Source: Bullifex porci
Lineage (GTDB): Bacteria > Spirochaetota > Spirochaetia > Sphaerochaetales > Sphaerochaetaceae
DNA: 59,287 nucleotides
Assembly: GCF_009695635.1 (NCBI RefSeq)
Contig: NZ_VUNN01000016.1
Coordinates: forward strand, 1 to 59,287
Direction of reading: 5' to 3'
The stretch's first letter is position 1. Every line of letters starts with the position of its first letter. The notes below the pieces were generated by a model, which saw nothing but the letters and a program-made list of their open reading frames with translations, was not told where the DNA came from and made no database searches. Below are positions 1 to 59,287 of the stretch, one piece after another. A program made the position numbers and the translations under genes.

Positions 1-38
1 GGGGCACAATGTCCCTGAATTATCAATTTGGAGGTATT

Positions 39-1292
39 ATGGAAATAAAGAGAGATATATACCTACAGAAGCTAATAAACCGTATGCATAACGGGATGAT
101 AAAGGTTATTACAGGAATTAGACGTTCAGGGAAATCATATCTTTTATTTCAAATTTTTAGAAATTACCTTAAGACACAGGGTGTTGCGGATGATCATGTT
201 ATCGCAATTGAGTTAGATATATTTGAAAATGAGAAGTATAGGGATCCACGCACGCTACTGGAGTATACTAAAAGCCGTATTAAAGATGATAAGGACTACT
301 ATATCTTTCTAGATGAAGTACAGTTACTACCGGACTTTGTATCAGTGCTGAATTCATTTCTTCATATGCAAAATGTGGATGTTTATGTAACTGGTAGTAG
401 CTCGAAATTTCTGTCAAAGGATGTTATTACAGAGTTTAGAGGGCGTGGAGATGAGGTTCATTTGTTTCCTGTTAGTTTTAGAGAATACATGGAAGTATTT
501 GATGGAGATAAATATGAAGGCTGGAGTTCCTATGTTAGTTTCGGCGGATTACCATTAACTATTACGATGGCTACCGATGAGCAGAGAATGGAATATCTTA
601 CTAGGTTGTTTGAAGAGACATATATAAAGGATATTATTGAGCGCAACCACATTGAAAAAATTCAGGAAATAAATGACCTAATAAATATTTTGGCATCAAG
701 CATTGGCTCTCTTACTAATACATCAAAAATAGAAGCAACTTTTAAGAGTGTTATCCATTCGGATATTAGCCTTAATACCATAAGAGCATATATTGACCAT
801 TTGAAGGATGCATTCATAGTCAATGAAGTTAATAGATATGATGTGAAAGGCAGAAAATACATTGGAACCCCACTCAAATATTATTTTGAGGATGTGGGGC
901 TACGAAATGCTAGACTGGGATTTCGGCAAGTAGAAGAGACTCATCTGATGGAAAACATCATTTATAATGAACTGCGTGTGAGAGGTTACCAGGTTGATGT
1001 CGGTGTGGTGGTAAAGCGAGATAGAACTAAAGAAGGAGTGCAGGAAAAGAAACAGCTTGAAATTGATTTTGTTGCCAATATGGGTAGCAAGAGATATTAC
1101 ATCCAGTCTGCTTTTAGTTTACCAGATGCTGAGAAGAGAGCACAAGAAAAAGCATCTCTTATAAATGTAAATGACTCGTTTAAAAAGATTATTATCGTAA
1201 AAGATGTTGTAAAACCATTATATGATAATGATGGAATCCTAACGATGAGCATATATGACTTCCTCGTAAATGAGCATAGTTTAGAATTGTAA
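39..1292 (+). CDS. AAA-family ATPase with DUF4143 C-terminal domain
   Basis: The protein is 417 residues from the ATG at 39. That start has GGAGG 4 nt upstream; an upstream in-frame ATG at 9 has none. The Walker A motif GIRRSGKS is at about residues 26-33 and the Walker B motif IFLDEVQ at about 89-95, followed by the conserved TGSSSKFLS stretch of this family. The C-terminal third resembles the DUF4143 domain and ends with an EIDFVA motif like PD-(D/E)XK nuclease folds. Members of this family are common accessory ATPases of unknown role in anaerobes, and a substrate cannot be named. It looks full length. The 734 bp downstream hold no intact gene. Confidence 0.85.
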   Translation: MEIKRDIYLQKLINRMHNGMIKVITGIRRSGKSYLLFQIFRNYLKTQGVADDHVIAIELDIFENEKYRDPRTLLEYTKSRIKDDKDYYIFLDEVQLLPDFVSVLNSFLHMQNVDVYVTGSSSKFLSKDVITEFRGRGDEVHLFPVSFREYMEVFDGDKYEGWSSYVSFGGLPLTITMATDEQRMEYLTRLFEETYIKDIIERNHIEKIQEINDLINILASSIGSLTNTSKIEATFKSVIHSDISLNTIRAYIDHLKDAFIVNEVNRYDVKGRKYIGTPLKYYFEDVGLRNARLGFRQVEETHLMENIIYNELRVRGYQVDVGVVVKRDRTKEGVQEKKQLEIDFVANMGSKRYYIQSAFSLPDAEKRAQEKASLINVNDSFKKIIIVKDVVKPLYDNDGILTMSIYDFLVNEHSLEL

Positions 1293-2026
1293 ATAAGAAC
1301 TAGGATAAAATTAGTGGTCTGTTGAAATAGTTGGCCTTCAAAACATTATTTGAGAAACCTGTAGGAGGATTACACGATCCTTACGGTTCAATATAATTCA
1401 ACGAAAAAAGTAGCAGGGCTATTACAATCCTTCTAGATGTCTTGTTTGAGGATATTCAGTATATAACAACTGTTGTTTCATAATATCTGGACTTTGTCGA
1501 GTGTCAGAACGTGAGCAACTCGAGATTAGAGCAGATTAGCTATATGCCGACATGGACCTATGAATTGATAGGTGAGGTCGCAAAAGGAATGTTTGTAGTA
1601 GATTAAGTTATCGAGGAAATCGGCGATGAAAGCATTAATCTTCGAGAAGAACTCAAGACCATTATAACCGAAGTGTAAAGAATTACGCTTATAAGATGAA
1701 TTGTGTCTGTAAATTATTATCACAAAAGGCAATAATAGAAAGATGAACACTCCCTTAAATCGAAGTTTTAGAAGCATGATAAACCAAGCTGATGAGCAAT
1801 TCTTCCCCAACCTATACTGGTTTTGTAAACACATATATTTCTTAAATTTGAAATAGTTAAGGGTAGCTATAGTTTAATCTTTATAGAAATTAGTCAACTT
1901 TTACAGACTGAATCCATCTGTGATATTCTCAAGCTGTCCGTTCATCACTCAAGAAAAGTGATTAACCTATGGATGCTGTGAATATATAATATTACACAAT
2001 ACGCTAGTGAGGAGTTTGCTACGAAT
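1293..2026. other. 734-bp gap with decayed coding sequence
   Basis: No intact gene is visible between the DUF4143 ATPase and the threonine aldolase. The plus strand carries a protein-like but stop-interrupted frame (listed separately). The last 300 bp are A+T-rich with no recognisable motif except a weak GAGGAG 11 nt before the aldolase ATG. A 102-codon open frame on the minus strand (1526-1834) has no ribosome site and a low-complexity composition, so I treat it as a shadow. Confidence 0.4.
1397..1675 (+). pseudogene. Decayed unidentified coding remnant
   Basis: One plus-strand frame reads like a real protein for about 90 codons, interrupted by three stops. It includes ITILLDVLFEDIQYITTVVS, then YLDFVECQNVSNSRLEQIS, then IEEIGDESINLREELKTIIT. 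The composition is globular, unlike the neighbouring non-coding DNA. No start codon with a ribosome site is present. I do not recognise the family. It may be the remains of a gene between the ATPase and the aldolase. Confidence 0.35.
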
Positions 2027-3061
2027 ATGAATGAAAAACTTAGCTTCGCCTGTGATTATGCAAAAGGGGCTCATCCTAACATTCTGCGAAGGATGATGGA
2101 AACAAATTTAATAAAAACAGCAGGATATGGATTTGATGAGATCTCTGAATCTGCTAGAGATAAAATTAGAAAAGCCTGTGAATGTGAAAGAGCTACTGTG
2201 GAGTTTCTAGTCGGAGGAACGCAGACTAATGCTGTTATAATCGATGCGCTGCTACGATCATATCAGGGAGTCATTGCTGCCGAGACTGGGCATATTAGTG
2301 TACATGAGGCGGGTGCTATCGAAGCAAACGGGCATAAGGTTCTTACAATTCCTCATCAATATGGAAAGATATCTGCTTGTGCAGTAGAGAAATATCTAGA
2401 TGATTATTACAATGATGCGAATCATGAGCATATGGTAATGCCTGGAATGGTTTATCTGTCCCATCCTACAGAGTACGGAACGCTTTATTCAAAGGCAGAG
2501 CTTCAGGCTTTCAGAAACGTGTGTGATAAGTATAAAATCTACTTGTATGTTGATGGAGCAAGACTTGCATATGCACTTTCATGCCTAGAAAATGATGTAA
2601 CACTTAAGTGCTTAGCAGAGCTATGCGATGCTTTTTATATTGGTGGTACCAAGTGCGGCGCACTATTTGGAGAAGCAGTAGTGGTTCCAAAGCCAGAAGA
2701 GATGCCTCATCTTTTCACAATCATCAAGCAGCATGGAGCTCTTCTAGCGAAAGGAAGATTGCTGGGAATTCAGTTTGACGAGCTATTTAGGGATGATCTT
2801 TATATGAAGATTGGAAAGAGCGCGATTGAAGCTGCAGAACGCATAACGAGAGCTTTACAGGAAAAAGGGTACCGCCTATATTTTGAATCACCGACTAATC
2901 AGATTTTTGTTATTATTGAAAACGATGCACTAAAAAAACTGGGAGAAAAGGTTGAATACAGCTTTTGGGAAAAATACGATGATAATCACACTGTGATTCG
3001 GTTTGCAACAGACTGGGGAACAACAGAAGCAGAAGCTAACGCATTAATCGATATCCTATAG
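2027..3061 (+). CDS. ltaE: Low-specificity L-threonine aldolase-like PLP enzyme
   Basis: This 344-residue fold-type I PLP enzyme resembles low-specificity threonine aldolases, which cleave L-threonine or allo-threonine to glycine and acetaldehyde in the cytoplasm. The VGGTQTNAV segment at about 61-69 is the usual phosphate-binding region. LYVDGARLAYAL at about 173-184 holds the cofactor-binding Asp and the conserved Arg. The Schiff-base lysine is K209 in YIGGTKCG. The length is normal for the family. No neighbour points to a pathway, and a beta-eliminating relative (tryptophanase or tyrosine phenol-lyase type) is less likely from the length and motifs. Confidence 0.88.
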   Translation: MNEKLSFACDYAKGAHPNILRRMMETNLIKTAGYGFDEISESARDKIRKACECERATVEFLVGGTQTNAVIIDALLRSYQGVIAAETGHISVHEAGAIEANGHKVLTIPHQYGKISACAVEKYLDDYYNDANHEHMVMPGMVYLSHPTEYGTLYSKAELQAFRNVCDKYKIYLYVDGARLAYALSCLENDVTLKCLAELCDAFYIGGTKCGALFGEAVVVPKPEEMPHLFTIIKQHGALLAKGRLLGIQFDELFRDDLYMKIGKSAIEAAERITRALQEKGYRLYFESPTNQIFVIIENDALKKLGEKVEYSFWEKYDDNHTVIRFATDWGTTEAEANALIDIL

Positions 3062-3345
3062 AAGAGTAGTAAGACAATATGTTGATGGGGCAGGAGAAGG
3101 CCGAGATGGCCCTTGTTCCTTTGAAATAATTGAAAAATGAAATTATATCCACTAGGCTATTAATTGGAAAGATTAGGTAAAGCTTCTAAAGTAGCTAGAA
3201 TTGTTACTGAATTGTGCCCCAGATAATGCAAAGTTTTAGTGGTGCTCTAAGCGAATAGACAGATATATCATCTGTTGTATAACTCGGTTCATATTCAGCT
3301 TTGGCAATTTACAGAACAGCAAGCATCGTTTTCTTCCTATAATTC

Positions 3346-4014
3346 CTATTCCTGGTATCTATCTACAGAAAATAGAAGAGAGGCTTCTTCCATATCCATA
3401 GCACGTCCTGGAGGAAGGGAAAGAGAAGAGGAGAGGGCGAGCTTCTCAGCTTCCCTGTTGACTATTTTTTCGCTGAAGGAAGCAGTGTCTATTCCTCGTA
3501 GTCTTAAGAGTAGCATAGGGTCATCATCAAGCTTTCTTCCTATTCCATATAATACTGCAGCTACATGCTTACATAGTTCAGCCCAATCTGGACAGGAACA
3601 GGAGAATGTCATTTCTCTGACCTTTGGAAAAAGATTTAGAGAGGAGGATGTGAAATACTCCTTAAAGGAGTCTGGAAACCTTCCGTTGATGAAATCCTCC
3701 ACAGATTCAAAGTTGTTCCTGCACTTATCTTCAAAGGCTTTAATTTCCTTATCATTGAAGGGCTTGATATCTATCTGAATCTTATAGGGTCTCGGCCTAG
3801 AGCCTACTACTAGGGCTCTAATTACTCCATATTCAATCTTTAAGTCTATTACACAGCCGCTTCTGACATAGCTTCTTCCTCTAGGAAGACGGTTGTCAAA
3901 ATCTGCGTAGATATCAATATTGTCACACCAAGCCTTTCCCCACCAGGATGAAGAGATAGTTCTTCCTTCAATGATTATTGGCTCTCTGATTTCATTATTC
4001 TTCTTCTTTGCCAT
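3346..4014 (-). CDS. SWIM zinc-finger protein
   Basis: This is a 222-residue soluble protein. A SWIM zinc finger is visible at about residues 136-150 as FSCSCPDWAELCKHVAAVL, the CxC...CxH pattern. The N-terminal half (EGRTISSSWWGKAWCDNI) is typical of SWIM proteins paired with SNF2 helicases. Its ATG overlaps the stop codon of the helicase gene by one base, so the two are co-transcribed from the helicase promoter. The function is probably nucleic-acid or partner binding for the helicase; this rests on family context. Confidence 0.88.
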   Translation of the reverse strand: MAKKKNNEIREPIIIEGRTISSSWWGKAWCDNIDIYADFDNRLPRGRSYVRSGCVIDLKIEYGVIRALVVGSRPRPYKIQIDIKPFNDKEIKAFEDKCRNNFESVEDFINGRFPDSFKEYFTSSSLNLFPKVREMTFSCSCPDWAELCKHVAAVLYGIGRKLDDDPMLLLRLRGIDTASFSEKIVNREAEKLALSSSLSLPPGRAMDMEEASLLFSVDRYQE

Positions 4015-6548
4015 TATAGTTTCCTTTGATAACGCATAGCAGACAATAGCTCTCTTGGAGAAAGCTTACTTGTAACTTCTCCTCCGATATCGCCCAGCAT
4101 AGACTCTGCAAGCTCAGCTTTCTCCTTGAGAATCTGGCTTATCCTCTCTTCAATAGTATCCTCTGCTACAAACTTATAAACAGTGACAACGTTCTTCTGC
4201 CCGATTCTGTAGGCTCTGTCTGTGGCCTGGTCCTCTACGGCAGGGTTCCACCATCTATCAAAGTGGATTACGTTGTTAGCTTCTGTGAGAGTGAGACCTG
4301 TTCCTCCGGCCTTAAGTGAAATTACTAGGAAAGGTAGCTCTCCGCTTTGGAAGCTTTCTACTATCTCTGTTCGTTTTTTAGGAGGAGTACTACCGTCAAT
4401 ATATTCGCCATTCTCTTCGAAGACTGTAGAGAGAAGCTTAAGAAGCTCTGGGATTATAGACGCAAACTGAGTAAAGACTAAAACCTTCTCCCTGTTTTCA
4501 TGGATAGTAGTGCATAATTCCTTAAGAAGAAGGAACTTGCCACTTTTCTTCTCCTCATACTCTCCGTTTCCTAAGTACTGGGAAGGGTGGTTTGCTACCA
4601 TCTTTAGCTTCATTATGGTTGCTCCAGTAATGGCTAGGGCATTAGCTCCTGATTCCTCCATTTTTTCTAGAGCCTCCTCATATTCATCTACCACCTTATT
4701 ATATAGCACACGCTGCTCAGGAGTGAGAGATACCATAAGAGTATTCTCCACCTTATCTGGAAGGTCATTGATGATAGTTTTATCACTCTTGAGGCGCCTA
4801 AGTATAAATGGCGTTATGACTCTCTTCAGGTTGTCCATCTTATCTTCTGCCATGGAGGCTGTGAAGGAAGCGAAGCTCTTATCATCTCCAAGAAGGCCTG
4901 GAGAGAGGAAGTCGAATATGGACCAGAGGTTCATCAATGAGTTCTCTATAGGGGTTCCTGTCATTGCAATAGACTGCTTTCTGTCTAGCGCCTTTATGAC
5001 TTTGGTCTGCTTTGTATTCCTGTTCTTTATATTTTGAGCTTCATCAAGTATTACTAGATCCCATTTCTCTTCCTGGATAGCGGCACTTGTGGAGGCTCCC
5101 TGATATGTGACTATAGTTAGGAAAGGAAAGTCCTTCTTCTTTGCTTCCTTTCCGTGCCTAATGGTGAAATCTAAGTCTGGAGTGAACTTTATGCATTCTC
5201 TTCCCCAGTTTCCTAAGAGGGATGCTGGAACAATTAAGAGTACCTTTGCATCTCTATTTTTCTCTCTGAACTCTTCTAGGTATGCCAATATCTCTACTGT
5301 CTTACCCAGTCCCATATCATCTGCAAGGAGAGGACCCAATGAAAGCCTTGATATTCCTTGGAGCCATCTAAAGCCATCAATTTGGTATGGCCTAAGAGTA
5401 CCTGTAAATGAGGAAGGTGGAGATGATGGGATGTCTGAGGCCATTGAGGTTTTTATCATATCGTCGATATCGATGTGTACAGGGTAGGCTCTCTCTTCTA
5501 CACCTGATGCCATTTTCAGAGCAGAAAGGAGAGACAGCTCTCTTTCTTCTAGTTCTTCATATTCCTTTAGAAGCTTTTCTAGGCCATTTTTGTCTACTTC
5601 AATCCAGTTACCCTTTAATAAGTAGAGCCCCTCTGTTCTAGATAAGATATCTCTTATTTCTTCCTCAGTTATTTCGACTCCCTGCCAGACCATCTTGGGC
5701 CTAAAGGAGGATATTGAGCACTTCGATCCTTTCTTGTCACTTTCGATAGAGATGCTTGAGCTTCTCTTTCTCTTTTTCCACCATCCTGGGATTCTTGTAA
5801 CAATTCCAGCCTCTTCAAAGAGTGGGACATCCATTAAAAAGGCGTATGCCTCCTCCTTAGATACATAGATAGGAGAGAATATCTCTCCAGAGTTAAGCCA
5901 AGAGGAAATAATCCTACTACTTTTAGCCGCCTTCTTGATGGAAGAGATGAGGATAGCAAGCTTCTCGATTGAGGAGGAATACTCCTTTAGAGCATATTTT
6001 AGTGGATAGTGGTGCACTTTACCATCTTCACCTACTGTGGAATATGTAGCCATAAAGGCAAAGGGAGCTTCAGGCTTTTTGCTCTCTAGAAGATGAAAAA
6101 AGATTCTAGATGGAAGCTTGAACCGAGTAGAGAAGGAAGAGAAATAGGCTTCTACAGAAGAAGTGTAGGTTGAAATTTCGCTTTTGAAGAGTGAGAGATA
6201 TCTGTCAAAGAGAGTAAGGACCCAATCTGAATTGAGGTTTTGGCTTCCCAAAATGAAGGGAGCATTGGATAATATCTCCTCTAGCTCTATCATGTCATAG
6301 GAAACGACTACATTTTCCCTCTCTAGAGAAAGGGAAGGTGTCCTCTCAAGCTGGAAGAAGAAGTTCTCTGTAATACGTTTCAAAAAGTCTAGGGAAGGCG
6401 ATGAGTCCTTTATTGAGCCTGATAGTACAGCTTCATACATTCCTCTATATTGGTCAGGGAAGAACTCTGGTCTTCTCTCCTTAGTAAAGTCAGGTCTAAA
6501 TCCCTCTTTTGTGATAATGAACTCAAGATTATTCTTTCTCTTCTGCAT
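4014..6548 (-). CDS. SNF2/RapA-type DEAD-box helicase
   Basis: The protein is 844 residues. The N-terminal ~380 residues are the SNF2-associated bacterial region; the helicase core fills the rest. Motif I is DDMGLGKT, motif II is DEAQ in LVILDEAQNIKN, motif III is the AMTGTPIEN stretch, motif V is SLKAGGTGLTL and motif VI is DRAYRIGQ. This predicts an ATP-dependent DNA translocase of the bacterial SNF2 group often paired with a SWIM protein, as here. The role may lie in transcription recycling or DNA repair, but nothing here decides. A promoter lies so close upstream that the transcript is predicted to be leaderless. Confidence 0.93.
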   Translation of the reverse strand: MQKRKNNLEFIITKEGFRPDFTKERRPEFFPDQYRGMYEAVLSGSIKDSSPSLDFLKRITENFFFQLERTPSLSLERENVVVSYDMIELEEILSNAPFILGSQNLNSDWVLTLFDRYLSLFKSEISTYTSSVEAYFSSFSTRFKLPSRIFFHLLESKKPEAPFAFMATYSTVGEDGKVHHYPLKYALKEYSSSIEKLAILISSIKKAAKSSRIISSWLNSGEIFSPIYVSKEEAYAFLMDVPLFEEAGIVTRIPGWWKKRKRSSSISIESDKKGSKCSISSFRPKMVWQGVEITEEEIRDILSRTEGLYLLKGNWIEVDKNGLEKLLKEYEELEERELSLLSALKMASGVEERAYPVHIDIDDMIKTSMASDIPSSPPSSFTGTLRPYQIDGFRWLQGISRLSLGPLLADDMGLGKTVEILAYLEEFREKNRDAKVLLIVPASLLGNWGRECIKFTPDLDFTIRHGKEAKKKDFPFLTIVTYQGASTSAAIQEEKWDLVILDEAQNIKNRNTKQTKVIKALDRKQSIAMTGTPIENSLMNLWSIFDFLSPGLLGDDKSFASFTASMAEDKMDNLKRVITPFILRRLKSDKTIINDLPDKVENTLMVSLTPEQRVLYNKVVDEYEEALEKMEESGANALAITGATIMKLKMVANHPSQYLGNGEYEEKKSGKFLLLKELCTTIHENREKVLVFTQFASIIPELLKLLSTVFEENGEYIDGSTPPKKRTEIVESFQSGELPFLVISLKAGGTGLTLTEANNVIHFDRWWNPAVEDQATDRAYRIGQKNVVTVYKFVAEDTIEERISQILKEKAELAESMLGDIGGEVTSKLSPRELLSAMRYQRKL

Positions 6549-6554
6549 GAGGAT

Positions 6555-6583
6555 ATTCTATATTTCTATATGGCTATTTTCAA
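6555..6583 (-). promoter_or_regulatory. Sigma70-type promoter of the SNF2 operon, predicted leaderless
   Basis: On the minus strand TTGAAA (6583-6578) is followed by exactly 17 nt and TAGAAT (6560-6555). Only ATCCTC separates the -10 box from the ATG at 6548, so transcription should begin at or within a base or two of the start codon. No Shine-Dalgarno sequence fits. Confidence 0.6.
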
Positions 6584-6659
6584 ATGAAAAAAAGGATAGG
6601 ATTAAGAGTGATAAAAAACATCCTATAATGGTGAATGAATATAAAGAGTATAGACAAAT

Positions 6660-6948
6660 ATGGGAGAAGAAATTATTAATAATCTTATGATAAAGGACGA
6701 TGTTGCGGCATTTGCTCTTTCTGATAGGATTATCTCTGAAAGCAGTGAATATGATTCGATGATTTTGCTCTACTTTTAAGTTGTCCATAATCACTAGTGA
6801 GAAATAGAGCCCATTATATCCTATATGGGATAGTGACGGTCGTTTTGATGGAATTATGAAGCCCTTTTTGAAGCTCATTACAGATGAAAAGCCTATTACA
6901 GCAAGACAATGTGTTAAAGCACTTAGGGTAGTTATAGTATCTTTTTGA
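6660..6948 (+). pseudogene. Decayed HEAT-repeat/SufBD-like gene
   Basis: An ATG at 6660 opens MGEEIINNLMIKDDVAAFAL and about 19 further codons before a stop. A second frame downstream reads DGRFDGIMKPFLKLITDEKP and then ITARQCVKALR before a stop at 6946. The ITDEKPITARQC(V/I)KAL stretch is familiar from clostridial HEAT-like proteins annotated as SufBD or DNA-alkylation-repair-like. The gene therefore carries a frameshift, stops and an internal deletion. The last codons run directly into the ribosome site of the Nudix gene. Confidence 0.6.
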
Positions 6949-6962
6949 GGGAGGAGAAATTT

Positions 6963-7454
6963 ATGAAGGAATATGATTGCGGCTTTAAGATAGATAATAA
7001 ATGGTTCAGATATAGAGCTGCTGCTATTATTGTTGAAAATGGCTGTGTTTTGTTTGCAGGTAATGAGCTAGAAGATTATTACTATTCGATAGGTGGTGGA
7101 GTTCATATGGGTGAAGCTGCTGAGGATGCAGTAAAAAGAGAGGTTCTTGAAGAAACAGGAATTCAATACGAGGTTGATTATTTAGCTGTAATACATGAAA
7201 ACTTTTTCCATGAGAGCAAGGGGACCTTAGCAGGACTGGATTGCCATGAGATATGCTTCTATTATTTGATGAAGCCAAGAGGCACACAGAATCTAAATAG
7301 CAATAGTACAACCTCTGGTGTGAAAGAAAATATGTATTGGCTTCCAATTTCTGAATTGGATAAATACAAAGCATTTCCTTCCTTTATGAAAGATTATTTA
7401 AGTAGAGAGCATAAGGGAATTGAGCATATTATAACTGATCAGAGAGCTAGCTGA
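6963..7454 (+). CDS. Nudix hydrolase
   Basis: This 163-residue protein hydrolyses a nucleoside diphosphate linked to some other group; the substrate is not predictable. The Nudix box is GGGVHMGEAAEDAVKREVLE followed by ETGI, at about residues 47-70, with all metal-binding glutamates present. I use the ATG at 6963 because GGGAGGAG lies 6 nt upstream; an upstream TTG at 6945 lacks a site. The gene begins just after a decayed HEAT-like gene. Confidence 0.9.
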   Translation: MKEYDCGFKIDNKWFRYRAAAIIVENGCVLFAGNELEDYYYSIGGGVHMGEAAEDAVKREVLEETGIQYEVDYLAVIHENFFHESKGTLAGLDCHEICFYYLMKPRGTQNLNSNSTTSGVKENMYWLPISELDKYKAFPSFMKDYLSREHKGIEHIITDQRAS

Positions 7455-7632
7455 GACTCTACTAAGCATAGGTATATGCTGAGGCATGTTCTAATCTAGT
7501 TATTGGAAAAATATGTAGGCTATTACCAATTCCTAGAGCTCAGTCATGCTTCTTCCTCAAAAAAAGGATATTGCATCTATTCCTGGTTGACCCAAAGGGC
7601 AGTGGAGTGGCACTATTTTTAGTGTTTTCAGA

Positions 7633-7700
7633 CTAATTTGGAAAAAAAAGATACCAAATTAGCAATGTGTGACATTTTGTGTATAGATAGTTGATATAAT
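7633..7700 (+). promoter_or_regulatory. Upstream region of the symporter: dyad, shared motif and -10 box
   Basis: The 381-bp gap before the symporter holds an inverted repeat, CTAATTTGG (7633-7641) and CCAAATTAG (7654-7662), with a 12-nt A-rich spacer. The right arm lies inside ATACCAAATTAGCAATGT (7651-7668), a sequence repeated with 16 of 18 matches at 20714-20731. A perfect TATAAT lies at 7695-7700; no good -35 is spaced correctly, which fits an activated promoter. The rest of the gap shows nothing recognisable. Confidence 0.4.
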
Positions 7701-7835
7701 CATTAGGTTTTATGATTTATAACATCATATTTATAGAAAATATTAATGAGTGCTAGTGATAACTCTTTTTAGAAAATAACTGTAGCTCGAATTTGAAGTA
7801 TCAGAAGCATTTATTAATAAATGAGGAGATAATGT

Positions 7836-9503
7836 ATGCATGTAAGACAGACACCCGATATTTCTGGAATAGCTGCAGGCTTAGATACGATTGAACAGAA
7901 GCTTGGCAAGTATGGACTAACAAAGAAGGAGATTACAAAAGCTAGATTAATTTCTGAGGAATTGATGACTAGTCTCATCGGTCATGCAGATACTAGTGCA
8001 GAATACATGTTGCTTAGTGTACGTAAATGGATGGGAGAGATTGTTGTTGAGATTTCAGTTCCAGGTACTGCCTATGACTTTTCTCAGAGCATGGAAATGG
8101 GTGTTCCTCTAGATACGGATGACATCGGCAAGGATGCTGAAGTAACAATTCGTAACATGATTCTTAAAAGCTTTGCATCAGATTTAAAATATAGAAATCA
8201 AGGGGGTGTTAATTCTGTTCGCTTAACAGTTGTCCGTTCAAATAATAGACAGCTGTATTACACATTGGGCTCCATGCTTTTAGCAATTATTGTGGGTCTG
8301 GTATTTAAGCTTTTCTCTCCAGAGTCTGTTAACCAGCTACTGAGTGATAATCTATTTTCACCTATTAAGACTATGTTTATGAATGGGTTAAAGATGGTAG
8401 TTGCTCCTGTTGTATTTTTCTCCATAATCTCTGCAGTAGGACAGTTTGGTAACTTGTCAGATATGGGAAAAATAGGTGGGAAGGTTTTAGGGCTTTATCT
8501 TTTAACTACTTTGTTTGCAACAGCGATTGGAATTGGAATAGGCTACCTATTCCAGTTGAGCGGGGACACTACTATGGGCATAACCGCTTTAGATATTTCA
8601 TCTGTCGCATCACAGGAAGTGCACATATCTATCAAGGATATGCTTGTGAATATCGTACCGAGTAATTTTACTAAGCCATTTTTGGAAGCGAATATGCTTC
8701 AGCTGATTTTTCTTGCTGTAATTTGTGGAATTGCATCAGGAATGATTGGCTCACATGGAAAAACAATTAATGATTTCTTCAGTGCCTGTAACGAGCTATT
8801 TCTGAAAATAACTACACTGTTAATTAAGTTTATGCCGATTGCTGTATTTTGCTCCATAATGTCTCTAATTCTTACAACAGGAATGCAGACACTTTTGCCA
8901 GTATTGGGAATATGTGTATGTTTCCTTGCTGGGCTAGTGTTGATGATGAGTGTATATTGTCTAATACTCCTTTTAATGGCAAAGCTCAACCCTATTCCTT
9001 TTGTTAAAAAATACTCTCCAGTTATGGCACAGGTTGCTAGCATGGCTTCCAGCAATGCATCTCTTCCGCTGAATATGAGTACATGTGAGAAAAGACTAGG
9101 GATATCACCGAGGGTATATTCTCTGTCTCTTCCATTAGGTGCAACTATGAATATGGATGGAACCTGTGTATATCTAGGTGTATTTGCTCTCGGTCTTGCC
9201 AAGCTTTATGGTGTAGATATTATGAGCACAAGCTTACTACCTATTGTAGCCTCAATTATTATTTTATCTATTGGTGCACCAGGTGTCTCAGGAGCAGGGT
9301 TAGTTTGCCTTTCTGTACTGCTAACACAATTAAATGTACCTGTTGAGGCTGTAGGACTCATCATGGGTATTGACCCGCTACTTGGTATGCTACGAACTAT
9401 GAGCAACTGTCTAGGCGATGTCGTTGTCAGTACAATAGTTGCAAAAAGCGAAAACCTGCTTAATATGGATATTTATAATAAAGACGCAAAGAAAGGTAGA
9501 TGA
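7836..9503 (+). CDS. Dicarboxylate/amino-acid:cation symporter with N-terminal anti-sigma-kinase-like domain
   Basis: The protein is 555 residues. Residues 1-135 resemble an RsbW/SpoIIAB-type ATPase domain: ARLISEELMTSLIGHA at about 36-51 matches the N-box region, but the usual D-x-G-x-P ATP-lid motif is degraded to ISVPGTAYD. From about 145 on it is a DAACS (SLC1-type) sodium- or proton-coupled transporter of acidic or small neutral amino acids or C4-dicarboxylates. Motifs are MASSNASLPL (re-entrant loop), GATMNMDGT, GAPGVSGAG and DPLLGMLRTMSNCLGD. GAGGAG is 7 nt before the ATG. The domain order suggests transport gated by a STAS partner; a decayed STAS gene follows immediately. Confidence 0.9.
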   Translation: MHVRQTPDISGIAAGLDTIEQKLGKYGLTKKEITKARLISEELMTSLIGHADTSAEYMLLSVRKWMGEIVVEISVPGTAYDFSQSMEMGVPLDTDDIGKDAEVTIRNMILKSFASDLKYRNQGGVNSVRLTVVRSNNRQLYYTLGSMLLAIIVGLVFKLFSPESVNQLLSDNLFSPIKTMFMNGLKMVVAPVVFFSIISAVGQFGNLSDMGKIGGKVLGLYLLTTLFATAIGIGIGYLFQLSGDTTMGITALDISSVASQEVHISIKDMLVNIVPSNFTKPFLEANMLQLIFLAVICGIASGMIGSHGKTINDFFSACNELFLKITTLLIKFMPIAVFCSIMSLILTTGMQTLLPVLGICVCFLAGLVLMMSVYCLILLLMAKLNPIPFVKKYSPVMAQVASMASSNASLPLNMSTCEKRLGISPRVYSLSLPLGATMNMDGTCVYLGVFALGLAKLYGVDIMSTSLLPIVASIIILSIGAPGVSGAGLVCLSVLLTQLNVPVEAVGLIMGIDPLLGMLRTMSNCLGDVVVSTIVAKSENLLNMDIYNKDAKKGR

Positions 9504-9536
9504 GCTTAAAGCTAATCAAATGAGGATATATTTATA

Positions 9537-9782
9537 ATGACAATCCAAAAGCCTTTAAATGGGAAGTACACTGAATGTAATGCTATCTTGAAGATTAGAT
9601 ACAACAACTGCTCCACAACTAGAGGCAGAGCTAAAAACTTCTTTAAATGGTATTACATAGCTAAATTTCGATTTTAAAATATAGAGTATTTATCCTCTGC
9701 TGAGCTACGTGTTCTTCTAGCTGCTCAAAAGGTTTTGAATAAACAGTGTAAGATAATCTTTTTGTTTTCATTGAACTTTTGA
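9537..9782 (+). pseudogene. Decayed STAS anti-sigma-factor-antagonist gene
   Basis: Three frames together reconstruct a STAS protein: MTIQKPLNG, then RLDTTTAPQLEAELKTSLNG with a stop, then IEYLSSAELRVLLAAQKVLN. It parallels the intact STAS protein at 20041-20337 (RLDTITAPTLEA and LEYLSSAGLRVLLATQKVMN). There are at least two frameshifts and two in-frame stops, and the conserved G after SSA is E. It sits 34 nt downstream of the symporter with its own TGAGGA ribosome site, so the symporter once had a cognate STAS gene in the same operon. Confidence 0.82.
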
Positions 9783-9880
9783 TAATCAAAAAGAGCTTTC
9801 AGTTTTCTATCGATTGTCTCTCCTTTATTGTTTATACGTTAAACTAGTGAAAAGGTATATAATTTCTTTACTTTTTTTTA

Positions 9881-12070
9881 TCATCCTTTTGAATCAAGCT
9901 GTTGTCTTGCAACAAGCTCTGCAAATTTGCCACCCATATTAATTAACTCTTCATAGGTGCCATCTTCCACAATTTTACCATTGTCAAGGTATATTATACG
10001 GTCACACTGCTTGATGGTTGAAAGTCTATGAGCGATGACTATACGAGTACACTTTAATCCATCGAGTGACTCTGATACTTTTTTCTGTGTAAGATTATCG
10101 AGCGCTGAGGTTGCTTCATCAAACATCAGAATTCTAGGCTTAGGAGCAATTGCACGAGCTATCATTAGTCTTTGTCGCTGCCCACCTGATACACCTCCGG
10201 AGCCTTCAGAAATAATCGTGTGCATTCCCATAGGCATTCTTTTAATATCATCTGCAATACCAGCAAGCTCTGCTGCTCTCCAAGCATCATCTATAGTTAG
10301 CCATGGAGCAGAAATAGTGATATTGGAGAAAATATCACCTTGAAATAGCTTACCATTCTGCATTACAACACCGATTTTTCGCCTTAAGGATTTTAGGTCC
10401 ATGCGAGAAAGATCCTTTCCATCATAGTACACAGCACCCTTCTGTGGTGTTTCAAAGCCAAGCATAATTCTCATGAGTGTTGATTTCCCACAACCTGTTG
10501 TACCAACAATAGCAACATATTGCCCTGGCTTTATTTTTAAAGAAAGATTATCTAAAACATTAGGCATGCTTTCGTTATAGCGGAAAGAGATGTTGTTAAG
10601 CTCAATACCACCAGAAATACGAGTTACTACTTGCTTATCTGCTGAGATTTCTGGAACTGTATCCATAATTGGTTTTGCCATATCTAAAATAGGCTTGATA
10701 TTAGCTGCAGTAAGTGCAATAGAGGCTAGTGACATAAATGCACCAGATACCATGCCATATGCTGTGTTAAAGGCATAATAATCTGCAACACTTACATGAC
10801 TATTAGCTGCAAAATAATACATTAAGATTGTACCAATAAGTGATATAGCCATAGAGAATACAGAACTATATTTCAAGAATGTTGGTGGATTATAGGTTAA
10901 CTTAGCTCTTTGAGTATATACATTTGCCCAACGAGCAAAGGCTCTTTTTTCTGCACCTGAAAGCTTGATTTTCTGAATTCCAGAGATAAGAGCATAGCTC
11001 ATACCATATTCCTTTGCGCCTGCCTCCATCTGCTTTTTAGCAAGCTTCATCTGTGCTATGGCTGTTAAAGTAGTAAAAAGAATAGTTGCTATAATGATGC
11101 TTAAGGCTGGAATAACTAATGCAGGAGCGTATTTGAAAATCTGTGTAATGTAGATAAGAGAAAACACAGAGGTCAGTCCCGTTGATAATATTGCTGAGAC
11201 TAGCATATTGCAAAGAGAATTCATTTGTCCGCAACGACTAGATAGATCACCAGAGCTGTAGCTTTTGAAAAAATCTGCAGGCAAGGACATTACTCTTGCC
11301 ATAGTTGCTGCTTGTACAGTTATATCCAGCTTTGTGTTAATTCGTGTGGTAAGCAGTGACTTCACTGTGCTTAGTAGCAGAGAAGCGATGTTTACACAAA
11401 CCATAAAAAGAATAATTGCAGTTAGAAGTCTCATACTTCCAGTATCAACTACTGTTCCCATCAATAGATTATTTAGCTTTGGAGTAAGTAGGCCTACTAG
11501 TGTAACTGCTAATGTGCCAAGCCCAATTAGCACAAAATCTGAGACGGAAAGAATTTCCATTATATATCGTAAGAGAATAGGGATATTCAATTTCTCGATA
11601 GGAAAGGGCTTATAGAAGGCTAGTGCCTCATCCTCAAAGAGATCCTCATTTTTTTTGTTTATCTTTACATATTTCCCACTACTTTGATCAAGATAGCTAT
11701 ATCCAGATAATCCTGTTGGGATAAAAGCAACAACAGAGCTATCAGCTTTTTTTACGCCAAGCATTGCACCGATAGCATTCTTATACCACCCCTTTTCAAG
11801 CTTTACTCTGCGTCTCATAATGCCGTAAGGACGCATTAAATACTCAAGCTGTTCGTTTAAGTTTTTTATACTGTCAGGAACCTCCTGTGTTTTGACATGA
11901 TAAAAGCTTAGGATGCTATCAATTGCATTTTTTGCCTTTTGTGCATCAGATTCAAAGGCAGAAGATAGCTTTTTCCCTAAAACAGCATCTGCAATACCTG
12001 CAAAAGCGGCAGCAAATACAGCATCATCATTTTGCTTTCGCTCTTTGATTTGTTCATCGAACCATCCCAT
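9881..12070 (-). CDS. NHLM-type ABC exporter, permease/ATPase subunit without peptidase
   Basis: This 729-residue half-transporter is the last gene of the operon. The N-terminal ~160 residues are a soluble extension characteristic of the second NHLM exporter subunit, with no C39 cysteine. The transmembrane domain spans about 165-450 and the ATPase about 480-729, with Walker A VGTTGCGKST, signature VSGGQRQR, Walker B ILMFDEATSALD and the switch His in IAHRLST. It follows the peptidase-bearing subunit by 12 nt and probably forms a heterodimer or tandem exporter with it in the inner membrane. NHLM transporters export ribosomal peptides with nitrile-hydratase-like or Nif11-like leaders; the cargo here is unknown. 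Confidence 0.9.
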   Translation of the reverse strand: MGWFDEQIKERKQNDDAVFAAAFAGIADAVLGKKLSSAFESDAQKAKNAIDSILSFYHVKTQEVPDSIKNLNEQLEYLMRPYGIMRRRVKLEKGWYKNAIGAMLGVKKADSSVVAFIPTGLSGYSYLDQSSGKYVKINKKNEDLFEDEALAFYKPFPIEKLNIPILLRYIMEILSVSDFVLIGLGTLAVTLVGLLTPKLNNLLMGTVVDTGSMRLLTAIILFMVCVNIASLLLSTVKSLLTTRINTKLDITVQAATMARVMSLPADFFKSYSSGDLSSRCGQMNSLCNMLVSAILSTGLTSVFSLIYITQIFKYAPALVIPALSIIIATILFTTLTAIAQMKLAKKQMEAGAKEYGMSYALISGIQKIKLSGAEKRAFARWANVYTQRAKLTYNPPTFLKYSSVFSMAISLIGTILMYYFAANSHVSVADYYAFNTAYGMVSGAFMSLASIALTAANIKPILDMAKPIMDTVPEISADKQVVTRISGGIELNNISFRYNESMPNVLDNLSLKIKPGQYVAIVGTTGCGKSTLMRIMLGFETPQKGAVYYDGKDLSRMDLKSLRRKIGVVMQNGKLFQGDIFSNITISAPWLTIDDAWRAAELAGIADDIKRMPMGMHTIISEGSGGVSGGQRQRLMIARAIAPKPRILMFDEATSALDNLTQKKVSESLDGLKCTRIVIAHRLSTIKQCDRIIYLDNGKIVEDGTYEELINMGGKFAELVARQQLDSKG

Positions 12071-12082
12071 ATTACTGCCTCC

Positions 12083-14266
12083 TTACTCATTAGATACCAG
12101 CTCGGTGTATAAACCACCTCTAGCATAAAGCTCTTCATGAGTTCCACGATCTATAACCTTGCCGTTGTCAAGCACAATAATTTCATCGCAGTCTCGAATT
12201 GTAGATAGTCTATGTGCTACAACAATACATGTTATTCCTCTATCCTTAATAGAGTTAATTACTTCATATTCTGTTTTTGCATCGAGAGCAGAGGTTGCTT
12301 CATCTAGAATAATAATAGTTGGGTCCTGTGCGAGTACACGTGCAATTTCCATTCTTTGCCTTTGACCACCAGAGAAGTCCTTACCGCCCTCTGTAATTTT
12401 GTATTGATAGCCACCTTCTCGCTGCATAATATCCTCATGAAGATGGGCATCTCTTGCTGCCATAATCATTTCAAAATCTTCGATAGAGCTATCCCACATT
12501 TTTATATTGTTTGCAATAGTATCCTCAAAGAGGATGATATCCTGGTCTACTACAGCTAAAGAACCGGTAAATACACTGTGGTCAATTTGATTTATGCTCT
12601 TTCCATCAAACAATATTTCTCCACTCCAAGGCTGGTAAAGTCCTGAAATTAACTTTGATAGAGTGGACTTTCCACACCCAGAGGAGCCAACAAAGGCAAC
12701 ACGACTACCAGGCTTTAGTGTTAAGCTAAAATTCTCAATTAAAGGCTCTGCTAAACGGGAGTAGCCGAAAGTTACATTACGCATCTCAACTAAGCCCGAT
12801 AGCTTATCATATTCTTTATTCTCATCCCAGCTTTCATTTTCATAGTTAACATCGGTAGGATACTGCATAACATCCTCAATACGTTCCATTTCTGTACGCA
12901 TTTCTTGAATGCCTTGTCCTGCAGAGATTAACGATAGAGCAGGGGAAGTAAAGGAGCTCATATAGCCCTGAAATGCCATAATCATACCAATAGTGAATTT
13001 CCCCTGTATTGTAAGAAATACACCAATTGCCAAAACAGCAGTACTCGTTAACGAAGATACTAGTGATGGGATTAATCCAAGATATTGGTTTAGGTTAGTG
13101 AATTTCATTTTCTGTGTGTTAACGCTTGCTTGATACCCTGACCATTTCTCGAAATAACCGTTTTCAGCACCACTTGCTTTAATTGTTTCTATCATTTCGA
13201 TACCAGCAACTGTAGCTCCTGCTAGCTTGCCACTATCACGCATCTGAACCCTAGTGATATTAATACGCTTTCTAGAGATAATCTGTCCCATCACAAGATT
13301 TAATAAAATAGAACATAGACCCACAGCAGTTAAAAGTACACTGTATCTTAGCATAACAACTAAGTAAAAAATCATCATTACAGCGTTGAGAGCCAGTGGT
13401 GCTATGGTATTTACTAGCGTACCTGAGATCGAAGCATTTGTGCTTTGTCTCTGCTGAATATCTCCTGCCATACGCTGAGAGAAAAACTCCATAGGTAGCT
13501 GAAGCACCTTCCACATAAAGGAGGTGCTACCGTAGGAAGACATCTTACCGTCTATACGATGATTTACTCCAATGCTAATAAAAGAAACTAATAGCTCAAT
13601 TGCAGTAATAGCTGATAATGCAATTATAAATGGATATAGCCATTCTGGATTTTGACCTGTAAGTAATCTATCTAGAAAAATTCTAGAAAATGCGGGACGG
13701 ATAATTCCAAGTAGTGAGGATATTATCGTTGTTAGTATTACGAAGGCTACCACACTTCCTGTTCCCTTTAAGCGGCTTTTAGCAAATTGGATGATGCTTT
13801 TTGGCTTTCCACCTGGCTGAAAAGACTCACTTGGTTCAAATAACAGGCAGATGCCGGTAAATGACTTATCAAAGGTCTCCATAGATACGCTATATGTACC
13901 CTTTTCTGGGTCATTTAATATAGCTTTGTTTTTCTTAAAGCCATTAAGTACTACAAAATGATTGAAGTCCCAGTGGATGATACACGGGAATGTCCCATTC
14001 TTTTTTAGTGATTCAAGCTCAAAACGGTAGCCCTTTGCATTTAGTCCATAGCTCCTAGCAGCTTTCAATATATTCTTAGCATTTGAACCATCACGGGAGA
14101 CACCGCAATCATAGCGTACCTGCTCTAAAGGTATCCACTTTTCGTAATATGCAAGTACCATTGTCAAGCAGGCAGCACCACACTCTAATGCTTCCATTTG
14201 CATTACAACTGGAACCTTAGCTACACTATTTCGCACAGGCTGTTTTATTTTATTTTCATTACCCAT
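12083..14266 (-). CDS. NHLM-type ABC exporter with C39 leader peptidase
   Basis: The protein is 727 residues. The N-terminal C39 peptidase (about 20-145) has MEALECGAACLTMVLAYY with catalytic C29, IIHWDFNHFVVLNGF with H103 and LNDPEKG with D119; the triad looks intact. Six transmembrane segments lie at about 165-440, then an ATPase with VGSSGCGKST, FSGGQRQRME and IIILDEATSALD. The family cleaves double-glycine-type leaders and exports the core peptide. It lies 8 nt after the HlyD-like gene. An intact peptidase implies a living substrate, yet no precursor gene is visible in the window. Confidence 0.92.
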   Translation of the reverse strand: MGNENKIKQPVRNSVAKVPVVMQMEALECGAACLTMVLAYYEKWIPLEQVRYDCGVSRDGSNAKNILKAARSYGLNAKGYRFELESLKKNGTFPCIIHWDFNHFVVLNGFKKNKAILNDPEKGTYSVSMETFDKSFTGICLLFEPSESFQPGGKPKSIIQFAKSRLKGTGSVVAFVILTTIISSLLGIIRPAFSRIFLDRLLTGQNPEWLYPFIIALSAITAIELLVSFISIGVNHRIDGKMSSYGSTSFMWKVLQLPMEFFSQRMAGDIQQRQSTNASISGTLVNTIAPLALNAVMMIFYLVVMLRYSVLLTAVGLCSILLNLVMGQIISRKRINITRVQMRDSGKLAGATVAGIEMIETIKASGAENGYFEKWSGYQASVNTQKMKFTNLNQYLGLIPSLVSSLTSTAVLAIGVFLTIQGKFTIGMIMAFQGYMSSFTSPALSLISAGQGIQEMRTEMERIEDVMQYPTDVNYENESWDENKEYDKLSGLVEMRNVTFGYSRLAEPLIENFSLTLKPGSRVAFVGSSGCGKSTLSKLISGLYQPWSGEILFDGKSINQIDHSVFTGSLAVVDQDIILFEDTIANNIKMWDSSIEDFEMIMAARDAHLHEDIMQREGGYQYKITEGGKDFSGGQRQRMEIARVLAQDPTIIILDEATSALDAKTEYEVINSIKDRGITCIVVAHRLSTIRDCDEIIVLDNGKVIDRGTHEELYARGGLYTELVSNE

Positions 14267-14274
14267 GCTTCACC

Positions 14275-14757
14275 TCAATTAAAGATAAATGACATTGGTG
14301 AGGTACTATCAAGCACGATTTGAGCTTTATAGATACCGTCTGCAAGTCCAGTATTGCACTGTACAGCATAAACCCATTCACCAAGCTTTAAGCCGCTAAT
14401 ATGAAGTACATATTCAGAAAAATCCTCACCACGAACTGCGATTGGCTCAAGTGGGATAGAAGATGCATTAATTTCATATTCTGTCCCCTCTATTGTAAAG
14501 GTTTTGTTTAAAACAGAGGATATGTCTTCCTCTGGAATATAAATAGTAAGTGCTTTATTTTCAACAATTGCTGCAGTAGTAATAGTTGTATCTAAGTGTC
14601 CTAGAACTCCCCATATACAAACACCTACAAGTAATATGATTACAGCTACAATTACCAACCAAATGCTCGGACTACAGACACGAATATAGTCATTAAGCTG
14701 TTCTGGTGAAGAAACTCTTTCTATACTTTTCTTTCTAAAAATCGTGTTGTTTTCCAT
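14275..14757 (-). CDS. Short NHLM/HlyD-like membrane adaptor
   Basis: This 160-residue protein has one membrane anchor at about 34-54 (SIWLVIVAVIILLVGVCIWG) followed by LGHLDTTITTAAIVENK, the typical start of an HlyD/NHLM secretion adaptor. The extracytoplasmic part continues as a small beta-rich domain and lacks the long coiled coil and most of the lipoyl-type region of ordinary HlyD proteins. Position and spacing (52 nt after the SpoIIE gene, 8 nt before the C39 exporter) support a role as exporter accessory. The gene has clean ends, so I read it as a short variant and not a truncation. Confidence 0.75.
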   Translation of the reverse strand: MENNTIFRKKSIERVSSPEQLNDYIRVCSPSIWLVIVAVIILLVGVCIWGVLGHLDTTITTAAIVENKALTIYIPEEDISSVLNKTFTIEGTEYEINASSIPLEPIAVRGEDFSEYVLHISGLKLGEWVYAVQCNTGLADGIYKAQIVLDSTSPMSFIFN

Positions 14758-14809
14758 TTGTCTTTCCTTTTTTAAGCTATTTTTTTGCAGAATATATCGG
14801 CAATTTGGA

Positions 14810-16834
14810 TTAAATATTCTTTTCTAGTATTAGAATATTTCTTCCATCCTTATACTCATAGGAAATATCATCCATTATCTTTTTTACCATATATATTCCC
14901 AAGCCTCCAATCTCTCTCTCATCTGCAGATAGAGTAGTATCAGGATCCTCCTTTACTGTAGGGTCATATGGACTGCCGTTATCGACGAATCTAAGACTTA
15001 CTTTATTTTCTGCTACATTGCATCCAACTCTTGCCTCTGTTGCTCCACTATAGCGGGCTATATTGGAGTAGATTTCATCTATTGCCATGTTTACTTTAAA
15101 GATGAGCTTATTGGATACTCCTCCCTCTGAAAGAAGATTATCGATAAAATCAGTGACCTGGTCTAAATTATCGAGACTAGGCTTTAGAGAGATTTCTTCA
15201 AAGGAACTACTAACTTGCTTGATTTGTATTGAGAGCATAGTGATATCGTCAAACTGATCTGCTATGCCTACAAATGAGTCAATGTCTTTGTGTAGTGATC
15301 CCAAAAGCTCACGAGAGGATAGGTCCTTTGCTTTATTAAGTGCATCAATCATTCTGTCGGTTCCATATAGGTTGTTATTGCTATCTGTTGCTTCTGCGAC
15401 TCCATCTGTATATACAAAGAGACGGTCACCTGCAGATAAGACTAACTCATACTCACGATATTTAGAGCCTTCCATTCCAGCTAGGACAAAGCCGTGTTTG
15501 TCTTTATAGAGCTCAAAGCTTCCTCCTTTTCTCATTATTGCTGGGTACTCATGTCCTGCATTTGCGCAGACCAGCTTTCCTGTAGAAATTTCAAGAATAC
15601 CGATCCAAACAGTTACAAACATCTCTGCATCGTTGTTTTCACAGAGCTGGTTGTTAACCTTTTCCAAAATAGCCTTAGGAGAAAGACCACTTTGTGCTGC
15701 TGACTTTAAGAGTGTCTTTGAAATCATCATGAACATTGCAGCAGGAATGCCCTTTCCCGATACATCCGCAATGACCATTGCTAGGTGGTCCTCATCCACA
15801 AGGAAGAAGTCGTAGAAGTCTCCTCCTACCTCCTTTGCAGGAGTCATTGAAGCAAAAATATCAAACTCATCTCTATTAGGAAATGGAGGGAATATTGAAG
15901 GAAGCATGGAAGCCTGGATATGTCTCGCAACATCAAGCTCAGCGCCTATGCGTTCCTTTTCTGCTGTGACTCTAGAAAGGTTATCGATGTATTCCTCAAG
16001 CTCAGAGAGCATGAAGTTGAAAGCATGGCTTAATGATTCAATTTCATCTCCAGTCTTTATTTTGATGCGCTGGTTTCCAAAGTCATTTGTTCTTGTAATC
16101 TCCTGCGTAAAGTCTGTGAGCCTTCCTACAGGATTGATAACTATTTTTCTTACAAATACGATATAAGCTAGAATTGTTATTCCTATTATTGCAAAGGATA
16201 TGATGAACATGTTAACTAAGAATGAGTTTAGATATGCTCTTACCTCACTCATATCTAAAATATATTGGATTTCAGCAATAGCTTTTCCATTTTCATCTAG
16301 AATTACTGAGATTCCAGTGTAATTAAAGCCATAGTCGTTATCTGTTACAAGAGGTTTATCAATTCCTTTGTTTTTAGCATAGTTTTCCCAGATTGTTATG
16401 TATTTTTCCATATCCTTAGGGTCATTTGGATTTGCTGCATCGGTATATAGAATGTTGCTACCATATGGTATTTGAAGAGCAGGATCATCTCCCATTTCCT
16501 CAACCATAGCATCGATGTAGAAGGTAACACTATCTTCATCTGGCACAACTAGTGATAAAAATGTAATCTCTCCATCTGCCTTGAGCTTGTTAAAGAGGTC
16601 ATACATCTCTTTGTATTCTGGAGTCTTTTCTCCACCATCACTGATGATTTTTTTTACATCATTTACATCTAGCATAGCTGCAATAGCATTGCTATTAGTC
16701 ATGATGCGCTCTGCATATAGTTGATTAAGATAAGACTTTGTAGTGGCATAACTGAATATTGATACTGCAACAGTAATTACTATTCCAAGGATGCCAAGTG
16801 AAATGATGAATTTAGGTAAGAGCTTAATCTTCAT
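14810..16834 (-). CDS. Membrane SpoIIE/RsbU-type phosphatase with HAMP and C-terminal ATPase domain
   Basis: The protein is 674 residues. It has TM1 at about 8-28, an extracytoplasmic sensor at 30-205, TM2 at about 206-228, HAMP at 228-282 (INPVGRLTDFTQEITRTNDF) and a short coiled coil. The PP2C/SpoIIE phosphatase follows at about 320-530 (AKEVGGDFYDFF with D339, ADVSGKGIPAAMF with D357). A C-terminal RsbW-like ATPase ends the protein at about 545-674 (AIDEIYSNIARYS, RFVDNGSPYDP, GGLGIYMVKK). This ATPase has all usual ATP-binding motifs, unlike those on the two transporters. It should dephosphorylate, and could phosphorylate, a STAS partner, most simply the operon's first gene product. Confidence 0.92.
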   Translation of the reverse strand: MKIKLLPKFIISLGILGIVITVAVSIFSYATTKSYLNQLYAERIMTNSNAIAAMLDVNDVKKIISDGGEKTPEYKEMYDLFNKLKADGEITFLSLVVPDEDSVTFYIDAMVEEMGDDPALQIPYGSNILYTDAANPNDPKDMEKYITIWENYAKNKGIDKPLVTDNDYGFNYTGISVILDENGKAIAEIQYILDMSEVRAYLNSFLVNMFIISFAIIGITILAYIVFVRKIVINPVGRLTDFTQEITRTNDFGNQRIKIKTGDEIESLSHAFNFMLSELEEYIDNLSRVTAEKERIGAELDVARHIQASMLPSIFPPFPNRDEFDIFASMTPAKEVGGDFYDFFLVDEDHLAMVIADVSGKGIPAAMFMMISKTLLKSAAQSGLSPKAILEKVNNQLCENNDAEMFVTVWIGILEISTGKLVCANAGHEYPAIMRKGGSFELYKDKHGFVLAGMEGSKYREYELVLSAGDRLFVYTDGVAEATDSNNNLYGTDRMIDALNKAKDLSSRELLGSLHKDIDSFVGIADQFDDITMLSIQIKQVSSSFEEISLKPSLDNLDQVTDFIDNLLSEGGVSNKLIFKVNMAIDEIYSNIARYSGATEARVGCNVAENKVSLRFVDNGSPYDPTVKEDPDTTLSADEREIGGLGIYMVKKIMDDISYEYKDGRNILILEKNI

Positions 16835-17430
16835 GATTCATCTCCTAAGAGTAATTTATAGTAGACTTCCGCATCGCATGTACACCTGCCCTTGCAATAC
16901 GGACATATTAGGCGTGTATCGTTGTACCAGACATTTTTAGCTATAGATAAAAAGCTGAAAGCACACTCAGTAATAGCTTTCTGAAGCTGAATAGTACCCT
17001 TTGGTTTCCAGCATACGATAAAAACAGCTTCTATTGATAGCTTCTTAAGCTCATCAAGGACAAACTCCATCATTTTTGTGGAAATACCCATTCCTCGGTA
17101 CTCATGATTAACTCCGACGGATTGGATTTTACCAACCCTTCCTCCATGGTGGAATGGAAGGGCTTGAAAAATACCTTCGTCTAATTTTGAATATTCTGCG
17201 ATCCTTTCCTCTGTAGTGATGTAGTAGTATATGTAGCCTACAGTCTCTCCCCTTTGATCTTGAAGGAGATAGAAAAAACGGTCACTACTATCTATTGCTG
17301 AAGCGATTTCCTCACTAGAGTAGAGATTTTCTCCCACACAGCTGTCTGCGAGTCTTCGGACCTGTTCAACATCTTTCTTTTCTATTTTCTTCAATGAGAA
17401 GGATAGACTATTAATATAAATATTATGCAT
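16831..17430 (-). CDS. GNAT N-acetyltransferase with C-terminal Cys motif
   Basis: This 199-residue GNAT protein carries the acetyl-CoA loop as VNHEYRGMGISTKMMEFVL at about 109-127. The C-terminus has a Cys cluster, CPYCKGRCTCDAEVYYK, that could bind zinc or form disulfides. The gene overlaps the methyltransferase gene by 8 nt and the SpoIIE gene by 4 nt, so it is translationally coupled on both sides. The acceptor is unknown: it could be a small molecule, a protein of the signalling set, or the exported product. Confidence 0.85.
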   Translation of the reverse strand: MHNIYINSLSFSLKKIEKKDVEQVRRLADSCVGENLYSSEEIASAIDSSDRFFYLLQDQRGETVGYIYYYITTEERIAEYSKLDEGIFQALPFHHGGRVGKIQSVGVNHEYRGMGISTKMMEFVLDELKKLSIEAVFIVCWKPKGTIQLQKAITECAFSFLSIAKNVWYNDTRLICPYCKGRCTCDAEVYYKLLLGDES

Positions 17431-18289
17431 CGCTATCCTCCTTACTGCAGGTAAGTATCTTCATGCCCATTGAAATATCAGATTCTTCATCCATAACTAA
17501 ATTCTTAAGAGCAGTGTAGTTGCTTTCAAGCCATTTTTTCCATGATTTATATTCAAGATTTGTAGGCTCCTGTGAGAGAAGAATTGATACATCCTCTCTT
17601 AAATATGAGAAGAAGGTAGTAAATATTGCTTCTTTCTTTTCTTTTTCATCTTTTGATGCACTAATTGCATCGTAATGTACTGTAATATCATGGTAGCCAC
17701 ATTTTTTGAGTGTTTGGATGATATTCTTTCCAACTTCTCTATTTCCTGCATATTTATCTTTTTTTAGGATCGAGAGGAAATCTCCTAGTAGTCCTCCTCC
17801 ATCTCCATTTAGCTTTGAATTACTATCATCTGCTTCAATAATTAGTATTTTTCCATCTTTCTTTAGAAATGGACGAAGCGAAGTAAGATATTTTTCTACA
17901 TCCTTCAAGTGCATCAGAAGAAAGGAGAGATATATTACATCAAAGCACTCAATATTTTCTTCTTTCATGATTTTTCTTAAGGAGAGAGTAAAGCTATCGT
18001 CCTCTGCATCAAGACGGAAGAAGTAGAATCTTTTATCTCCATATTGCTCTTGGGCCTTTTGGACAAGCTTTTGGTTGAATTCAAGGCCTATTACTTTAGA
18101 AACTGATGGCGATGAAAAACGCTCTACAGTCTTTGCGCCGTCATTACATCCTACATCAAGAACTGTGATATCCTTTCTGGAATCAAACAGAGCTTTCAAT
18201 ATTGGCTTCTCATAATAAGACAGCAGACTATTTTGTACAATAAGTCTTTTCATCTCAGTTTCATCTTGGAAAATAAGCTGGCTGTCCAC
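17423..18289 (-). CDS. Class I SAM-dependent methyltransferase
   Basis: This 288-residue protein has the SAM-binding motif VLDVGCNDGAKT at about 45-56, an acidic residue after the second strand (IGLEFNQ) and motif IV-like FDVIYLSFLLMHL. The C-terminal part resembles small-molecule methyltransferases more than RiPP-tailoring enzymes. It begins 9 nt after the MATE fusion and overlaps the GNAT gene. The substrate cannot be predicted. Its constant coupling to the GNAT suggests the two act on the same target. Confidence 0.83.
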   Translation of the reverse strand: MDSQLIFQDETEMKRLIVQNSLLSYYEKPILKALFDSRKDITVLDVGCNDGAKTVERFSSPSVSKVIGLEFNQKLVQKAQEQYGDKRFYFFRLDAEDDSFTLSLRKIMKEENIECFDVIYLSFLLMHLKDVEKYLTSLRPFLKKDGKILIIEADDSNSKLNGDGGGLLGDFLSILKKDKYAGNREVGKNIIQTLKKCGYHDITVHYDAISASKDEKEKKEAIFTTFFSYLREDVSILLSQEPTNLEYKSWKKWLESNYTALKNLVMDEESDISMGMKILTCSKEDSDA

Positions 18290-18298
18290 TAATTCCTC

Positions 18299-20023
18299 CT
18301 AAAGTATTAGGTATAAATAATTGAATATCATCTTGCGCTGATAGTCACAATATTTTGTTTTCTTCTCTATGAGTTCTAGTACTCCTCTGTCTATCTCATC
18401 TCCATTTGATTCAAATGGATTGTATGTATTAACGTTATCACGGATACGGAGTACATGGTCATCTCCCTTTTCCATGAGCTTAATAGAAATATAGTATTCA
18501 TTTTTTATCTTCTCTGTTTCTCCGAGACCAAACTTGATTATATTCAGTAAAATCTCTTCGCAGATGAAGTTTATGACGAATGTCTTCTTGATGTTTATTT
18601 CCCATTCCTCGGAAATACTTTCAAGGTCACTAGAGATTCTAGCCATACTTTCCGGAGCCATAGGATATATCATCTCTATGCTTCTTCCATCATCTTTATA
18701 TTTTTCGCAAATATATTTTTTTGATGGCTTAGCAACACGTATTATGAGAACTCCTAATGAGCAGATTACTTCTGTTAAAACGTATGAGTAGGATAGTCCA
18801 ATTATATTTGAATGTGGAATTAAGAATGAGCCAAGGATAAGAAGTAGAAGACAATTTCGAAGTAGTGACATAGTAGCTGCTTCCTTTGCTCTTCCAATAG
18901 ACTGCCAGAATGCTGTTACTATTGTATTAATTGCTGAAAATACTATACCGAGAGAAAATATCCCTATAGCCTTTGCTGCAAGAGCTATTTCTAAATCCTC
19001 TTTTATACCGAAAAAGCGTGCTAAAGCAGGTGCGAATGCGAAAGCAAGAATAGATAGTGTTACAGCTGATGCTATAGCTACTGTTAAAGCCTTTTTCAAT
19101 ACAGCAGATATGCCGTCTTTGTCAGATTCTCCTGTAAGGAATGCTGTTACAGTCGATAGTGCACTAGCTGAGCCATCAAATAATCCTGTAGGAATTGTAC
19201 TTATTGTATATATAACACCATAGATTGCTACATAAAGTGCACCATAGCTTCCTTTTTTTAGTAGCAGTGTATTAAATACAAGCATTACTACTGCTCCAAA
19301 GATATTTGCAGAGCCCATGCCAAATCCATTAGCTACAAAGTCTACTGCATCCTTCTTTGATGGCAGAGCCAAACGGAGCTTCAGGAGAGTGTGTTTCTTT
19401 GCAAAGTGTGTTAGAAGTACTACTGTCCCCAGTGCTTCTGCAATGCAGAGAGAGGAGGAAGCTCCTGCTATTCCCCATCCTAGAATTTTCATAAAGAGAA
19501 TGTCTAAGACAATGTTTGTAATAATTACAACGCCGGAGGCAATGGCAGAAAGTCTTGGATCGCTATCAGATCTAACAGAAAAGGAGAGGATGTGGTATAT
19601 GACAAATATAGGAGAAGCCCACATCACAACAGTTAGGTACTGTTCTGCTATTGGATATAGCTCCTCAGTTACACCCAAGAAGGAGAAATAAATATCTTTG
19701 AATAAAAGAGGTGATAAAGCTAGGATGCCTACTGTCAGACCAAGTCCTAGGGCTGAATGGAAGGTTTTATTAGCACCCTCTATATCAGAGGCTCCTAGTA
19801 ATCTTCCGATATGAACATTTGCTCCTACTGCGATAGTAATACCAAGTAGAGCGTAAAGAAGGAATACCGGTGTGGAGATATTTGCTACAGCAAGTCCCTG
19901 GGGGCCAACAAGGTTTCCTACCAGGGTTGCATCAACTATAGTGCATACTGTTAGGGCAAGAGAAGAGCATACACCCCATATTAGAAAATGCCGATATGCG
20001 CTACTTGCGAAGTCAGTATTCAC
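18299..20023 (-). CDS. MATE transporter fused to a degenerate anti-sigma-kinase-like domain
   Basis: The protein is 574 residues. Residues 1-430 form a MATE efflux transporter (GNLVGPQGLAVANISTPVF near the N-terminus, repeated 12-helix pattern), which normally exports cationic organic compounds with Na+ or H+. Residues about 440-574 resemble the ATPase fold of RsbW-type kinases: FICEEILLNIIKFG matches the N-box, but the ATP-lid region is RIRDNVNTYNPFE without the usual glycine and no clear G2 box follows. ATP binding is doubtful, STAS binding is plausible. It lies 17 nt after the STAS gene. It mirrors the symporter at 7836, where the same type of domain sits at the N-terminus. Confidence 0.88.
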   Translation of the reverse strand: MNTDFASSAYRHFLIWGVCSSLALTVCTIVDATLVGNLVGPQGLAVANISTPVFLLYALLGITIAVGANVHIGRLLGASDIEGANKTFHSALGLGLTVGILALSPLLFKDIYFSFLGVTEELYPIAEQYLTVVMWASPIFVIYHILSFSVRSDSDPRLSAIASGVVIITNIVLDILFMKILGWGIAGASSSLCIAEALGTVVLLTHFAKKHTLLKLRLALPSKKDAVDFVANGFGMGSANIFGAVVMLVFNTLLLKKGSYGALYVAIYGVIYTISTIPTGLFDGSASALSTVTAFLTGESDKDGISAVLKKALTVAIASAVTLSILAFAFAPALARFFGIKEDLEIALAAKAIGIFSLGIVFSAINTIVTAFWQSIGRAKEAATMSLLRNCLLLLILGSFLIPHSNIIGLSYSYVLTEVICSLGVLIIRVAKPSKKYICEKYKDDGRSIEMIYPMAPESMARISSDLESISEEWEINIKKTFVINFICEEILLNIIKFGLGETEKIKNEYYISIKLMEKGDDHVLRIRDNVNTYNPFESNGDEIDRGVLELIEKKTKYCDYQRKMIFNYLYLIL

Positions 20024-20040
20024 AACGTCTCCGAATAAAC

Positions 20041-20337
20041 TTACTCAATAGTCAAAATATCACAAAAGCCTGTGATATCGAAAATTTCAGCAATAGTCTC
20101 GTTAACATTACGGATGACCATTTCTCCCTGCTTATTCATTACTTTCTGTGTTGCAAGAAGAACTCTTAAGCCTGCAGAAGAAAGATACTCTAGTTTTGCA
20201 AAGTCAAATATGAGCTTCTCAACTCCTGTGATACTTTCTTTAATTGCAGCTTCAAGAGTTGGAGCTGTAATAGTATCTAAACGTCCTTCAATGCTAATTT
20301 CAAGCTTGCTTCCATCTTGTACTTTCTTTATTTCCAT
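20041..20337 (-). CDS. STAS-domain anti-sigma factor antagonist
   Basis: This 98-residue single STAS domain of the SpoIIAA/RsbV type is the first gene of the eight-gene operon. The phosphorylatable serine region is LEYLSSAGLRVLLA, with S53 and S54 as candidates. Such proteins switch partners when phosphorylated by an RsbW-type kinase and dephosphorylated by a SpoIIE-type phosphatase; both activities could come from the SpoIIE-ATPase protein downstream. No sigma factor gene is present, so the target may be the ATPase-like domains on the transporters. The start is set by the domain boundary; the ribosome site is weak (GAGAGC). Confidence 0.93.
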   Translation of the reverse strand: MEIKKVQDGSKLEISIEGRLDTITAPTLEAAIKESITGVEKLIFDFAKLEYLSSAGLRVLLATQKVMNKQGEMVIRNVNETIAEIFDITGFCDILTIE

Positions 20338-20888
20338 ATATAGCTCTCTTAATTATTTTAGTAGTGGTAATTATCATCTATTTTACTAAAAAAAGCTATA
20401 TAAATAATAACCAGTTAATAAGATACCAGTATATAAAGCATTTTATAAGAACATGATACTTCCATTAATTTTAGTCTCTTAATAGGATGCTAAGGTTTGA
20501 TAATAAAAAGATTTATCTATACATTATTACCCTTGATACTCTTAGACTTAAGTACAATTGCAAGAATCTAGTGAAGAAAGCTGTGTGCTTATGCAGAGAA
20601 GAAAATATCTTAAGTAAAGCTTCAATTCAAAGCTTAATTGTTTATAGTATAAATTAATAATTTTATAGCTTTAATGTTATAGTGATTTATGTTTACCAAT
20701 TATGCAAAATGTAATACCAAATTGGCAAAGTAACTTCTATTAAGTGATTCAGCTTTGATTTCTAGTATGTAATAATAGGTTCTCTTAGCTTTATAGTTGA
20801 CATGTCATCTATAAATACTGTTAATATAAATAAGCTACCGAGCGATAGGTTGCTAACTAATATATTTTAGAGTCTGGAGGGAAATACA
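20338..20888. other. 551-bp divergent intergenic region between the exporter operon and the VOC operon
   Basis: This region should carry the promoter of the minus-strand eight-gene operon and that of the plus-strand VOC operon. A copy of the motif ATACCAAATTGGCAAAGT lies at 20714-20731 (the other is upstream of the symporter). A VOC-side promoter is listed separately. On the minus strand I see A+T-rich candidate -10 boxes but no convincing -35 pair. No open frame of interest and no small double-glycine peptide was found. Confidence 0.5.
20797..20825 (+). promoter_or_regulatory. Candidate promoter and palindrome upstream of the VOC operon
   Basis: TTGACA (20797-20802) overlaps the perfect palindrome TGACATGTCA (20798-20807), and TTAATA/TAATAT follows after about 18 nt. 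The start codon is some 65 nt downstream with GGAGGG at its ribosome site. The palindrome on the -35 box suggests a repressor site. Its half-sites match the core of the longer WYL-type palindromes at 23943 and 56054, but without the 6-nt spacer. Confidence 0.45.
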
Positions 20889-21305
20889 ATGAGATTAGAT
20901 GGATATGGTTTATTTGTTAAGGATATGGCTGTGATGATTAGGTTCTATCGCGATGTACTGGGATTTGAGATTAAGGAAGCAGAAGACACAGATAATGTTT
21001 ATCTTGTTAAGGATGGAACTCTATTTTTGCTTTATGGAAGAAAGGACTTTGAAAAACTAACTAATAAACGATATGAGTATCTAAAGGGCGTTAATGCTCA
21101 TTCCGAGATGGCTCTATATGTCGATACCTTTGAGGAAGTTGATGAGCAGTATCAAAATGCGATTAAAAATGGTGCTGTGTCTTTATTGGAACCAACTACA
21201 GAGCCTTGGGGCCAAAGAACATGCTTTATCACAGATCCTGAAGGAAACATAATTGAAATCGGGTCGTGGAATAAACCATATGCAGATAAAGATAAAGCGG
21301 AATAA
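20889..21305 (+). CDS. VOC-family (glyoxalase/bleomycin-resistance-like) protein
   Basis: This 138-residue protein has the paired beta-alpha-beta-beta-beta modules of the vicinal oxygen chelate fold: MIRFYRDVLGFEIKEAE in the first half and CFITDPEGNIIEIGSWNKP at the end, with the terminal metal-ligand glutamate in IIEIGS. Members are small-molecule lyases, dioxygenases or antibiotic-binding proteins, and the ligand is unknown. The start is set by GGAGGG 7 nt upstream. It leads a run of genes spaced 2-21 nt apart. Confidence 0.88.
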   Translation: MRLDGYGLFVKDMAVMIRFYRDVLGFEIKEAEDTDNVYLVKDGTLFLLYGRKDFEKLTNKRYEYLKGVNAHSEMALYVDTFEEVDEQYQNAIKNGAVSLLEPTTEPWGQRTCFITDPEGNIIEIGSWNKPYADKDKAE

Positions 21306-21307
21306 TT

Positions 21308-21910
21308 ATGCAGAGAAATTTAATTATATATGTACATGGTAAGGGTGGAGCTGCTGAGGAAGCGAAGCATTATCAAAAGCTATTTCCTAATAGTGATGTA
21401 ATAGGTTTTGATTATCACTCGCAAACACCATGGGATGCAAAAATAGAATTCCCTAAGCTTTTTGATTATCACAGTAATGGATATTCTTCCATTACTCTAA
21501 TTGCAAACAGTATTGGAGCTTTTTTTGCTATGAATTCCTTGAGTGAAAAGGATATTTCTAAGGCACTGTTCATTTCACCAATTGTTGATATGGAAAAGCT
21601 CATTATAGATATGATGATGTGGTCTAATGTAAATGAGAAGGAGCTACAAAGCAAAAAGCTAATCCCTACAGAGTTTGGAGAGACTCTATCTTGGGATTAT
21701 CTCTGCTACATACGTAATAACCCAATTAATTGGCACATTCCAACATACATTTTGTATGGTGGAAAGGATAACTTAACAGATCGAGTAACTATAACGGAGT
21801 TTGCAGACAAAGCTGGTGCAGAGCTCACTATAATGGAAAATGGGGAACATTGGTTTCATACAGATGAGCAAATGAAATTCCTTGATAACTGGGTATGTAA
21901 CATTTTATAA
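21308..21910 (+). CDS. Alpha/beta-hydrolase fold protein
   Basis: This 200-residue protein has LIIYVHGKGGAAEEA near the N-terminus (oxyanion HG motif), a nucleophile elbow read as ITLIANSIGAFFA (N-S-I-G) at about 58-70, YGGKDNLTDR for the acid and GEHWFH for the histidine. It resembles small serine hydrolases of unknown substrate. It starts 2 nt after the VOC gene stop, so translation is coupled. Confidence 0.85.
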   Translation: MQRNLIIYVHGKGGAAEEAKHYQKLFPNSDVIGFDYHSQTPWDAKIEFPKLFDYHSNGYSSITLIANSIGAFFAMNSLSEKDISKALFISPIVDMEKLIIDMMMWSNVNEKELQSKKLIPTEFGETLSWDYLCYIRNNPINWHIPTYILYGGKDNLTDRVTITEFADKAGAELTIMENGEHWFHTDEQMKFLDNWVCNIL

Positions 21911-21923
21911 GGAAGAGATATAA

Positions 21924-22436
21924 ATGAATGTTAAATATGAATATAAATCAGCTATGACCTTTATAGGCTTTTCTACATCTATTAGCCCTAAGGAGGGATA
22001 TATAAAGTGTCCTGAATTTTGGGATAAAGAATACTCACAAAAGTACTCAAGACTATGGCAAACTATGAAACCAGAAACACAGGATGAAAAGGCTATACTT
22101 GAAAATGGTATTGGTATGTTTGCTATCTGCGATGAGAAGGATGGATTTTTTGAATATTGGATCGCTGGCCTTTATAAGGGTGCTGAGGTTCCTGAGGGGT
22201 TTAAACTCTATACCTTTCCAGAAAGTGAATGGGCAATGTTTAGTACAAAAGGACCATTACCTAATTCGCTGCAGGAGCTGAATACAAAGGTTTGGCAGGA
22301 GTGGTATCCAAACGAGGGACAGAAACATATGGGTAATGGTAACGCTATGCTTGAGGTATATTCTGCTGGAAATATGCAAAGTCCTGATTATGAATGTGGA
22401 ATTTGGGTTCCAATTTGTAGAACTAAAGTAAACTGA
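21924..22436 (+). CDS. GyrI-like/AraC effector-binding domain protein
   Basis: This 170-residue stand-alone GyrI-like domain recalls the effector-binding half of AraC- and MerR-type regulators. It has FIGFSTSISPKEG at the start, FEYWIAGLYKGAEVPEGF in the middle, WAMFSTKGPLP, and a YECGIWVPI end typical of the fold. It probably binds a hydrophobic small molecule; some members hydrolyse cyclopropane-type toxins. It follows the hydrolase by 13 nt with a GGAAGAG ribosome site. Confidence 0.87.
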   Translation: MNVKYEYKSAMTFIGFSTSISPKEGYIKCPEFWDKEYSQKYSRLWQTMKPETQDEKAILENGIGMFAICDEKDGFFEYWIAGLYKGAEVPEGFKLYTFPESEWAMFSTKGPLPNSLQELNTKVWQEWYPNEGQKHMGNGNAMLEVYSAGNMQSPDYECGIWVPICRTKVN

Positions 22437-22456
22437 AAAGCACAAAAGGAAAAAAT

Positions 22457-23059
22457 ATGAAGCTTCCATTAGAAGAACAAATGCCATACCACATCCTAGC
22501 TTTAGCTATTCTTGTTATTTTCTACAGTATTTATCTTAGTAAACAATGGATGCAGAAGCGTAGAGGTATTAAGACTATACAAATTGGGCGTAGAAAGGAT
22601 AGTAATATTCATACAGTTGAAACGCTAATGAGTATCGCTACTGTAGGGATTATCCCAGCTCAGATGCTTTCTATTTTCTTTGGTTGGAGTCATTTAAGCT
22701 CAAACGCTCGCTTTACAGGCTTTTTAGTTGGGGCTATTGGTGATCTTATATTTTTAATCTCTGTACTTTGCATGAAGGATAGCTGGCGTGCAGGTATCCC
22801 AGATAGAGATAAAACAGAGCTAGTAACAGATGGTATTTATTCATATAGCCGTAATCCAGCATTCTTAGGCTTTGATTTTCAATATATAGGTGTACTACTG
22901 ATGTATTGCAACCTTTTAACAGCAATGTTCACTATTTATGCAATTATCATGCTACACTTACAAATTCTGCAGGAGGAGCGTTATCTATCATCTGTATTTG
23001 GAAAAGAATATCAGGAATACAGACATAAGGTGTTTCGATATCTGGGAAGGAGAAAATAA
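22457..23059 (+). CDS. Isoprenylcysteine carboxyl-methyltransferase-like membrane protein
   Basis: This 200-residue integral membrane protein has about four to five helices and the C-terminal signature YSYSRNPAFLGF...LQEERYLSSVFGKEYQEYRHKVFRY, the SAM-binding RNP and E-E-R-Y motifs of the ICMT/PEMT family. The likely reaction is methyl transfer to a lipid or thiol at the membrane face. It is the last intact gene of the VOC operon, 20 nt after the GyrI-like gene. Confidence 0.82.
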   Translation: MKLPLEEQMPYHILALAILVIFYSIYLSKQWMQKRRGIKTIQIGRRKDSNIHTVETLMSIATVGIIPAQMLSIFFGWSHLSSNARFTGFLVGAIGDLIFLISVLCMKDSWRAGIPDRDKTELVTDGIYSYSRNPAFLGFDFQYIGVLLMYCNLLTAMFTIYAIIMLHLQILQEERYLSSVFGKEYQEYRHKVFRYLGRRK

Positions 23060-23061
23060 TT

Positions 23062-23198
23062 TAAAGAGAGTAACAATATCACAAGGCCAACAACTACGTT
23101 TTGTATTTCGCGCAGGAAGAGAATACCCTAAAGAGTGCAGAGCTACTCGTCTTGATATTGATGCCAAAGTAACTCGAACTTTAAGAGAGTGGATTTAA
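23062..23198 (+). pseudogene. Short remnant of an unidentified gene
   Basis: After the methyltransferase stop an open stretch of about 43 codons reads RVTISQGQQLRFVFRAGREY and ends TLREWI at a stop at 23196. It has no start codon of its own. It resembles a C-terminal fragment left by deletion; I cannot assign the family. Confidence 0.3.
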
Positions 23199-23212
23199 TT
23201 TAAGAAAAAGCT

Positions 23213-23892
23213 ATGAATAGACACGATGAAATTCTAAATGCCTATCATCATCGTGGAAAAGAGGCAACCTTTTATGATGGAATGATTACATGTTCACGCT
23301 ACTCGGCAAAGCTATCTGTAAGCTAGTGTGGAATATGGATCAAGAGAAGAATACTCGATATTTGTACAGGGCTATTTCTGGTATTTCAGAAGATTTCTCC
23401 GGTAGATTGTTAGAGGTCCCTGTTGGTACAGGTGTTCTTACTATGCCAGTCTATAAGACTTTACATAATGCAGATATCACTTGCTTAGACTATTCAATTG
23501 ATATGATGGAAAAGGCACAACACAGGGCTAAAGGCCTTGAACTTAATAATGTTAAATTTATGCATGGTGATGTCAGAAAGCTTCCATTTACGGATGAAAA
23601 CTTTGATTTAGTATTATCACTCAATGGCTTTCATGCCTTCCCGGATAAGGAATCTACTTATAGTGAAACTTTTCGTGTCCTTAAATTTGGTGGAATTTTC
23701 TGTGGATGCTTCTATATTCAAAGTGAAAACCGCCGTACCGACTGGTTTATCGATTAGCTCTATACTCCTAAAGGATTTTTTACACCACCCTTTGAGACCT
23801 TAGATAGCTTGAGAAAAAGGTTAGAAAGCTTACATAAACAGGTAGAACTGGAAGCTGTTGAATCAATTGTCTGCTTCACTTGCAAAAAATGA
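23213..23892 (+). pseudogene. Frameshifted class I SAM methyltransferase
   Basis: The gene starts at ATG 23213 (MNRHDEILNAYHHRGKEATF), shifts frame near 23285, then continues as LLEVPVGTGVLTMPVY (SAM motif I), DYSIDMMEKAQHRAKG, HGDVRKLPFTDENFDLV and VLKFGGIFCG. An in-frame TAG at 23755 interrupts it before YTPKGFFTPPFETLD and the natural end CKK at 23892. Restored, it would be about 225 residues, a UbiE/COQ5-type methyltransferase. The frame breaks and the internal stop make it inactive unless they are sequence errors. Confidence 0.8.
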
Positions 23893-23942
23893 TAGTCTAA
23901 GACTAGAGGCTTACACTTTTAAGTTATATTAAATTCTGCGTA

Positions 23943-23984
23943 AATAAACATGACACACTGCTGTCATGTTTATTATGTTATTAT
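23943..23984 (+). promoter_or_regulatory. 32-nt palindromic operator plus -10 box of the GyrI-like gene
   Basis: Perfect 13-bp arms, AATAAACATGACA and TGTCATGTTTATT, flank the spacer CACTGC (23943-23974). Four nt later comes TATTAT (23979-23984). The same palindrome with minor changes and the same 4-nt gap to the -10 box lies before the WYL regulator gene at 56054-56095. The absence of a T tract argues against a terminator. Confidence 0.7.
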
Positions 23985-24011
23985 GTCCATTATTCAAAAG
24001 GAGAAATGAAT

Positions 24012-24650
24012 ATGTCATTTGATTTCAAGAAGGAATATAAAGAGTTCTATATGCCAAAGGGAAAACCCAATATAGTAACTGTTCCTACAATGAATTATAT
24101 AGCAGTGCGTGGAATTGGTGACCCAAATGATGAAGGCGGAGAGTATAAAAGAGCTATAGGCCTTCTATATTCAATTGCTTTTACAATTAAGATGAGTAAA
24201 AAATTAGATCACCAAATTGATGGCTTCTTCGATTATGTAGTTCCTCCTCTTGAGGGCTTTTGGTGGCAGGATGGAGTAGTTGGTATTGATTATACTAATA
24301 AAGCTTCTTTTCATTGGATATCAGTTATTCGTTTACCAGATTTTGTTACAAAAAAAGATTTTGAATGGGCAATTAAGGAAGCTACCTTAAAGAAGAAACT
24401 GGATTTTTCAAAGGTTGAGTTCTTTACATATGATGAAGGCCTTTGTGTTCAGTGTATGCACATAGGACCATTTGATGATGAGCCTAAAACAGTTCAAATG
24501 ATGCATGATTTTATTGAAAAGAATGGTTATAAGCTTGATATTACAGATAAGCGTCTTCATCATGAAATTTATCTAAGTGATGCACGAAAGATTTCTCCAG
24601 ATAGGTTAAAAACTGTGATTAGACATCCTATAAAGGTGAAGGAGCAATAG
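24012..24650 (+). CDS. GyrI-like small-molecule-binding protein
   Basis: This 212-residue protein starts SFDFKKEYKEFYMPKGKP and continues with VPTMNYIAVRGIGDPN, typical of the GyrI-like family found beside WYL/YafY regulators. It also has EGFWWQDG and YEGLC-like effector-pocket positions. I choose the ATG at 24012, which is 8 nt after AAAGGAG; the ATG at 24006 is too close. The gene stands behind the long palindromic operator shared with the WYL regulator at 56102, so it is probably a member of that regulon. Confidence 0.87.
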   Translation: MSFDFKKEYKEFYMPKGKPNIVTVPTMNYIAVRGIGDPNDEGGEYKRAIGLLYSIAFTIKMSKKLDHQIDGFFDYVVPPLEGFWWQDGVVGIDYTNKASFHWISVIRLPDFVTKKDFEWAIKEATLKKKLDFSKVEFFTYDEGLCVQCMHIGPFDDEPKTVQMMHDFIEKNGYKLDITDKRLHHEIYLSDARKISPDRLKTVIRHPIKVKEQ

Positions 24651-24653
24651 TAA

Positions 24654-25418
24654 ATGGAGTATATCAAGGTTACAAAGGATAATCTGGAAAAGGAGCATAT
24701 CTGCTGTGCTATTTCTAACAATAAGGATGTACAGGTCTCTTCAAAGAAGGCTTGGCTTGCTGATAGATTTGATGAAGGACTTGTGTTTCTAAAGAGTGTA
24801 GAGCGTGGCAAATGCTTCATTGAATATATTCCAGCAGAATATGCTTGGGTTCCTATTATTGGGGACGGATATATGTACATAGATTGTCTATGGGTATCTG
24901 GTTCCTTCAAGGGACATGGATACTCTACAGATCTATTAAATGCTTGTATCGAAGATAGTAAACAAAAGGGTAAGGTTGGTCTATGTATCTTAGCTGCAGC
25001 AAAGAAGAAGCCATTTCTAGCAGATCCAAAGTTTCTTAAATATAAGGGCTTTACTGTGTGCGATGAAGCTGATAATGGCATTCAGCTTTGGTATTTACCT
25101 TTCTCTTCTAATATAGCTAAGCCACAGCTTAGAGAATGTGCAAAACACCCTCATATAGAAGAAAAAGGATATGTACTTTACTACACGAGTCAGTGTCCTT
25201 TTAATGCAAAGTACGTCCCAGTTTTGCAGCAGACAGCTAAAGATAATGGTATATTATTTAATGCTATTCATATTGATAGCAGAGAAAAAGCACAGAATGC
25301 TCCAACTCCTGTTACTAATTATGCTCTATTTTATGATGGTAGATATATCACAAATGAGCAGATGAACGATAAAAGATTTCTTAAGCTTGTGAAAGCAAAT
25401 AGCGATAGAACTCCTTAA
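24654..25418 (+). CDS. GNAT acetyltransferase with YoaP C-terminal domain
   Basis: This 254-residue protein has an N-terminal GNAT domain (about 1-150) with the acetyl-CoA loop VSGSFKGHGYSTDLLNACI. The YoaP-type domain (about 165-254) has YYTSQCPFNAKYVPVLQQ, a single Cys in a thioredoxin-like position. It starts 3 nt after the GyrI-like gene and so belongs to the same WYL-type operon. The substrate is unknown. Confidence 0.87.
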   Translation: MEYIKVTKDNLEKEHICCAISNNKDVQVSSKKAWLADRFDEGLVFLKSVERGKCFIEYIPAEYAWVPIIGDGYMYIDCLWVSGSFKGHGYSTDLLNACIEDSKQKGKVGLCILAAAKKKPFLADPKFLKYKGFTVCDEADNGIQLWYLPFSSNIAKPQLRECAKHPHIEEKGYVLYYTSQCPFNAKYVPVLQQTAKDNGILFNAIHIDSREKAQNAPTPVTNYALFYDGRYITNEQMNDKRFLKLVKANSDRTP

Positions 25419-25779
25419 GCTATTAAGTGATAATAATGTAAGCAAAAGCTATTATGCAGATGAATTATTCTTAGATAATGTAGAGGCTTTAAAAAGTGAT
25501 AATTATTGGTTTAAGACTGATAAGAAAATACCAAATGTAACGCTTTATAGCGGTCAAAATGAAGGTGTTGTTTTTGTAAGTGATCCACAGCTTAGAAGCC
25601 TGGGTGCACAGAAAATTGCTAAAAAGGTCCTGTCTGAGGGTGTTTATGCACTCATGACAGGAACTGTAGAAAAGGAAACATATAGTAAATATTTAATAAG
25701 AGAGAATAAAATGGCAATTTGTCGTTATCCTGTTCATCTTAATTACTCACAATATAATAAAAATTTTAAGCTTAAATAG
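25400..25779 (+). pseudogene. 5'-truncated unidentified gene
   Basis: A frame overlapping the end of the YoaP gene runs to a stop at 25779. It reads protein-like throughout (YYADELFLDNVEALK, VTLYSGQNEGVVFVSDPQLR, LSEGVYALMTGTVEKETYSK, RYPVHLNYSQ) but has no start codon or ribosome site at its head. I take it as the 3' part of a gene whose beginning was lost at the junction with the YoaP gene. I do not recognise the family. Confidence 0.45.
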
Positions 25780-25822
25780 CTTTAAGAGAGCTATACCTTA
25801 CCACTCTAAGGAGCAAATGTAA

Positions 25823-26365
25823 TTAAAGTGACTCTATAAGCTCCTTTGCTTGGATATTTATAATTTCAGTATTAGCCTTTAATACTCCTGTAGTAAATGC
25901 TTCTCTATCTAATGTAATAGCTGTATAGGTAGTAGTTGCTTCCTTTGCATTTAAAAAACTAAGAAGCTCTATAAGCTTTTCTCTTACAAAGCTACCACCT
26001 GATGCACCTGCTGCAGTTGAAATTGTAAATGGCTTCCCATTTAGTGCATTCTCACTTCTAGCTGCACCCTTATATAGTGGACGTGATAGCCAGTCAATAA
26101 GATTCTTAAGTGCTCCTGGATAACTATGATTATACTCTGGAGTGAAAATCCAAATTGCGTCAGCTGATAAGCACTGCTTTCTAACCCTTTCAATTTCCTC
26201 AGGTGCTGGATATTCTATATCTTGGTCCATTAGAGGAATGCTTGAGTAATCAAGATAGGAAACCTCAGCTTGATCTTGAATTAGCTTTTCAGTAAGCTTC
26301 GCAAGCTGTCTGTTAAAGGAATCCTTTCTTCTTGAACCAACTATGAATAATATTTTCTTCATCAA
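25823..26365 (-). CDS. NADPH-dependent FMN reductase
   Basis: This 180-residue flavodoxin-fold protein has the FMN phosphate loop GSRRKDSFNRQLA at about 10-22 and the TPEYNHSYPGALKNLIDWLSR motif diagnostic of the NADPH-dependent FMN reductase/azoreductase group. It reduces flavin or quinones, probably in redox stress. AGGAGG precedes the start. It is divergent from the CPBP gene, and the two share a 145-bp gap with a MerR-like dyad. Confidence 0.92.
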   Translation of the reverse strand: MMKKILFIVGSRRKDSFNRQLAKLTEKLIQDQAEVSYLDYSSIPLMDQDIEYPAPEEIERVRKQCLSADAIWIFTPEYNHSYPGALKNLIDWLSRPLYKGAARSENALNGKPFTISTAAGASGGSFVREKLIELLSFLNAKEATTTYTAITLDREAFTTGVLKANTEIINIQAKELIESL

Positions 26366-26441
26366 TTATGCCTCCTAGATTAACCTACCTAATTGGTGGT
26401 TATTAATTTATATTTCTCCCTATATAAAAGTCAATGCTTTA

Positions 26442-26477
26442 TTACCTTTGACAACACAGTGAAAGGTAAAATATATT
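26442..26477 (+). promoter_or_regulatory. Dyad-bearing promoter of the CPBP gene, MerR-operator-like
   Basis: TTGACA (26448-26453) and TATATT (26472-26477) are 18 nt apart. An inverted repeat, TTACCTTT...AAAGGTAA (26442-26469, 12-nt centre), covers the -35 and most of the spacer. A dyad within a stretched spacer is the architecture of MerR-family promoters. No MerR gene is in the window. Confidence 0.5.
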
Positions 26478-26510
26478 TCTACATTAGTAAGTATTTTAAG
26501 GGGAAGGGAA

Positions 26511-27209
26511 ATGAAGAAATTCTATGAGAAAAGTGAGCTATGGTTTTCAATTACTTGGATTATTATCTATGTAGCTATAATGGGTAACCTTAGAAATAAT
26601 TTTGGTGATGAAAGTATATTTTCTCTATTAGGTGTTTTAATTATTGCTGCTATATTAACTATTTTTATTGTAAAGAATAATTTAAAAGAAAAATATGGGT
26701 TAGTCCTTTGTAAGAATGCTAAAAGGTTTCTATATTTTATTCCATTTGTACTACTATGTAGTGTTAATTTATGGTTTGGAGCTGAAATGCACTATGATTT
26801 ACCTCATCAAATAATTGCAATGATTACTATGCTCCTTATTGGATATACAGAAGAGGTAATATTTAGAGGGCTATTATTTAAAGCAATAGAAAAGGATAGC
26901 ATAAAGCAAGCAATAGTGATCTCAGCTGTAACTTTTGGTATTGGACACATCGTTAATCTACTAACTGGACAGGGTACTATTTCTACGATACTTCAAGTTC
27001 TTTATGCAATTGCAATAGGATTTTCATTTGTAATGTGCTTTTATAAAGGTGGTTCGTTAATTCCATGTATTGTAACACATAGTATTATAAACATGACATC
27101 TAAGATTTCTATTCATAATGAAGATCAAATGTGGAGCTATATAAGTGCTATTTTTATAATAGTAGTAGCAGGCTCATATGCATTGTATTTAAAAAAGCAA
27201 AAAAATTAA
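26511..27209 (+). CDS. CPBP-family intramembrane glutamic protease (CAAX-like)
   Basis: This 232-residue protein has about seven helices. The catalytic signature GYTEEVIFRGLLF (EExxxR) lies at about 115-127, with later FGIGHIVN (FxxxH) and a C-terminal THSIINM motif. Bacterial members are linked to bacteriocin immunity or protein maturation. The start has AAGGGGAAGGG upstream. The next gene begins 3 nt after its stop, so the two form an operon. Confidence 0.88.
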   Translation: MKKFYEKSELWFSITWIIIYVAIMGNLRNNFGDESIFSLLGVLIIAAILTIFIVKNNLKEKYGLVLCKNAKRFLYFIPFVLLCSVNLWFGAEMHYDLPHQIIAMITMLLIGYTEEVIFRGLLFKAIEKDSIKQAIVISAVTFGIGHIVNLLTGQGTISTILQVLYAIAIGFSFVMCFYKGGSLIPCIVTHSIINMTSKISIHNEDQMWSYISAIFIIVVAGSYALYLKKQKN

Positions 27210-27212
27210 GCT

Positions 27213-28034
27213 ATGAAAAAATATATATTACCAATTACTCTTCTATTAATATTTGAGACTATAGCAGTTACTTTGTGGCTAGCTTTAGATAATATTTTTT
27301 ATCTGTTTAATTTTAGCTACATTGGCATCTCTATAGCTCTTGGAGTATTTCTTTTTATAAAGGGCTATAGCTATGCTCGTCGAATTACTCAGCTCCTAGT
27401 TGGGCTATATATGTTAATTTATTTGGGTGTGATTTCAAATGAAAATATGCAGCTAGAGGGCTTCTGGTACTATCTATTTACAGGTGTATTCGAGGCTGCA
27501 ACGATACACTTTGTAGTTGCAAAGATATTTGGGCCACTAATATTTGGAAGAGGGTGGTGTGGATATGCATGCTGGACTGCAATGGTACTTGATTTCCTTC
27601 CATTTAAGAGGGTTGTAACACATGAAAGGAAGAATATCGGTTGGATAAGATATGTAATGTTTATAGCCTCATTAATTTTTGTTTTATCACTATTTTTATT
27701 TAAGGTTGATAGAATTGAGAAAATAATGCTTTGGTCCTTTATAATAGGAAACATTCTTTATTACACTGCCGGTATTATATTAGCTTTTCTCTTTAAGGAT
27801 AACCGTGCATTTTGTAAATATATTTGTCCAATTACTGTGTTTTTAAAGCCTATGAGCTATTTTGCTCTATTTAGAATTAAATGTGATAAAAGCAAATGTA
27901 TATCGTGTGGTAGGTGTAAAAAGGTATGCCCTATGGATGTTGATGTCACAGATAACTCACGAAGTAGGAAGAATGGGACTGAGTGTATTTTATGCTTTGA
28001 ATGTGTAAAGAATTGTCCCAAAAACGCAATATGA
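27213..28034 (+). CDS. 4Fe-4S-binding membrane protein, NapH/YccM-like
   Basis: This 273-residue protein has about five to six helices with GRGWCGYACWTAMV and CKYICPITVFLKP, the Cys pairs typical of NapH-like quinol-interacting proteins. Two C-terminal 4Fe-4S ferredoxin motifs follow: CISCGRCKKVCPMD and CILCFECVKNCPKN. It probably moves electrons between membrane quinol and a soluble partner; no such partner is adjacent. Confidence 0.9.
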   Translation: MKKYILPITLLLIFETIAVTLWLALDNIFYLFNFSYIGISIALGVFLFIKGYSYARRITQLLVGLYMLIYLGVISNENMQLEGFWYYLFTGVFEAATIHFVVAKIFGPLIFGRGWCGYACWTAMVLDFLPFKRVVTHERKNIGWIRYVMFIASLIFVLSLFLFKVDRIEKIMLWSFIIGNILYYTAGIILAFLFKDNRAFCKYICPITVFLKPMSYFALFRIKCDKSKCISCGRCKKVCPMDVDVTDNSRSRKNGTECILCFECVKNCPKNAI

Positions 28035-28051
28035 TATTATATTAGTAAACT

Positions 28052-28513
28052 ATGAAGCTTACTTTGAAGGAACATAGAAGATTTGAAGCCTTAATTAGAA
28101 AATATAAAAGAAATAAAAAAGTAAAGGAGATGAGAAACTATATCCAGCATGGGTCTATTTCTACATATGACCATGTTAAGAGTGTTGCACTCTTAAGCTA
28201 CTTTTTAAATCATCGCTTTCATCTTGGTGCTAGAGATAGAGTATTAATCGCAGGAGCGGTCCTTCATGATTTTTATCTCTATGATTGGCACAAAAATAGA
28301 GGGCATTACCATGGCTTTAATCATCCTGAAATCGCATGTAAAAATGCTGTTAATTACTTTAATGTTGATAACAATGTCCAAGGTATAATTAAAAGCCATA
28401 TGTGGCCTTTGACACTTACTAAAGTGCCTCATACTCGTGAGGCTTGGATTGTTTGCTTAGCTGATAAGCTTATAGCACTTAAGGAAACATTACATGGTCT
28501 TAAACTATTTTAG
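28052..28513 (+). CDS. HD-domain phosphohydrolase
   Basis: This 153-residue HD-superfamily protein has YDHVKSVALLSYFL, AGAVLHDFYLYDW (HD pair), H in HYHGFNHPEIA and CLADKLIALKE (terminal Asp). It is predicted to be a metal-dependent nucleotide or phosphate hydrolase. TATATT ends 8 nt before the ATG and no Shine-Dalgarno sequence is visible, so a leaderless transcript is possible. The 3' end overlaps the opposing TetR-like gene by 4 nt. Confidence 0.85.
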   Translation: MKLTLKEHRRFEALIRKYKRNKKVKEMRNYIQHGSISTYDHVKSVALLSYFLNHRFHLGARDRVLIAGAVLHDFYLYDWHKNRGHYHGFNHPEIACKNAVNYFNVDNNVQGIIKSHMWPLTLTKVPHTREAWIVCLADKLIALKETLHGLKLF

Positions 28514-28992
28514 TTAAAAAAGCTCATAAGGAAGTTAATCATCTCCTCTAGAGTTTCCTTCATTCCAGTATCAACCCACTTTTTAGTAATGCTATTTATA
28601 AGGCCTATAATACCAACAGCGATATATTTATCATTTATTGTATCGCTCTTAACAAGGGCTTCATTTTTTTGAATTTTATCTTCATTTTTGTTAAAGATTA
28701 TCGACATATTTTCAAAGCGAATTTTCTTTATTTGTTCATGTCTACTTTCAATTCTGTAAAAATGGTTAAAAAGGAATTTTCTGCACCTTCTTTCATCATG
28801 ATGCAATAGTATAGGTGATAAGTCCTCAATTAGCTCCTCTAGAATTTCATCTGATATAGCATTTATTACATCATCAATGGAGTTGAAATTACGATAAAAG
28901 GAGGCTATTGCGACTCCTGCTCGAGTAACAATATCTGTTACACTAATGTCCATATAGAGCTTTCCTGTCATTAAATCCATTAAAGCGATCAT
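28510..28992 (-). CDS. TetR-family regulator, probably 5'-truncated
   Basis: This 160-residue protein has the TetR helix-turn-helix visible as ISVTDIVTRAGVAIASFYRNF at about 16-36, but the first helix is short and begins only with MIALMDLMTGKLYMD. Family members normally have 10-15 more residues with a conserved basic start. Directly upstream the DNA switches to the remains of an esterase gene on the other strand, so a deletion probably removed the original start and promoter. It may be non-functional. Confidence 0.7.
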   Translation of the reverse strand: MIALMDLMTGKLYMDISVTDIVTRAGVAIASFYRNFNSIDDVINAISDEILEELIEDLSPILLHHDERRCRKFLFNHFYRIESRHEQIKKIRFENMSIIFNKNEDKIQKNEALVKSDTINDKYIAVGIIGLINSITKKWVDTGMKETLEEMINFLMSFFN

Positions 28993-29248
28993 AATCGCTG
29001 AGCATATATATGCTTCTCCAATATTGGATGATTTTCATAGCCTTCTACAAACACTTCTTGCTTTTGGTGAGCATGATTTCTTAGCCTTTGAGGATTTTGC
29101 TTATGCTCGTCACCTAACACAAGCTGGTGTAAAGCTTAAAACTATTATTTATAGAGGTTTAGGACATGGCTTTGCAGACCAAGTAGGAGTATTTCCACAA
29201 GCAGAGGATTTAATATGTGAAATAGCAGCTATGCTTAACAATAATTGA
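28985..29248 (+). pseudogene. 3' fragment of an alpha/beta-hydrolase (esterase/lipase-like) gene
   Basis: The frame reads EHIYASPILDDFHSLLQTLL, then FGEHDFLAFEDFAYARHL and IYRGLGHGFADQVGVFPQAE, the C-terminal third of acetyl-esterase-like hydrolases with the acid (GEHD) and histidine (GHGF) of the triad. There is no nucleophile and no start; the frame merges into the TetR gene start at about 28985-28992. This is a clear deletion junction. Confidence 0.8.
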
Positions 29249-29280
29249 CACAAAGCTATGACTCCTCTTTAATAAGAGCT

Positions 29281-29805
29281 ATGAAGCTTAATAAGTGTAC
29301 TTCAGCAGATTTTGATAGAATTACAGAGTATTATAAGTTTGTGATCGATAATACATTAGGTATGAAGACCTATTGTCCTTGGATTTATGGAAAGCACCCA
29401 ACAGATGAAATGATAAAAAACTATATCGATAGTGGGTATATGTATTTCTTAGAGGATAATTCACAAATTGTTGCAGCTTCTGTATTAACTCCATTTCAGG
29501 ATGAGGATTACTCCTCTGTAAATTGGAGTATTAAATTAAAATCTGATGAAGTAAGTGTTATACATCTTTTATGTGTTAACCCAAAATACCAGGGACGTGG
29601 TATTTCAAAGATTTTAATCGAAAGTCTTATTGATATTGCAAAAAGGGATAGTAAAAAGGGCATTAGACTCGATGCGCTTTATAGCAATACTAGAGCTCAT
29701 CGCTTATATGAAGGAATGGGCTTTAAGAAGTGCGATGTCAAAAACTGGTATGCTGGTAATACAGGTTGGACAGATTTTTATCTATTTGAGTACTACTTTA
29801 TCTAG
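29281..29805 (+). CDS. GNAT N-acetyltransferase
   Basis: This 174-residue protein has the acetyl-CoA loop VNPKYQGRGISKILIESLI at about 98-116 and the late NTRAHRLYEGMGFKKC motif. I choose ATG 29281 because the family aligns from KLNKCTSADFDRITEYY; an upstream ATG at 29245 would add 12 residues unlike the family. The start context is AGAGCTATG with no Shine-Dalgarno sequence. The substrate is unknown. Confidence 0.85.
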   Translation: MKLNKCTSADFDRITEYYKFVIDNTLGMKTYCPWIYGKHPTDEMIKNYIDSGYMYFLEDNSQIVAASVLTPFQDEDYSSVNWSIKLKSDEVSVIHLLCVNPKYQGRGISKILIESLIDIAKRDSKKGIRLDALYSNTRAHRLYEGMGFKKCDVKNWYAGNTGWTDFYLFEYYFI

Positions 29806-30399
29806 CTTTCCTTTATAAAGATATATCCCTAGTACAGCATTAAAGACTACTGCAGAGAATGTACTAAATCTTTCAAAGAGACCAAATACAGAAGGTGGTA
29901 ATAGAGCTGTTCCAATAGGCCCTAATACCATCGCAATAAGCGCAGCTATTGCCCATGCTCTTAGTATTTTCTCTGCTGATATTGCTAATAGAATAAGTGA
30001 CAAAAGTGATAAAATTACAACTGCAGCAGTAACTACTAAATGCATGATATTTTGAAAGCATATATCAACACCACTTACCCAAGGAAACATCTCATATCCA
30101 GCAGTGCATATCCACTCCATCAAGGTAAAGAGAGTAATTCCAGCTCTAAAGGTTTTTACGCTTGAATTTCTAGATGCTATAAAAACAAGTGTTGAGCACA
30201 CTACTGAGCATGGACCAAATAGAGCGTTTAGCTGGTTTGCAACAACCTCAGAAGGAGCTCCAGCTGCAGATAGCTCGCTTACTGCCATAGTTAACCAATT
30301 ATAACCAGGGTAGGCTAGTGGAGAAAGAACTACCATAGCTGAGTAGGATATAAGTGCTAATACTCCAGTAAGTCCAAATAATCTAAATGTTTTTTCCAC
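29782..30399 (-). CDS. DUF998 membrane protein
   Basis: This 205-residue protein has about six helices; SYSAMVVLSPLAYPGYNWLTMAVSELSA is the diagnostic DUF998 start (GYN...SELSA). The function is unknown. It overlaps the upstream TetR gene by 17 nt, so the regulator and this protein form a two-gene operon, as is common for this family. Confidence 0.85.
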   Translation of the reverse strand: MEKTFRLFGLTGVLALISYSAMVVLSPLAYPGYNWLTMAVSELSAAGAPSEVVANQLNALFGPCSVVCSTLVFIASRNSSVKTFRAGITLFTLMEWICTAGYEMFPWVSGVDICFQNIMHLVVTAAVVILSLLSLILLAISAEKILRAWAIAALIAMVLGPIGTALLPPSVFGLFERFSTFSAVVFNAVLGIYLYKGKLDKVVLK

Positions 30400-30988
30400 A
30401 ATTTTTCTCCTTTACATAGGAATTAATAAAGCCATCGATTACCTTCTCAAGGATGCCATCTGCGATATTACTTTCTGCCATCTCTGCATCAAGCCTTAAA
30501 TCAAGAGCTGAGTGTATAAGAAGAGCAAAGGTAAGAGCGGCTATATCAAAATCCTTAAAGAAAGCTATTTTATTATCTTCTATTGCTTTAAATAGAGCCC
30601 TAGTCGCATTAAGCATAGTTTCTGTTTCTTTAATAATTACACTTGCAGCATCCTTCGATAGTACCTTTTCAGAGATTATTACCTTGTAAAAGGTTTTCAT
30701 CTCAGGCTTTCTATTCATTTCATCATAGGAAATTGCTACAGAAAGAAATATCTCTCTTAAATCTTTTCCCTTTACATATGATGAATAATCAACAAAGGCT
30801 TTAGTGTTTGATCTCTTTCTTAAAAATAGATAGAGCTCATTAATTAAATCCTGCTTTGATTCAAAGTGTGAATATAGAGATGATTTCTTAAGACCTGCAG
30901 CAGAAGCTATTTCTGACATTGAGAGACTTCTTAAACCCTTTTGGGATGCAAGTACTAGGAGCTTACTTAGGATTTCTTCTTTCTTCAT
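30383..30988 (-). CDS. TetR/AcrR-family regulator
   Basis: This 201-residue protein has the N-terminal helix-turn-helix MSEIASAAGLKKSSLYSHFES at about 24-44. The first 17 codons (30938-30988) lie inside the 165-bp duplication made by the neighbouring IS, so a copy of its 5' end exists at 33073-33123. It probably represses its own operon with DUF998 through the palindrome at 31005, and perhaps also the divergent YgeY-like gene. Confidence 0.92.
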   Translation of the reverse strand: MKKEEILSKLLVLASQKGLRSLSMSEIASAAGLKKSSLYSHFESKQDLINELYLFLRKRSNTKAFVDYSSYVKGKDLREIFLSVAISYDEMNRKPEMKTFYKVIISEKVLSKDAASVIIKETETMLNATRALFKAIEDNKIAFFKDFDIAALTFALLIHSALDLRLDAEMAESNIADGILEKVIDGFINSYVKEKNCGKNI

Positions 30989-31102
30989 GTGTTGTATTTT
31001 ACGAACGAACGTTCGTATAAGTCAATAAAACACATTAAAAATTGTTGCAACAAAACGCAACATTTTCTGTTTACAAATATCATTTTCTCGTTTAGCATAT
31101 AA
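30938..31102. repeat. Left copy of the 165-bp target-site duplication
   Basis: It is identical base for base to 33073-33237. It includes the first 17 codons of the TetR gene, its promoter and operator, and about 80 bp of upstream DNA. The two copies directly abut the insertion element. Confidence 0.93.
30996..31025 (-). promoter_or_regulatory. TetR promoter and operator
   Basis: On the minus strand TTGACT (31025-31020), an 18-nt spacer and TAAAAT (31001-30996) precede the ATG by 7 nt. The spacer contains the perfect palindrome ACGAACGTTCGT (31005-31016) within a run of ACGA/TCGT half-sites. This is a strong autoregulation site and another predicted leaderless start. Confidence 0.75.
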
Positions 31103-33072
31103 CCTGACTTTTAAAGTTTCTAGGAAAATCTAGTGTTAAATACTCTCAAATCCATCAAGTCTCTTATTCAATTTCAGCTTTAAGAAATTAGAAATATTAG
31201 CAGGAGTAATGATGTAATTAGTGATTTCTGGAGATAAATGTTTTTCTAGAAATTCACCAACTTCATCATTAGAAGTAAGTAGGTTTATATAGTTTTTTGA
31301 GTCCATTCTAACTAATGAAAAATCATGAATAAAATTCATAATTTTTTCAAAACTAAAACTACAACCTAGAACATTAAATTCAAGTAAACGTTCTAAAACA
31401 ACACCAATATAGCAAATCAAGAAGTGCCCTTTAATTGTATTTAAGGATGATACAAAAACAGGTCTTGCATCTAGGTAAGACTTCATCATCTTAAAGGTTT
31501 GTTCAATTCTCCAAAGGTTGTGGTATATATTATAAACAGTTCTATCAGAAAGTTGAGTTTCTGATGTAACAAGCATATTATATCCAGCAAACATTCTTGC
31601 TTCAGCAATAGCCTCTTCATCAATTTCAACTCTTGCTTTCTTACCTGAATCTGTAACGAAATTAACAAATTTAGAAGATTCACCAAATTCATCTTTCTTA
31701 GCTTGGTAAAGACAAAGATTCCTTGCTTTATCAACCATTTTGTTAATCTCAAGAATCTTCTTCATCCTTAACTTAGGATTGTAAGTAATAATTCTTTTTT
31801 CATTAGCTGTAAAGGTAACATTTAAACCTAAATCATTTTTAAAAGAATAATTAAAACCTTCAGTGAATGTGTAATAACGATACTTTTCTATATTCTTACC
31901 ATTGCTATCTTTTTCATAAACAATATCCCAATTGCTTATATCTAACCCTTTAAACCATTCTATATCCCTATCAGACATTTTCTTTAAGGACTTAGAAAAA
32001 ATATAGCCATCGCCTTTATTTATTGCTTCATAAATATTTCTTGCACAGTTTAATCCTTTATCTGCAACTTGTATGGTTCTGCCTGTAATATTGTTTTCTT
32101 TCTTTAAGCTTGAAATTACTTCTCTTATCTTTGGCTTTTCAGATTCATTGCCAGGATATAGTTTCATGCCAATAGGTATTTGATTTTTATCTAATAATAA
32201 GCCCATTCCAACAATAGGATCATTTCGGTTTTCTTTACTTGGTCCTTTCTTTTTAAACTCATCTTCTTTATCAATTTCAAAATAAAAGTTAGTGCAGTCA
32301 AAATATGTTTCACTACTATTTATTCCATATGTTTTCTTAATAGAGGTAGTAAGGTAGCTAATAAACTTATCGTATTCAGAACCTATATACTCGCAGCATG
32401 ATAAAATTTGGCTATATGATGATTCATCTACTTTTTCAAAAAGTAAAGGAATGATATCTTCATGCGTCTTCTTCTTTGAGGCTGGAAATGTTGCCCTCGC
32501 ATATACTAATGCCATCATTAGGTTATATACATCATATTGGAATTGTCTTTCATTACTCAATGCTCTAACAGCTTTTTCAAAAAAGGTTAATGAATTAGCT
32601 ATCCCTTTAAGTACAATGTATCCTGCATATCTTTTAGGTGATTGGTTTCCTATCTTTTTTGCTTTTTCACTAGTTTCCTTTTCCTCAAGCTCTTCATTCA
32701 TCTTTTTTACTTGTGCTTGATAATAAGCAACAGGATCTTTTATACCTTTGTCTTTAATTTCAGATATATAACCAATGGATTTAAAACATCTATTTCTTGA
32801 GCCAATATCTCTCTTGTATTCACTGATATAAATCTGTAAATACTCTCCTTTTTTGATATTAGTTTTCTTAAGAAAATAACGCATAAAAGCCTCCCAAATC
32901 AATAGCACCTTTAACACTAGAAATAATAACAAATTAAAATAATTTTGTAAATAAACAAATAAACAAAAATAACCTAATTTATTCCTTAGAACAAAAGAGG
33001 TTATTAAAAATATGTAAATAAATAATTTCTTAGTGGTTTAAATTATTCTAGTGTTAAACTTTGAAATACGGG
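31103..33072 (-). mobile_element. IS1634-family insertion sequence
   Basis: The element is 1970 bp, lies between the two 165-bp repeats and carries one transposase gene. Its ends form an imperfect inverted repeat of about 17 bp: CCTGACTTTTAAAGTTT at the left and the complement of AAACTTTGAAATACGGG at the right, 13 of 17 matching. TCTAGTGTTAAA occurs near both ends, and its complement lies just upstream of the transposase start. Long, variable target duplications are a known trait of IS1634-type elements. Confidence 0.88.
31136..32884 (-). CDS. IS1634-family DDE transposase
   Basis: This 582-residue transposase of the IS1634/IS4 superfamily has the DDE positions fitting YFDCTNFYFE, QVADKGLNCARN and YHNLWRIEQTFKMMK. 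The start at 32884 has GGGAGGC 5 nt upstream; an earlier in-frame ATG at 32932 lacks one. The gene is full length and uninterrupted, and with the perfect flanking duplication this points to a recent and perhaps still active insertion. Confidence 0.92.
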   Translation of the reverse strand: MRYFLKKTNIKKGEYLQIYISEYKRDIGSRNRCFKSIGYISEIKDKGIKDPVAYYQAQVKKMNEELEEKETSEKAKKIGNQSPKRYAGYIVLKGIANSLTFFEKAVRALSNERQFQYDVYNLMMALVYARATFPASKKKTHEDIIPLLFEKVDESSYSQILSCCEYIGSEYDKFISYLTTSIKKTYGINSSETYFDCTNFYFEIDKEDEFKKKGPSKENRNDPIVGMGLLLDKNQIPIGMKLYPGNESEKPKIREVISSLKKENNITGRTIQVADKGLNCARNIYEAINKGDGYIFSKSLKKMSDRDIEWFKGLDISNWDIVYEKDSNGKNIEKYRYYTFTEGFNYSFKNDLGLNVTFTANEKRIITYNPKLRMKKILEINKMVDKARNLCLYQAKKDEFGESSKFVNFVTDSGKKARVEIDEEAIAEARMFAGYNMLVTSETQLSDRTVYNIYHNLWRIEQTFKMMKSYLDARPVFVSSLNTIKGHFLICYIGVVLERLLEFNVLGCSFSFEKIMNFIHDFSLVRMDSKNYINLLTSNDEVGEFLEKHLSPEITNYIITPANISNFLKLKLNKRLDGFESI

Positions 33073-33237
33073 CTTTTGGGATGCAAGTACTAGGAGCTTA
33101 CTTAGGATTTCTTCTTTCTTCATGTGTTGTATTTTACGAACGAACGTTCGTATAAGTCAATAAAACACATTAAAAATTGTTGCAACAAAACGCAACATTT
33201 TCTGTTTACAAATATCATTTTCTCGTTTAGCATATAA
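33073..33237. repeat. Right copy of the 165-bp target-site duplication
   Basis: It is identical to 30938-31102. It brings a second TetR operator (ACGAACGTTCGT at 33140-33151) and 17 orphan TetR codons to within 52 bp of the YgeY-like gene. As a result each divergent gene keeps its original upstream DNA despite the insertion. Confidence 0.93.
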
Positions 33238-33288
33238 ATATAATAAAAAAAATAACTCTGAAATAGAGAGACAATACGGAGGATATCT

Positions 33289-34665
33289 ATGGATTACGCT
33301 GCAATTAAGAAGGCTGCAGAAGCATATGGACCTGCAATGACTAAATTTTTAAGGGATATGATAGCTATTCCTTCTGAAAGCTGTAAAGAAAAGGATGTTG
33401 TTTACAGAATTAAGCAAGAGATGGAAAGCCTTGGCTATGATAAGGTTGAAATCGATGGACTTGGTAATGTAATTGGCTGGATGGGCGATGGAGACAAGAT
33501 TATTGCAATTGATAGCCATATTGATACAGTAGGTATTGGAAACATCAATAACTGGGAAGCAGATCCTTATAAGGGATATGAAACAGATAAAGTAATCTAC
33601 GGTCGTGGTGGTAGTGACCAGGAAGGTGGTATGGCATCAGCAACATATGGTGCTAAGATCATGAAGGACCTTGGTTTAATTCCAGAAGGCTACAAGATCA
33701 TGGTTGTAGGCTCTGTACAGGAAGAGGACTGCGACGGTATGTGTTGGCAGTACATCTACAATGTAGATAAGATCGTTCCTGAGTTCGTTATCTCAACAGA
33801 ACCAACAGATGGTGGTATCTATCGTGGTCATAGAGGTAGAATGGAAATCAGAGTTGATGTTAAGGGTGTTAGCTGCCATGGTTCAGCTCCAGAAAGAGGT
33901 GATAACGCAATCTATAAGATGGCAGATATCCTCCAGGATGTTAGAGCTCTTAATGAAAATCCTGCTGATGACAGTGTTGAGATCAAGGGCCTTGTTAAGA
34001 TGCTCGATCCTAAATACAACCCAGAGCACTATGAGGATGCAAGATTCCTTGGTAGAGGAACCTGTACAACAAGCCAAATCTTCTATACATCTCCTTCACG
34101 CTGTGCTGTAGCTGATAGCTGTGCTATCTCAATCGATAGAAGAATGACAGCAGGTGAGACATATAAGAGCTGCTTAAAGGAAATTGAGGATTTACCATCA
34201 GTAAAGAAATATGGTGATGATGTTAAGGTTTCTATGTACTGGTATGATAGCCCAGCTTGGACAGGTGAAGTCTATAAGACAGAGTGCTTCTTCCCAACTT
34301 GGATTAATAAGGAAACAGCTCCACACGTACAGGCTTTAATTGATGCTCATAAGGCACTTTGGGGTGATGAAAGACTTTGGGCTGACGATACAGCTAAGGC
34401 AAAGAGAGTAGGCAGACCTCTTACAGATAAGTGGACCTTCTCAACTAACGGTGTATCAATCCAGGGTAGATATGGTATTCCTTGTGTAGGTTTTGGCCCA
34501 GGTGCTGAAAGCCAGGCACACGCTCCTAATGAAATCACATGGAAGCAGGATCTCGTTGTATGTGCAGCTTTATATGCAGCAGTTCCAATGCTCTATAAGC
34601 CAGGTGATAAGAAAGAAAGTGCAACCTCCTTCCGTCAGGAGCTTACAGGAAACGATATTAAGTAA
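33289..34665 (+). CDS. ygeY: YgeY-family M20 metallohydrolase
   Basis: This 458-residue member of the peptidase M20 family matches the YgeY, selenium-metabolism-linked hydrolase group. The metal ligands are in [10 protein letters not shown] and [10 protein letters not shown], and the catalytic glutamates in [24 protein letters not shown] and [16 protein letters not shown] belong to the lid and dimer domain. No selenium genes are near, so its exact substrate, perhaps an N-acyl or ureido amino acid, is open. GGAGG lies 6 nt before the ATG. Codon use is more G+C-rich and regular than its neighbours, as for a highly expressed gene. Confidence 0.87.
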
Positions 34666-34688
34666 AATATGTTACTTTAATACTTTAG

Positions 34689-34722
34689 GGGAATCTAGAA
34701 ATAGGTTCCCTTTTCCTTTTTA
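34689..34722 (+). terminator. Rho-independent terminator after the YgeY-like gene
   Basis: The stem is GGGAATC/GGTTCCC with one T-G pair and an 8-nt loop, followed by TTTTCCTTTTT. It lies 24 nt downstream of the stop codon. Confidence 0.8.
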
Positions 34723-34844
34723 TAAGACTTAATACATAGGTAACTTTGATGATATCCAAGAAGGAGAACGGGTAATGGTTTCTTTTGAAAGGAAAAAGCA
34801 TATCTCTAAAAAAAGAGACGAAAGCTATAAATCAATAGCTACTA

Positions 34845-35291
34845 TTAGTTTTTAGAAACAATAAAGTGTGATATTCCAAAAACTATCATAACAATTGCTG
34901 CTATGTAATTATCTAACCATAGGGCAGCTAAGAGGAAGTAGAGTACTGGGAATATTGCAAGTGGAATTGGAACAAATAAAAAGCTCTTTGTTAAGTATTC
35001 AACCTTTCTATCTTTTATAAAATATCGAATCCAAACGATGTAATATAGTACTAAGAAAATAATAGCTAAATAAAGCATAATATTGCTAAAGCTACTTTTG
35101 TAATCATTTGTTATAAAACAAATTAAAACCATATATAGCATCCTAGTTGCACTCTCAAGCATTTCAGCAAATTTATGCTTAACTACCTTTTCTTCCTTAT
35201 TATCACTAGGAGGAAATATTACATAGATGATATTTATTATCATTGGAAGAATAAATACTATTAATCCTTTAATTGAAAATCCAAAATACAT
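34845..35291 (-). CDS. Small integral membrane protein of unknown function
   Basis: This 148-residue protein has four to five predicted helices (about 5-25, 48-65, 68-88, 100-120, 124-145) and a charged cytoplasmic loop DNKEEKVVKHKFAEM. I recognise no family. It stands alone, opposite to both neighbours. The TAT-rich upstream region shows no clear ribosome site. Confidence 0.65.
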   Translation of the reverse strand: MYFGFSIKGLIVFILPMIINIIYVIFPPSDNKEEKVVKHKFAEMLESATRMLYMVLICFITNDYKSSFSNIMLYLAIIFLVLYYIVWIRYFIKDRKVEYLTKSFLFVPIPLAIFPVLYFLLAALWLDNYIAAIVMIVFGISHFIVSKN

Positions 35292-35603
35292 AGAAAAACA
35301 CTAACTAGCTAAAAAGAAAAAATCAACAAGCTTAATTAAAAGAATGACTTTAAAAATCTCTATGCAAAAGCAGAAAGCAAGATAAATAAATGATAAGGTG
35401 GGCTTATACATGTCTCTCGTATTCATAGACATGTTGTGATAATCAAATGGAACCATTTTTCTGAATTATAATTGGTACAATGATTTGTTGTTTAAATATA
35501 GCTAGTAAAATAGTATTTTTCGGCTAAAATAAGATTACATCTTGAAATAGCCGTAAAACGAGGTAATTTATGTATATAAAAAGACATATAGAGAAAGTTG
35601 TTA
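35292..35603. other. Intergenic region with an 8-bp dyad and an ATPase gene remnant
   Basis: ACATGTCT and AGACATGT (35408-35434, 11-nt centre) form an operator-like dyad. CGGCTA and TAGCCG bracket 35521-35553. An ATG at 35570 with GAGG upstream opens MYIKRHIEKVVNECLE and then stops; this matches the N-terminus of DUF4143-type ATPases and looks like a truncated gene head joined to the DUF1801 gene. Confidence 0.45.
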
Positions 35604-36011
35604 ATGAATGCTTGGAATAATTGTGGAAGAGAGTTTAAAAATATTAATCAAAGTCACTATTTTGGTGAAAAGCCTAAAACTATCGATGAATATATCTTAG
35701 CTCAAGATGAAGATAAGCGTGAGGATCTTAGGTATTTAAAGGATATTCTCCATGAAGCATTACCTGATGCTGTTGAGAAGATTTCATGGAGCATGCCTAC
35801 CTTTTGGAAAGAACATAATATCTTACATTTTGCAGCATCAAAAAAGCATATTGGATTTTATCCAGGTCCTAAAGCTGTTAATCATTTTAGCAAAGAGCTT
35901 GAGGCTTATAAAACAGATAAAGGTACTATTAGAATTCCATATGGAAAAATTGATAAAGATTTAATAATAAAGATAGCAAAGTGGTGCATTGAAACAGGGA
36001 ATCATGCATAA
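35604..36011 (+). CDS. DUF1801 (YdhG-like) protein
   Basis: This 135-residue DUF1801 protein has TIDEYILAQDEDKREDLRYL, ISWSMPTFWKEHNILHFAASKKHIGFYPG and RIPYGKIDKDLI. Proteins of this group are small and cytoplasmic, some described as iron chaperones. The first ~20 residues (MNAWNNCGREFKNINQSHYF) do not align with the family, consistent with an altered 5' end at the adjacent ATPase remnant. Confidence 0.82.
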   Translation: MNAWNNCGREFKNINQSHYFGEKPKTIDEYILAQDEDKREDLRYLKDILHEALPDAVEKISWSMPTFWKEHNILHFAASKKHIGFYPGPKAVNHFSKELEAYKTDKGTIRIPYGKIDKDLIIKIAKWCIETGNHA

Positions 36012-36033
36012 TTTAATAATAGAGAAATAAGAT

Positions 36034-36449
36034 ATGGCGACTTTTTGGGATTTAGTGTTTGTAATTAATAAAGAGGATAAAAATATTTATTATCATAGAG
36101 ATACTAAAGTCTTTAATCGTTGTCCTCTATAGAGCTGAAGAACATACATAATCGAATGCATGAGGAATTAACTCTTGATTATAAGGATCCTAATAATGTT
36201 AGATTTTTAAAATTCGATGAAATCGACCATAAAGAAGTAATGAAGGATTTTATTAAATTTGGTGGCATTTATGATAAAGAGATTAGAAAGCAACTTTTTA
36301 ATGCACTAAGATATCATTATTACGTAGAACCATTTCTTGCTAAGTTGAAAGAATTGAATTTGTATGATGATTTTATAGCCCATAGCTCTGATTATTACAA
36401 TTCTGTATTTTCAGGCTGGCTAGAAGAGAATGAAGTTGAACTCACTTAG
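36034..36449 (+). pseudogene. Frameshifted UPF0158-family gene
   Basis: The ATG at 36034 opens MATFWDLVFVINKEDKNIYY and runs 32 codons to a stop at 36130. The overlapping frame from 36120 carries the rest: FLKFDEIDHKEVMKDFIKFG and LFNALRYHYYVEPFLAKLKE, which match UPF0158 proteins. One frameshift near 36115 separates the two. The role of the family is unknown. If the downstream TTG at 36120 were used, a 109-residue protein without the N-terminus would result. Confidence 0.68.
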
Positions 36450-36914
36450 ATGGCAAATATAATCACAGTATTTAGAATTGTTTTCAGTATACTAATATTA
36501 TTCTTTCCTACCTTTTCTAAGGCCTTCTATTTCCTTTATCTAATAGCTGGTCTTAGTGATATGTTGGATGGTTACATCGCTAGAAAAACAAATAGTGTTA
36601 CCCGTATTGGCTCTCTTCTTGATACTATAGCCGATACTATTTTCTTTATTGTATGCTTTATAAAGCTAATACCATTTCTAGAAATTCCAATTTGGATAAT
36701 AATTTGGATTTTCTTAATAGCTTTAATTAAGCTTTCAACAATAATTAAAAATAGAGGTATTGTTGATCATCATAGTGTATTAAATAAAGTAACGGGGTTT
36801 TTATTATTCTTGCTTCCTTTAACAATGGAAATAATTAACATAACATATTGTTCAATTGTCATTTGCATAGTAGCAACTGTTGCTGCTATAGAGGAAAGAA
36901 TTAAAGGGTTTTAA
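36450..36914 (+). CDS. CDP-alcohol phosphatidyltransferase
   Basis: This 154-residue membrane enzyme has the CDP-alcohol motif DMLDGYIARKTNSVTRIGSLLDTIAD, i.e. DGxxAR(x8)GxxxD(x3)D, at about 37-62. It transfers a phosphatidyl group to an alcohol headgroup such as glycerol phosphate, serine or inositol. It is somewhat short for the family (usually 170-200) but the core is complete. It starts at the base after the UPF0158 stop. Confidence 0.9.
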   Translation: MANIITVFRIVFSILILFFPTFSKAFYFLYLIAGLSDMLDGYIARKTNSVTRIGSLLDTIADTIFFIVCFIKLIPFLEIPIWIIIWIFLIALIKLSTIIKNRGIVDHHSVLNKVTGFLLFLLPLTMEIINITYCSIVICIVATVAAIEERIKGF

Positions 36915-36922
36915 ATATCGAT

Positions 36923-36952
36923 ATATTGACAATTGTCAATATGTTTTATACT
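36923..36952 (+). promoter_or_regulatory. ArsR operator and promoter
   Basis: The 20-bp perfect palindrome ATATTGACAATTGTCAATAT (36923-36942) contains TTGACA. TATACT follows at 36947-36952. The ribosome site AGGAGT and the arsR ATG lie 20 nt on. The position is right for ArsR autorepression relieved by arsenite or antimonite. Confidence 0.75.
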
Positions 36953-36971
36953 TTTCCCATAGGAGTTAACT

Positions 36972-37241
36972 ATGGGGTATAGAGAGGATGCTAAAATATT
37001 TAAAGCCTTAGCAGATGAAAATAGATTAAGAATTTTAAGTCTATTACAAGATGGTGAGAGGTGTGCCTGTGTTTTATTAGAGGAACTAAATATTACACAA
37101 TCAACACTATCACACCATATGAAATTGCTTTGTGATAGCTCTCTTGTTGATTACAGAAAAGATGGAAAGTGGATGCATTACTCAATATCAAAAGAGGGTA
37201 GTGAGAGAGTAAAAAATATGCTTAACAATTATATTAGGTAA
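36972..37241 (+). CDS. arsR: ArsR/SmtB-family repressor
   Basis: This 89-residue winged-helix repressor reads FKALADENRLRILSLLQDGERCACVLLEELNITQSTLSHHMKLL. The Cys pair in ERCACVLLEEL sits where arsenic-sensing ArsR proteins carry CVCDLL. It leads a five-gene cluster (permease, thioredoxin-like, ArsC, TfoX-like) with gaps of 10 nt or less. Confidence 0.9.
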   Translation: MGYREDAKIFKALADENRLRILSLLQDGERCACVLLEELNITQSTLSHHMKLLCDSSLVDYRKDGKWMHYSISKEGSERVKNMLNNYIR

Positions 37242-37245
37242 GACT

Positions 37246-38241
37246 ATGTGGAATTTTATTCAAAACCAAATACTAGGCATGAAATGGCTATATACATTAG
37301 TAGGAAATTTAATAAATACCTTAGGCCTTGATATCACAAATAAGGTTGGTGGAACTATTCATTTCTTTGTTTATGATTTAATAAAAATAGTAGTCTTACT
37401 TTGCTGTCTTATATTTATTATTTCATATATACAAAGCTTTTTCCCTCCTGAAAGGACTAAAAGAATAATAGGACGCTTTCATGGGCTTGGAGCTAATATT
37501 TTAGCTGCATTACTTGGAACAATTACACCATTTTGTTCCTGCTCATCAATTCCATTATTTATAGGCTTTACAAGTGCGGGCTTACCTTTAGGTGTTACCT
37601 TTTCCTTTTTAATATCATCACCAATGGTTGATTTAGGGTCACTCGTACTATTAATGAGTATCTTTGGCTGGAAGGTTGCCATAATATATGTCCTCTTAGG
37701 GTTAGTTATTGCTGTATCTGGTGGTACTTTAATTGAACATTTACACCTAGAAAATTACGTTGAAGAGTTTATCTATCGAGGTAAAAAGATAGAGGTAGAG
37801 GATGAAAAGCTAACAATAAGAGATAGAGTTGATTACTCTTTCTCGAAGATGATAACAACGTTAGAAAAGGTCATTATTTATATCGTAATTGGAGTTGGAA
37901 TTGGATCTATTATCCACAATTGGATACCAAAGGATTTAGTTGTTAAGACTCTTGGAAATGGAAATCCTTTTGGCGTATTTATTGCTACAATTTGTGGAAT
38001 CCCAATGTATGCTGATATCTTTGGCTGTATCCCAATTGCAGAAGCTCTATTAGCAAAGGGTGCGAAGCTAGGTGTAGTGCTTTCCTTAATGATGGCAGTT
38101 ACAACATTATCTCTTCCATCGATGATAATGCTAAAAAAGGCAATTAAGCCAAAGCTATTAGGAACTTTTATTGCAATATGTACAGTAGGTATAATTTGTG
38201 TTGGATATTTCTTTAATTTTATCCAGAGCTTTATAATATAG
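37246..38241 (+). CDS. ArsP/YraQ-type permease
   Basis: This 331-residue protein has eight to ten helices with the conserved TPFCSCSSIPLFIGF (three Cys) at about 88-102 and a CGIPMYADIFGCIPIAEALL repeat. Members of the permease family export organoarsenicals (ArsP) or other metal(loid)s. Its place between arsR and the thioredoxin-like and arsC genes supports arsenic export, possibly instead of ArsB or Acr3, neither of which is present. Confidence 0.88.
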   Translation: MWNFIQNQILGMKWLYTLVGNLINTLGLDITNKVGGTIHFFVYDLIKIVVLLCCLIFIISYIQSFFPPERTKRIIGRFHGLGANILAALLGTITPFCSCSSIPLFIGFTSAGLPLGVTFSFLISSPMVDLGSLVLLMSIFGWKVAIIYVLLGLVIAVSGGTLIEHLHLENYVEEFIYRGKKIEVEDEKLTIRDRVDYSFSKMITTLEKVIIYIVIGVGIGSIIHNWIPKDLVVKTLGNGNPFGVFIATICGIPMYADIFGCIPIAEALLAKGAKLGVVLSLMMAVTTLSLPSMIMLKKAIKPKLLGTFIAICTVGIICVGYFFNFIQSFII

Positions 38242-38251
38242 GAGGTATCTT

Positions 38252-38554
38252 ATGGGCTTGTTTAGTTTTAATAAAAATAAGGAAGAAATTACACCTGTAA
38301 AGGGTAGCTTAAAAAATATAAAGGTCTTAGGTGCTGGGTGTTCAACCTGCCATAAGCAATATGAATATGCACAAGCTGCATGTAAGGAATTAGGACTTAA
38401 TATAGAGGTTGAATACATTACAGATTTAGAGAAGATCATGGAATATGGGATGATGAGTATGCCTTTAATAGTAATTAATGATAAGGTTGCTGCTAAGGGT
38501 AAGCTTGTTAGAACAGCTGATGTAAAGAAGCTAATTGAGGATAATTTACTATGA
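38252..38554 (+). CDS. Thioredoxin-like protein (small glutaredoxin-type)
   Basis: This 100-residue protein has the redox motif GAGCSTCHKQYEYAQ (CSTC) at about 29-43 and the cis-Pro loop MSMPLIVIND. It belongs to the small TM0996-like disulfide reductases often encoded beside YraQ-type permeases. It could supply electrons to ArsC. GGAGG lies before its start, and the gene overlaps arsC by 4 nt. Confidence 0.88.
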   Translation: MGLFSFNKNKEEITPVKGSLKNIKVLGAGCSTCHKQYEYAQAACKELGLNIEVEYITDLEKIMEYGMMSMPLIVINDKVAAKGKLVRTADVKKLIEDNLL

Positions 38555-38946
38555 AAAAAGTCGCATTTATTTGCGTTCATAATTCCTGTAGAAGCCAAAT
38601 TGCAGAAGCTCTAGGTAAGCATTTAGCTAGTGATGTATTTGAAAGCTTCTCTGCTGGAACTGAGACTAAACCTAGAATTAACCAAGATGCAGTTCGATTG
38701 ATGAAGGCTAAATATGGTATCGATATGGAAAGGGAGCAATATAGTAAGCTTTTATCAGATATACCTCCTGTTGATGTTGTTGTTACAATGGGCTGCAATG
38801 TCAGCTATCCTTTTCTTCCATGTAAGCTTAGAGAGGATTGGGGGTTAGAGGATCCAACAGGAAAGAGTGATGAGTTCTTTTTAGAAACAATTAATAAAAT
38901 CGAGCAAAAGGTTTTAGAATTAAAAGAAAGGATTAAGGATATCTAA
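38551..38946 (+). CDS. arsC: Arsenate reductase, low-molecular-weight phosphatase type
   Basis: This 131-residue protein has the P-loop CVHNSCRSQ (CX5R, nucleophile about C8), and LEDPTGKSDEFF supplies the Asp acid. It reduces arsenate to arsenite using thioredoxin-type donors. It is translationally coupled to the thioredoxin-like gene by an ATGA overlap. Confidence 0.92.
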   Translation: MKKVAFICVHNSCRSQIAEALGKHLASDVFESFSAGTETKPRINQDAVRLMKAKYGIDMEREQYSKLLSDIPPVDVVVTMGCNVSYPFLPCKLREDWGLEDPTGKSDEFFLETINKIEQKVLELKERIKDI

Positions 38947-38947
38947 T

Positions 38948-39205
38948 ATGGGAGAACTATCAAAAGCTGTTAATATAGGTCCAAAGGTTGAAGAGCAATT
39001 AATTTATGTTGGTATCAATAGCCTTGAAAAGCTTAAAGAGCTTGGTTCTAAGAATGCATGGTTAAGGATTCAGGAAATCGATTCCTCTGCCTGTATTCAT
39101 CGACTATTAGCTTTAGAGGGTGCTATTCAGGGTGTAAAGAAAAGTGACTTACCAGATAGTGTTAAGGCAGATTTAAAAGCCTTTTATGGTGATCATAAAA
39201 TATAA
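38948..39205 (+). CDS. TfoX C-terminal-domain protein
   Basis: This 85-residue protein reads LSKAVNIGPKVEEQLIYVGI then SLEKLKELGSKNAWLRIQE, the helix-hairpin-helix-like TfoX C-terminal domain without the N-terminal half. It starts 1 nt after arsC ends, so it is transcribed with the arsenic genes. Its role there is unknown. Confidence 0.87.
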   Translation: MGELSKAVNIGPKVEEQLIYVGINSLEKLKELGSKNAWLRIQEIDSSACIHRLLALEGAIQGVKKSDLPDSVKADLKAFYGDHKI

Positions 39206-39212
39206 TAGCTTA

Positions 39213-39242
39213 TTGACTTTGAAGAAGCTTAGCCTCTAAGAT
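39213..39242 (+). promoter_or_regulatory. Promoter of the TetR gene at 39272
   Basis: TTGACT (39213-39218), 18 nt and TAAGAT (39237-39242). The -10 box overlaps the dyad ATGAACATTGTTCAT (39241-39255), a probable TetR self-operator. Confidence 0.55.
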
Positions 39243-39271
39243 GAACATTGTTCATTATGGAGGCTTTTTTT
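39231..39271 (+). terminator. Hairpin acting as ars-cluster terminator and TetR leader
   Basis: AGCCTC, TAAG and ATGAAC pair with GTTCAT, TATG and GAGGCT around an ATT loop, giving about 15 bp with wobble and mismatch in the middle, followed by seven T. It is a good terminator for the arsenic cluster. The right arm also contains GGAGG, the ribosome site for the GTG at 39272, so the same hairpin would hide that site. Confidence 0.7.
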
Positions 39272-39820
39272 GTGAATTTAACTATCACATCAAAGGAAGA
39301 AATATTAAAAGCAGGACGCATGATAGCTCAAGAAAAGGGCTTAAGTGCTATTAATATGCGTTCTGTTGCTGCAGAGTGTAACATTGCACTTGGAACTCTA
39401 TATAATTACTACTCAAATAAGGATGAATTAGTTTTAGCTGTAATTGAGAGTATATGGAAGGATATTTTCCATATTAAGGAATGTAAGGATGATATTTCAT
39501 TTTTAGACTTTGTTGTCTTTATACTTTCATGCCTTAAGGATAGTAAAGAAAAATATCCTAACTTTTTTGTAACACACTCAATGATTTTAGAATCAAAGGT
39601 GAAGGATGAAGCAAAGGATAGGATGAATAATTGCTTTATCCACATTAAATCTATGATGCTTTCTGTATTAGAAAATGATAAGACTATTGATAGCTCTTGC
39701 TTTTCTAATTCCTTTAGTAGGGATGAGTTTGTTTCATTTGTATTTTCAAATATTTTACTAGCTGAGCTAAATACGTTTGATGAACAAGCTTTAATTGAAG
39801 TGATCAAAAGAATTATTTAG
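39272..39820 (+). CDS. TetR/AcrR-family regulator
   Basis: This 182-residue protein has the helix-turn-helix MRSVAAECNIALGTLYNYYSNKDEL at about 28-52. I use GTG 39272 because GGAGG is 8 nt upstream; the upstream in-frame TTG/ATG codons sit inside the terminator stem and promoter. It is followed 8 nt later by a membrane protein gene and the DUF2871 remnant, a common TetR operon layout. Confidence 0.88.
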   Translation: MNLTITSKEEILKAGRMIAQEKGLSAINMRSVAAECNIALGTLYNYYSNKDELVLAVIESIWKDIFHIKECKDDISFLDFVVFILSCLKDSKEKYPNFFVTHSMILESKVKDEAKDRMNNCFIHIKSMMLSVLENDKTIDSSCFSNSFSRDEFVSFVFSNILLAELNTFDEQALIEVIKRII

Positions 39821-39828
39821 GAGGATAT

Positions 39829-40485
39829 ATGCAAGCAATATTTGAAACTCTATTTGATGTTGTATATCTTATTACAGTTGTTACTCTTGGCTTTATTATG
39901 GTTAAAAGAAGTAAAGGTGAGAGGCAATATCTTTTATTTGGTATAATGGCTGTAACGTTGGGCTTTGGAGATGCCTTTCACCTAGTACCTAGAGCAGTTG
40001 CTCTATGTACTACAGGGTTAGATAATTATATAGCTCCACTTGGAATTGGTAAGTTAATTACATCTATAACTATGACTATTTTCTATGTGCTAATGTACTA
40101 TGCTTACAGAGAACGCTATAGTGTTAGTGGAAAAAGCTCTTTAACAATTAGTGTTTGGGCACTAGCAATAGCAAGAATTATATTATGTCTATTTCCTCAA
40201 AATGGCTGGACAAGTGCTGATGCGCCTTTAGCTTGGGGAATTTATAGAAATATCCCATTTACTATCTTAGGTGTAATTATAGTAGTGCTCTACTATAGAG
40301 CTTCGAGAAAAGACAAAGCCTTTAGATGGATGTATCTATCAATAATTATTAGCTTTGCATGCTACATCCCTGTAGTTCTATTTGCAGATAGTATTCCAAT
40401 AATTGGTATGCTTATGATACCAAAGACCTGTGCATATGTTTGGTCCGTATTAATTTCATTTAATGCTCAAAGGAGAAATAAATGA
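39829..40485 (+). CDS. Polytopic membrane protein of unknown function
   Basis: This 218-residue protein has about seven helices, conserved-looking LGFGDAFHLVPRAVAL and FPQNGWTSADAPLAWGIYRNIPF loops. I know no function. GGAGG lies 5 nt before the ATG. The stop overlaps the DUF2871 start (ATGA), so these two formed an operon under the TetR regulator. Confidence 0.8.
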   Translation: MQAIFETLFDVVYLITVVTLGFIMVKRSKGERQYLLFGIMAVTLGFGDAFHLVPRAVALCTTGLDNYIAPLGIGKLITSITMTIFYVLMYYAYRERYSVSGKSSLTISVWALAIARIILCLFPQNGWTSADAPLAWGIYRNIPFTILGVIIVVLYYRASRKDKAFRWMYLSIIISFACYIPVVLFADSIPIIGMLMIPKTCAYVWSVLISFNAQRRNK

Positions 40486-41210
40486 AGAAATATATAAATC
40501 GTTCTATATTTTATGCTCTTCTAGCTATGGCTGGTGGAGTATTTTATAGAGAGTTTACAAAAATAATGAGCTTTATTGGTACAACCGCTCTTGGAAAGGT
40601 TCAGGTGCATTAATTAGTTTTAGGAACATTAGTTTATTTAATAGCTGCACTCTTTACTAAGCAAATTGATTTTGAAAAAGAAAAGTCCTTTGTAGGAAAG
40701 TATGAAATAAAAAACAGATTGCAATAGTTTTATTCAATTTGGTTTAAATTATTAGATGTAATCAGCATGGATGTACTTTCTCCACTGATAGCCACGCTAA
40801 AATATTGTTGTAATGTAACAAGAAATATAGAAATACGAATATGGAATATTAATTTTCTAGTAAATATCGACTTTTAAAAATTCATTTTTTTTTCTACTAT
40901 AATGACTTTTGCAGAGGTAAAATTATGAAAGAGTATGTAAAGCGTTACAAATTAACCACCGAGAAAGCTCACGCGCCTTGGCCGTGAGATGAAAGGCGGT
41001 AATGCGTAATTATAGTTTAATTATGTATACGATATAGGACTAATATTAACTGTAATAATGCTAGTAGCTAGAGGAATTACTTAAGTTTTGGCAATTAATA
41101 TTTCAAAGGGTGTTAGCGCCTCTATCTCAGGCCTTGCGGGGATAGGGCACATATTAATTGCTATTGGCTTTATCTCACTTTTACTTTCATTTAGAAAAGC
41201 ATGTGAATAA
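40482..41210 (+). pseudogene. DUF2871 gene broken by an IS200/IS605-type remnant
   Basis: The head MKKYINRSIFYALLAMAGGV and FYREFTKIMSFIGTTALGKV and the tail LTVIMLVARGIT, INISKGVSASISGLAGIGHI match DUF2871 membrane proteins. The gene has in-frame stops at about 40611 and 41082. Between about 40700 and 41018 the middle is replaced by foreign DNA that includes a 62-bp copy of the left end of the TnpB element found at 57433. Confidence 0.82.
40945..41010 (+). repeat. Left-end remnant of an IS608-like TnpB element
   Basis: TTAC (40945-40948) is followed by 62 bp that match 57433-57494 at 57 positions. This copy has a clean hairpin, CTCACG/CGTGAG, as expected for the subterminal structure of single-strand transposons. 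No right end or tnpB follows, so only the end survives. Confidence 0.8.
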
Positions 41211-41213
41211 AGC

Positions 41214-42176
41214 TTATTCACAATCGAACTTCATATTCCAAAGCATTCTTATCCTGTATATCAGCTGTGAAAGATATATGCTGATATCAGGAGAGTAGAT
41301 ATCGCTATGAGTTTTTCCTTCACTAATGCAAGCTCTACATTCTCTAATTTCATATTCAAAGCCATTAATCTCAACTGGAAATGAATATTCCTTATCATTT
41401 ACAGTAAAGCTTGTTAGGTGTTGAAAATCAGGGATAATTATCTTCCCTTTATCACCGATAATTGTGCATACTCTTTCATATTCTTGATCTATTGCATTTA
41501 TTGAAGTAATTAATGCTCCATTAGCTGCAATAAGTTTTGTTTCTGAATAGCTGTCAGTATTATATTCATTTAGCTTAACTCTAGTAGATGAAATGCTAAG
41601 GTCCTTTAAGCCTAATGTAGAAATAAGTCCTAAGTTATAGATGCCTATATCAAGAAGAGCACCTCCGCCAAGCTTAGATAGGAGCTTTCTTTCTCTTCTT
41701 GCTCCTTGAGGTGCAAACCCATATGCTAATTTGACACTCTTTATCTTACCAATAGCGCCTTGAGTTATAAGCCTGTTAAGCTCCTTTGCTCCTGGGAGAA
41801 AATATGTCCAAAGTCCTTCCATTAAAAAGAGATTTTTACTTTTAGCAAGTGAATATAGGCTAATAGCATCCTCAGGATTAAGAGTAATAGGCTTTTCACA
41901 TAGTACATGCTTTGAGTTTAGCAAAGCTTCCTCTATCTCTTCCTTGTGTAAATTATTTGGAGTTGCAATATAGACAATTTCTATATCATCATCACTAAAT
42001 AAATCAGAATAAGAGCTATATGCTTTGTTAATTGAATATTCTCTTGCAAAGCTCTCAGCCGTATCCTGAGACCTTGATGCGACAGCTATTACTCTCTCAC
42101 CCTCATTATTCATCTGATTAATAGTCTTTGCAAATTTTGATGCAATATTACCTGTTCCAATAATTCCCCAATTCAT
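41214..42176 (-). CDS. Gfo/Idh/MocA-family oxidoreductase
   Basis: This 320-residue protein has the N-terminal Rossmann fold MNWGIIGTGNIASKFAK, then VYIATPNNLHKEE and the signature EKPITL (Lys of the catalytic pair). The C-terminal domain has GGALLDIGIYNLGL. It is predicted to oxidise a sugar, inositol or related alcohol with NAD(P). I start at 42176 because the fold begins there; the upstream ATG at 42224 would add an unrelated hydrophobic stretch. TATAAT ends 7 nt before this ATG, so the message may be leaderless. Confidence 0.9.
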   Translation of the reverse strand: MNWGIIGTGNIASKFAKTINQMNNEGERVIAVASRSQDTAESFAREYSINKAYSSYSDLFSDDDIEIVYIATPNNLHKEEIEEALLNSKHVLCEKPITLNPEDAISLYSLAKSKNLFLMEGLWTYFLPGAKELNRLITQGAIGKIKSVKLAYGFAPQGARRERKLLSKLGGGALLDIGIYNLGLISTLGLKDLSISSTRVKLNEYNTDSYSETKLIAANGALITSINAIDQEYERVCTIIGDKGKIIIPDFQHLTSFTVNDKEYSFPVEINGFEYEIRECRACISEGKTHSDIYSPDISIYLSQLIYRIRMLWNMKFDCE

Positions 42177-42326
42177 AAAAAATATTATAACTAGAGTAGG
42201 GCGTAATTTGAAGAAAACTTTCAAAAAAAGCCTAGTTAAATTATTAAGAAGAATATAAAGCTTTACTTTTACATAATTCTGATAATTAGTTGTTATAAAT
42301 AATGAAAAAGATGATAATCAACAGCT

Positions 42327-43493
42327 ATGAATAAGAAGACAAGAGCCTGGATGATAGCTATTTCAGGGACAGTAATGACTGGAACAATTTATGCTGCAAT
42401 AGTTAATTGCTTTTCGCTATTTATTATCCCAATTTGTACTCAAAATGGATTTAGTAGAGGAAGCTTTAATATCTCTCTAACCTTACTGTATTGTGCCTAT
42501 ATGGTAGGCTCAATAATGTCAGGAAAGCTATTTAGACGATATGATTTAAAGAAGCTGATGCTTACTGCTTCTATTCTAATGCCTATACTATTTGGCTCTC
42601 TCGCCTTTACAACATCACTTTTTGTTTTTTATATAGTTTTTATTCTACTTGGTCTTATGATGCCATATGTTTCATTTGCAGCTTACTCAGTTTTAATTCA
42701 TGACTGGTTTGAGAAAAATGAGGGAACTGCGGTAGGAATTGCTTTCATGGGTTCTGGCATTGGCGGAATGATATTAAATGTTATATCAGCTAGCTTAATT
42801 GAGAATAGGGGATACCAATTTGCATTTATAGTACTTTCTATTATGCTAGCGGCTGTAGCAATTCCAGTTACCTTACTTTTAGTAAAGCCTAACCATGAAA
42901 ACTATGGTGTTGATAAAAATGTAGAGCACTCATCTGCACTATTTATCCCAGGAACTGGTAAGCTAATGGCATTAGCAACCGCAATTGGCTTTGGTATTAC
43001 TATTATGTCACAAACAATGCCACCACACCTATATGATTTAGGGTTCTCACAGATGTATGCGGCATCTATGAATTCACTATTCATGGGTGGCTTATGCTTA
43101 GCAAAGCTTATAATGGGTTGGCTATATGACCGCTTGGGAGTTGTTAAAACTATTGTAATCTCATGCTCTATCGGTATTATTGGTGCATTAAGCTACCTAT
43201 TTGGAGTAAATCAAATTCTGCACCCAACTATGATTATAGGAGCTGCAATGGCAACAGCTTTAGGCTCTGTATCATACCCTGTATTAGCAAGATATCTCTG
43301 TAAAGAGGAGCTATTTGCTTCAGCCTCAGGAAATGCATCTGCCTTTAATTTCTTAGGCTCCTCAATTGCACCATTTTTTATGAATTACCTTTATGATATT
43401 ACATCCTCTTATAGTATAGGATATGTTGTCTCTATCATAATGCTTATATTTGTTTGCTTAGTAATTATTAGAACTAAACCAACTAAAGCTTGA
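42327..43493 (+). CDS. MFS transporter (OxlT-like)
   Basis: This 388-residue, 12-helix major facilitator protein has a conserved charged loop between helices 2 and 3 read as SGKLFRRYDLKKLML and a later GWLYDRLGVVK repeat. It resembles the oxalate/formate antiporter-like branch, though the substrate is uncertain. ATG context is ACAGCTATG with no Shine-Dalgarno sequence. Its 3' end overlaps the opposing TetM-like gene by 11 nt. Confidence 0.87.
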   Translation: MNKKTRAWMIAISGTVMTGTIYAAIVNCFSLFIIPICTQNGFSRGSFNISLTLLYCAYMVGSIMSGKLFRRYDLKKLMLTASILMPILFGSLAFTTSLFVFYIVFILLGLMMPYVSFAAYSVLIHDWFEKNEGTAVGIAFMGSGIGGMILNVISASLIENRGYQFAFIVLSIMLAAVAIPVTLLLVKPNHENYGVDKNVEHSSALFIPGTGKLMALATAIGFGITIMSQTMPPHLYDLGFSQMYAASMNSLFMGGLCLAKLIMGWLYDRLGVVKTIVISCSIGIIGALSYLFGVNQILHPTMIIGAAMATALGSVSYPVLARYLCKEELFASASGNASAFNFLGSSIAPFFMNYLYDITSSYSIGYVVSIIMLIFVCLVIIRTKPTKA

Positions 43494-45369
43494 TGTGAGC
43501 AAACTCTTCAACTCTATCCCATGGAACAGGAAATCCTGCTCCGTGGGAGCAAAATACACTCGATGGTGTATTTTCTAAGTCAGAAAGAGGGTCGTAGGAA
43601 ATACTATTAATTATTTCATCCTCATTATGACATCTATCATATTGTGATACTACAGTAGTTATTGTTCCTTCGCCCTTTGTATATGAGCGTAAAGTAATTG
43701 CGTAATTAAGCATTGTTGAAACTGGGCACTTACCTTCAAGAGTAATAAAGCTATCTCTAGAATCCTTTATAGTCGCATTACCACTCATCATTGTGATATC
43801 ACTTAAAAATCTACCAACACTACTTTCTGGGATTATCGCAATAAAGGAATAGATTGGTTCAAGTAATATGGACCTTGCTTTCATAAGACCATTTCTTACT
43901 GCTCTATATGTTGCTTCTCTAAAGTCACCGCCCTCTGTATGCTTTAAATGTGCTCTTCCTGCTATTAGTGTAATTTCAATATCTGTAATAGGACTTCCTG
44001 TTAATATGCCAAGGTGCTCCTTCTCTTTTAGATGAGTTAGTATTAAACGTTGCCAGTTAAGCTCTAATAGATCTGTTGGCACTAAGCTTTTAAAGGAAAG
44101 GCCACTTCCTCTAGGCGCAGGAGAAAGCTTTAAATGAACCTCTGCATAGTGCTTAAGGGGCTCAAAGTGACCAATTCCATGTGAGCTATTTTCAATAGTC
44201 TCCTTATATTTTATTTTTCCATCCTTTAATTCGATAGCAATTCCATATCGTCTTTTTATGATGTCTGTAATTATTTCCTTTTGAATTTCACCCATAAGTG
44301 AGATTCTAATTTCATCTCTATTAATTCCAAGTGAGAGCTCAGGAAGCTCCTCTTGAAGCTCACTTAGTGCTCTATAAAGCTTTGAGATATCTGTTTGGTC
44401 ACTTGCTATTACTTGGTATGTTAGAGCAGGAATAGCAGTTGGAACATATTGCATGGAGCTTCCATAGCACATCCCTGGCTTTGAATCCTTTAGCCCTACA
44501 ATTTGTACAAGCTCTCCCGCTTTAACCTCCTTAACGGTTTCAGCCTTTTCACCAGATGATACTCTAAGCTCATTAGCCTTTTCTCCACCAAGCATATCCT
44601 TAGCATGTAAAACTCCACCAGTGACCTTTAAGTGTGTAAGCCTTGCTCCTAGCTTATCACGAGAGACTCTATATACTATTCCACTAAAGCTTTCACTATA
44701 TGGCTTTGGCTCAAAATAGGTTGTAAGAATATTAATTAAATTATCAATTTCATTAAGCTTTAAGGCTGAACCAAATAGTAAAGGAAAGACCTTTCTTTCC
44801 TTTATTACTCTTTTTATATCATCAATAGTAATCTCTTTATTATCTAAATATTTCTCTGTAAGAGCGTCATCCTTTTCTGAAATATTCTCTATAAAGCCCT
44901 GTTCCTCTATGTTAGAGAAATCAATAATATTATCACTTAGGCCCTTATAAAGTGATGTTAAGAGTTGATCCTTTTCACCCTTAAACATATCTATTTTGTT
45001 AACAAATATCAGTGTTGGTATATTAGCTCTTTCTAACATTGGCCAAAGAGTTCTTGTATGAGCTTGAATTCCATCAGGGGCACTAAGCACTAATATAGCT
45101 ACATCTAATACAGAAAGAGTACGCTCCATTTCAGCTGTGAGATCAACATGTCCTGGAGTATCTAGAAGTGTTATTTTAGATGTGGCTATTGCTTCCTTCG
45201 AAAATACAGTTATACCACGCTTTCTTTCTATTACATCTGTGTCTAGGAAGGTATTTCTATCATCAACTCTTCCTAGCTTTCTTATTACTCCCATTTTATA
45301 AAGAATTGCTTCAGAGAGTGTAGTTTTTCCTGCATCTACATGTGCAACTATTCCAGTAATTAAGCTCAT
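43483..45369 (-). CDS. TetM/EF-G-like ribosomal protection GTPase
   Basis: This 628-residue translational GTPase has G1 AHVDAGKTT, G3 DTPGHVD and G4 NKIDM, and G1 begins 8 residues after the start. The domain series II-V follows that of tetracycline ribosomal protection proteins. It may displace tetracycline, or be one of the TetM-like factors of anaerobes without proven resistance; the C-terminal tip that contacts the drug site cannot be judged by eye. I start at 45369 (MSLITGIVAHVDAGKTT). It is divergent from a sugar kinase gene with a 65-bp gap. Confidence 0.88.
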   Translation of the reverse strand: MSLITGIVAHVDAGKTTLSEAILYKMGVIRKLGRVDDRNTFLDTDVIERKRGITVFSKEAIATSKITLLDTPGHVDLTAEMERTLSVLDVAILVLSAPDGIQAHTRTLWPMLERANIPTLIFVNKIDMFKGEKDQLLTSLYKGLSDNIIDFSNIEEQGFIENISEKDDALTEKYLDNKEITIDDIKRVIKERKVFPLLFGSALKLNEIDNLINILTTYFEPKPYSESFSGIVYRVSRDKLGARLTHLKVTGGVLHAKDMLGGEKANELRVSSGEKAETVKEVKAGELVQIVGLKDSKPGMCYGSSMQYVPTAIPALTYQVIASDQTDISKLYRALSELQEELPELSLGINRDEIRISLMGEIQKEIITDIIKRRYGIAIELKDGKIKYKETIENSSHGIGHFEPLKHYAEVHLKLSPAPRGSGLSFKSLVPTDLLELNWQRLILTHLKEKEHLGILTGSPITDIEITLIAGRAHLKHTEGGDFREATYRAVRNGLMKARSILLEPIYSFIAIIPESSVGRFLSDITMMSGNATIKDSRDSFITLEGKCPVSTMLNYAITLRSYTKGEGTITTVVSQYDRCHNEDEIINSISYDPLSDLENTPSSVFCSHGAGFPVPWDRVEEFAHIKL

Positions 45370-45434
45370 AATTTGAAATGATAGCATACTAAAACTATTG
45401 TTTGCACACCCACCTTGGTCGTATTATTCAACTT

Positions 45435-46304
45435 ATGAAAAAAGTACTCATTATAGGCTCCTGTACTGTTGATATCACTGTACCTCTTCCAAAGCTTCCA
45501 GCTTCTGCTGGATCTGTAAACTCTCTTCCTCATAGCTTTAGCTTAGGAGGGTGTGCCTTTAATGTTGCACGAGTACTTCACCTTTTGAAGGTTGACCATC
45601 TTCATTGCACTTCAATTGGAAGTGGAATGTATGGAGAGTTTGCTTTAAAGGAGCTAAATAGAGAGGGGATTACTCCATTTAGAGTTTCGAGTGCCCCGCA
45701 TGGAGCATGTATTTGCTTAGTAGAGGAGAGTGGAGAGAGAAGCTTTATTGCTTACCATGGAGTTGAGTATACATTTGATAACTCCTGGCTTAAGGACATT
45801 GATTTAACCTCCTTTGATAGTGTCTATATTTGCGGAATTGAAATTGAAGAGGAAAGTGGTGATAAGATTATCACATTCCTTGAAAATAATAGAAACCTAC
45901 AGATTTTCTTTTCTCCAGGCCCAAGAGTAAGCTTTATACCTAAAGATAGAGTTGAAAGAATTTTAGCATTAAACCCTATTATCCATGTAAGTGAGAGTGA
46001 GCTCTTTTCATTAGTTGATAGCAATAGCTTAGAGGATGGAGTAGGGAAATTATTTAATAAAAGTAATAATGATATTATAGTCACACTAGGAAATAAAGGT
46101 GCTCTATTATACAAAGATAAAGAGATGATATTTAAAGAGTCTTATAAAACTAACGTTGTTGATACAACCGGCGCTGGTGATTGCCATATTGGTGCATATA
46201 TCTCTTATCTTACAATGGGGCTTTCTAAGGAAGAAGCGTTAGATAGAGCAAATTATTTAGCTTCCACTGTAGTTTCTCATGAGGGGCCTGCTTTAGTTTT
46301 ATAA
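45435..46304 (+). CDS. PfkB-family carbohydrate kinase
   Basis: This 289-residue kinase of the ribokinase/PfkB group has the N-terminal SLGGCAFNVARVL and the C-terminal DTTGAGDCHIGAY motif with the catalytic Asp. The sugar or nucleoside is not predictable. The start at 45435 (MKKVLIIGSCTVDIT) fits the family; TATTAT ends 7 nt upstream, consistent with leaderless translation. Confidence 0.9.
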   Translation: MKKVLIIGSCTVDITVPLPKLPASAGSVNSLPHSFSLGGCAFNVARVLHLLKVDHLHCTSIGSGMYGEFALKELNREGITPFRVSSAPHGACICLVEESGERSFIAYHGVEYTFDNSWLKDIDLTSFDSVYICGIEIEEESGDKIITFLENNRNLQIFFSPGPRVSFIPKDRVERILALNPIIHVSESELFSLVDSNSLEDGVGKLFNKSNNDIIVTLGNKGALLYKDKEMIFKESYKTNVVDTTGAGDCHIGAYISYLTMGLSKEEALDRANYLASTVVSHEGPALVL

Positions 46305-46332
46305 GCTGCCTCATTAATGTTATGAAGCAGCT
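46304..46332. terminator. Bidirectional hairpin between convergent genes
   Basis: AGCTGC-C-TCAT pairs with ATGA-A-GCAGCT around a 7-nt loop, immediately after the sugar kinase stop and facing the end of the dehydrogenase-like gene. There is no long T tract, so it may work as a weak terminator or an RNA-stabilising hairpin. Confidence 0.5.
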
Positions 46333-46344
46333 ATTATTAAAGCA

Positions 46345-47136
46345 TTAGAAGAACTCAATTTCTGATGAAAGATTTCTAAGTAGTGCAACTACTGACCATG
46401 CAGCGATATCACTCTTTTCAGACCAGATATCAACTACAGCCTTAAGTCCATCTGTTTCAACTGTTAGTTTATGATCATCTCCTGGAAAGCTTGGAATACT
46501 TGTAATCTTTGCACTTGTATTATCTGGACCTATTGTTGATAGCGCAGTAGCAATTGCAACATTTACTTTAGTTGGAAGTAGAGAAATAGCATCCTTAGTT
46601 GTACCATTAAATACATCCTTCTCACTAGCTTGTAATTCTTCTTCATAAAGTGGTGTGTTTTTGAGTGAATTTGGACCCTTCCTTGTATGAATACCAGCTT
46701 TAATATCCTGTTTTTTTACTTCAGCCATTAGTGATATTGTTGAAAGTACATCAAAACCACCAACAGCTCCACTAGGGATATAAATCTTAGATTTTCCCTT
46801 TTTTGCACCTTCTTTACACGATTCTTTAAACTCTTCATCTGCAAAGGCTCCAATAGAAAGAGGAATTACACTGCTTCCATTTGATAGTGCCTCTACTGCA
46901 AATTCCTTTAATAGCTTTATTGAAGCTGTTTCAACTATAAAATCTGGCTTTAATGCAAGTAATGATGGAATATCTCCACAAACAGCTGCATCAATACCCT
47001 TTAAAAGCTCCATTGTATCATCGCTATTTCTTGAATATGCTCCAATTAATTTATAAGTCTTTAATAGTCCATTTCTATATGCATTAGCAACGATATTTCC
47101 AAGATGACCACAGCCTACAATTACAAAAGTCTTCAT
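46345..47136 (-). CDS. Aspartate dehydrogenase-like protein (DUF108)
   Basis: This 263-residue protein has a Rossmann start KTFVIVGCGHLGNIVANAY and the aspartate dehydrogenase domain: IPSGAVGGFDVLSTI, RKGPNSLKNTPLYEE (Lys/Asn), VNVAIATALSTIG. The family oxidises L-aspartate to iminoaspartate with NAD(P), often for NAD synthesis, or acts on related amino acids. AAGGAG lies 5 nt upstream of the start. No nadA or nadC is adjacent. Confidence 0.87.
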   Translation of the reverse strand: MKTFVIVGCGHLGNIVANAYRNGLLKTYKLIGAYSRNSDDTMELLKGIDAAVCGDIPSLLALKPDFIVETASIKLLKEFAVEALSNGSSVIPLSIGAFADEEFKESCKEGAKKGKSKIYIPSGAVGGFDVLSTISLMAEVKKQDIKAGIHTRKGPNSLKNTPLYEEELQASEKDVFNGTTKDAISLLPTKVNVAIATALSTIGPDNTSAKITSIPSFPGDDHKLTVETDGLKAVVDIWSEKSDIAAWSVVALLRNLSSEIEFF

Positions 47137-47328
47137 ACCTTCTCCTTTTTAGCTACTATGACATTTATTAATCTTTAGGGCAATTGGTATAAAAACGTTC
47201 ATAAGCTATATTATCCATACAAAAATCTTTCATTAAAAAAAATGACATATTGTGTAATTATCGGAATGATTCAAAACTTAGTCTTTGAGTTTCTTTATTT
47301 CACAGTGTATTCTTAAAAAGAGGATAAT

Positions 47329-48456
47329 ATGTACGAGAATATTGAGAAATACATTGATAAGCTAATGACAAGTGCTCCTGATATGCCACTTTGGAATATT
47401 GAATCAATTAAGCAGGGTAAGAAGCCTGCTTGGAACTATATCGATGGATGTATGACTACCTCTCTTTTAGAGATGTACAAGACAACCGGTGAAAAGAAGT
47501 ATTTAGACTTCGTTATTTCCTTTATTAGCTACTATGTTCATGATGATGGTTCTATCCTTGGCTATGAGCCAACTAAGTACTCTACAGATGATGTTTGTGA
47601 GAGTAGAATTCTCTTTGATTTATATAGCTTTACAGGTGAAGAGAAGTATTTAAAGGCAATTAAGCTTACCTATTCACAGGTAGAAAAGCATCCAAGAACT
47701 AAGGAAGGAAACTTTATCCACAAGGCTATTTATCATGACCAGATTTGGCTTGATGGACTCTTTATGATGCAGCCTTTCTATACTCGATATCAGAGTACAT
47801 TTGGTGGTAAGGATTACTCAGATATCATTAAGCAGTTTAAGAATGTAAGAGCTTTAATGTATGATGAGAAGGCAGGTCTATATTACCATGGCTATGATAG
47901 CTCAAGAACACTTTTCTGGGCCGATAAAACTACAGGTTTAAGCAAAAACTTCTGGCTTAGATCTATTGGTTGGTTCCTAGTTGGACTTGCCGATGTATAT
48001 GGCTATATAGAGGAAGATCATGTAGAGGATAGAGCTGCTATAAAAGCAATCTTTACTGAAGCTATTAATGGTATTTTACGTTACCAGGATGATGAGACTA
48101 AGATGTTCTATCAGGTTCCAAATTTCCCAAAGAGAGAGGGAAATTACATTGAAACCTCTGGCTCTGCAATGGTTTCATATGCTCTATTAAAGGGTGCAAG
48201 ACTTGGTATGCTGGATAAAGAATTTGCTGCTAAGGGTGCCGAGATCTTTAATGGTATTGTTAAAAATAAGATGAGTGCAGAAAACGGAGATCTAAACTTG
48301 AAGGATATCTGCTTAGTTGCAGGCCTTGGACCTGAGAATAATACTCGTCGTGATGGCTCCTACGAATACTATATTTCTGAGCCAATAGTAGAAAATGATG
48401 CTAAGGGTGTAGGTCCATTTATAATGGCATACACAGAGATAAAAAAACTAATGTAA
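47329..48456 (+). CDS. Glycoside hydrolase family 105 (unsaturated rhamnogalacturonyl hydrolase)
   Basis: This 375-residue (alpha/alpha)6-barrel enzyme has DQIWLDGLFMMQPFYTRY with the catalytic Asp, TGLSKNFWLRSIGWFLVGLADV, and SGSAMVSYALLKGAR, all typical of GH88/GH105. It removes unsaturated uronyl ends left by pectate or rhamnogalacturonan lyases. There is no signal peptide, so it acts on imported oligosaccharides. The AraC regulator behind it and the MFS transporter beyond probably serve the same sugar. AGAGGA precedes the ATG. Confidence 0.9.
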   Translation: MYENIEKYIDKLMTSAPDMPLWNIESIKQGKKPAWNYIDGCMTTSLLEMYKTTGEKKYLDFVISFISYYVHDDGSILGYEPTKYSTDDVCESRILFDLYSFTGEEKYLKAIKLTYSQVEKHPRTKEGNFIHKAIYHDQIWLDGLFMMQPFYTRYQSTFGGKDYSDIIKQFKNVRALMYDEKAGLYYHGYDSSRTLFWADKTTGLSKNFWLRSIGWFLVGLADVYGYIEEDHVEDRAAIKAIFTEAINGILRYQDDETKMFYQVPNFPKREGNYIETSGSAMVSYALLKGARLGMLDKEFAAKGAEIFNGIVKNKMSAENGDLNLKDICLVAGLGPENNTRRDGSYEYYISEPIVENDAKGVGPFIMAYTEIKKLM

Positions 48457-48466
48457 GCTTGTTTTT

Positions 48467-48495
48467 GAGAGGTAGAATTTCTACCTCTCTTTTTT
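48467..48495 (+). terminator. Rho-independent terminator after GH105
   Basis: A perfect 10-bp stem, GAGAGGTAGA and TCTACCTCTC, with an ATT loop is followed by a T tract. It starts 10 nt after the GH105 stop and overlaps the end of the opposing AraC gene. Confidence 0.9.
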
Positions 48496-49353
48496 GTACT
48501 CCTTAGGGCTTGTCCCAACAATTCTTTTAAATTGCTTTGCAAAGTAGCTCATATCATTAAAGCCACACTCAGAGGCTATAGTAGATATTTTCTTATCTGT
48601 AGTAATAATTAAATATCGAGCCCTATCAATTCTCTTTTTTATAACATATTGCATAGGAGAGGCTCCTACTGTTTTCTTAAAGCTTTTAAGTAATATACTT
48701 TCACTTACATTAATTAGTTTTGAAAGCTGCTCATTATTAAGCTCATCACTTAAGCTATCATCAATAAAACGTAAAACCTTCTTTATCCTCTTATAGGTTA
48801 CCTCATCATGCTTATTTATTTTTTGAATATCCTTAGTGTTTTCAGCAATTATGCGAAGTGCTTTTGTAATATGGTATCTAGCTTCATTTTCATAGTCATA
48901 GCCTTCATCTCTAATTAATGTATAGGCGCTCATCATGTTTTCAATTACAACATTCTGCCAATTAGCTTTACTGTTTAAAATAAGATATGAAAGCTTATCA
49001 TTTTCTAAAAGAGGTGCAACTATTTCATGAAAGAAGATAGTATTCTCATCACCTATTAAAGTGTAATTGAAGACTAAGGAGTTTAGCTTTCCATTTCCAC
49101 TCGCAGAGTGGAGATGACCTGAGTTAATAAATATAGCTTCTCCAATATTTAATTTAACTTCCTCTGTATCGATATGGAGAGTTAATACTCCCTCTGTGAC
49201 AATAATAAACTCAATTTCCTCATGCCAATGAACACCTACCATCTCAATTGATAGATCCTCATCGTAGCAGGCTATAGGAAAAAGAATACTTCCATGAGCC
49301 TCTAGCTCTCTTTTTGTTGAATCGGTTTTTGTAACACACCTATAATTAACCAT
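48481..49353 (-). CDS. AraC-family transcriptional regulator
   Basis: This 290-residue protein has an N-terminal cupin (VHWHEEIEFIIVTEGVLTLHID at about 38-59) and a C-terminal AraC DNA-binding domain with LSKLINVSESILLKSFKKTVG and ISTIASECGFNDMSYFAKQFKRIVGTSPKEY. It probably senses a sugar and controls the GH105 gene and the MFS gene it diverges from, separated by 72 bp. TAAAAT lies 6 nt before its ATG. Confidence 0.92.
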   Translation of the reverse strand: MVNYRCVTKTDSTKRELEAHGSILFPIACYDEDLSIEMVGVHWHEEIEFIIVTEGVLTLHIDTEEVKLNIGEAIFINSGHLHSASGNGKLNSLVFNYTLIGDENTIFFHEIVAPLLENDKLSYLILNSKANWQNVVIENMMSAYTLIRDEGYDYENEARYHITKALRIIAENTKDIQKINKHDEVTYKRIKKVLRFIDDSLSDELNNEQLSKLINVSESILLKSFKKTVGASPMQYVIKKRIDRARYLIITTDKKISTIASECGFNDMSYFAKQFKRIVGTSPKEYKKER

Positions 49354-49425
49354 ATGACGATTTTATCATATAAATTAACTTGATTAATCATATTGGTGAT
49401 AGTTTATTTATGATATTATCGCACT

Positions 49426-50577
49426 ATGACAACTATTCTATTGTTTGTTATTTATATTTCCTTTATTAGTCTTGGTCTTCCTGACTCGATCTTGGGGTCT
49501 GCTTGGCCAACAATGTATCAGGAGCTAGATGTTCCTGTTTCATATGCAGGTATTATTGCTGTTATTATCGCCTTTGGAACTATTGTTTCAAGTCTTCAAA
49601 GTGATAGACTCACCCTAAAGCTAGGACCTGGAAAGGTTACAGCTATAAGTGTTGTCTTAACAGCCTTTGCGCTATTTGGCTTTTCTATTTCATCAAGCTT
49701 TTTGATGCTTTGCTTATTTGCAATTCCATATGGCCTTGGTGCAGGTAGTGTCGATGCCTGCTTGAATAACTATGTAGCACTTCACTATAAGGGCTGGCAT
49801 ATGAGCCTTTTACATTGTATGTGGGGAGTAGGTGCAGTTACAGGACCAAATATTATGGCTTATGCATTAACTAATAATAAGGGCTGGAATTCAGGTTATT
49901 ATTATATCTCAATGCTACAAATTGGGTTAACTGCAATACTTTTATTCTCTCTTCCTCTTTGGAAAAAGAGAGAAAGAATAGTTGATGGCAGGGAGACTAA
50001 ATCCTTAAGCCTAAGAGAGGTTGTTAAAATTAAGGGAGTTAAGGAAGTTTTACTCTGTTTTCTGTGCTATTGTGGTGTTGAGCAAAGTGCAGGGCTCTGG
50101 GCAAGCTCCTACTTAAATATGTATAAGGGAGTACCTGCTGAGGAGGCTGCTCGCTATGCATCTATGTTCTTTATCGGTATAACAGTTGGTAGAGGTCTTA
50201 ATGCAATTATTGCATTAAAGCTTAAAGATAGAACGATGGTTAGAATAGGTTTAACTATCATTGCTATTGGTATTATTGTAATGATAATCCCAGCCTCATC
50301 AATAATTACATTAATTGGTCTTATACTAATTGGTCTTGGCTGTGCTCCTATTTATCCAAGCTTAATACATGCAACTCCAGACTCCTTTGGAGAGGATAAA
50401 TCACAAGCAGTAATTGGTATTCAAATGGCATTTGCATATATCGGAGTACTTGCTTTACCACCTCTATTTGGTTTTATTGCAGATTTCACAGATATATCGC
50501 TGCTTCCAGTATATATAACTATTTTATTTGTAGTAATGTTAATTTCCTTTGAGCGCTTACAGAAAAAGATTAAATAA
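49426..50577 (+). CDS. MFS transporter (sugar permease-like)
   Basis: This 383-residue, 12-helix MFS protein begins ISFISLGLPDSILGSAWPTM, as in the fucose-permease-like branch, with GLGAGSVDACLNNYVA in helix 4 and CAPIYPSLIHATPDSFG near helix 10. Beside a GH105 hydrolase and AraC regulator it probably imports unsaturated pectic oligosaccharides or a deoxysugar. TATTAT ends 6 nt before the ATG with no ribosome site. Confidence 0.88.
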   Translation: MTTILLFVIYISFISLGLPDSILGSAWPTMYQELDVPVSYAGIIAVIIAFGTIVSSLQSDRLTLKLGPGKVTAISVVLTAFALFGFSISSSFLMLCLFAIPYGLGAGSVDACLNNYVALHYKGWHMSLLHCMWGVGAVTGPNIMAYALTNNKGWNSGYYYISMLQIGLTAILLFSLPLWKKRERIVDGRETKSLSLREVVKIKGVKEVLLCFLCYCGVEQSAGLWASSYLNMYKGVPAEEAARYASMFFIGITVGRGLNAIIALKLKDRTMVRIGLTIIAIGIIVMIIPASSIITLIGLILIGLGCAPIYPSLIHATPDSFGEDKSQAVIGIQMAFAYIGVLALPPLFGFIADFTDISLLPVYITILFVVMLISFERLQKKIK

Positions 50578-50662
50578 TACTTTGTAGATACTTTCCTTAT
50601 TTTAGCAAGCTTTGAAAGGAGAGTATCTTACTATTTTCTTCTTTTGTTGGTAACCTTTAGCT

Positions 50663-51127
50663 ATGAGAAGAAAGGATAGAGAAGTTACAAATAGAGAAGA
50701 TATTCTAAGAATTATTAAAGAAGCAAAATATTTGCATCTTGCGCTCTTTGATGGGGCATACCCATATATTGTTTCATTACACTATGGCTTTACTAATGAT
50801 GATCACTTTGTGTTTTATATGCATAGTGCAAAGGAAGGTCATAAGATAGATTTAATAAAAAATAATAGTAATGCTGCAATTACTCTTGAGAGCAATGTTG
50901 TCCTCCAGGAAAGTGAAAATGCATGTGCATATACATCAACCTTTTCATCTATCTTTGCTAAGGGAGAGGTAGCTTTGGTTGAGGATTTAAATGAAAAAAG
51001 AATAGCGCTAGAGCTAATTATGGAAAACCAAAGTGGAAAGCACTTTGAAATAACAGATAGTATGTGTGACTCTGTTCATATTATTAAATTTGTTGCGAAA
51101 GAGCTAAGTGCTAAAGAGAAAAAATGA
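50663..51127 (+). CDS. Pyridoxamine 5'-phosphate oxidase-like flavoprotein (Nim-like)
   Basis: This 154-residue split-barrel protein starts RRKDREVTNREDILRIIKEAKYLHLALFD with PYIVSLHYGFTNDDHFVFYMHSAKEGHKIDLIKNN, the pattern of 5-nitroimidazole-reductase-like PPOX proteins. It probably binds FMN, and its role may be nitro-compound or quinone reduction. The next gene begins inside its last codon (overlap 51124-51127). Confidence 0.88.
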   Translation: MRRKDREVTNREDILRIIKEAKYLHLALFDGAYPYIVSLHYGFTNDDHFVFYMHSAKEGHKIDLIKNNSNAAITLESNVVLQESENACAYTSTFSSIFAKGEVALVEDLNEKRIALELIMENQSGKHFEITDSMCDSVHIIKFVAKELSAKEKK

Positions 51128-51591
51128 TAATAAGACCAATAAAAGAAAATGAGTTAAAGCAAATGGAAGGCTTCCTCTATGATGCTTTATTTGTGAGTGA
51201 AGGAGCAGAGCCCTTTCCTTTTGATATTATCTATAAAGCTGAGCTACAAGTGTACCTTAAGAATTTTGGTTCAGAGAGTAGTGATGTTTGTCTTGTAGCA
51301 GATAATGAGGGCAAATTAGTTGGTGCTGTGTGGGGAAGAATTATGAATGACTATGGGCACATAGATAATTTCACTCCATCACTTTGTATCTCAATTAAGG
51401 AGGGCTTTAGAGGTCTCGGTATTGGTACAAGCTTAATGGAAGAAATTGCTACCATTTATAGAAAAATGGGTTATAAAAGACTTTCTCTTTCATGTCAAAA
51501 AGCTAATAGAGCAGTAGGACTATATAAGAAGCTTGGCTATAGAGTATTTGAAGATAAGGGGGATGAGTTCATAATGGAGCTCGATTTATAA
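51124..51591 (+). CDS. GNAT N-acetyltransferase
   Basis: This 155-residue protein has the acetyl-CoA loop IKEGFRGLGIGTSLMEEIA at about 97-115 and the late ANRAVGLYKKLGYRVFE motif. It is translationally coupled to the PPOX gene and 2 nt before the carboxypeptidase gene, so the three form one operon. The substrate is unknown. Confidence 0.87.
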   Translation: MIIRPIKENELKQMEGFLYDALFVSEGAEPFPFDIIYKAELQVYLKNFGSESSDVCLVADNEGKLVGAVWGRIMNDYGHIDNFTPSLCISIKEGFRGLGIGTSLMEEIATIYRKMGYKRLSLSCQKANRAVGLYKKLGYRVFEDKGDEFIMELDL

Positions 51592-51593
51592 TT

Positions 51594-52628
51594 ATGAATA
51601 GAGTTAATAAAATTGCTATAGTCAGCCTTTCAAAAGGTATATTGGGTGAAGCCTTTGTAGCACATGAATTAGAGCTTGGAAAAAAGAGAATAAAAGAATT
51701 AGGTGTAGATCTTTGCTTTATGCCTAACGCTTTAAAGGGACTTGAGTATCTAGATAACCACCCTGAAGAGAGGGCTAAAGATTTACTACAGGCATTTAAG
51801 GATCCTTCTATTGATATGATCTTATGTGCTATAGGAGGTGATGATACATATCGCTTACTGCCTTATCTATTTGAAAATGATGAATTAAAAAATGCTGTCT
51901 CAGAAAAAATCTTTCTAGGGTTTTCTGACTCCACTATAAACCATTTGATGCTCAACAAAGTTGGCTTAAGAACCTTCTATGGACAAGCTTTTTTATCAGA
52001 TGTATGTGAGTTATCAAGTAGCATGCTACCTTACTCAAAAAACTATTTTAATAAGCTAATAACAACTGGAAAGATAGATAAAATAGTTCCTTCCTCCATT
52101 TGGTATGATTCAAGAGAGGACTTCAGTGCTAATGCTATAGGTACTACTATGAAAGAGCATAGTAATGAAGGCTTCATACTCCTTCAAGGCTCTTCTATAT
52201 TCTCAGGTAAGATTTTAGGAGGCTGTATCGATACTATTTACGATATCTTTGATGGTACAAGATATAAGGACTCACCTGAGCTATGTAAAAAATACTCTCT
52301 TTTCCCATCTCTTGATGAATGGAAGGGTAAGATTTTATTACTAGAGAGTAGTGAGGAGAAGGCTTCTGCTAAAAAATATCGTGATATGATTAAAGCCTTA
52401 AGTAATTATGGAATTTTTGATGTTATAAATGGTTTATTAATTGGTCAGCCAATGGATAGAACATATGAAGATGAGTATTTCGAGATTCTAAAGAGCGAGG
52501 TTGGTAATAAGAATCTTTCAATAGCTGCAAATATAAATGTTGGGCACTCAACTCCAAGATGCATAATACCTTTTGGTGTTACTGCTCATGTTGATATTTC
52601 AAAACAGGTAATAGAATTTGAATATTAA
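51594..52628 (+). CDS. LD-carboxypeptidase / MccF-like S66 serine peptidase
   Basis: This 344-residue S66-family protein has IDMILCAIGGDDTYRLLPYL, the nucleophile in LGFSDSTINHLML (S in SDST), the GGCIDTIYDIFDG stretch and a C-terminal NVGHSTPRCIIPFGV with the His. The family cleaves murein tetrapeptides, or acts in immunity by cleaving microcin C-type nucleotide-peptides (MccF). Given the exporter genes elsewhere in the window, a resistance role is possible but unproven. Confidence 0.9.
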   Translation: MNRVNKIAIVSLSKGILGEAFVAHELELGKKRIKELGVDLCFMPNALKGLEYLDNHPEERAKDLLQAFKDPSIDMILCAIGGDDTYRLLPYLFENDELKNAVSEKIFLGFSDSTINHLMLNKVGLRTFYGQAFLSDVCELSSSMLPYSKNYFNKLITTGKIDKIVPSSIWYDSREDFSANAIGTTMKEHSNEGFILLQGSSIFSGKILGGCIDTIYDIFDGTRYKDSPELCKKYSLFPSLDEWKGKILLLESSEEKASAKKYRDMIKALSNYGIFDVINGLLIGQPMDRTYEDEYFEILKSEVGNKNLSIAANINVGHSTPRCIIPFGVTAHVDISKQVIEFEY

Positions 52629-52653
52629 AATATAGATCAAAGAAAATAACTAA

Positions 52654-52693
52654 AGTTCTACTTTCCTTTAAGGTTAGTAGAACTATTTTTTTT
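52654..52693 (+). terminator. Rho-independent terminator after the S66 peptidase
   Basis: The stem AGTTCTACT/AGTAGAACT (9 bp, 13-nt loop) is followed by A and eight T. It ends the PPOX-GNAT-S66 operon. Confidence 0.9.
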
Positions 52694-52866
52694 AGGTAAT
52701 AGCAGTAGAAACACTATCTTATGGTGTCTTTTAGCTGTTAGATTCTCAAATTTACGAAAATTTAAAAGTTTTTTTGTATTACTAGTAGGAGGTAATAAAA
52801 AAAGAGAGAGTAAATTCTCGTTATACTTTCTCGCCAAATACTACATTTTCAAAAAGGATAAATATT

Positions 52867-53676
52867 TTGATAATAAGAACAAAATATACAAAAGAAGAAA
52901 GGGAAATTGTGAAGGAATTAAGGCCAATTGATGACACCTTATTTCGAACAATGGCTAAGGGTAATATTATTCTTGTAGAGCATATCGTCAGATTATCTTT
53001 AAATAGAGATGATATAAAAATCTTAAGTGTAAATACTCAAGATGATATTCACCTCTTTAAAGATAGTCACTCTGTCATACTAGACTGTCTTGCAGTTGAT
53101 AGTGAGGGTAATTTATATAACATAGAGGTACAAGCAACTAACACGGGTAATTTGAGAAAGCGAGCAAGGTATATATCATCAGCAATAGATGTTAAATATA
53201 CTTTGGAAGCTGGAGAAAAGGACTATAACAAAATAAAAGACCAAATTGTTATATTCTTAATGGAGGATGATATCTTTGATAAAGGTAAGCAGTTATATGA
53301 ATTTAAGAGATATGATGACCAATCGAAGTTGTCACTTGATGATGGGAGCCGTATAATTTATATAAATGCAAAGAATAAAGGCAGAAAAGAATTAGACAAT
53401 TTAATGCAAAGCCTTATATCAAGTGATTATAAGACAATGAAAGACGATGTAATTAAGGAGTGTACTATGTATTATAAGACAAGTGAAATTGGTGAAGACG
53501 AAGTTTGTGAAGCAATGCGTGAGTATGTTGCAAAATCCTTTAAAACAGGCAGGGCTGAAGCTTTATTAGACTTAGTTAAAAAAGGCACTATTACCTTAGA
53601 CTGTGCAATTGAGAACTCAAAATTACCTAAAGAAGAGTTCTTATCTATCGCAGAAACCTTAGGGTATAAGCTTTAA
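52867..53676 (+). CDS. Rpn/PD-(D/E)XK nuclease family putative transposase
   Basis: This 269-residue protein of the Rpn (recombination-promoting nuclease) / transposase_31-like group has the start RPIDDTLFRTMAKGNIILVEH and the nuclease core VILDCLAVDSEGNLYNIEVQ (D and ExQ), at about 76-95. The start is TTG with AAAGGAT 7 nt upstream; no ATG fits. Such genes are common, often multicopy, and promote RecA-independent recombination in E. coli. No terminal repeats are seen around it. Confidence 0.85.
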   Translation: MIIRTKYTKEEREIVKELRPIDDTLFRTMAKGNIILVEHIVRLSLNRDDIKILSVNTQDDIHLFKDSHSVILDCLAVDSEGNLYNIEVQATNTGNLRKRARYISSAIDVKYTLEAGEKDYNKIKDQIVIFLMEDDIFDKGKQLYEFKRYDDQSKLSLDDGSRIIYINAKNKGRKELDNLMQSLISSDYKTMKDDVIKECTMYYKTSEIGEDEVCEAMREYVAKSFKTGRAEALLDLVKKGTITLDCAIENSKLPKEEFLSIAETLGYKL

Positions 53677-53692
53677 TTAAGTTATCTTAATA

Positions 53693-53731
53693 AGCATGAT
53701 AGCAAGAGAAAGCCTTGCTACATGCTTTTTT
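53693..53731 (+). terminator. Rho-independent terminator after the Rpn-like gene
   Basis: AGCATG and TAGCAAG pair with CTTGCTA and CATGCT (13 bp with one bulged A, 7-nt loop), ending in six T. Confidence 0.9.
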
Positions 53732-53885
53732 AAGTTAATCATTAATATTATTAACTTTCCTCTAGCAAAGAAGATCTATTATATTGATGCTACAATTATC
53801 ATATTAAATGATTTATTAAGGTAGTATTCTCTTTTGAAAATATAATTAACAATCGATAATATTTAACGATAAATTGAAGAGGCTT

Positions 53886-54380
53886 ATGTATAAAACTAAA
53901 GAAGAGCTAAAGAAAGAGTGTAGGGCTTTAGGTCTACCAGTTAGTGGCAGTAAGGAAGATTTAATTTATAGATTAAAAACTGGTGAGCCTACAACTATTA
54001 AAACTAGAGTAAAGAGTAATACTCCTACTGTTATCACAGATGAAACACTAATTGAAGAGAATATAGTTTGCTCACAAAAGCATAGAGAGTATTTTGTGAG
54101 TAAGCTAGGAAATGGTTTTTCCTTTAAGGTCTCATTTCAAAAATGGTTAAAAGCAAATGCAGGTAAAACATATCTAGATGCTGTTAATGCGTATAAGGAT
54201 GTAATAAAAGTGAAAGAGAAAATTGATCCTCAATTTGAATATAATGCATATATTAAAGCTTTCTTTTCTTCCTGTAAGGGATATACTCTTAGTGATGCAA
54301 TAAGGTGTTGGAATTTTAAAAAAGCTAATTCCTTGCATCCTATTTTTGATAAATCAGATTTAAGCGTATTGGAGCTATGA
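53886..54380 (+). CDS. SAP-domain protein
   Basis: This 164-residue protein begins YKTKEELKKECRALGLPVSGSKEDLIYRLKTGE at about 2-34, a SAP DNA-binding motif. A second region (SFKVSFQKWLKANAGKTYLDAVNAYKD) resembles DUF6434-type domains. It probably binds nucleic acid, with unknown function. The ATG at 53886 has GAAGAGG 4 nt upstream. Its stop overlaps the next start (ATGA). Confidence 0.83.
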   Translation: MYKTKEELKKECRALGLPVSGSKEDLIYRLKTGEPTTIKTRVKSNTPTVITDETLIEENIVCSQKHREYFVSKLGNGFSFKVSFQKWLKANAGKTYLDAVNAYKDVIKVKEKIDPQFEYNAYIKAFFSSCKGYTLSDAIRCWNFKKANSLHPIFDKSDLSVLEL

Positions 54381-54737
54381 TGAAAAAGAAGCTTTCTTTT
54401 ATTTTTTTTGATTTTAATCTTATTGCTATCATGTTCTACAGAGAAAGAGATGACAGTAAGGCTTGAGGATGGGCTTACAATTTATAATGGAATTGAAAAT
54501 AGAGAGTATAATATAAGTGAGGGTAAAGAGGGCGAATTAAAGGTAAGCTCAATAAAGGAAAGTGGAAAAATAGGATTAAAGGTAGCTTCTTTATCGGATC
54601 CTTCTTATATTCCCTATGAGGGAAGTAATTTGCCTGCATGCTTCGTTGTTAGATTAGAAAAAAGTGGTAAATATAAAGTAACTATAAGCTGCAAAAACTA
54701 TAAAGGGACATATAGCGTGGAGTTTTCTGAGCTATGA
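54377..54737 (+). pseudogene. Lipoprotein gene frameshifted in an eight-T tract
   Basis: The ATG at 54377 opens MMKKKLSFIFF, then the frame is lost in ATTTTTTTTG (54401-54410). The next frame continues LILILLLSCSTEKEMTVRLE and runs to 54737. With seven or ten T the product would be a 120-residue lipoprotein with a perfect lipobox (LLSC) and a small beta-rich domain. The family is unknown. It lies between the SAP and MATE genes, both joined by overlapping start/stop. It is off here unless the tract varies or was misread. Confidence 0.7.
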
Positions 54738-56062
54738 TGCAAAGAGACTTAACAAGAGGAAATGTAGCTTATTCATTAATCGTTTTTTCGTTACCAATGA
54801 TTTTAGGGAATATACTTCAGCAGTGCTATAATATTGCTGATACTCTAATTGTTAGCTATGCACTAGGTCCTAATGCCCTTGCCGCAGTTGGTTCTTCATT
54901 TACTCTAATGACATTTATTACTTCAATAATTTTGGGCCTTTCAATTGGAAGTGGAACGCTCTTTTCTATTAGATTCGGACAAAGAGACGAGGATGGCCTT
55001 AAGGACAGTTTAGCGGCAGCATTTTTCTTAATTGCTATATTAACAATAATAATTACATCACTGTCTTATTTAACAATAAATTTACTTGAGAGCTTTTTAA
55101 GTGTACCTAAGACTATATGGCCATTTATGAAAAGCTATTTAATATTTATATATTTAGGAATTCCTGCAATTTTCTTATACAACTTTTTTTCTTCATTCCT
55201 AAGAGCATTAGGAGAGTCTAAAACACCTTTAATTTTTTTAGCTATTTCTACTATTTTGAACATTCTTTTAGATATTATATTTGTTTTGCTACTAAAGCTT
55301 GGAGTAATTGGAGCAGCAACTGCAACTATAATTTCACAGTATTTAGCAGGGCTTGGTATTATGCTCTATTCCTTTAAATATTCAAAGCTACTAAAGGGAG
55401 CTATAAGAATTAAAAGAGTTAAAAAAAGCGTTTTAAAGAATCTGTTTAGCTTTTCATTATTAACCTGCTTACAGCAGTCTGTAATGAACTTAGGAATATT
55501 GTTAGTCCAAGGTTTAATTAATAGCTTTGGAGCAGTAATAATGGCATCGTATGCTATTGCAGTAAAGATAGATGCTTTTGCTTATATGCCTTCACAGGAG
55601 TTTGGTAATGCATTCTCAACCTTTATTGCGCAAAATAGTGGTGCAAAGAAAAGTGATAGAATAAGGAAAGGAATTAAAGTTGCTTTTTCTATTTCAACTA
55701 TCTACTGTCTATTAATGGCACTTATTTTAAACCTGTTATCAAGTGAGTTAATGAGTATATTTGTTAGTGATAGCACTATAATAAATGAAGGAGTAAGATA
55801 CCTAAGAATTGAAGGCTCCTTCTACATTGGTATTGGCTATCTTTTCTTGCTATATGGGTTATTTAGAGCTCTATCTAAGCCTGGAATAAGCTTATTATTA
55901 ACAATAATTTCCTTAGGAACTAGAGTCGTACTAGCATATATATTATCATCATTTATTGGTGTAGTTGGTATTTGGGTATCAATTGTAATAGGGTGGTTCT
56001 TAGCAGACCTTACAGGCATTCTGATTTATTTATTAAATCCCTATTTAAGAATGAATAAATAA
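54734..56062 (+). CDS. MATE-family efflux transporter
   Basis: This 442-residue, 12-helix MATE transporter has LPMILGNILQQCYNIADTLIVSYALGPNALAAVG at the start and SMNLG/AKIDAF-like repeats in the second half, of the NorM/DinF type. It should export cationic drugs or metabolites with Na+ or H+. It has no ATPase-like fusion, in contrast to the MATE at 18299. It overlaps the lipoprotein gene by 4 nt. Its last codons lie within the WYL operator. Confidence 0.9.
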   Translation: MMQRDLTRGNVAYSLIVFSLPMILGNILQQCYNIADTLIVSYALGPNALAAVGSSFTLMTFITSIILGLSIGSGTLFSIRFGQRDEDGLKDSLAAAFFLIAILTIIITSLSYLTINLLESFLSVPKTIWPFMKSYLIFIYLGIPAIFLYNFFSSFLRALGESKTPLIFLAISTILNILLDIIFVLLLKLGVIGAATATIISQYLAGLGIMLYSFKYSKLLKGAIRIKRVKKSVLKNLFSFSLLTCLQQSVMNLGILLVQGLINSFGAVIMASYAIAVKIDAFAYMPSQEFGNAFSTFIAQNSGAKKSDRIRKGIKVAFSISTIYCLLMALILNLLSSELMSIFVSDSTIINEGVRYLRIEGSFYIGIGYLFLLYGLFRALSKPGISLLLTIISLGTRVVLAYILSSFIGVVGIWVSIVIGWFLADLTGILIYLLNPYLRMNK

Positions 56063-56095
56063 GACACACTGTTGTCATATTTATTGCTCTATAAT
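56054..56095 (+). promoter_or_regulatory. 32-nt palindromic operator plus -10 box of the WYL regulator gene
   Basis: Arms AATAAATAAGACA and TGTCATATTTATT (12 of 13 paired) flank CACTGT (56054-56085). TATAAT follows after 4 nt (56090-56095) and the ATG 6 nt later. It is nearly the same sequence and the same geometry as 23943-23984. It overlaps the stop codon of the MATE gene. Confidence 0.72.
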
Positions 56096-56101
56096 AGAGC
56101 T

Positions 56102-57016
56102 ATGAAGAGTGAAAGACAATTAACAATTTTATCGATATTACTTCAAAAGGAAAGTATAACAGTATCTGAGCTTTCTAAGAAATTAGAGGTAAGTAAGCGA
56201 ACGATACAAAGAGATATTGATACATTAGCTCAGGCTGGAATTCCAATTGTTTCAAAGCAAGGTCTAGGAGGTGGTATCTCAATAGTAGAGGGCTTTAAGC
56301 TTGATAAAACTCTGTTAACTGATAGTGAGATGGCTGCAATATTATCTGGATTAAGAAGCCTTGATAGCATTAGTAATAATAGTAGTAATCGTCACTTAAT
56401 GGAAAAGCTTAGTGAAGGCTCTTCTAATGTACTTACACTTAATGAGTATATGTTAATTGATCTCTCATCTTGGGCTCATGATGAGATAACTTCAAAGCTT
56501 AGTACTTTTAAGGATGCAATAAAAAGTCGAAGGCTTGTTACATTTAGATATATAAGTCCAACAAGTGATGAATTAAGAAGAGTTGAACCATACTATTTAG
56601 TATTTCATTGGTCTAATTGGTATGTGTGGGCATATTCTATAGAGCGTTCTGCTATGAGGCTTTTTAAGCTTAATAGAATAGATGATATCAAGGTGTTAGA
56701 TGAGTGCTATATAGATAGAAAGCCTGCAGAGCCAGTCTTCGCTGAGCAAGAATACTTTAATCCTTCTCTAGATGTAAGTGTTATCTTTGATAGCTCTGTA
56801 AGGTGGAGAGTATATGAAAGCTTTGGAAGAGAGAATTTAACTACACTTCCAGATAAAAGAGTATTATTTAAAGGGAAATTCGCAGATGAAGATTACTTTT
56901 TGCCATTTCTTCTATCCTTTCGTGATAAAGCAGAGATATTAGAGCCTGAATATTTAAGAGAAAGAATTTGTAAATTTTGTGATGAAATAAGGTGTGTATA
57001 TGAAAAAATGGTTTGA
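56102..57016 (+). CDS. WYL-domain (YafY-like) transcriptional regulator
   Basis: This 304-residue protein has an N-terminal winged helix, KESITVSELSKKLEVSKRTIQRDIDTLAQAGIPIVSKQG, at about 15-53, and a WYL ligand-binding domain with YYLVFHWSNWYVWAYSIER at about 174-192, followed by the WCX extension. I use ATG 56102, where the HTH alignment begins, preceded by TATAAT-AGAGCT; the upstream frame from 56072 lies in the operator. It probably autoregulates and controls the GyrI-like gene at 24012 through the same palindrome. It overlaps the next gene by 17 nt. Confidence 0.9.
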   Translation: MKSERQLTILSILLQKESITVSELSKKLEVSKRTIQRDIDTLAQAGIPIVSKQGLGGGISIVEGFKLDKTLLTDSEMAAILSGLRSLDSISNNSSNRHLMEKLSEGSSNVLTLNEYMLIDLSSWAHDEITSKLSTFKDAIKSRRLVTFRYISPTSDELRRVEPYYLVFHWSNWYVWAYSIERSAMRLFKLNRIDDIKVLDECYIDRKPAEPVFAEQEYFNPSLDVSVIFDSSVRWRVYESFGRENLTTLPDKRVLFKGKFADEDYFLPFLLSFRDKAEILEPEYLRERICKFCDEIRCVYEKMV

Positions 57017-57353
57017 TGAAGAGTATGAATTTGCAATTACTGTTAAGGGCTATCTTAGAGGTGATAAAACAGAGGGCTATTGCAGAAATGGTGAAGAGAT
57101 AGGAGATGAATATCACTCAACCTATGGGTGTCCTGTTAACAAGCAAAACCAAGGAATTTGTCCAAAGCTCATGATGATAGTATATCCAATTATGGAAGCA
57201 ATAAGGAGTGGTGGGAGCTTAAAGAATATTGGAGGACAGGATGATTTTGAAAAGGATATAGTTTGTCCTGATGGGTGTGTTGTCTTCCATCTTTCAGCAA
57301 AGCCATTGGGAAATGCAAATTTCTATACTGGCAATATTGTTCATGAGACTTGA
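57000..57353 (+). CDS. TIGR04076-family protein
   Basis: This 117-residue protein has several Cys (GYCRNGEEIGDEYHSTYGCPVNKQNQGICPKLMM, DIVCPDGCVVFHLSAKP). The arrangement matches the small TIGR04076 family of unknown function, possibly metal-binding. It starts within the end of the WYL gene, so translation is coupled. The TnpB element is inserted about 80 bp downstream. Confidence 0.75.
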   Translation: MKKWFDEEYEFAITVKGYLRGDKTEGYCRNGEEIGDEYHSTYGCPVNKQNQGICPKLMMIVYPIMEAIRSGGSLKNIGGQDDFEKDIVCPDGCVVFHLSAKPLGNANFYTGNIVHET

Positions 57354-57502
57354 TTATCTGAGGGAGAAGAGATAGATGTCTAGAATGTGGATCCCCTGGA
57401 GAGGCTGTAAAAAATATAGTAGTGGATGTTACAAATTAACCGCCGAGAAAGCTCACGCACCTTTGCCGAGAGATGAAAGGCGATAATGCGTAATGCCATA
57501 AA

Positions 57503-58654
57503 ATGTGCTATAATGATGTCATGCGGACACTGACAGTAAAACTGTATGGTAGCGATGACTTCGGATACCTTAATGATATGATAAATATCGCCGGTATCAT
57601 ATACAACACGGCACTGACAATCATACAGGACCACTATACTGAAACAGGGAAGCTTTTAGATAAATACGAACTCCAGAAACAGCTCCGTGGTCTTCGCAAC
57701 GTGGATGAAAACCACCACTGGCGTTATGTGGGAAGTCAGGCGGTACAGGAGATAACCGACAGGATATACAGGGCGTACCGGCTGTTTTTCACTAACAGGG
57801 AGAAGGGAGTCAAATGTTCGCCACCGCGACGTCGCAAGGTCAAAAAGTACAAAAGCGTCACCTACAAACAGGCGGGATACAGATTCCTTACTGGCGGACG
57901 TATAAGCATAAACGGACACATCTACAGATACTGGGACTCCTATGACGGACTCCTGGAGCGGATCAAAATCAAGACCGTAACGGTAAAGCGCAACATACTC
58001 GGAGAGTTTTTCGTCTACGTCACCACCGACAGCCCCGTCACCATACGTGAAACCAGGGACGGGCGCGGAGAGGTCGGCATGGACTTCGGACTCAAGATGT
58101 TCCTTTCGCTGTCGGACGGCACTATGATTAGGTCCCCAGAGTTTTTCAGACAGGGAGTAAACGAAGTCCGAAAAGCTAGCCGTGCCCTGAGCCGTAAGGT
58201 GATGGGAAGCAACGGATACGAGCGTGCACTGAAGGCACTGTACCGCAGGCACCAGGATATCGCCAACAGACGCAGGGACTGGTTCTGGAAGCTAAGCCAT
58301 GAACTCTGTTCAAGGTACGGTGTCATAGCCATAGAAGACCTTAATATCAAGGGTATGGCGAGGATGTGGGGACGCAAGGTCCACGACTATGCGTTTTCGG
58401 AGTTTGTGGAAATATTGGAGTGGTGTGCCCGAAAGTACGGGACCAGGGTCATCAGGATTGGACGGTACTACCCGTCGTCCCAAACCTGCTCCGTCTGCGG
58501 ACATGTATGGCCGAGCACCAAAGACCTCAGTGTCCGTGAGTGGACCTGCCCGGAATGCGGTGTGTATCACGACAGGGACGTGAATGCCGCGGTGAACATA
58601 CTCGCTGAGGCAAAGCGTATCATGAATCGAATGGAACAGGCGAAGGACGCCTAG
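57503..58654 (+). CDS. tnpB: TnpB RNA-guided nuclease (IS605 OrfB type)
   Basis: This 383-residue protein has a RuvC-like triad: D194 in GMDFGLKMF, E278 in IAIEDLNIKG and D359 in HDRDVNAAVNIL. A zinc ribbon, CSVCGHVW...WTCPECG, lies at about 329-352. The N-terminal DNA-binding part (LTVKLYGSDDFGYL...) is present and the gene is full length with all catalytic residues. TnpB uses the RNA from the element's right end to cut DNA beside a target-adjacent motif and so helps keep the element. Confidence 0.93.
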   Translation: MCYNDVMRTLTVKLYGSDDFGYLNDMINIAGIIYNTALTIIQDHYTETGKLLDKYELQKQLRGLRNVDENHHWRYVGSQAVQEITDRIYRAYRLFFTNREKGVKCSPPRRRKVKKYKSVTYKQAGYRFLTGGRISINGHIYRYWDSYDGLLERIKIKTVTVKRNILGEFFVYVTTDSPVTIRETRDGRGEVGMDFGLKMFLSLSDGTMIRSPEFFRQGVNEVRKASRALSRKVMGSNGYERALKALYRRHQDIANRRRDWFWKLSHELCSRYGVIAIEDLNIKGMARMWGRKVHDYAFSEFVEILEWCARKYGTRVIRIGRYYPSSQTCSVCGHVWPSTKDLSVREWTCPECGVYHDRDVNAAVNILAEAKRIMNRMEQAKDA

Positions 58655-58772
58655 ACTATAAGGCGAGGCCGGACGGGTCTCGCGGGCCAGAGACGGTGTA
58701 AGACGCCCTTCGGGGTGCAATCGTCGTTACCATGGCCAGATTCCCATGGGCTTGCCCGTGGGAGTACGTCAA
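58640..58772 (+). ncRNA. Probable omega RNA scaffold of TnpB
   Basis: The DNA from the tnpB end to the right element boundary is G+C-rich and strongly structured. The hairpins are GTCTC/GAGAC (58677-58694), CCC-TTC-GGG (58706-58714) and a 9-bp CCCATGGGC/GCCCGTGGG with a 2-nt loop (58743-58762), then GAGTACGTCAA at the boundary. This is the layout of omega RNAs, with the guide taken from the flanking bases, here beginning ATTGCTATATACATAAGG at 58773. Confidence 0.75.
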
Positions 58773-58933
58773 ATTGCTATATACATAAGGGGGACGCAAA
58801 ACGTGGAGTTGATACATCAAATATTGTTAAGACTAAACAATTCGATTTACCAATATTAAAGGATAAAAATGATAATTATTAAATGAAAGCAGGTCTTGTT
58901 TATCGTATTCGTAATTTCACCGCTTATATATTT
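58773..58933. other. Short region between two mobile elements
   Basis: A frame ending at 58881 reads KRGVDTSNIVKTKQFDLPIL before KDKNDNY and a stop, and could be the last codons of a gene cut by the TnpB element. No start or family is visible. The rest is A+T-rich. Confidence 0.3.
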
Positions 58934-58961
58934 AAAAAGGACAGCCTAGTAAACTGTCCTT
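58934..58961 (-). terminator. Terminator of the IS66 transposase gene
   Basis: On the minus strand AAGGACAG and CTGTCCTT form an 8-bp stem with a 9-nt loop, and the descending arm runs into a T tract. It lies 34 nt beyond the stop codon at 58995. Confidence 0.7.
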
Positions 58962-58994
58962 ATGAATAAAAGATTTAATTGCTTAAATTACAAT

Positions 58995-59287
58995 TTAATT
59001 GTTACGACCCCTAAGAACATATGGTTCTGTTCTTCCTTCAAGAGGTTTAGCTTCAGCAATTTGCTTTCTCAGCTCAATAACATCATCAAGCTTACACTTT
59101 CCAGGCAGCAAAGCTCTCCAAGCTTCCCTGTCTCCATTCTTAACCCTATTACAATTCAGGAACAAATGAGCCAAGTAATCAGTTGGGTTAATACCAAGGT
59201 TTCTACAAGATGCAATCAAAGAGAAGAAGAATGCAGAAACATCAGCTCCTGTTTCAGTAATACAGAAAAGGAAATTATTTAAATTTA
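58995..59287 (-). CDS. IS66-family transposase, C-terminal part (cut by window edge)
   Basis: The frame is open to the window edge and gives 96 residues: FCITETGADVSAFFFSLIAS, CRNLGINPTDYLAHLFLNCN, then REAWRALLPGKC and the end YVLRGRNN. The TGADVSA...NPTDYL...W..LLP pattern is the C-terminal IS66 signature. The catalytic domain lies outside the window. Confidence 0.9.
   Translation of the reverse strand, partial: NLNNFLFCITETGADVSAFFFSLIASCRNLGINPTDYLAHLFLNCNRVKNGDREAWRALLPGKCKLDDVIELRKQIAEAKPLEGRTEPYVLRGRNN

Follow-up and report, generated by a model that had tools for sequence, protein, structure and literature searches.

Partner switching is known mainly for sigma factors, with a few enzyme outputs. 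In the sporulation and stress switches SpoIIAA/SpoIIAB/SpoIIE and RsbV/RsbW/RsbU (sigma-F and sigma-B), a STAS protein is combined with an RsbW-type GHKL domain and a SpoIIE-type PP2C phosphatase, and the same three kinds of protein are found at the locus described here, where the RsbW-like domain (below, the tag) is fused to a transporter and is predicted to fold as SpoIIAB and RsbW do. Two Pseudomonas systems, SiaABCD (PMC8457831) and HsbR–HsbA–HsbD (PMC5085249), are partner switches acting on diguanylate cyclases; the likeness would lie in a switch output other than a sigma factor. For transporters, the solved structure of MlaF–MlaB has a STAS protein attached to an ABC ATPase; there, as we propose here in another form, a stand-alone STAS protein regulates a transporter post-translationally (PMC7367683). 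CbrA, like the present protein, joins a transporter to a GHKL-family domain: it is a fusion of an SSS symporter with a histidine kinase, and its transport is independent of the kinase part (PMC7918813).

The symporter and its N-terminal domain

The window, a stretch of 59,287 nucleotides, is one whole contig (C8) of the Bullifex porci genome (G000; 2.42 Mb in 67 contigs, 97% complete). The gene at the centre of this analysis and its tag are:

7836–9503, forward strand: SDF-family cation:dicarboxylate/amino-acid symporter with an N-terminal pseudo-RsbW domain (intact open reading frame, 555 amino acids)
7836–8264, forward strand: the N-terminal pseudo-RsbW domain, residues 1–143, GHKL, anti-sigma kinase fold (sub-threshold PF13581 match, AlphaFold model, PDB matches, motif table)

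In a profile search, PF00375 covers residues 146–537 (E 2.8e-99; profile positions 4–386 of 387), that is, the full membrane part, which places the protein in the SDF family. Both the NMDGT motif and the C-terminal R-T-x-x-N-x-x-G-D residues can be read directly in the sequence, so that the carrier looks functional. PF13581 (HATPase_c_2) matches residues 1–138 taken alone with E 7.6e-4 and 19.9 bits, below the curated cut-off of 27.4; when homologous N-terminal domains are taken singly, 55 of 72 match this profile, with a best E of 3.4e-10. An NCBIfam search with the tag listed no model at E 1e-3.

An AlphaFold model of the domain, for which the alignment of 72 fusions served as input, has a pLDDT of 85.9 and a pTM of 0.77. 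Its best PDB match is UsfX with RsfB (8ih8; Z 13.8), followed by RsbW (6m37; 12.6), Rv1364c (12.5) and SpoIIAB (1th8; 12.4); the SiaB structure ranks lower (6kko; 8.7), and histidine kinases trail at a Z of about 7. Because of these matches and the PF13581 matches of the 55 domains, the modelled domain is placed, within the GHKL fold, on the branch of the anti-sigma kinases. The preliminary description of a symporter with an N-terminal RsbW-like domain is thus borne out by PF00375, the PF13581 matches and the AlphaFold fold. It had named an unrelated fold in advance as the outcome that would count against it; what emerged were UsfX, SpoIIAB and RsbW at Z 12–13.8, and a domain outside the GHKL fold is ruled out by the model together with its anti-sigma kinase matches.

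The complete ATP site (N-box E-x-x-x-N, G1 D-x-G and G2 G-x-G) is not found in the symporter domain of the window: the N-box Glu is kept, the Asn has become Ser, the G1 Asp is absent and there is no ATP lid. The earlier remark that a clear ATP lid was lacking was right and understated, with the N-box Asn and the G1 Asp gone as well. The same pattern runs through the SDF-fusion domains, in which the N-box Glu is kept in 85/92, the Asn in 7/92 and the G1 Asp in 0/92, and the G2 glycines are lost. Judged by these motifs, the tag of the symporter is a predicted pseudokinase and not an active kinase. All five residues (E, N, D, G and G) are kept in RsbW-like domains whose fusion partner is PP2C (10/10) or a STAS-APH protein (3/3), and stand-alone RsbW-like domains are nearly all complete at the ATP site, the exceptions (L098 and L099) being pieces of split symporter fusions. 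Tags on MATE transporters vary, with the Asn present in 6/12 and the G1 Asp in 7/12, and are not uniformly dead.

Dead and intact STAS genes

The following features surround the symporter or, in the last case, lie elsewhere in the same genome:

9537–9758, forward strand: STAS pseudogene with two in-frame stops, two frameshifts and the C-terminal quarter lost (frame-tolerant alignment against shuffles)
14810–16834, reverse strand: sensor protein with HAMP, a SpoIIE-type PP2C phosphatase and a complete RsbW-like kinase domain (profile matches, motif table)
18299–20023, reverse strand: MATE transporter with a C-terminal RsbW-like domain, adjoining the STAS gene (profile matches, motif table)
20041–20337, reverse strand: intact STAS of the anti-sigma-factor antagonist type, candidate partner in trans (TIGR00377)
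8404–8660 of contig C16 (locus L011), reverse strand: second dead STAS, with one stop and one frameshift (DNA comparison)

The broken STAS gene that had been claimed 3' of the symporter is a genuine pseudogene. When two intact STAS proteins are aligned to 9504–9880 with frameshifts allowed, the scores are 158 and 159, against 24 ± 3.6 (maximum 36) for 60 dinucleotide shuffles, which rules out a chance resemblance; a reading frame with a whole STAS domain (a PF01740 gene) is absent from 9537–9758. The closeness to the intact STAS at 20041 that was claimed along with it fared less well: with 38/66 identities, the latter is not its nearest relative, and the best intact match is the STAS of a congener (44/74 identities). 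The sister wreck on contig C16 is 83.5% identical in DNA over 249 bp to the span 9507–9754 of the window. Near it lies the remnant of a small Cys-rich ORF, such as is also found beside STAS in G015 and G072. Stand-alone STAS genes in this genome thus amount to one intact and two dead copies, in addition to a SulP-like protein with a STAS domain.

The STAS at 20041, the only intact stand-alone one in the genome, scores 72.5 bits with TIGR00377 (cut-off 53.45), and its SSAGL loop can be read as a Ser-bearing phosphoacceptor loop and putative site of phosphorylation. In the neighbouring MATE tag, the N-box E-x-x-x-N is intact, and G1 and the lid are degenerate. The product of 14810–16834 matches SpoIIE at E 6.5e-48 and a complete HATPase_c_2 at E 1.9e-17, whereby a phosphatase and an intact kinase, as in partner switching, are present in one genome; it is presumably both the writer and the eraser of STAS phosphorylation.

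The preliminary description had regarded the symporter and its dead STAS as a second transporter–STAS unit within 1 kb of the first. This holds for the end of the opposite operon, where an ORF ends at 9881, but not for its MATE and STAS genes, which are 8.8–10.8 kb away. The intervening stretch (9881–14757, reverse strand) holds, after the PP2C-kinase gene, two C39-type/ABC exporter genes and a putative membrane protein of 160 amino acids. In the congeners G008 and G010, similar ABC genes precede STAS, an enzyme-like protein of 509–519 amino acids, a tagged MATE and the PP2C-kinase; from this gene order, 9881–14757 looks like a STAS-linked export operon.

Neighbourhoods of relatives and competing explanations

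A genome scan for the fusion returned at least 80 loci, the listing of which favours close relatives; the hosts among the loci listed are Lachnospiraceae, Oscillospiraceae, Coriobacteria, spirochaetes and a Synergistota bin, with rumen and gut as frequent sources. The closest homologue of the symporter among the matches listed (L094; 57%) ends a run of genes on one strand that comprises a tagged MATE, a SpoIIE PP2C, RsbW, an HD hydrolase, STAS-APH, RsbW and the tagged SDF. In G072 (L221), a genome of the spirochaete family to which the window belongs, one strand carries STAS, a Cys-rich ORF, a binding protein–permease, a tagged ABC ATPase, a SpoIIE PP2C and a tagged SDF, several of these genes overlapping and an intact RsbW being divergent; similar runs are found in G125 (L154) and G042 (L158). 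Shorter sets occur in G015 (STAS, ABC ATPase, SDF fusion) and G004 (tagged ABC ATPase, SDF fusion, STAS, second SDF fusion). By gene order, the switch genes sit together in G072, G125, G042 and L094; the symporter of the window is adjoined by a dead STAS only. No sigma factor was noticed in these runs among the genes as read, sigma-factor families lying outside the profile search.

An adjacent STAS gene, the complete lack of which in homologues had been named as a refuting outcome, does occur: 7 of the 80 loci listed have one within 5 kb of the fusion, compared with 1.0 expected from genome-wide density (P 8e-5), or six events (P 6e-4) since L049 and L053 are close relatives. STAS linkage is therefore real but a minority trait. 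The gene shares the run of the fusion in G072 and lies near it in G125 and G015. A STAS or STAS fusion lies 5' of the symporter fusion at 12 bp (L109), 25 bp (L049 and L053), 488 bp (L120), 568 bp (L094) or 4.1 kb (L111), and directly 3' only in G004 (L118; gap 53 bp). As a general trait, the directly 3' position was rejected, being found in G004 and, as a wreck, in the window; nor was any neighbourhood conserved over all 80 fusion loci listed.

Several further genes combine these domains. In the genome of the window, an RsbW-like domain also forms the C terminus of the ATPase of an amino-acid ABC transporter (contig C3, L215:7424–8614, reverse strand). STAS fusions with an APH-type phosphotransferase are encoded at L094:6237–7415, L160:1983–3173, L163:490–1659, L167:4917–6488 and L223:5176–6360; the one in L167 also carries an intact RsbW domain, and those in L094, L160 and L223 adjoin an HD_4 (SpoT-like) hydrolase. 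AMP-forming ligases are fused to an N-terminal STAS or a C-terminal RsbW-like domain (L049:1543–3405, L053:6048–7916 and L195:979–2874), the STAS-ligases sitting 25 bp upstream of the symporter fusion, and ABC exporters (membrane domain plus ATPase) bear an N-terminal RsbW-like domain at L199:1495–3369 and L040:1429–3252. A membrane protein of 970–1170 amino acids, MscS-like by eye, is encoded near the symporter fusion at L009:8055–11567, L165:1194–4691, L117:4534–7443 and L166:8123–11263; the clades in question are unrelated, and the G132 and G120 versions are 56% identical.

In the spirochaete family (139 genomes), a non-SulP STAS is present in 14/16 genomes with the SDF fusion versus 26/123 without it (Fisher 3e-7; SulP separated by frame length). 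Stratified by genus, the co-occurrence is 12 observed versus 7.2 expected (p 2.5e-4, with the size of genus g10, whose members are partly listed, taken as 45). STAS is also present in all 50 fusion genomes, which was discounted because this set is without a fusion-free control and many Clostridia are expected to hold sporulation STAS genes. Within the genus of the window, stand-alone STAS and a strong PP2C-kinase occur in exactly the same 5/16 genomes, whereas ABC-ATPase tags occur in 14/16; the ABC tag thus works without STAS or is a relic there. Perfect co-occurrence of tag and STAS in the genus was dropped on account of ABC tags found without stand-alone STAS, and was kept for SDF and MATE fusions together with the PP2C-kinase. 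The general scheme proposed at the outset, in which STAS proteins gate transporters, accordingly stands in part: it is supported by runs in which two or three tagged transporters accompany STAS, a phosphatase and an intact kinase (L221, L154, L158 and L094), but not by the surplus of ABC tags over STAS genes.

This surplus also bears on a different explanation, in which the tag would be a STAS-independent accessory domain (a module for dimerisation, stability or a small ligand) and its linkage to STAS a remnant of its origin or a matter of some members only. Besides the ABC tags, mostly without stand-alone STAS, it could account for the SDF-fusion genomes G117 and G120 of the spirochaete family, which have no STAS at all by PF01740, for the 73/80 listed loci that have none within 5 kb, most fusions being alone on their contigs, and for an intact symporter beside a dead STAS in the window. 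However, tagged SDF and MATE genes follow the presence of STAS and PP2C-kinase within genera, and do so in the same gene runs. Moreover, the N-box Glu has survived where the remainder of the ATP site has not, a pattern that points to a conserved surface and away from a generic scaffold. An accessory role is unlikely, if the best placed of the alternatives.

A shade less probable still is that signals flow in the opposite direction. The transporter would then be a sensor (a transceptor), its substrate occupancy or flux altering the grip of the tag on STAS, and STAS would relay the nutrient signal to the PP2C-kinase, a sigma factor or other tagged proteins. Fusions of transporter and sensor are known, CbrA among them (PMC7918813), and the sharing of one STAS by several different transporters in one operon would suit signal integration. 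Yet the kinase of CbrA is active and the tag is dead in all sampled SDF fusions, the STAS modules already own separate sensor-phosphatases, and neither a sigma factor nor a transcription output was noticed in the operons (with the sigma families outside the profile search).

In a tree built by a quick method, with long branches elsewhere, the symporter of the window groups with two clostridial sequences (SH-aLRT 99), apart from the other spirochaete fusions, which suggests that it was acquired from Clostridia. It is highly improbable, though, that it is an idle passenger whose STAS partner remained in the donor and whose neighbouring remnant is a leftover of the host genus unconnected with it, as might also be read from a dead STAS of the genus's own type with a second dead copy elsewhere: the symporter ORF and its tag are intact, and in congener G004 a fusion followed by STAS at a short gap is intact as well.

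Proposed mechanism and comparison with known systems

The reading we prefer, at a probability of roughly 0.52, is STAS/phosphatase control of transport through dead-kinase tags. A catalytically dead domain of the RsbW/SpoIIAB type would have been retained on the symporter as a tag to which a small STAS protein docks. Unphosphorylated STAS would bind the tag on the cytoplasmic side and alter transport, with an effect of either sign; STAS would be released once its serine is phosphorylated by an intact RsbW kinase, either a protein of its own or joined to the phosphatase; and resetting would fall to a PP2C phosphatase of the SpoIIE type, which often has a sensor part. The output of the switch would then be a set of transporters (SDF symporter, MATE and amino-acid ABC ATPase) and not a sigma factor. 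With the STAS beside the symporter dead, a partner in trans would be needed, for which 20041 is the only candidate. If the switch still works in the window, STAS 20041 and the phosphatase-kinase at 14810 would have to serve the symporter in trans, and this STAS would be common to the symporter, the tagged MATE and the tagged ABC ATPase of contig C3 (L215). RsbW proteins are dimers and SDF transporters trimers, a stoichiometry that counts against docking.

A broader version is more tentative and falls somewhat short of even odds: in gut and rumen Clostridia and spirochaetes, partner switching free of sigma factors may control nutrient uptake and export post-translationally, with pseudo-RsbW tags, fused independently to AMP-forming ligases and at least four transporter types (SDF at the N terminus, MATE and amino-acid ABC ATPase at the C terminus, ABC exporter at the N terminus), being read by a shared STAS under kinase/phosphatase control. 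Should STAS dock on the tags, abundant gut anaerobes could adjust several unrelated transporters at once through a single sensor-phosphatase, in a matter of seconds and with no need for transcription, and the stand-alone STAS and phosphatase genes in operons without a recognised sigma factor would be explained. The window offers a natural test case, its genome having lost two STAS copies and kept the tagged symporter and one STAS.

Each part of this arrangement is of a known kind, and we regard the whole as a variant: the open-licence literature yielded no description of an RsbW-like domain on an SDF, MATE or ABC transporter, nor an earlier one of dead anti-sigma kinase tags on several transporter families in an operon with STAS and phosphatase. 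CbrA differs in its kinase part, which is of the histidine kinase type with DHp and whose catalytic domain is active, in belonging to another transporter superfamily and in having a two-component output. In SiaABCD and HsbR–HsbA–HsbD, the switch protein itself reaches the enzyme or regulator, and there is no transporter with a fused pseudokinase. MlaB contacts the ATPase domain directly, without an RsbW-like tag, and the abstract describes no kinase or phosphatase (PMC7367683). By contrast with the SpoIIA and Rsb switches, no sigma factor was noticed in the operons, the RsbW-like domain is fused to a transporter and is without the Asn and Asp of the ATP site, and each module comes with several tagged transporters.
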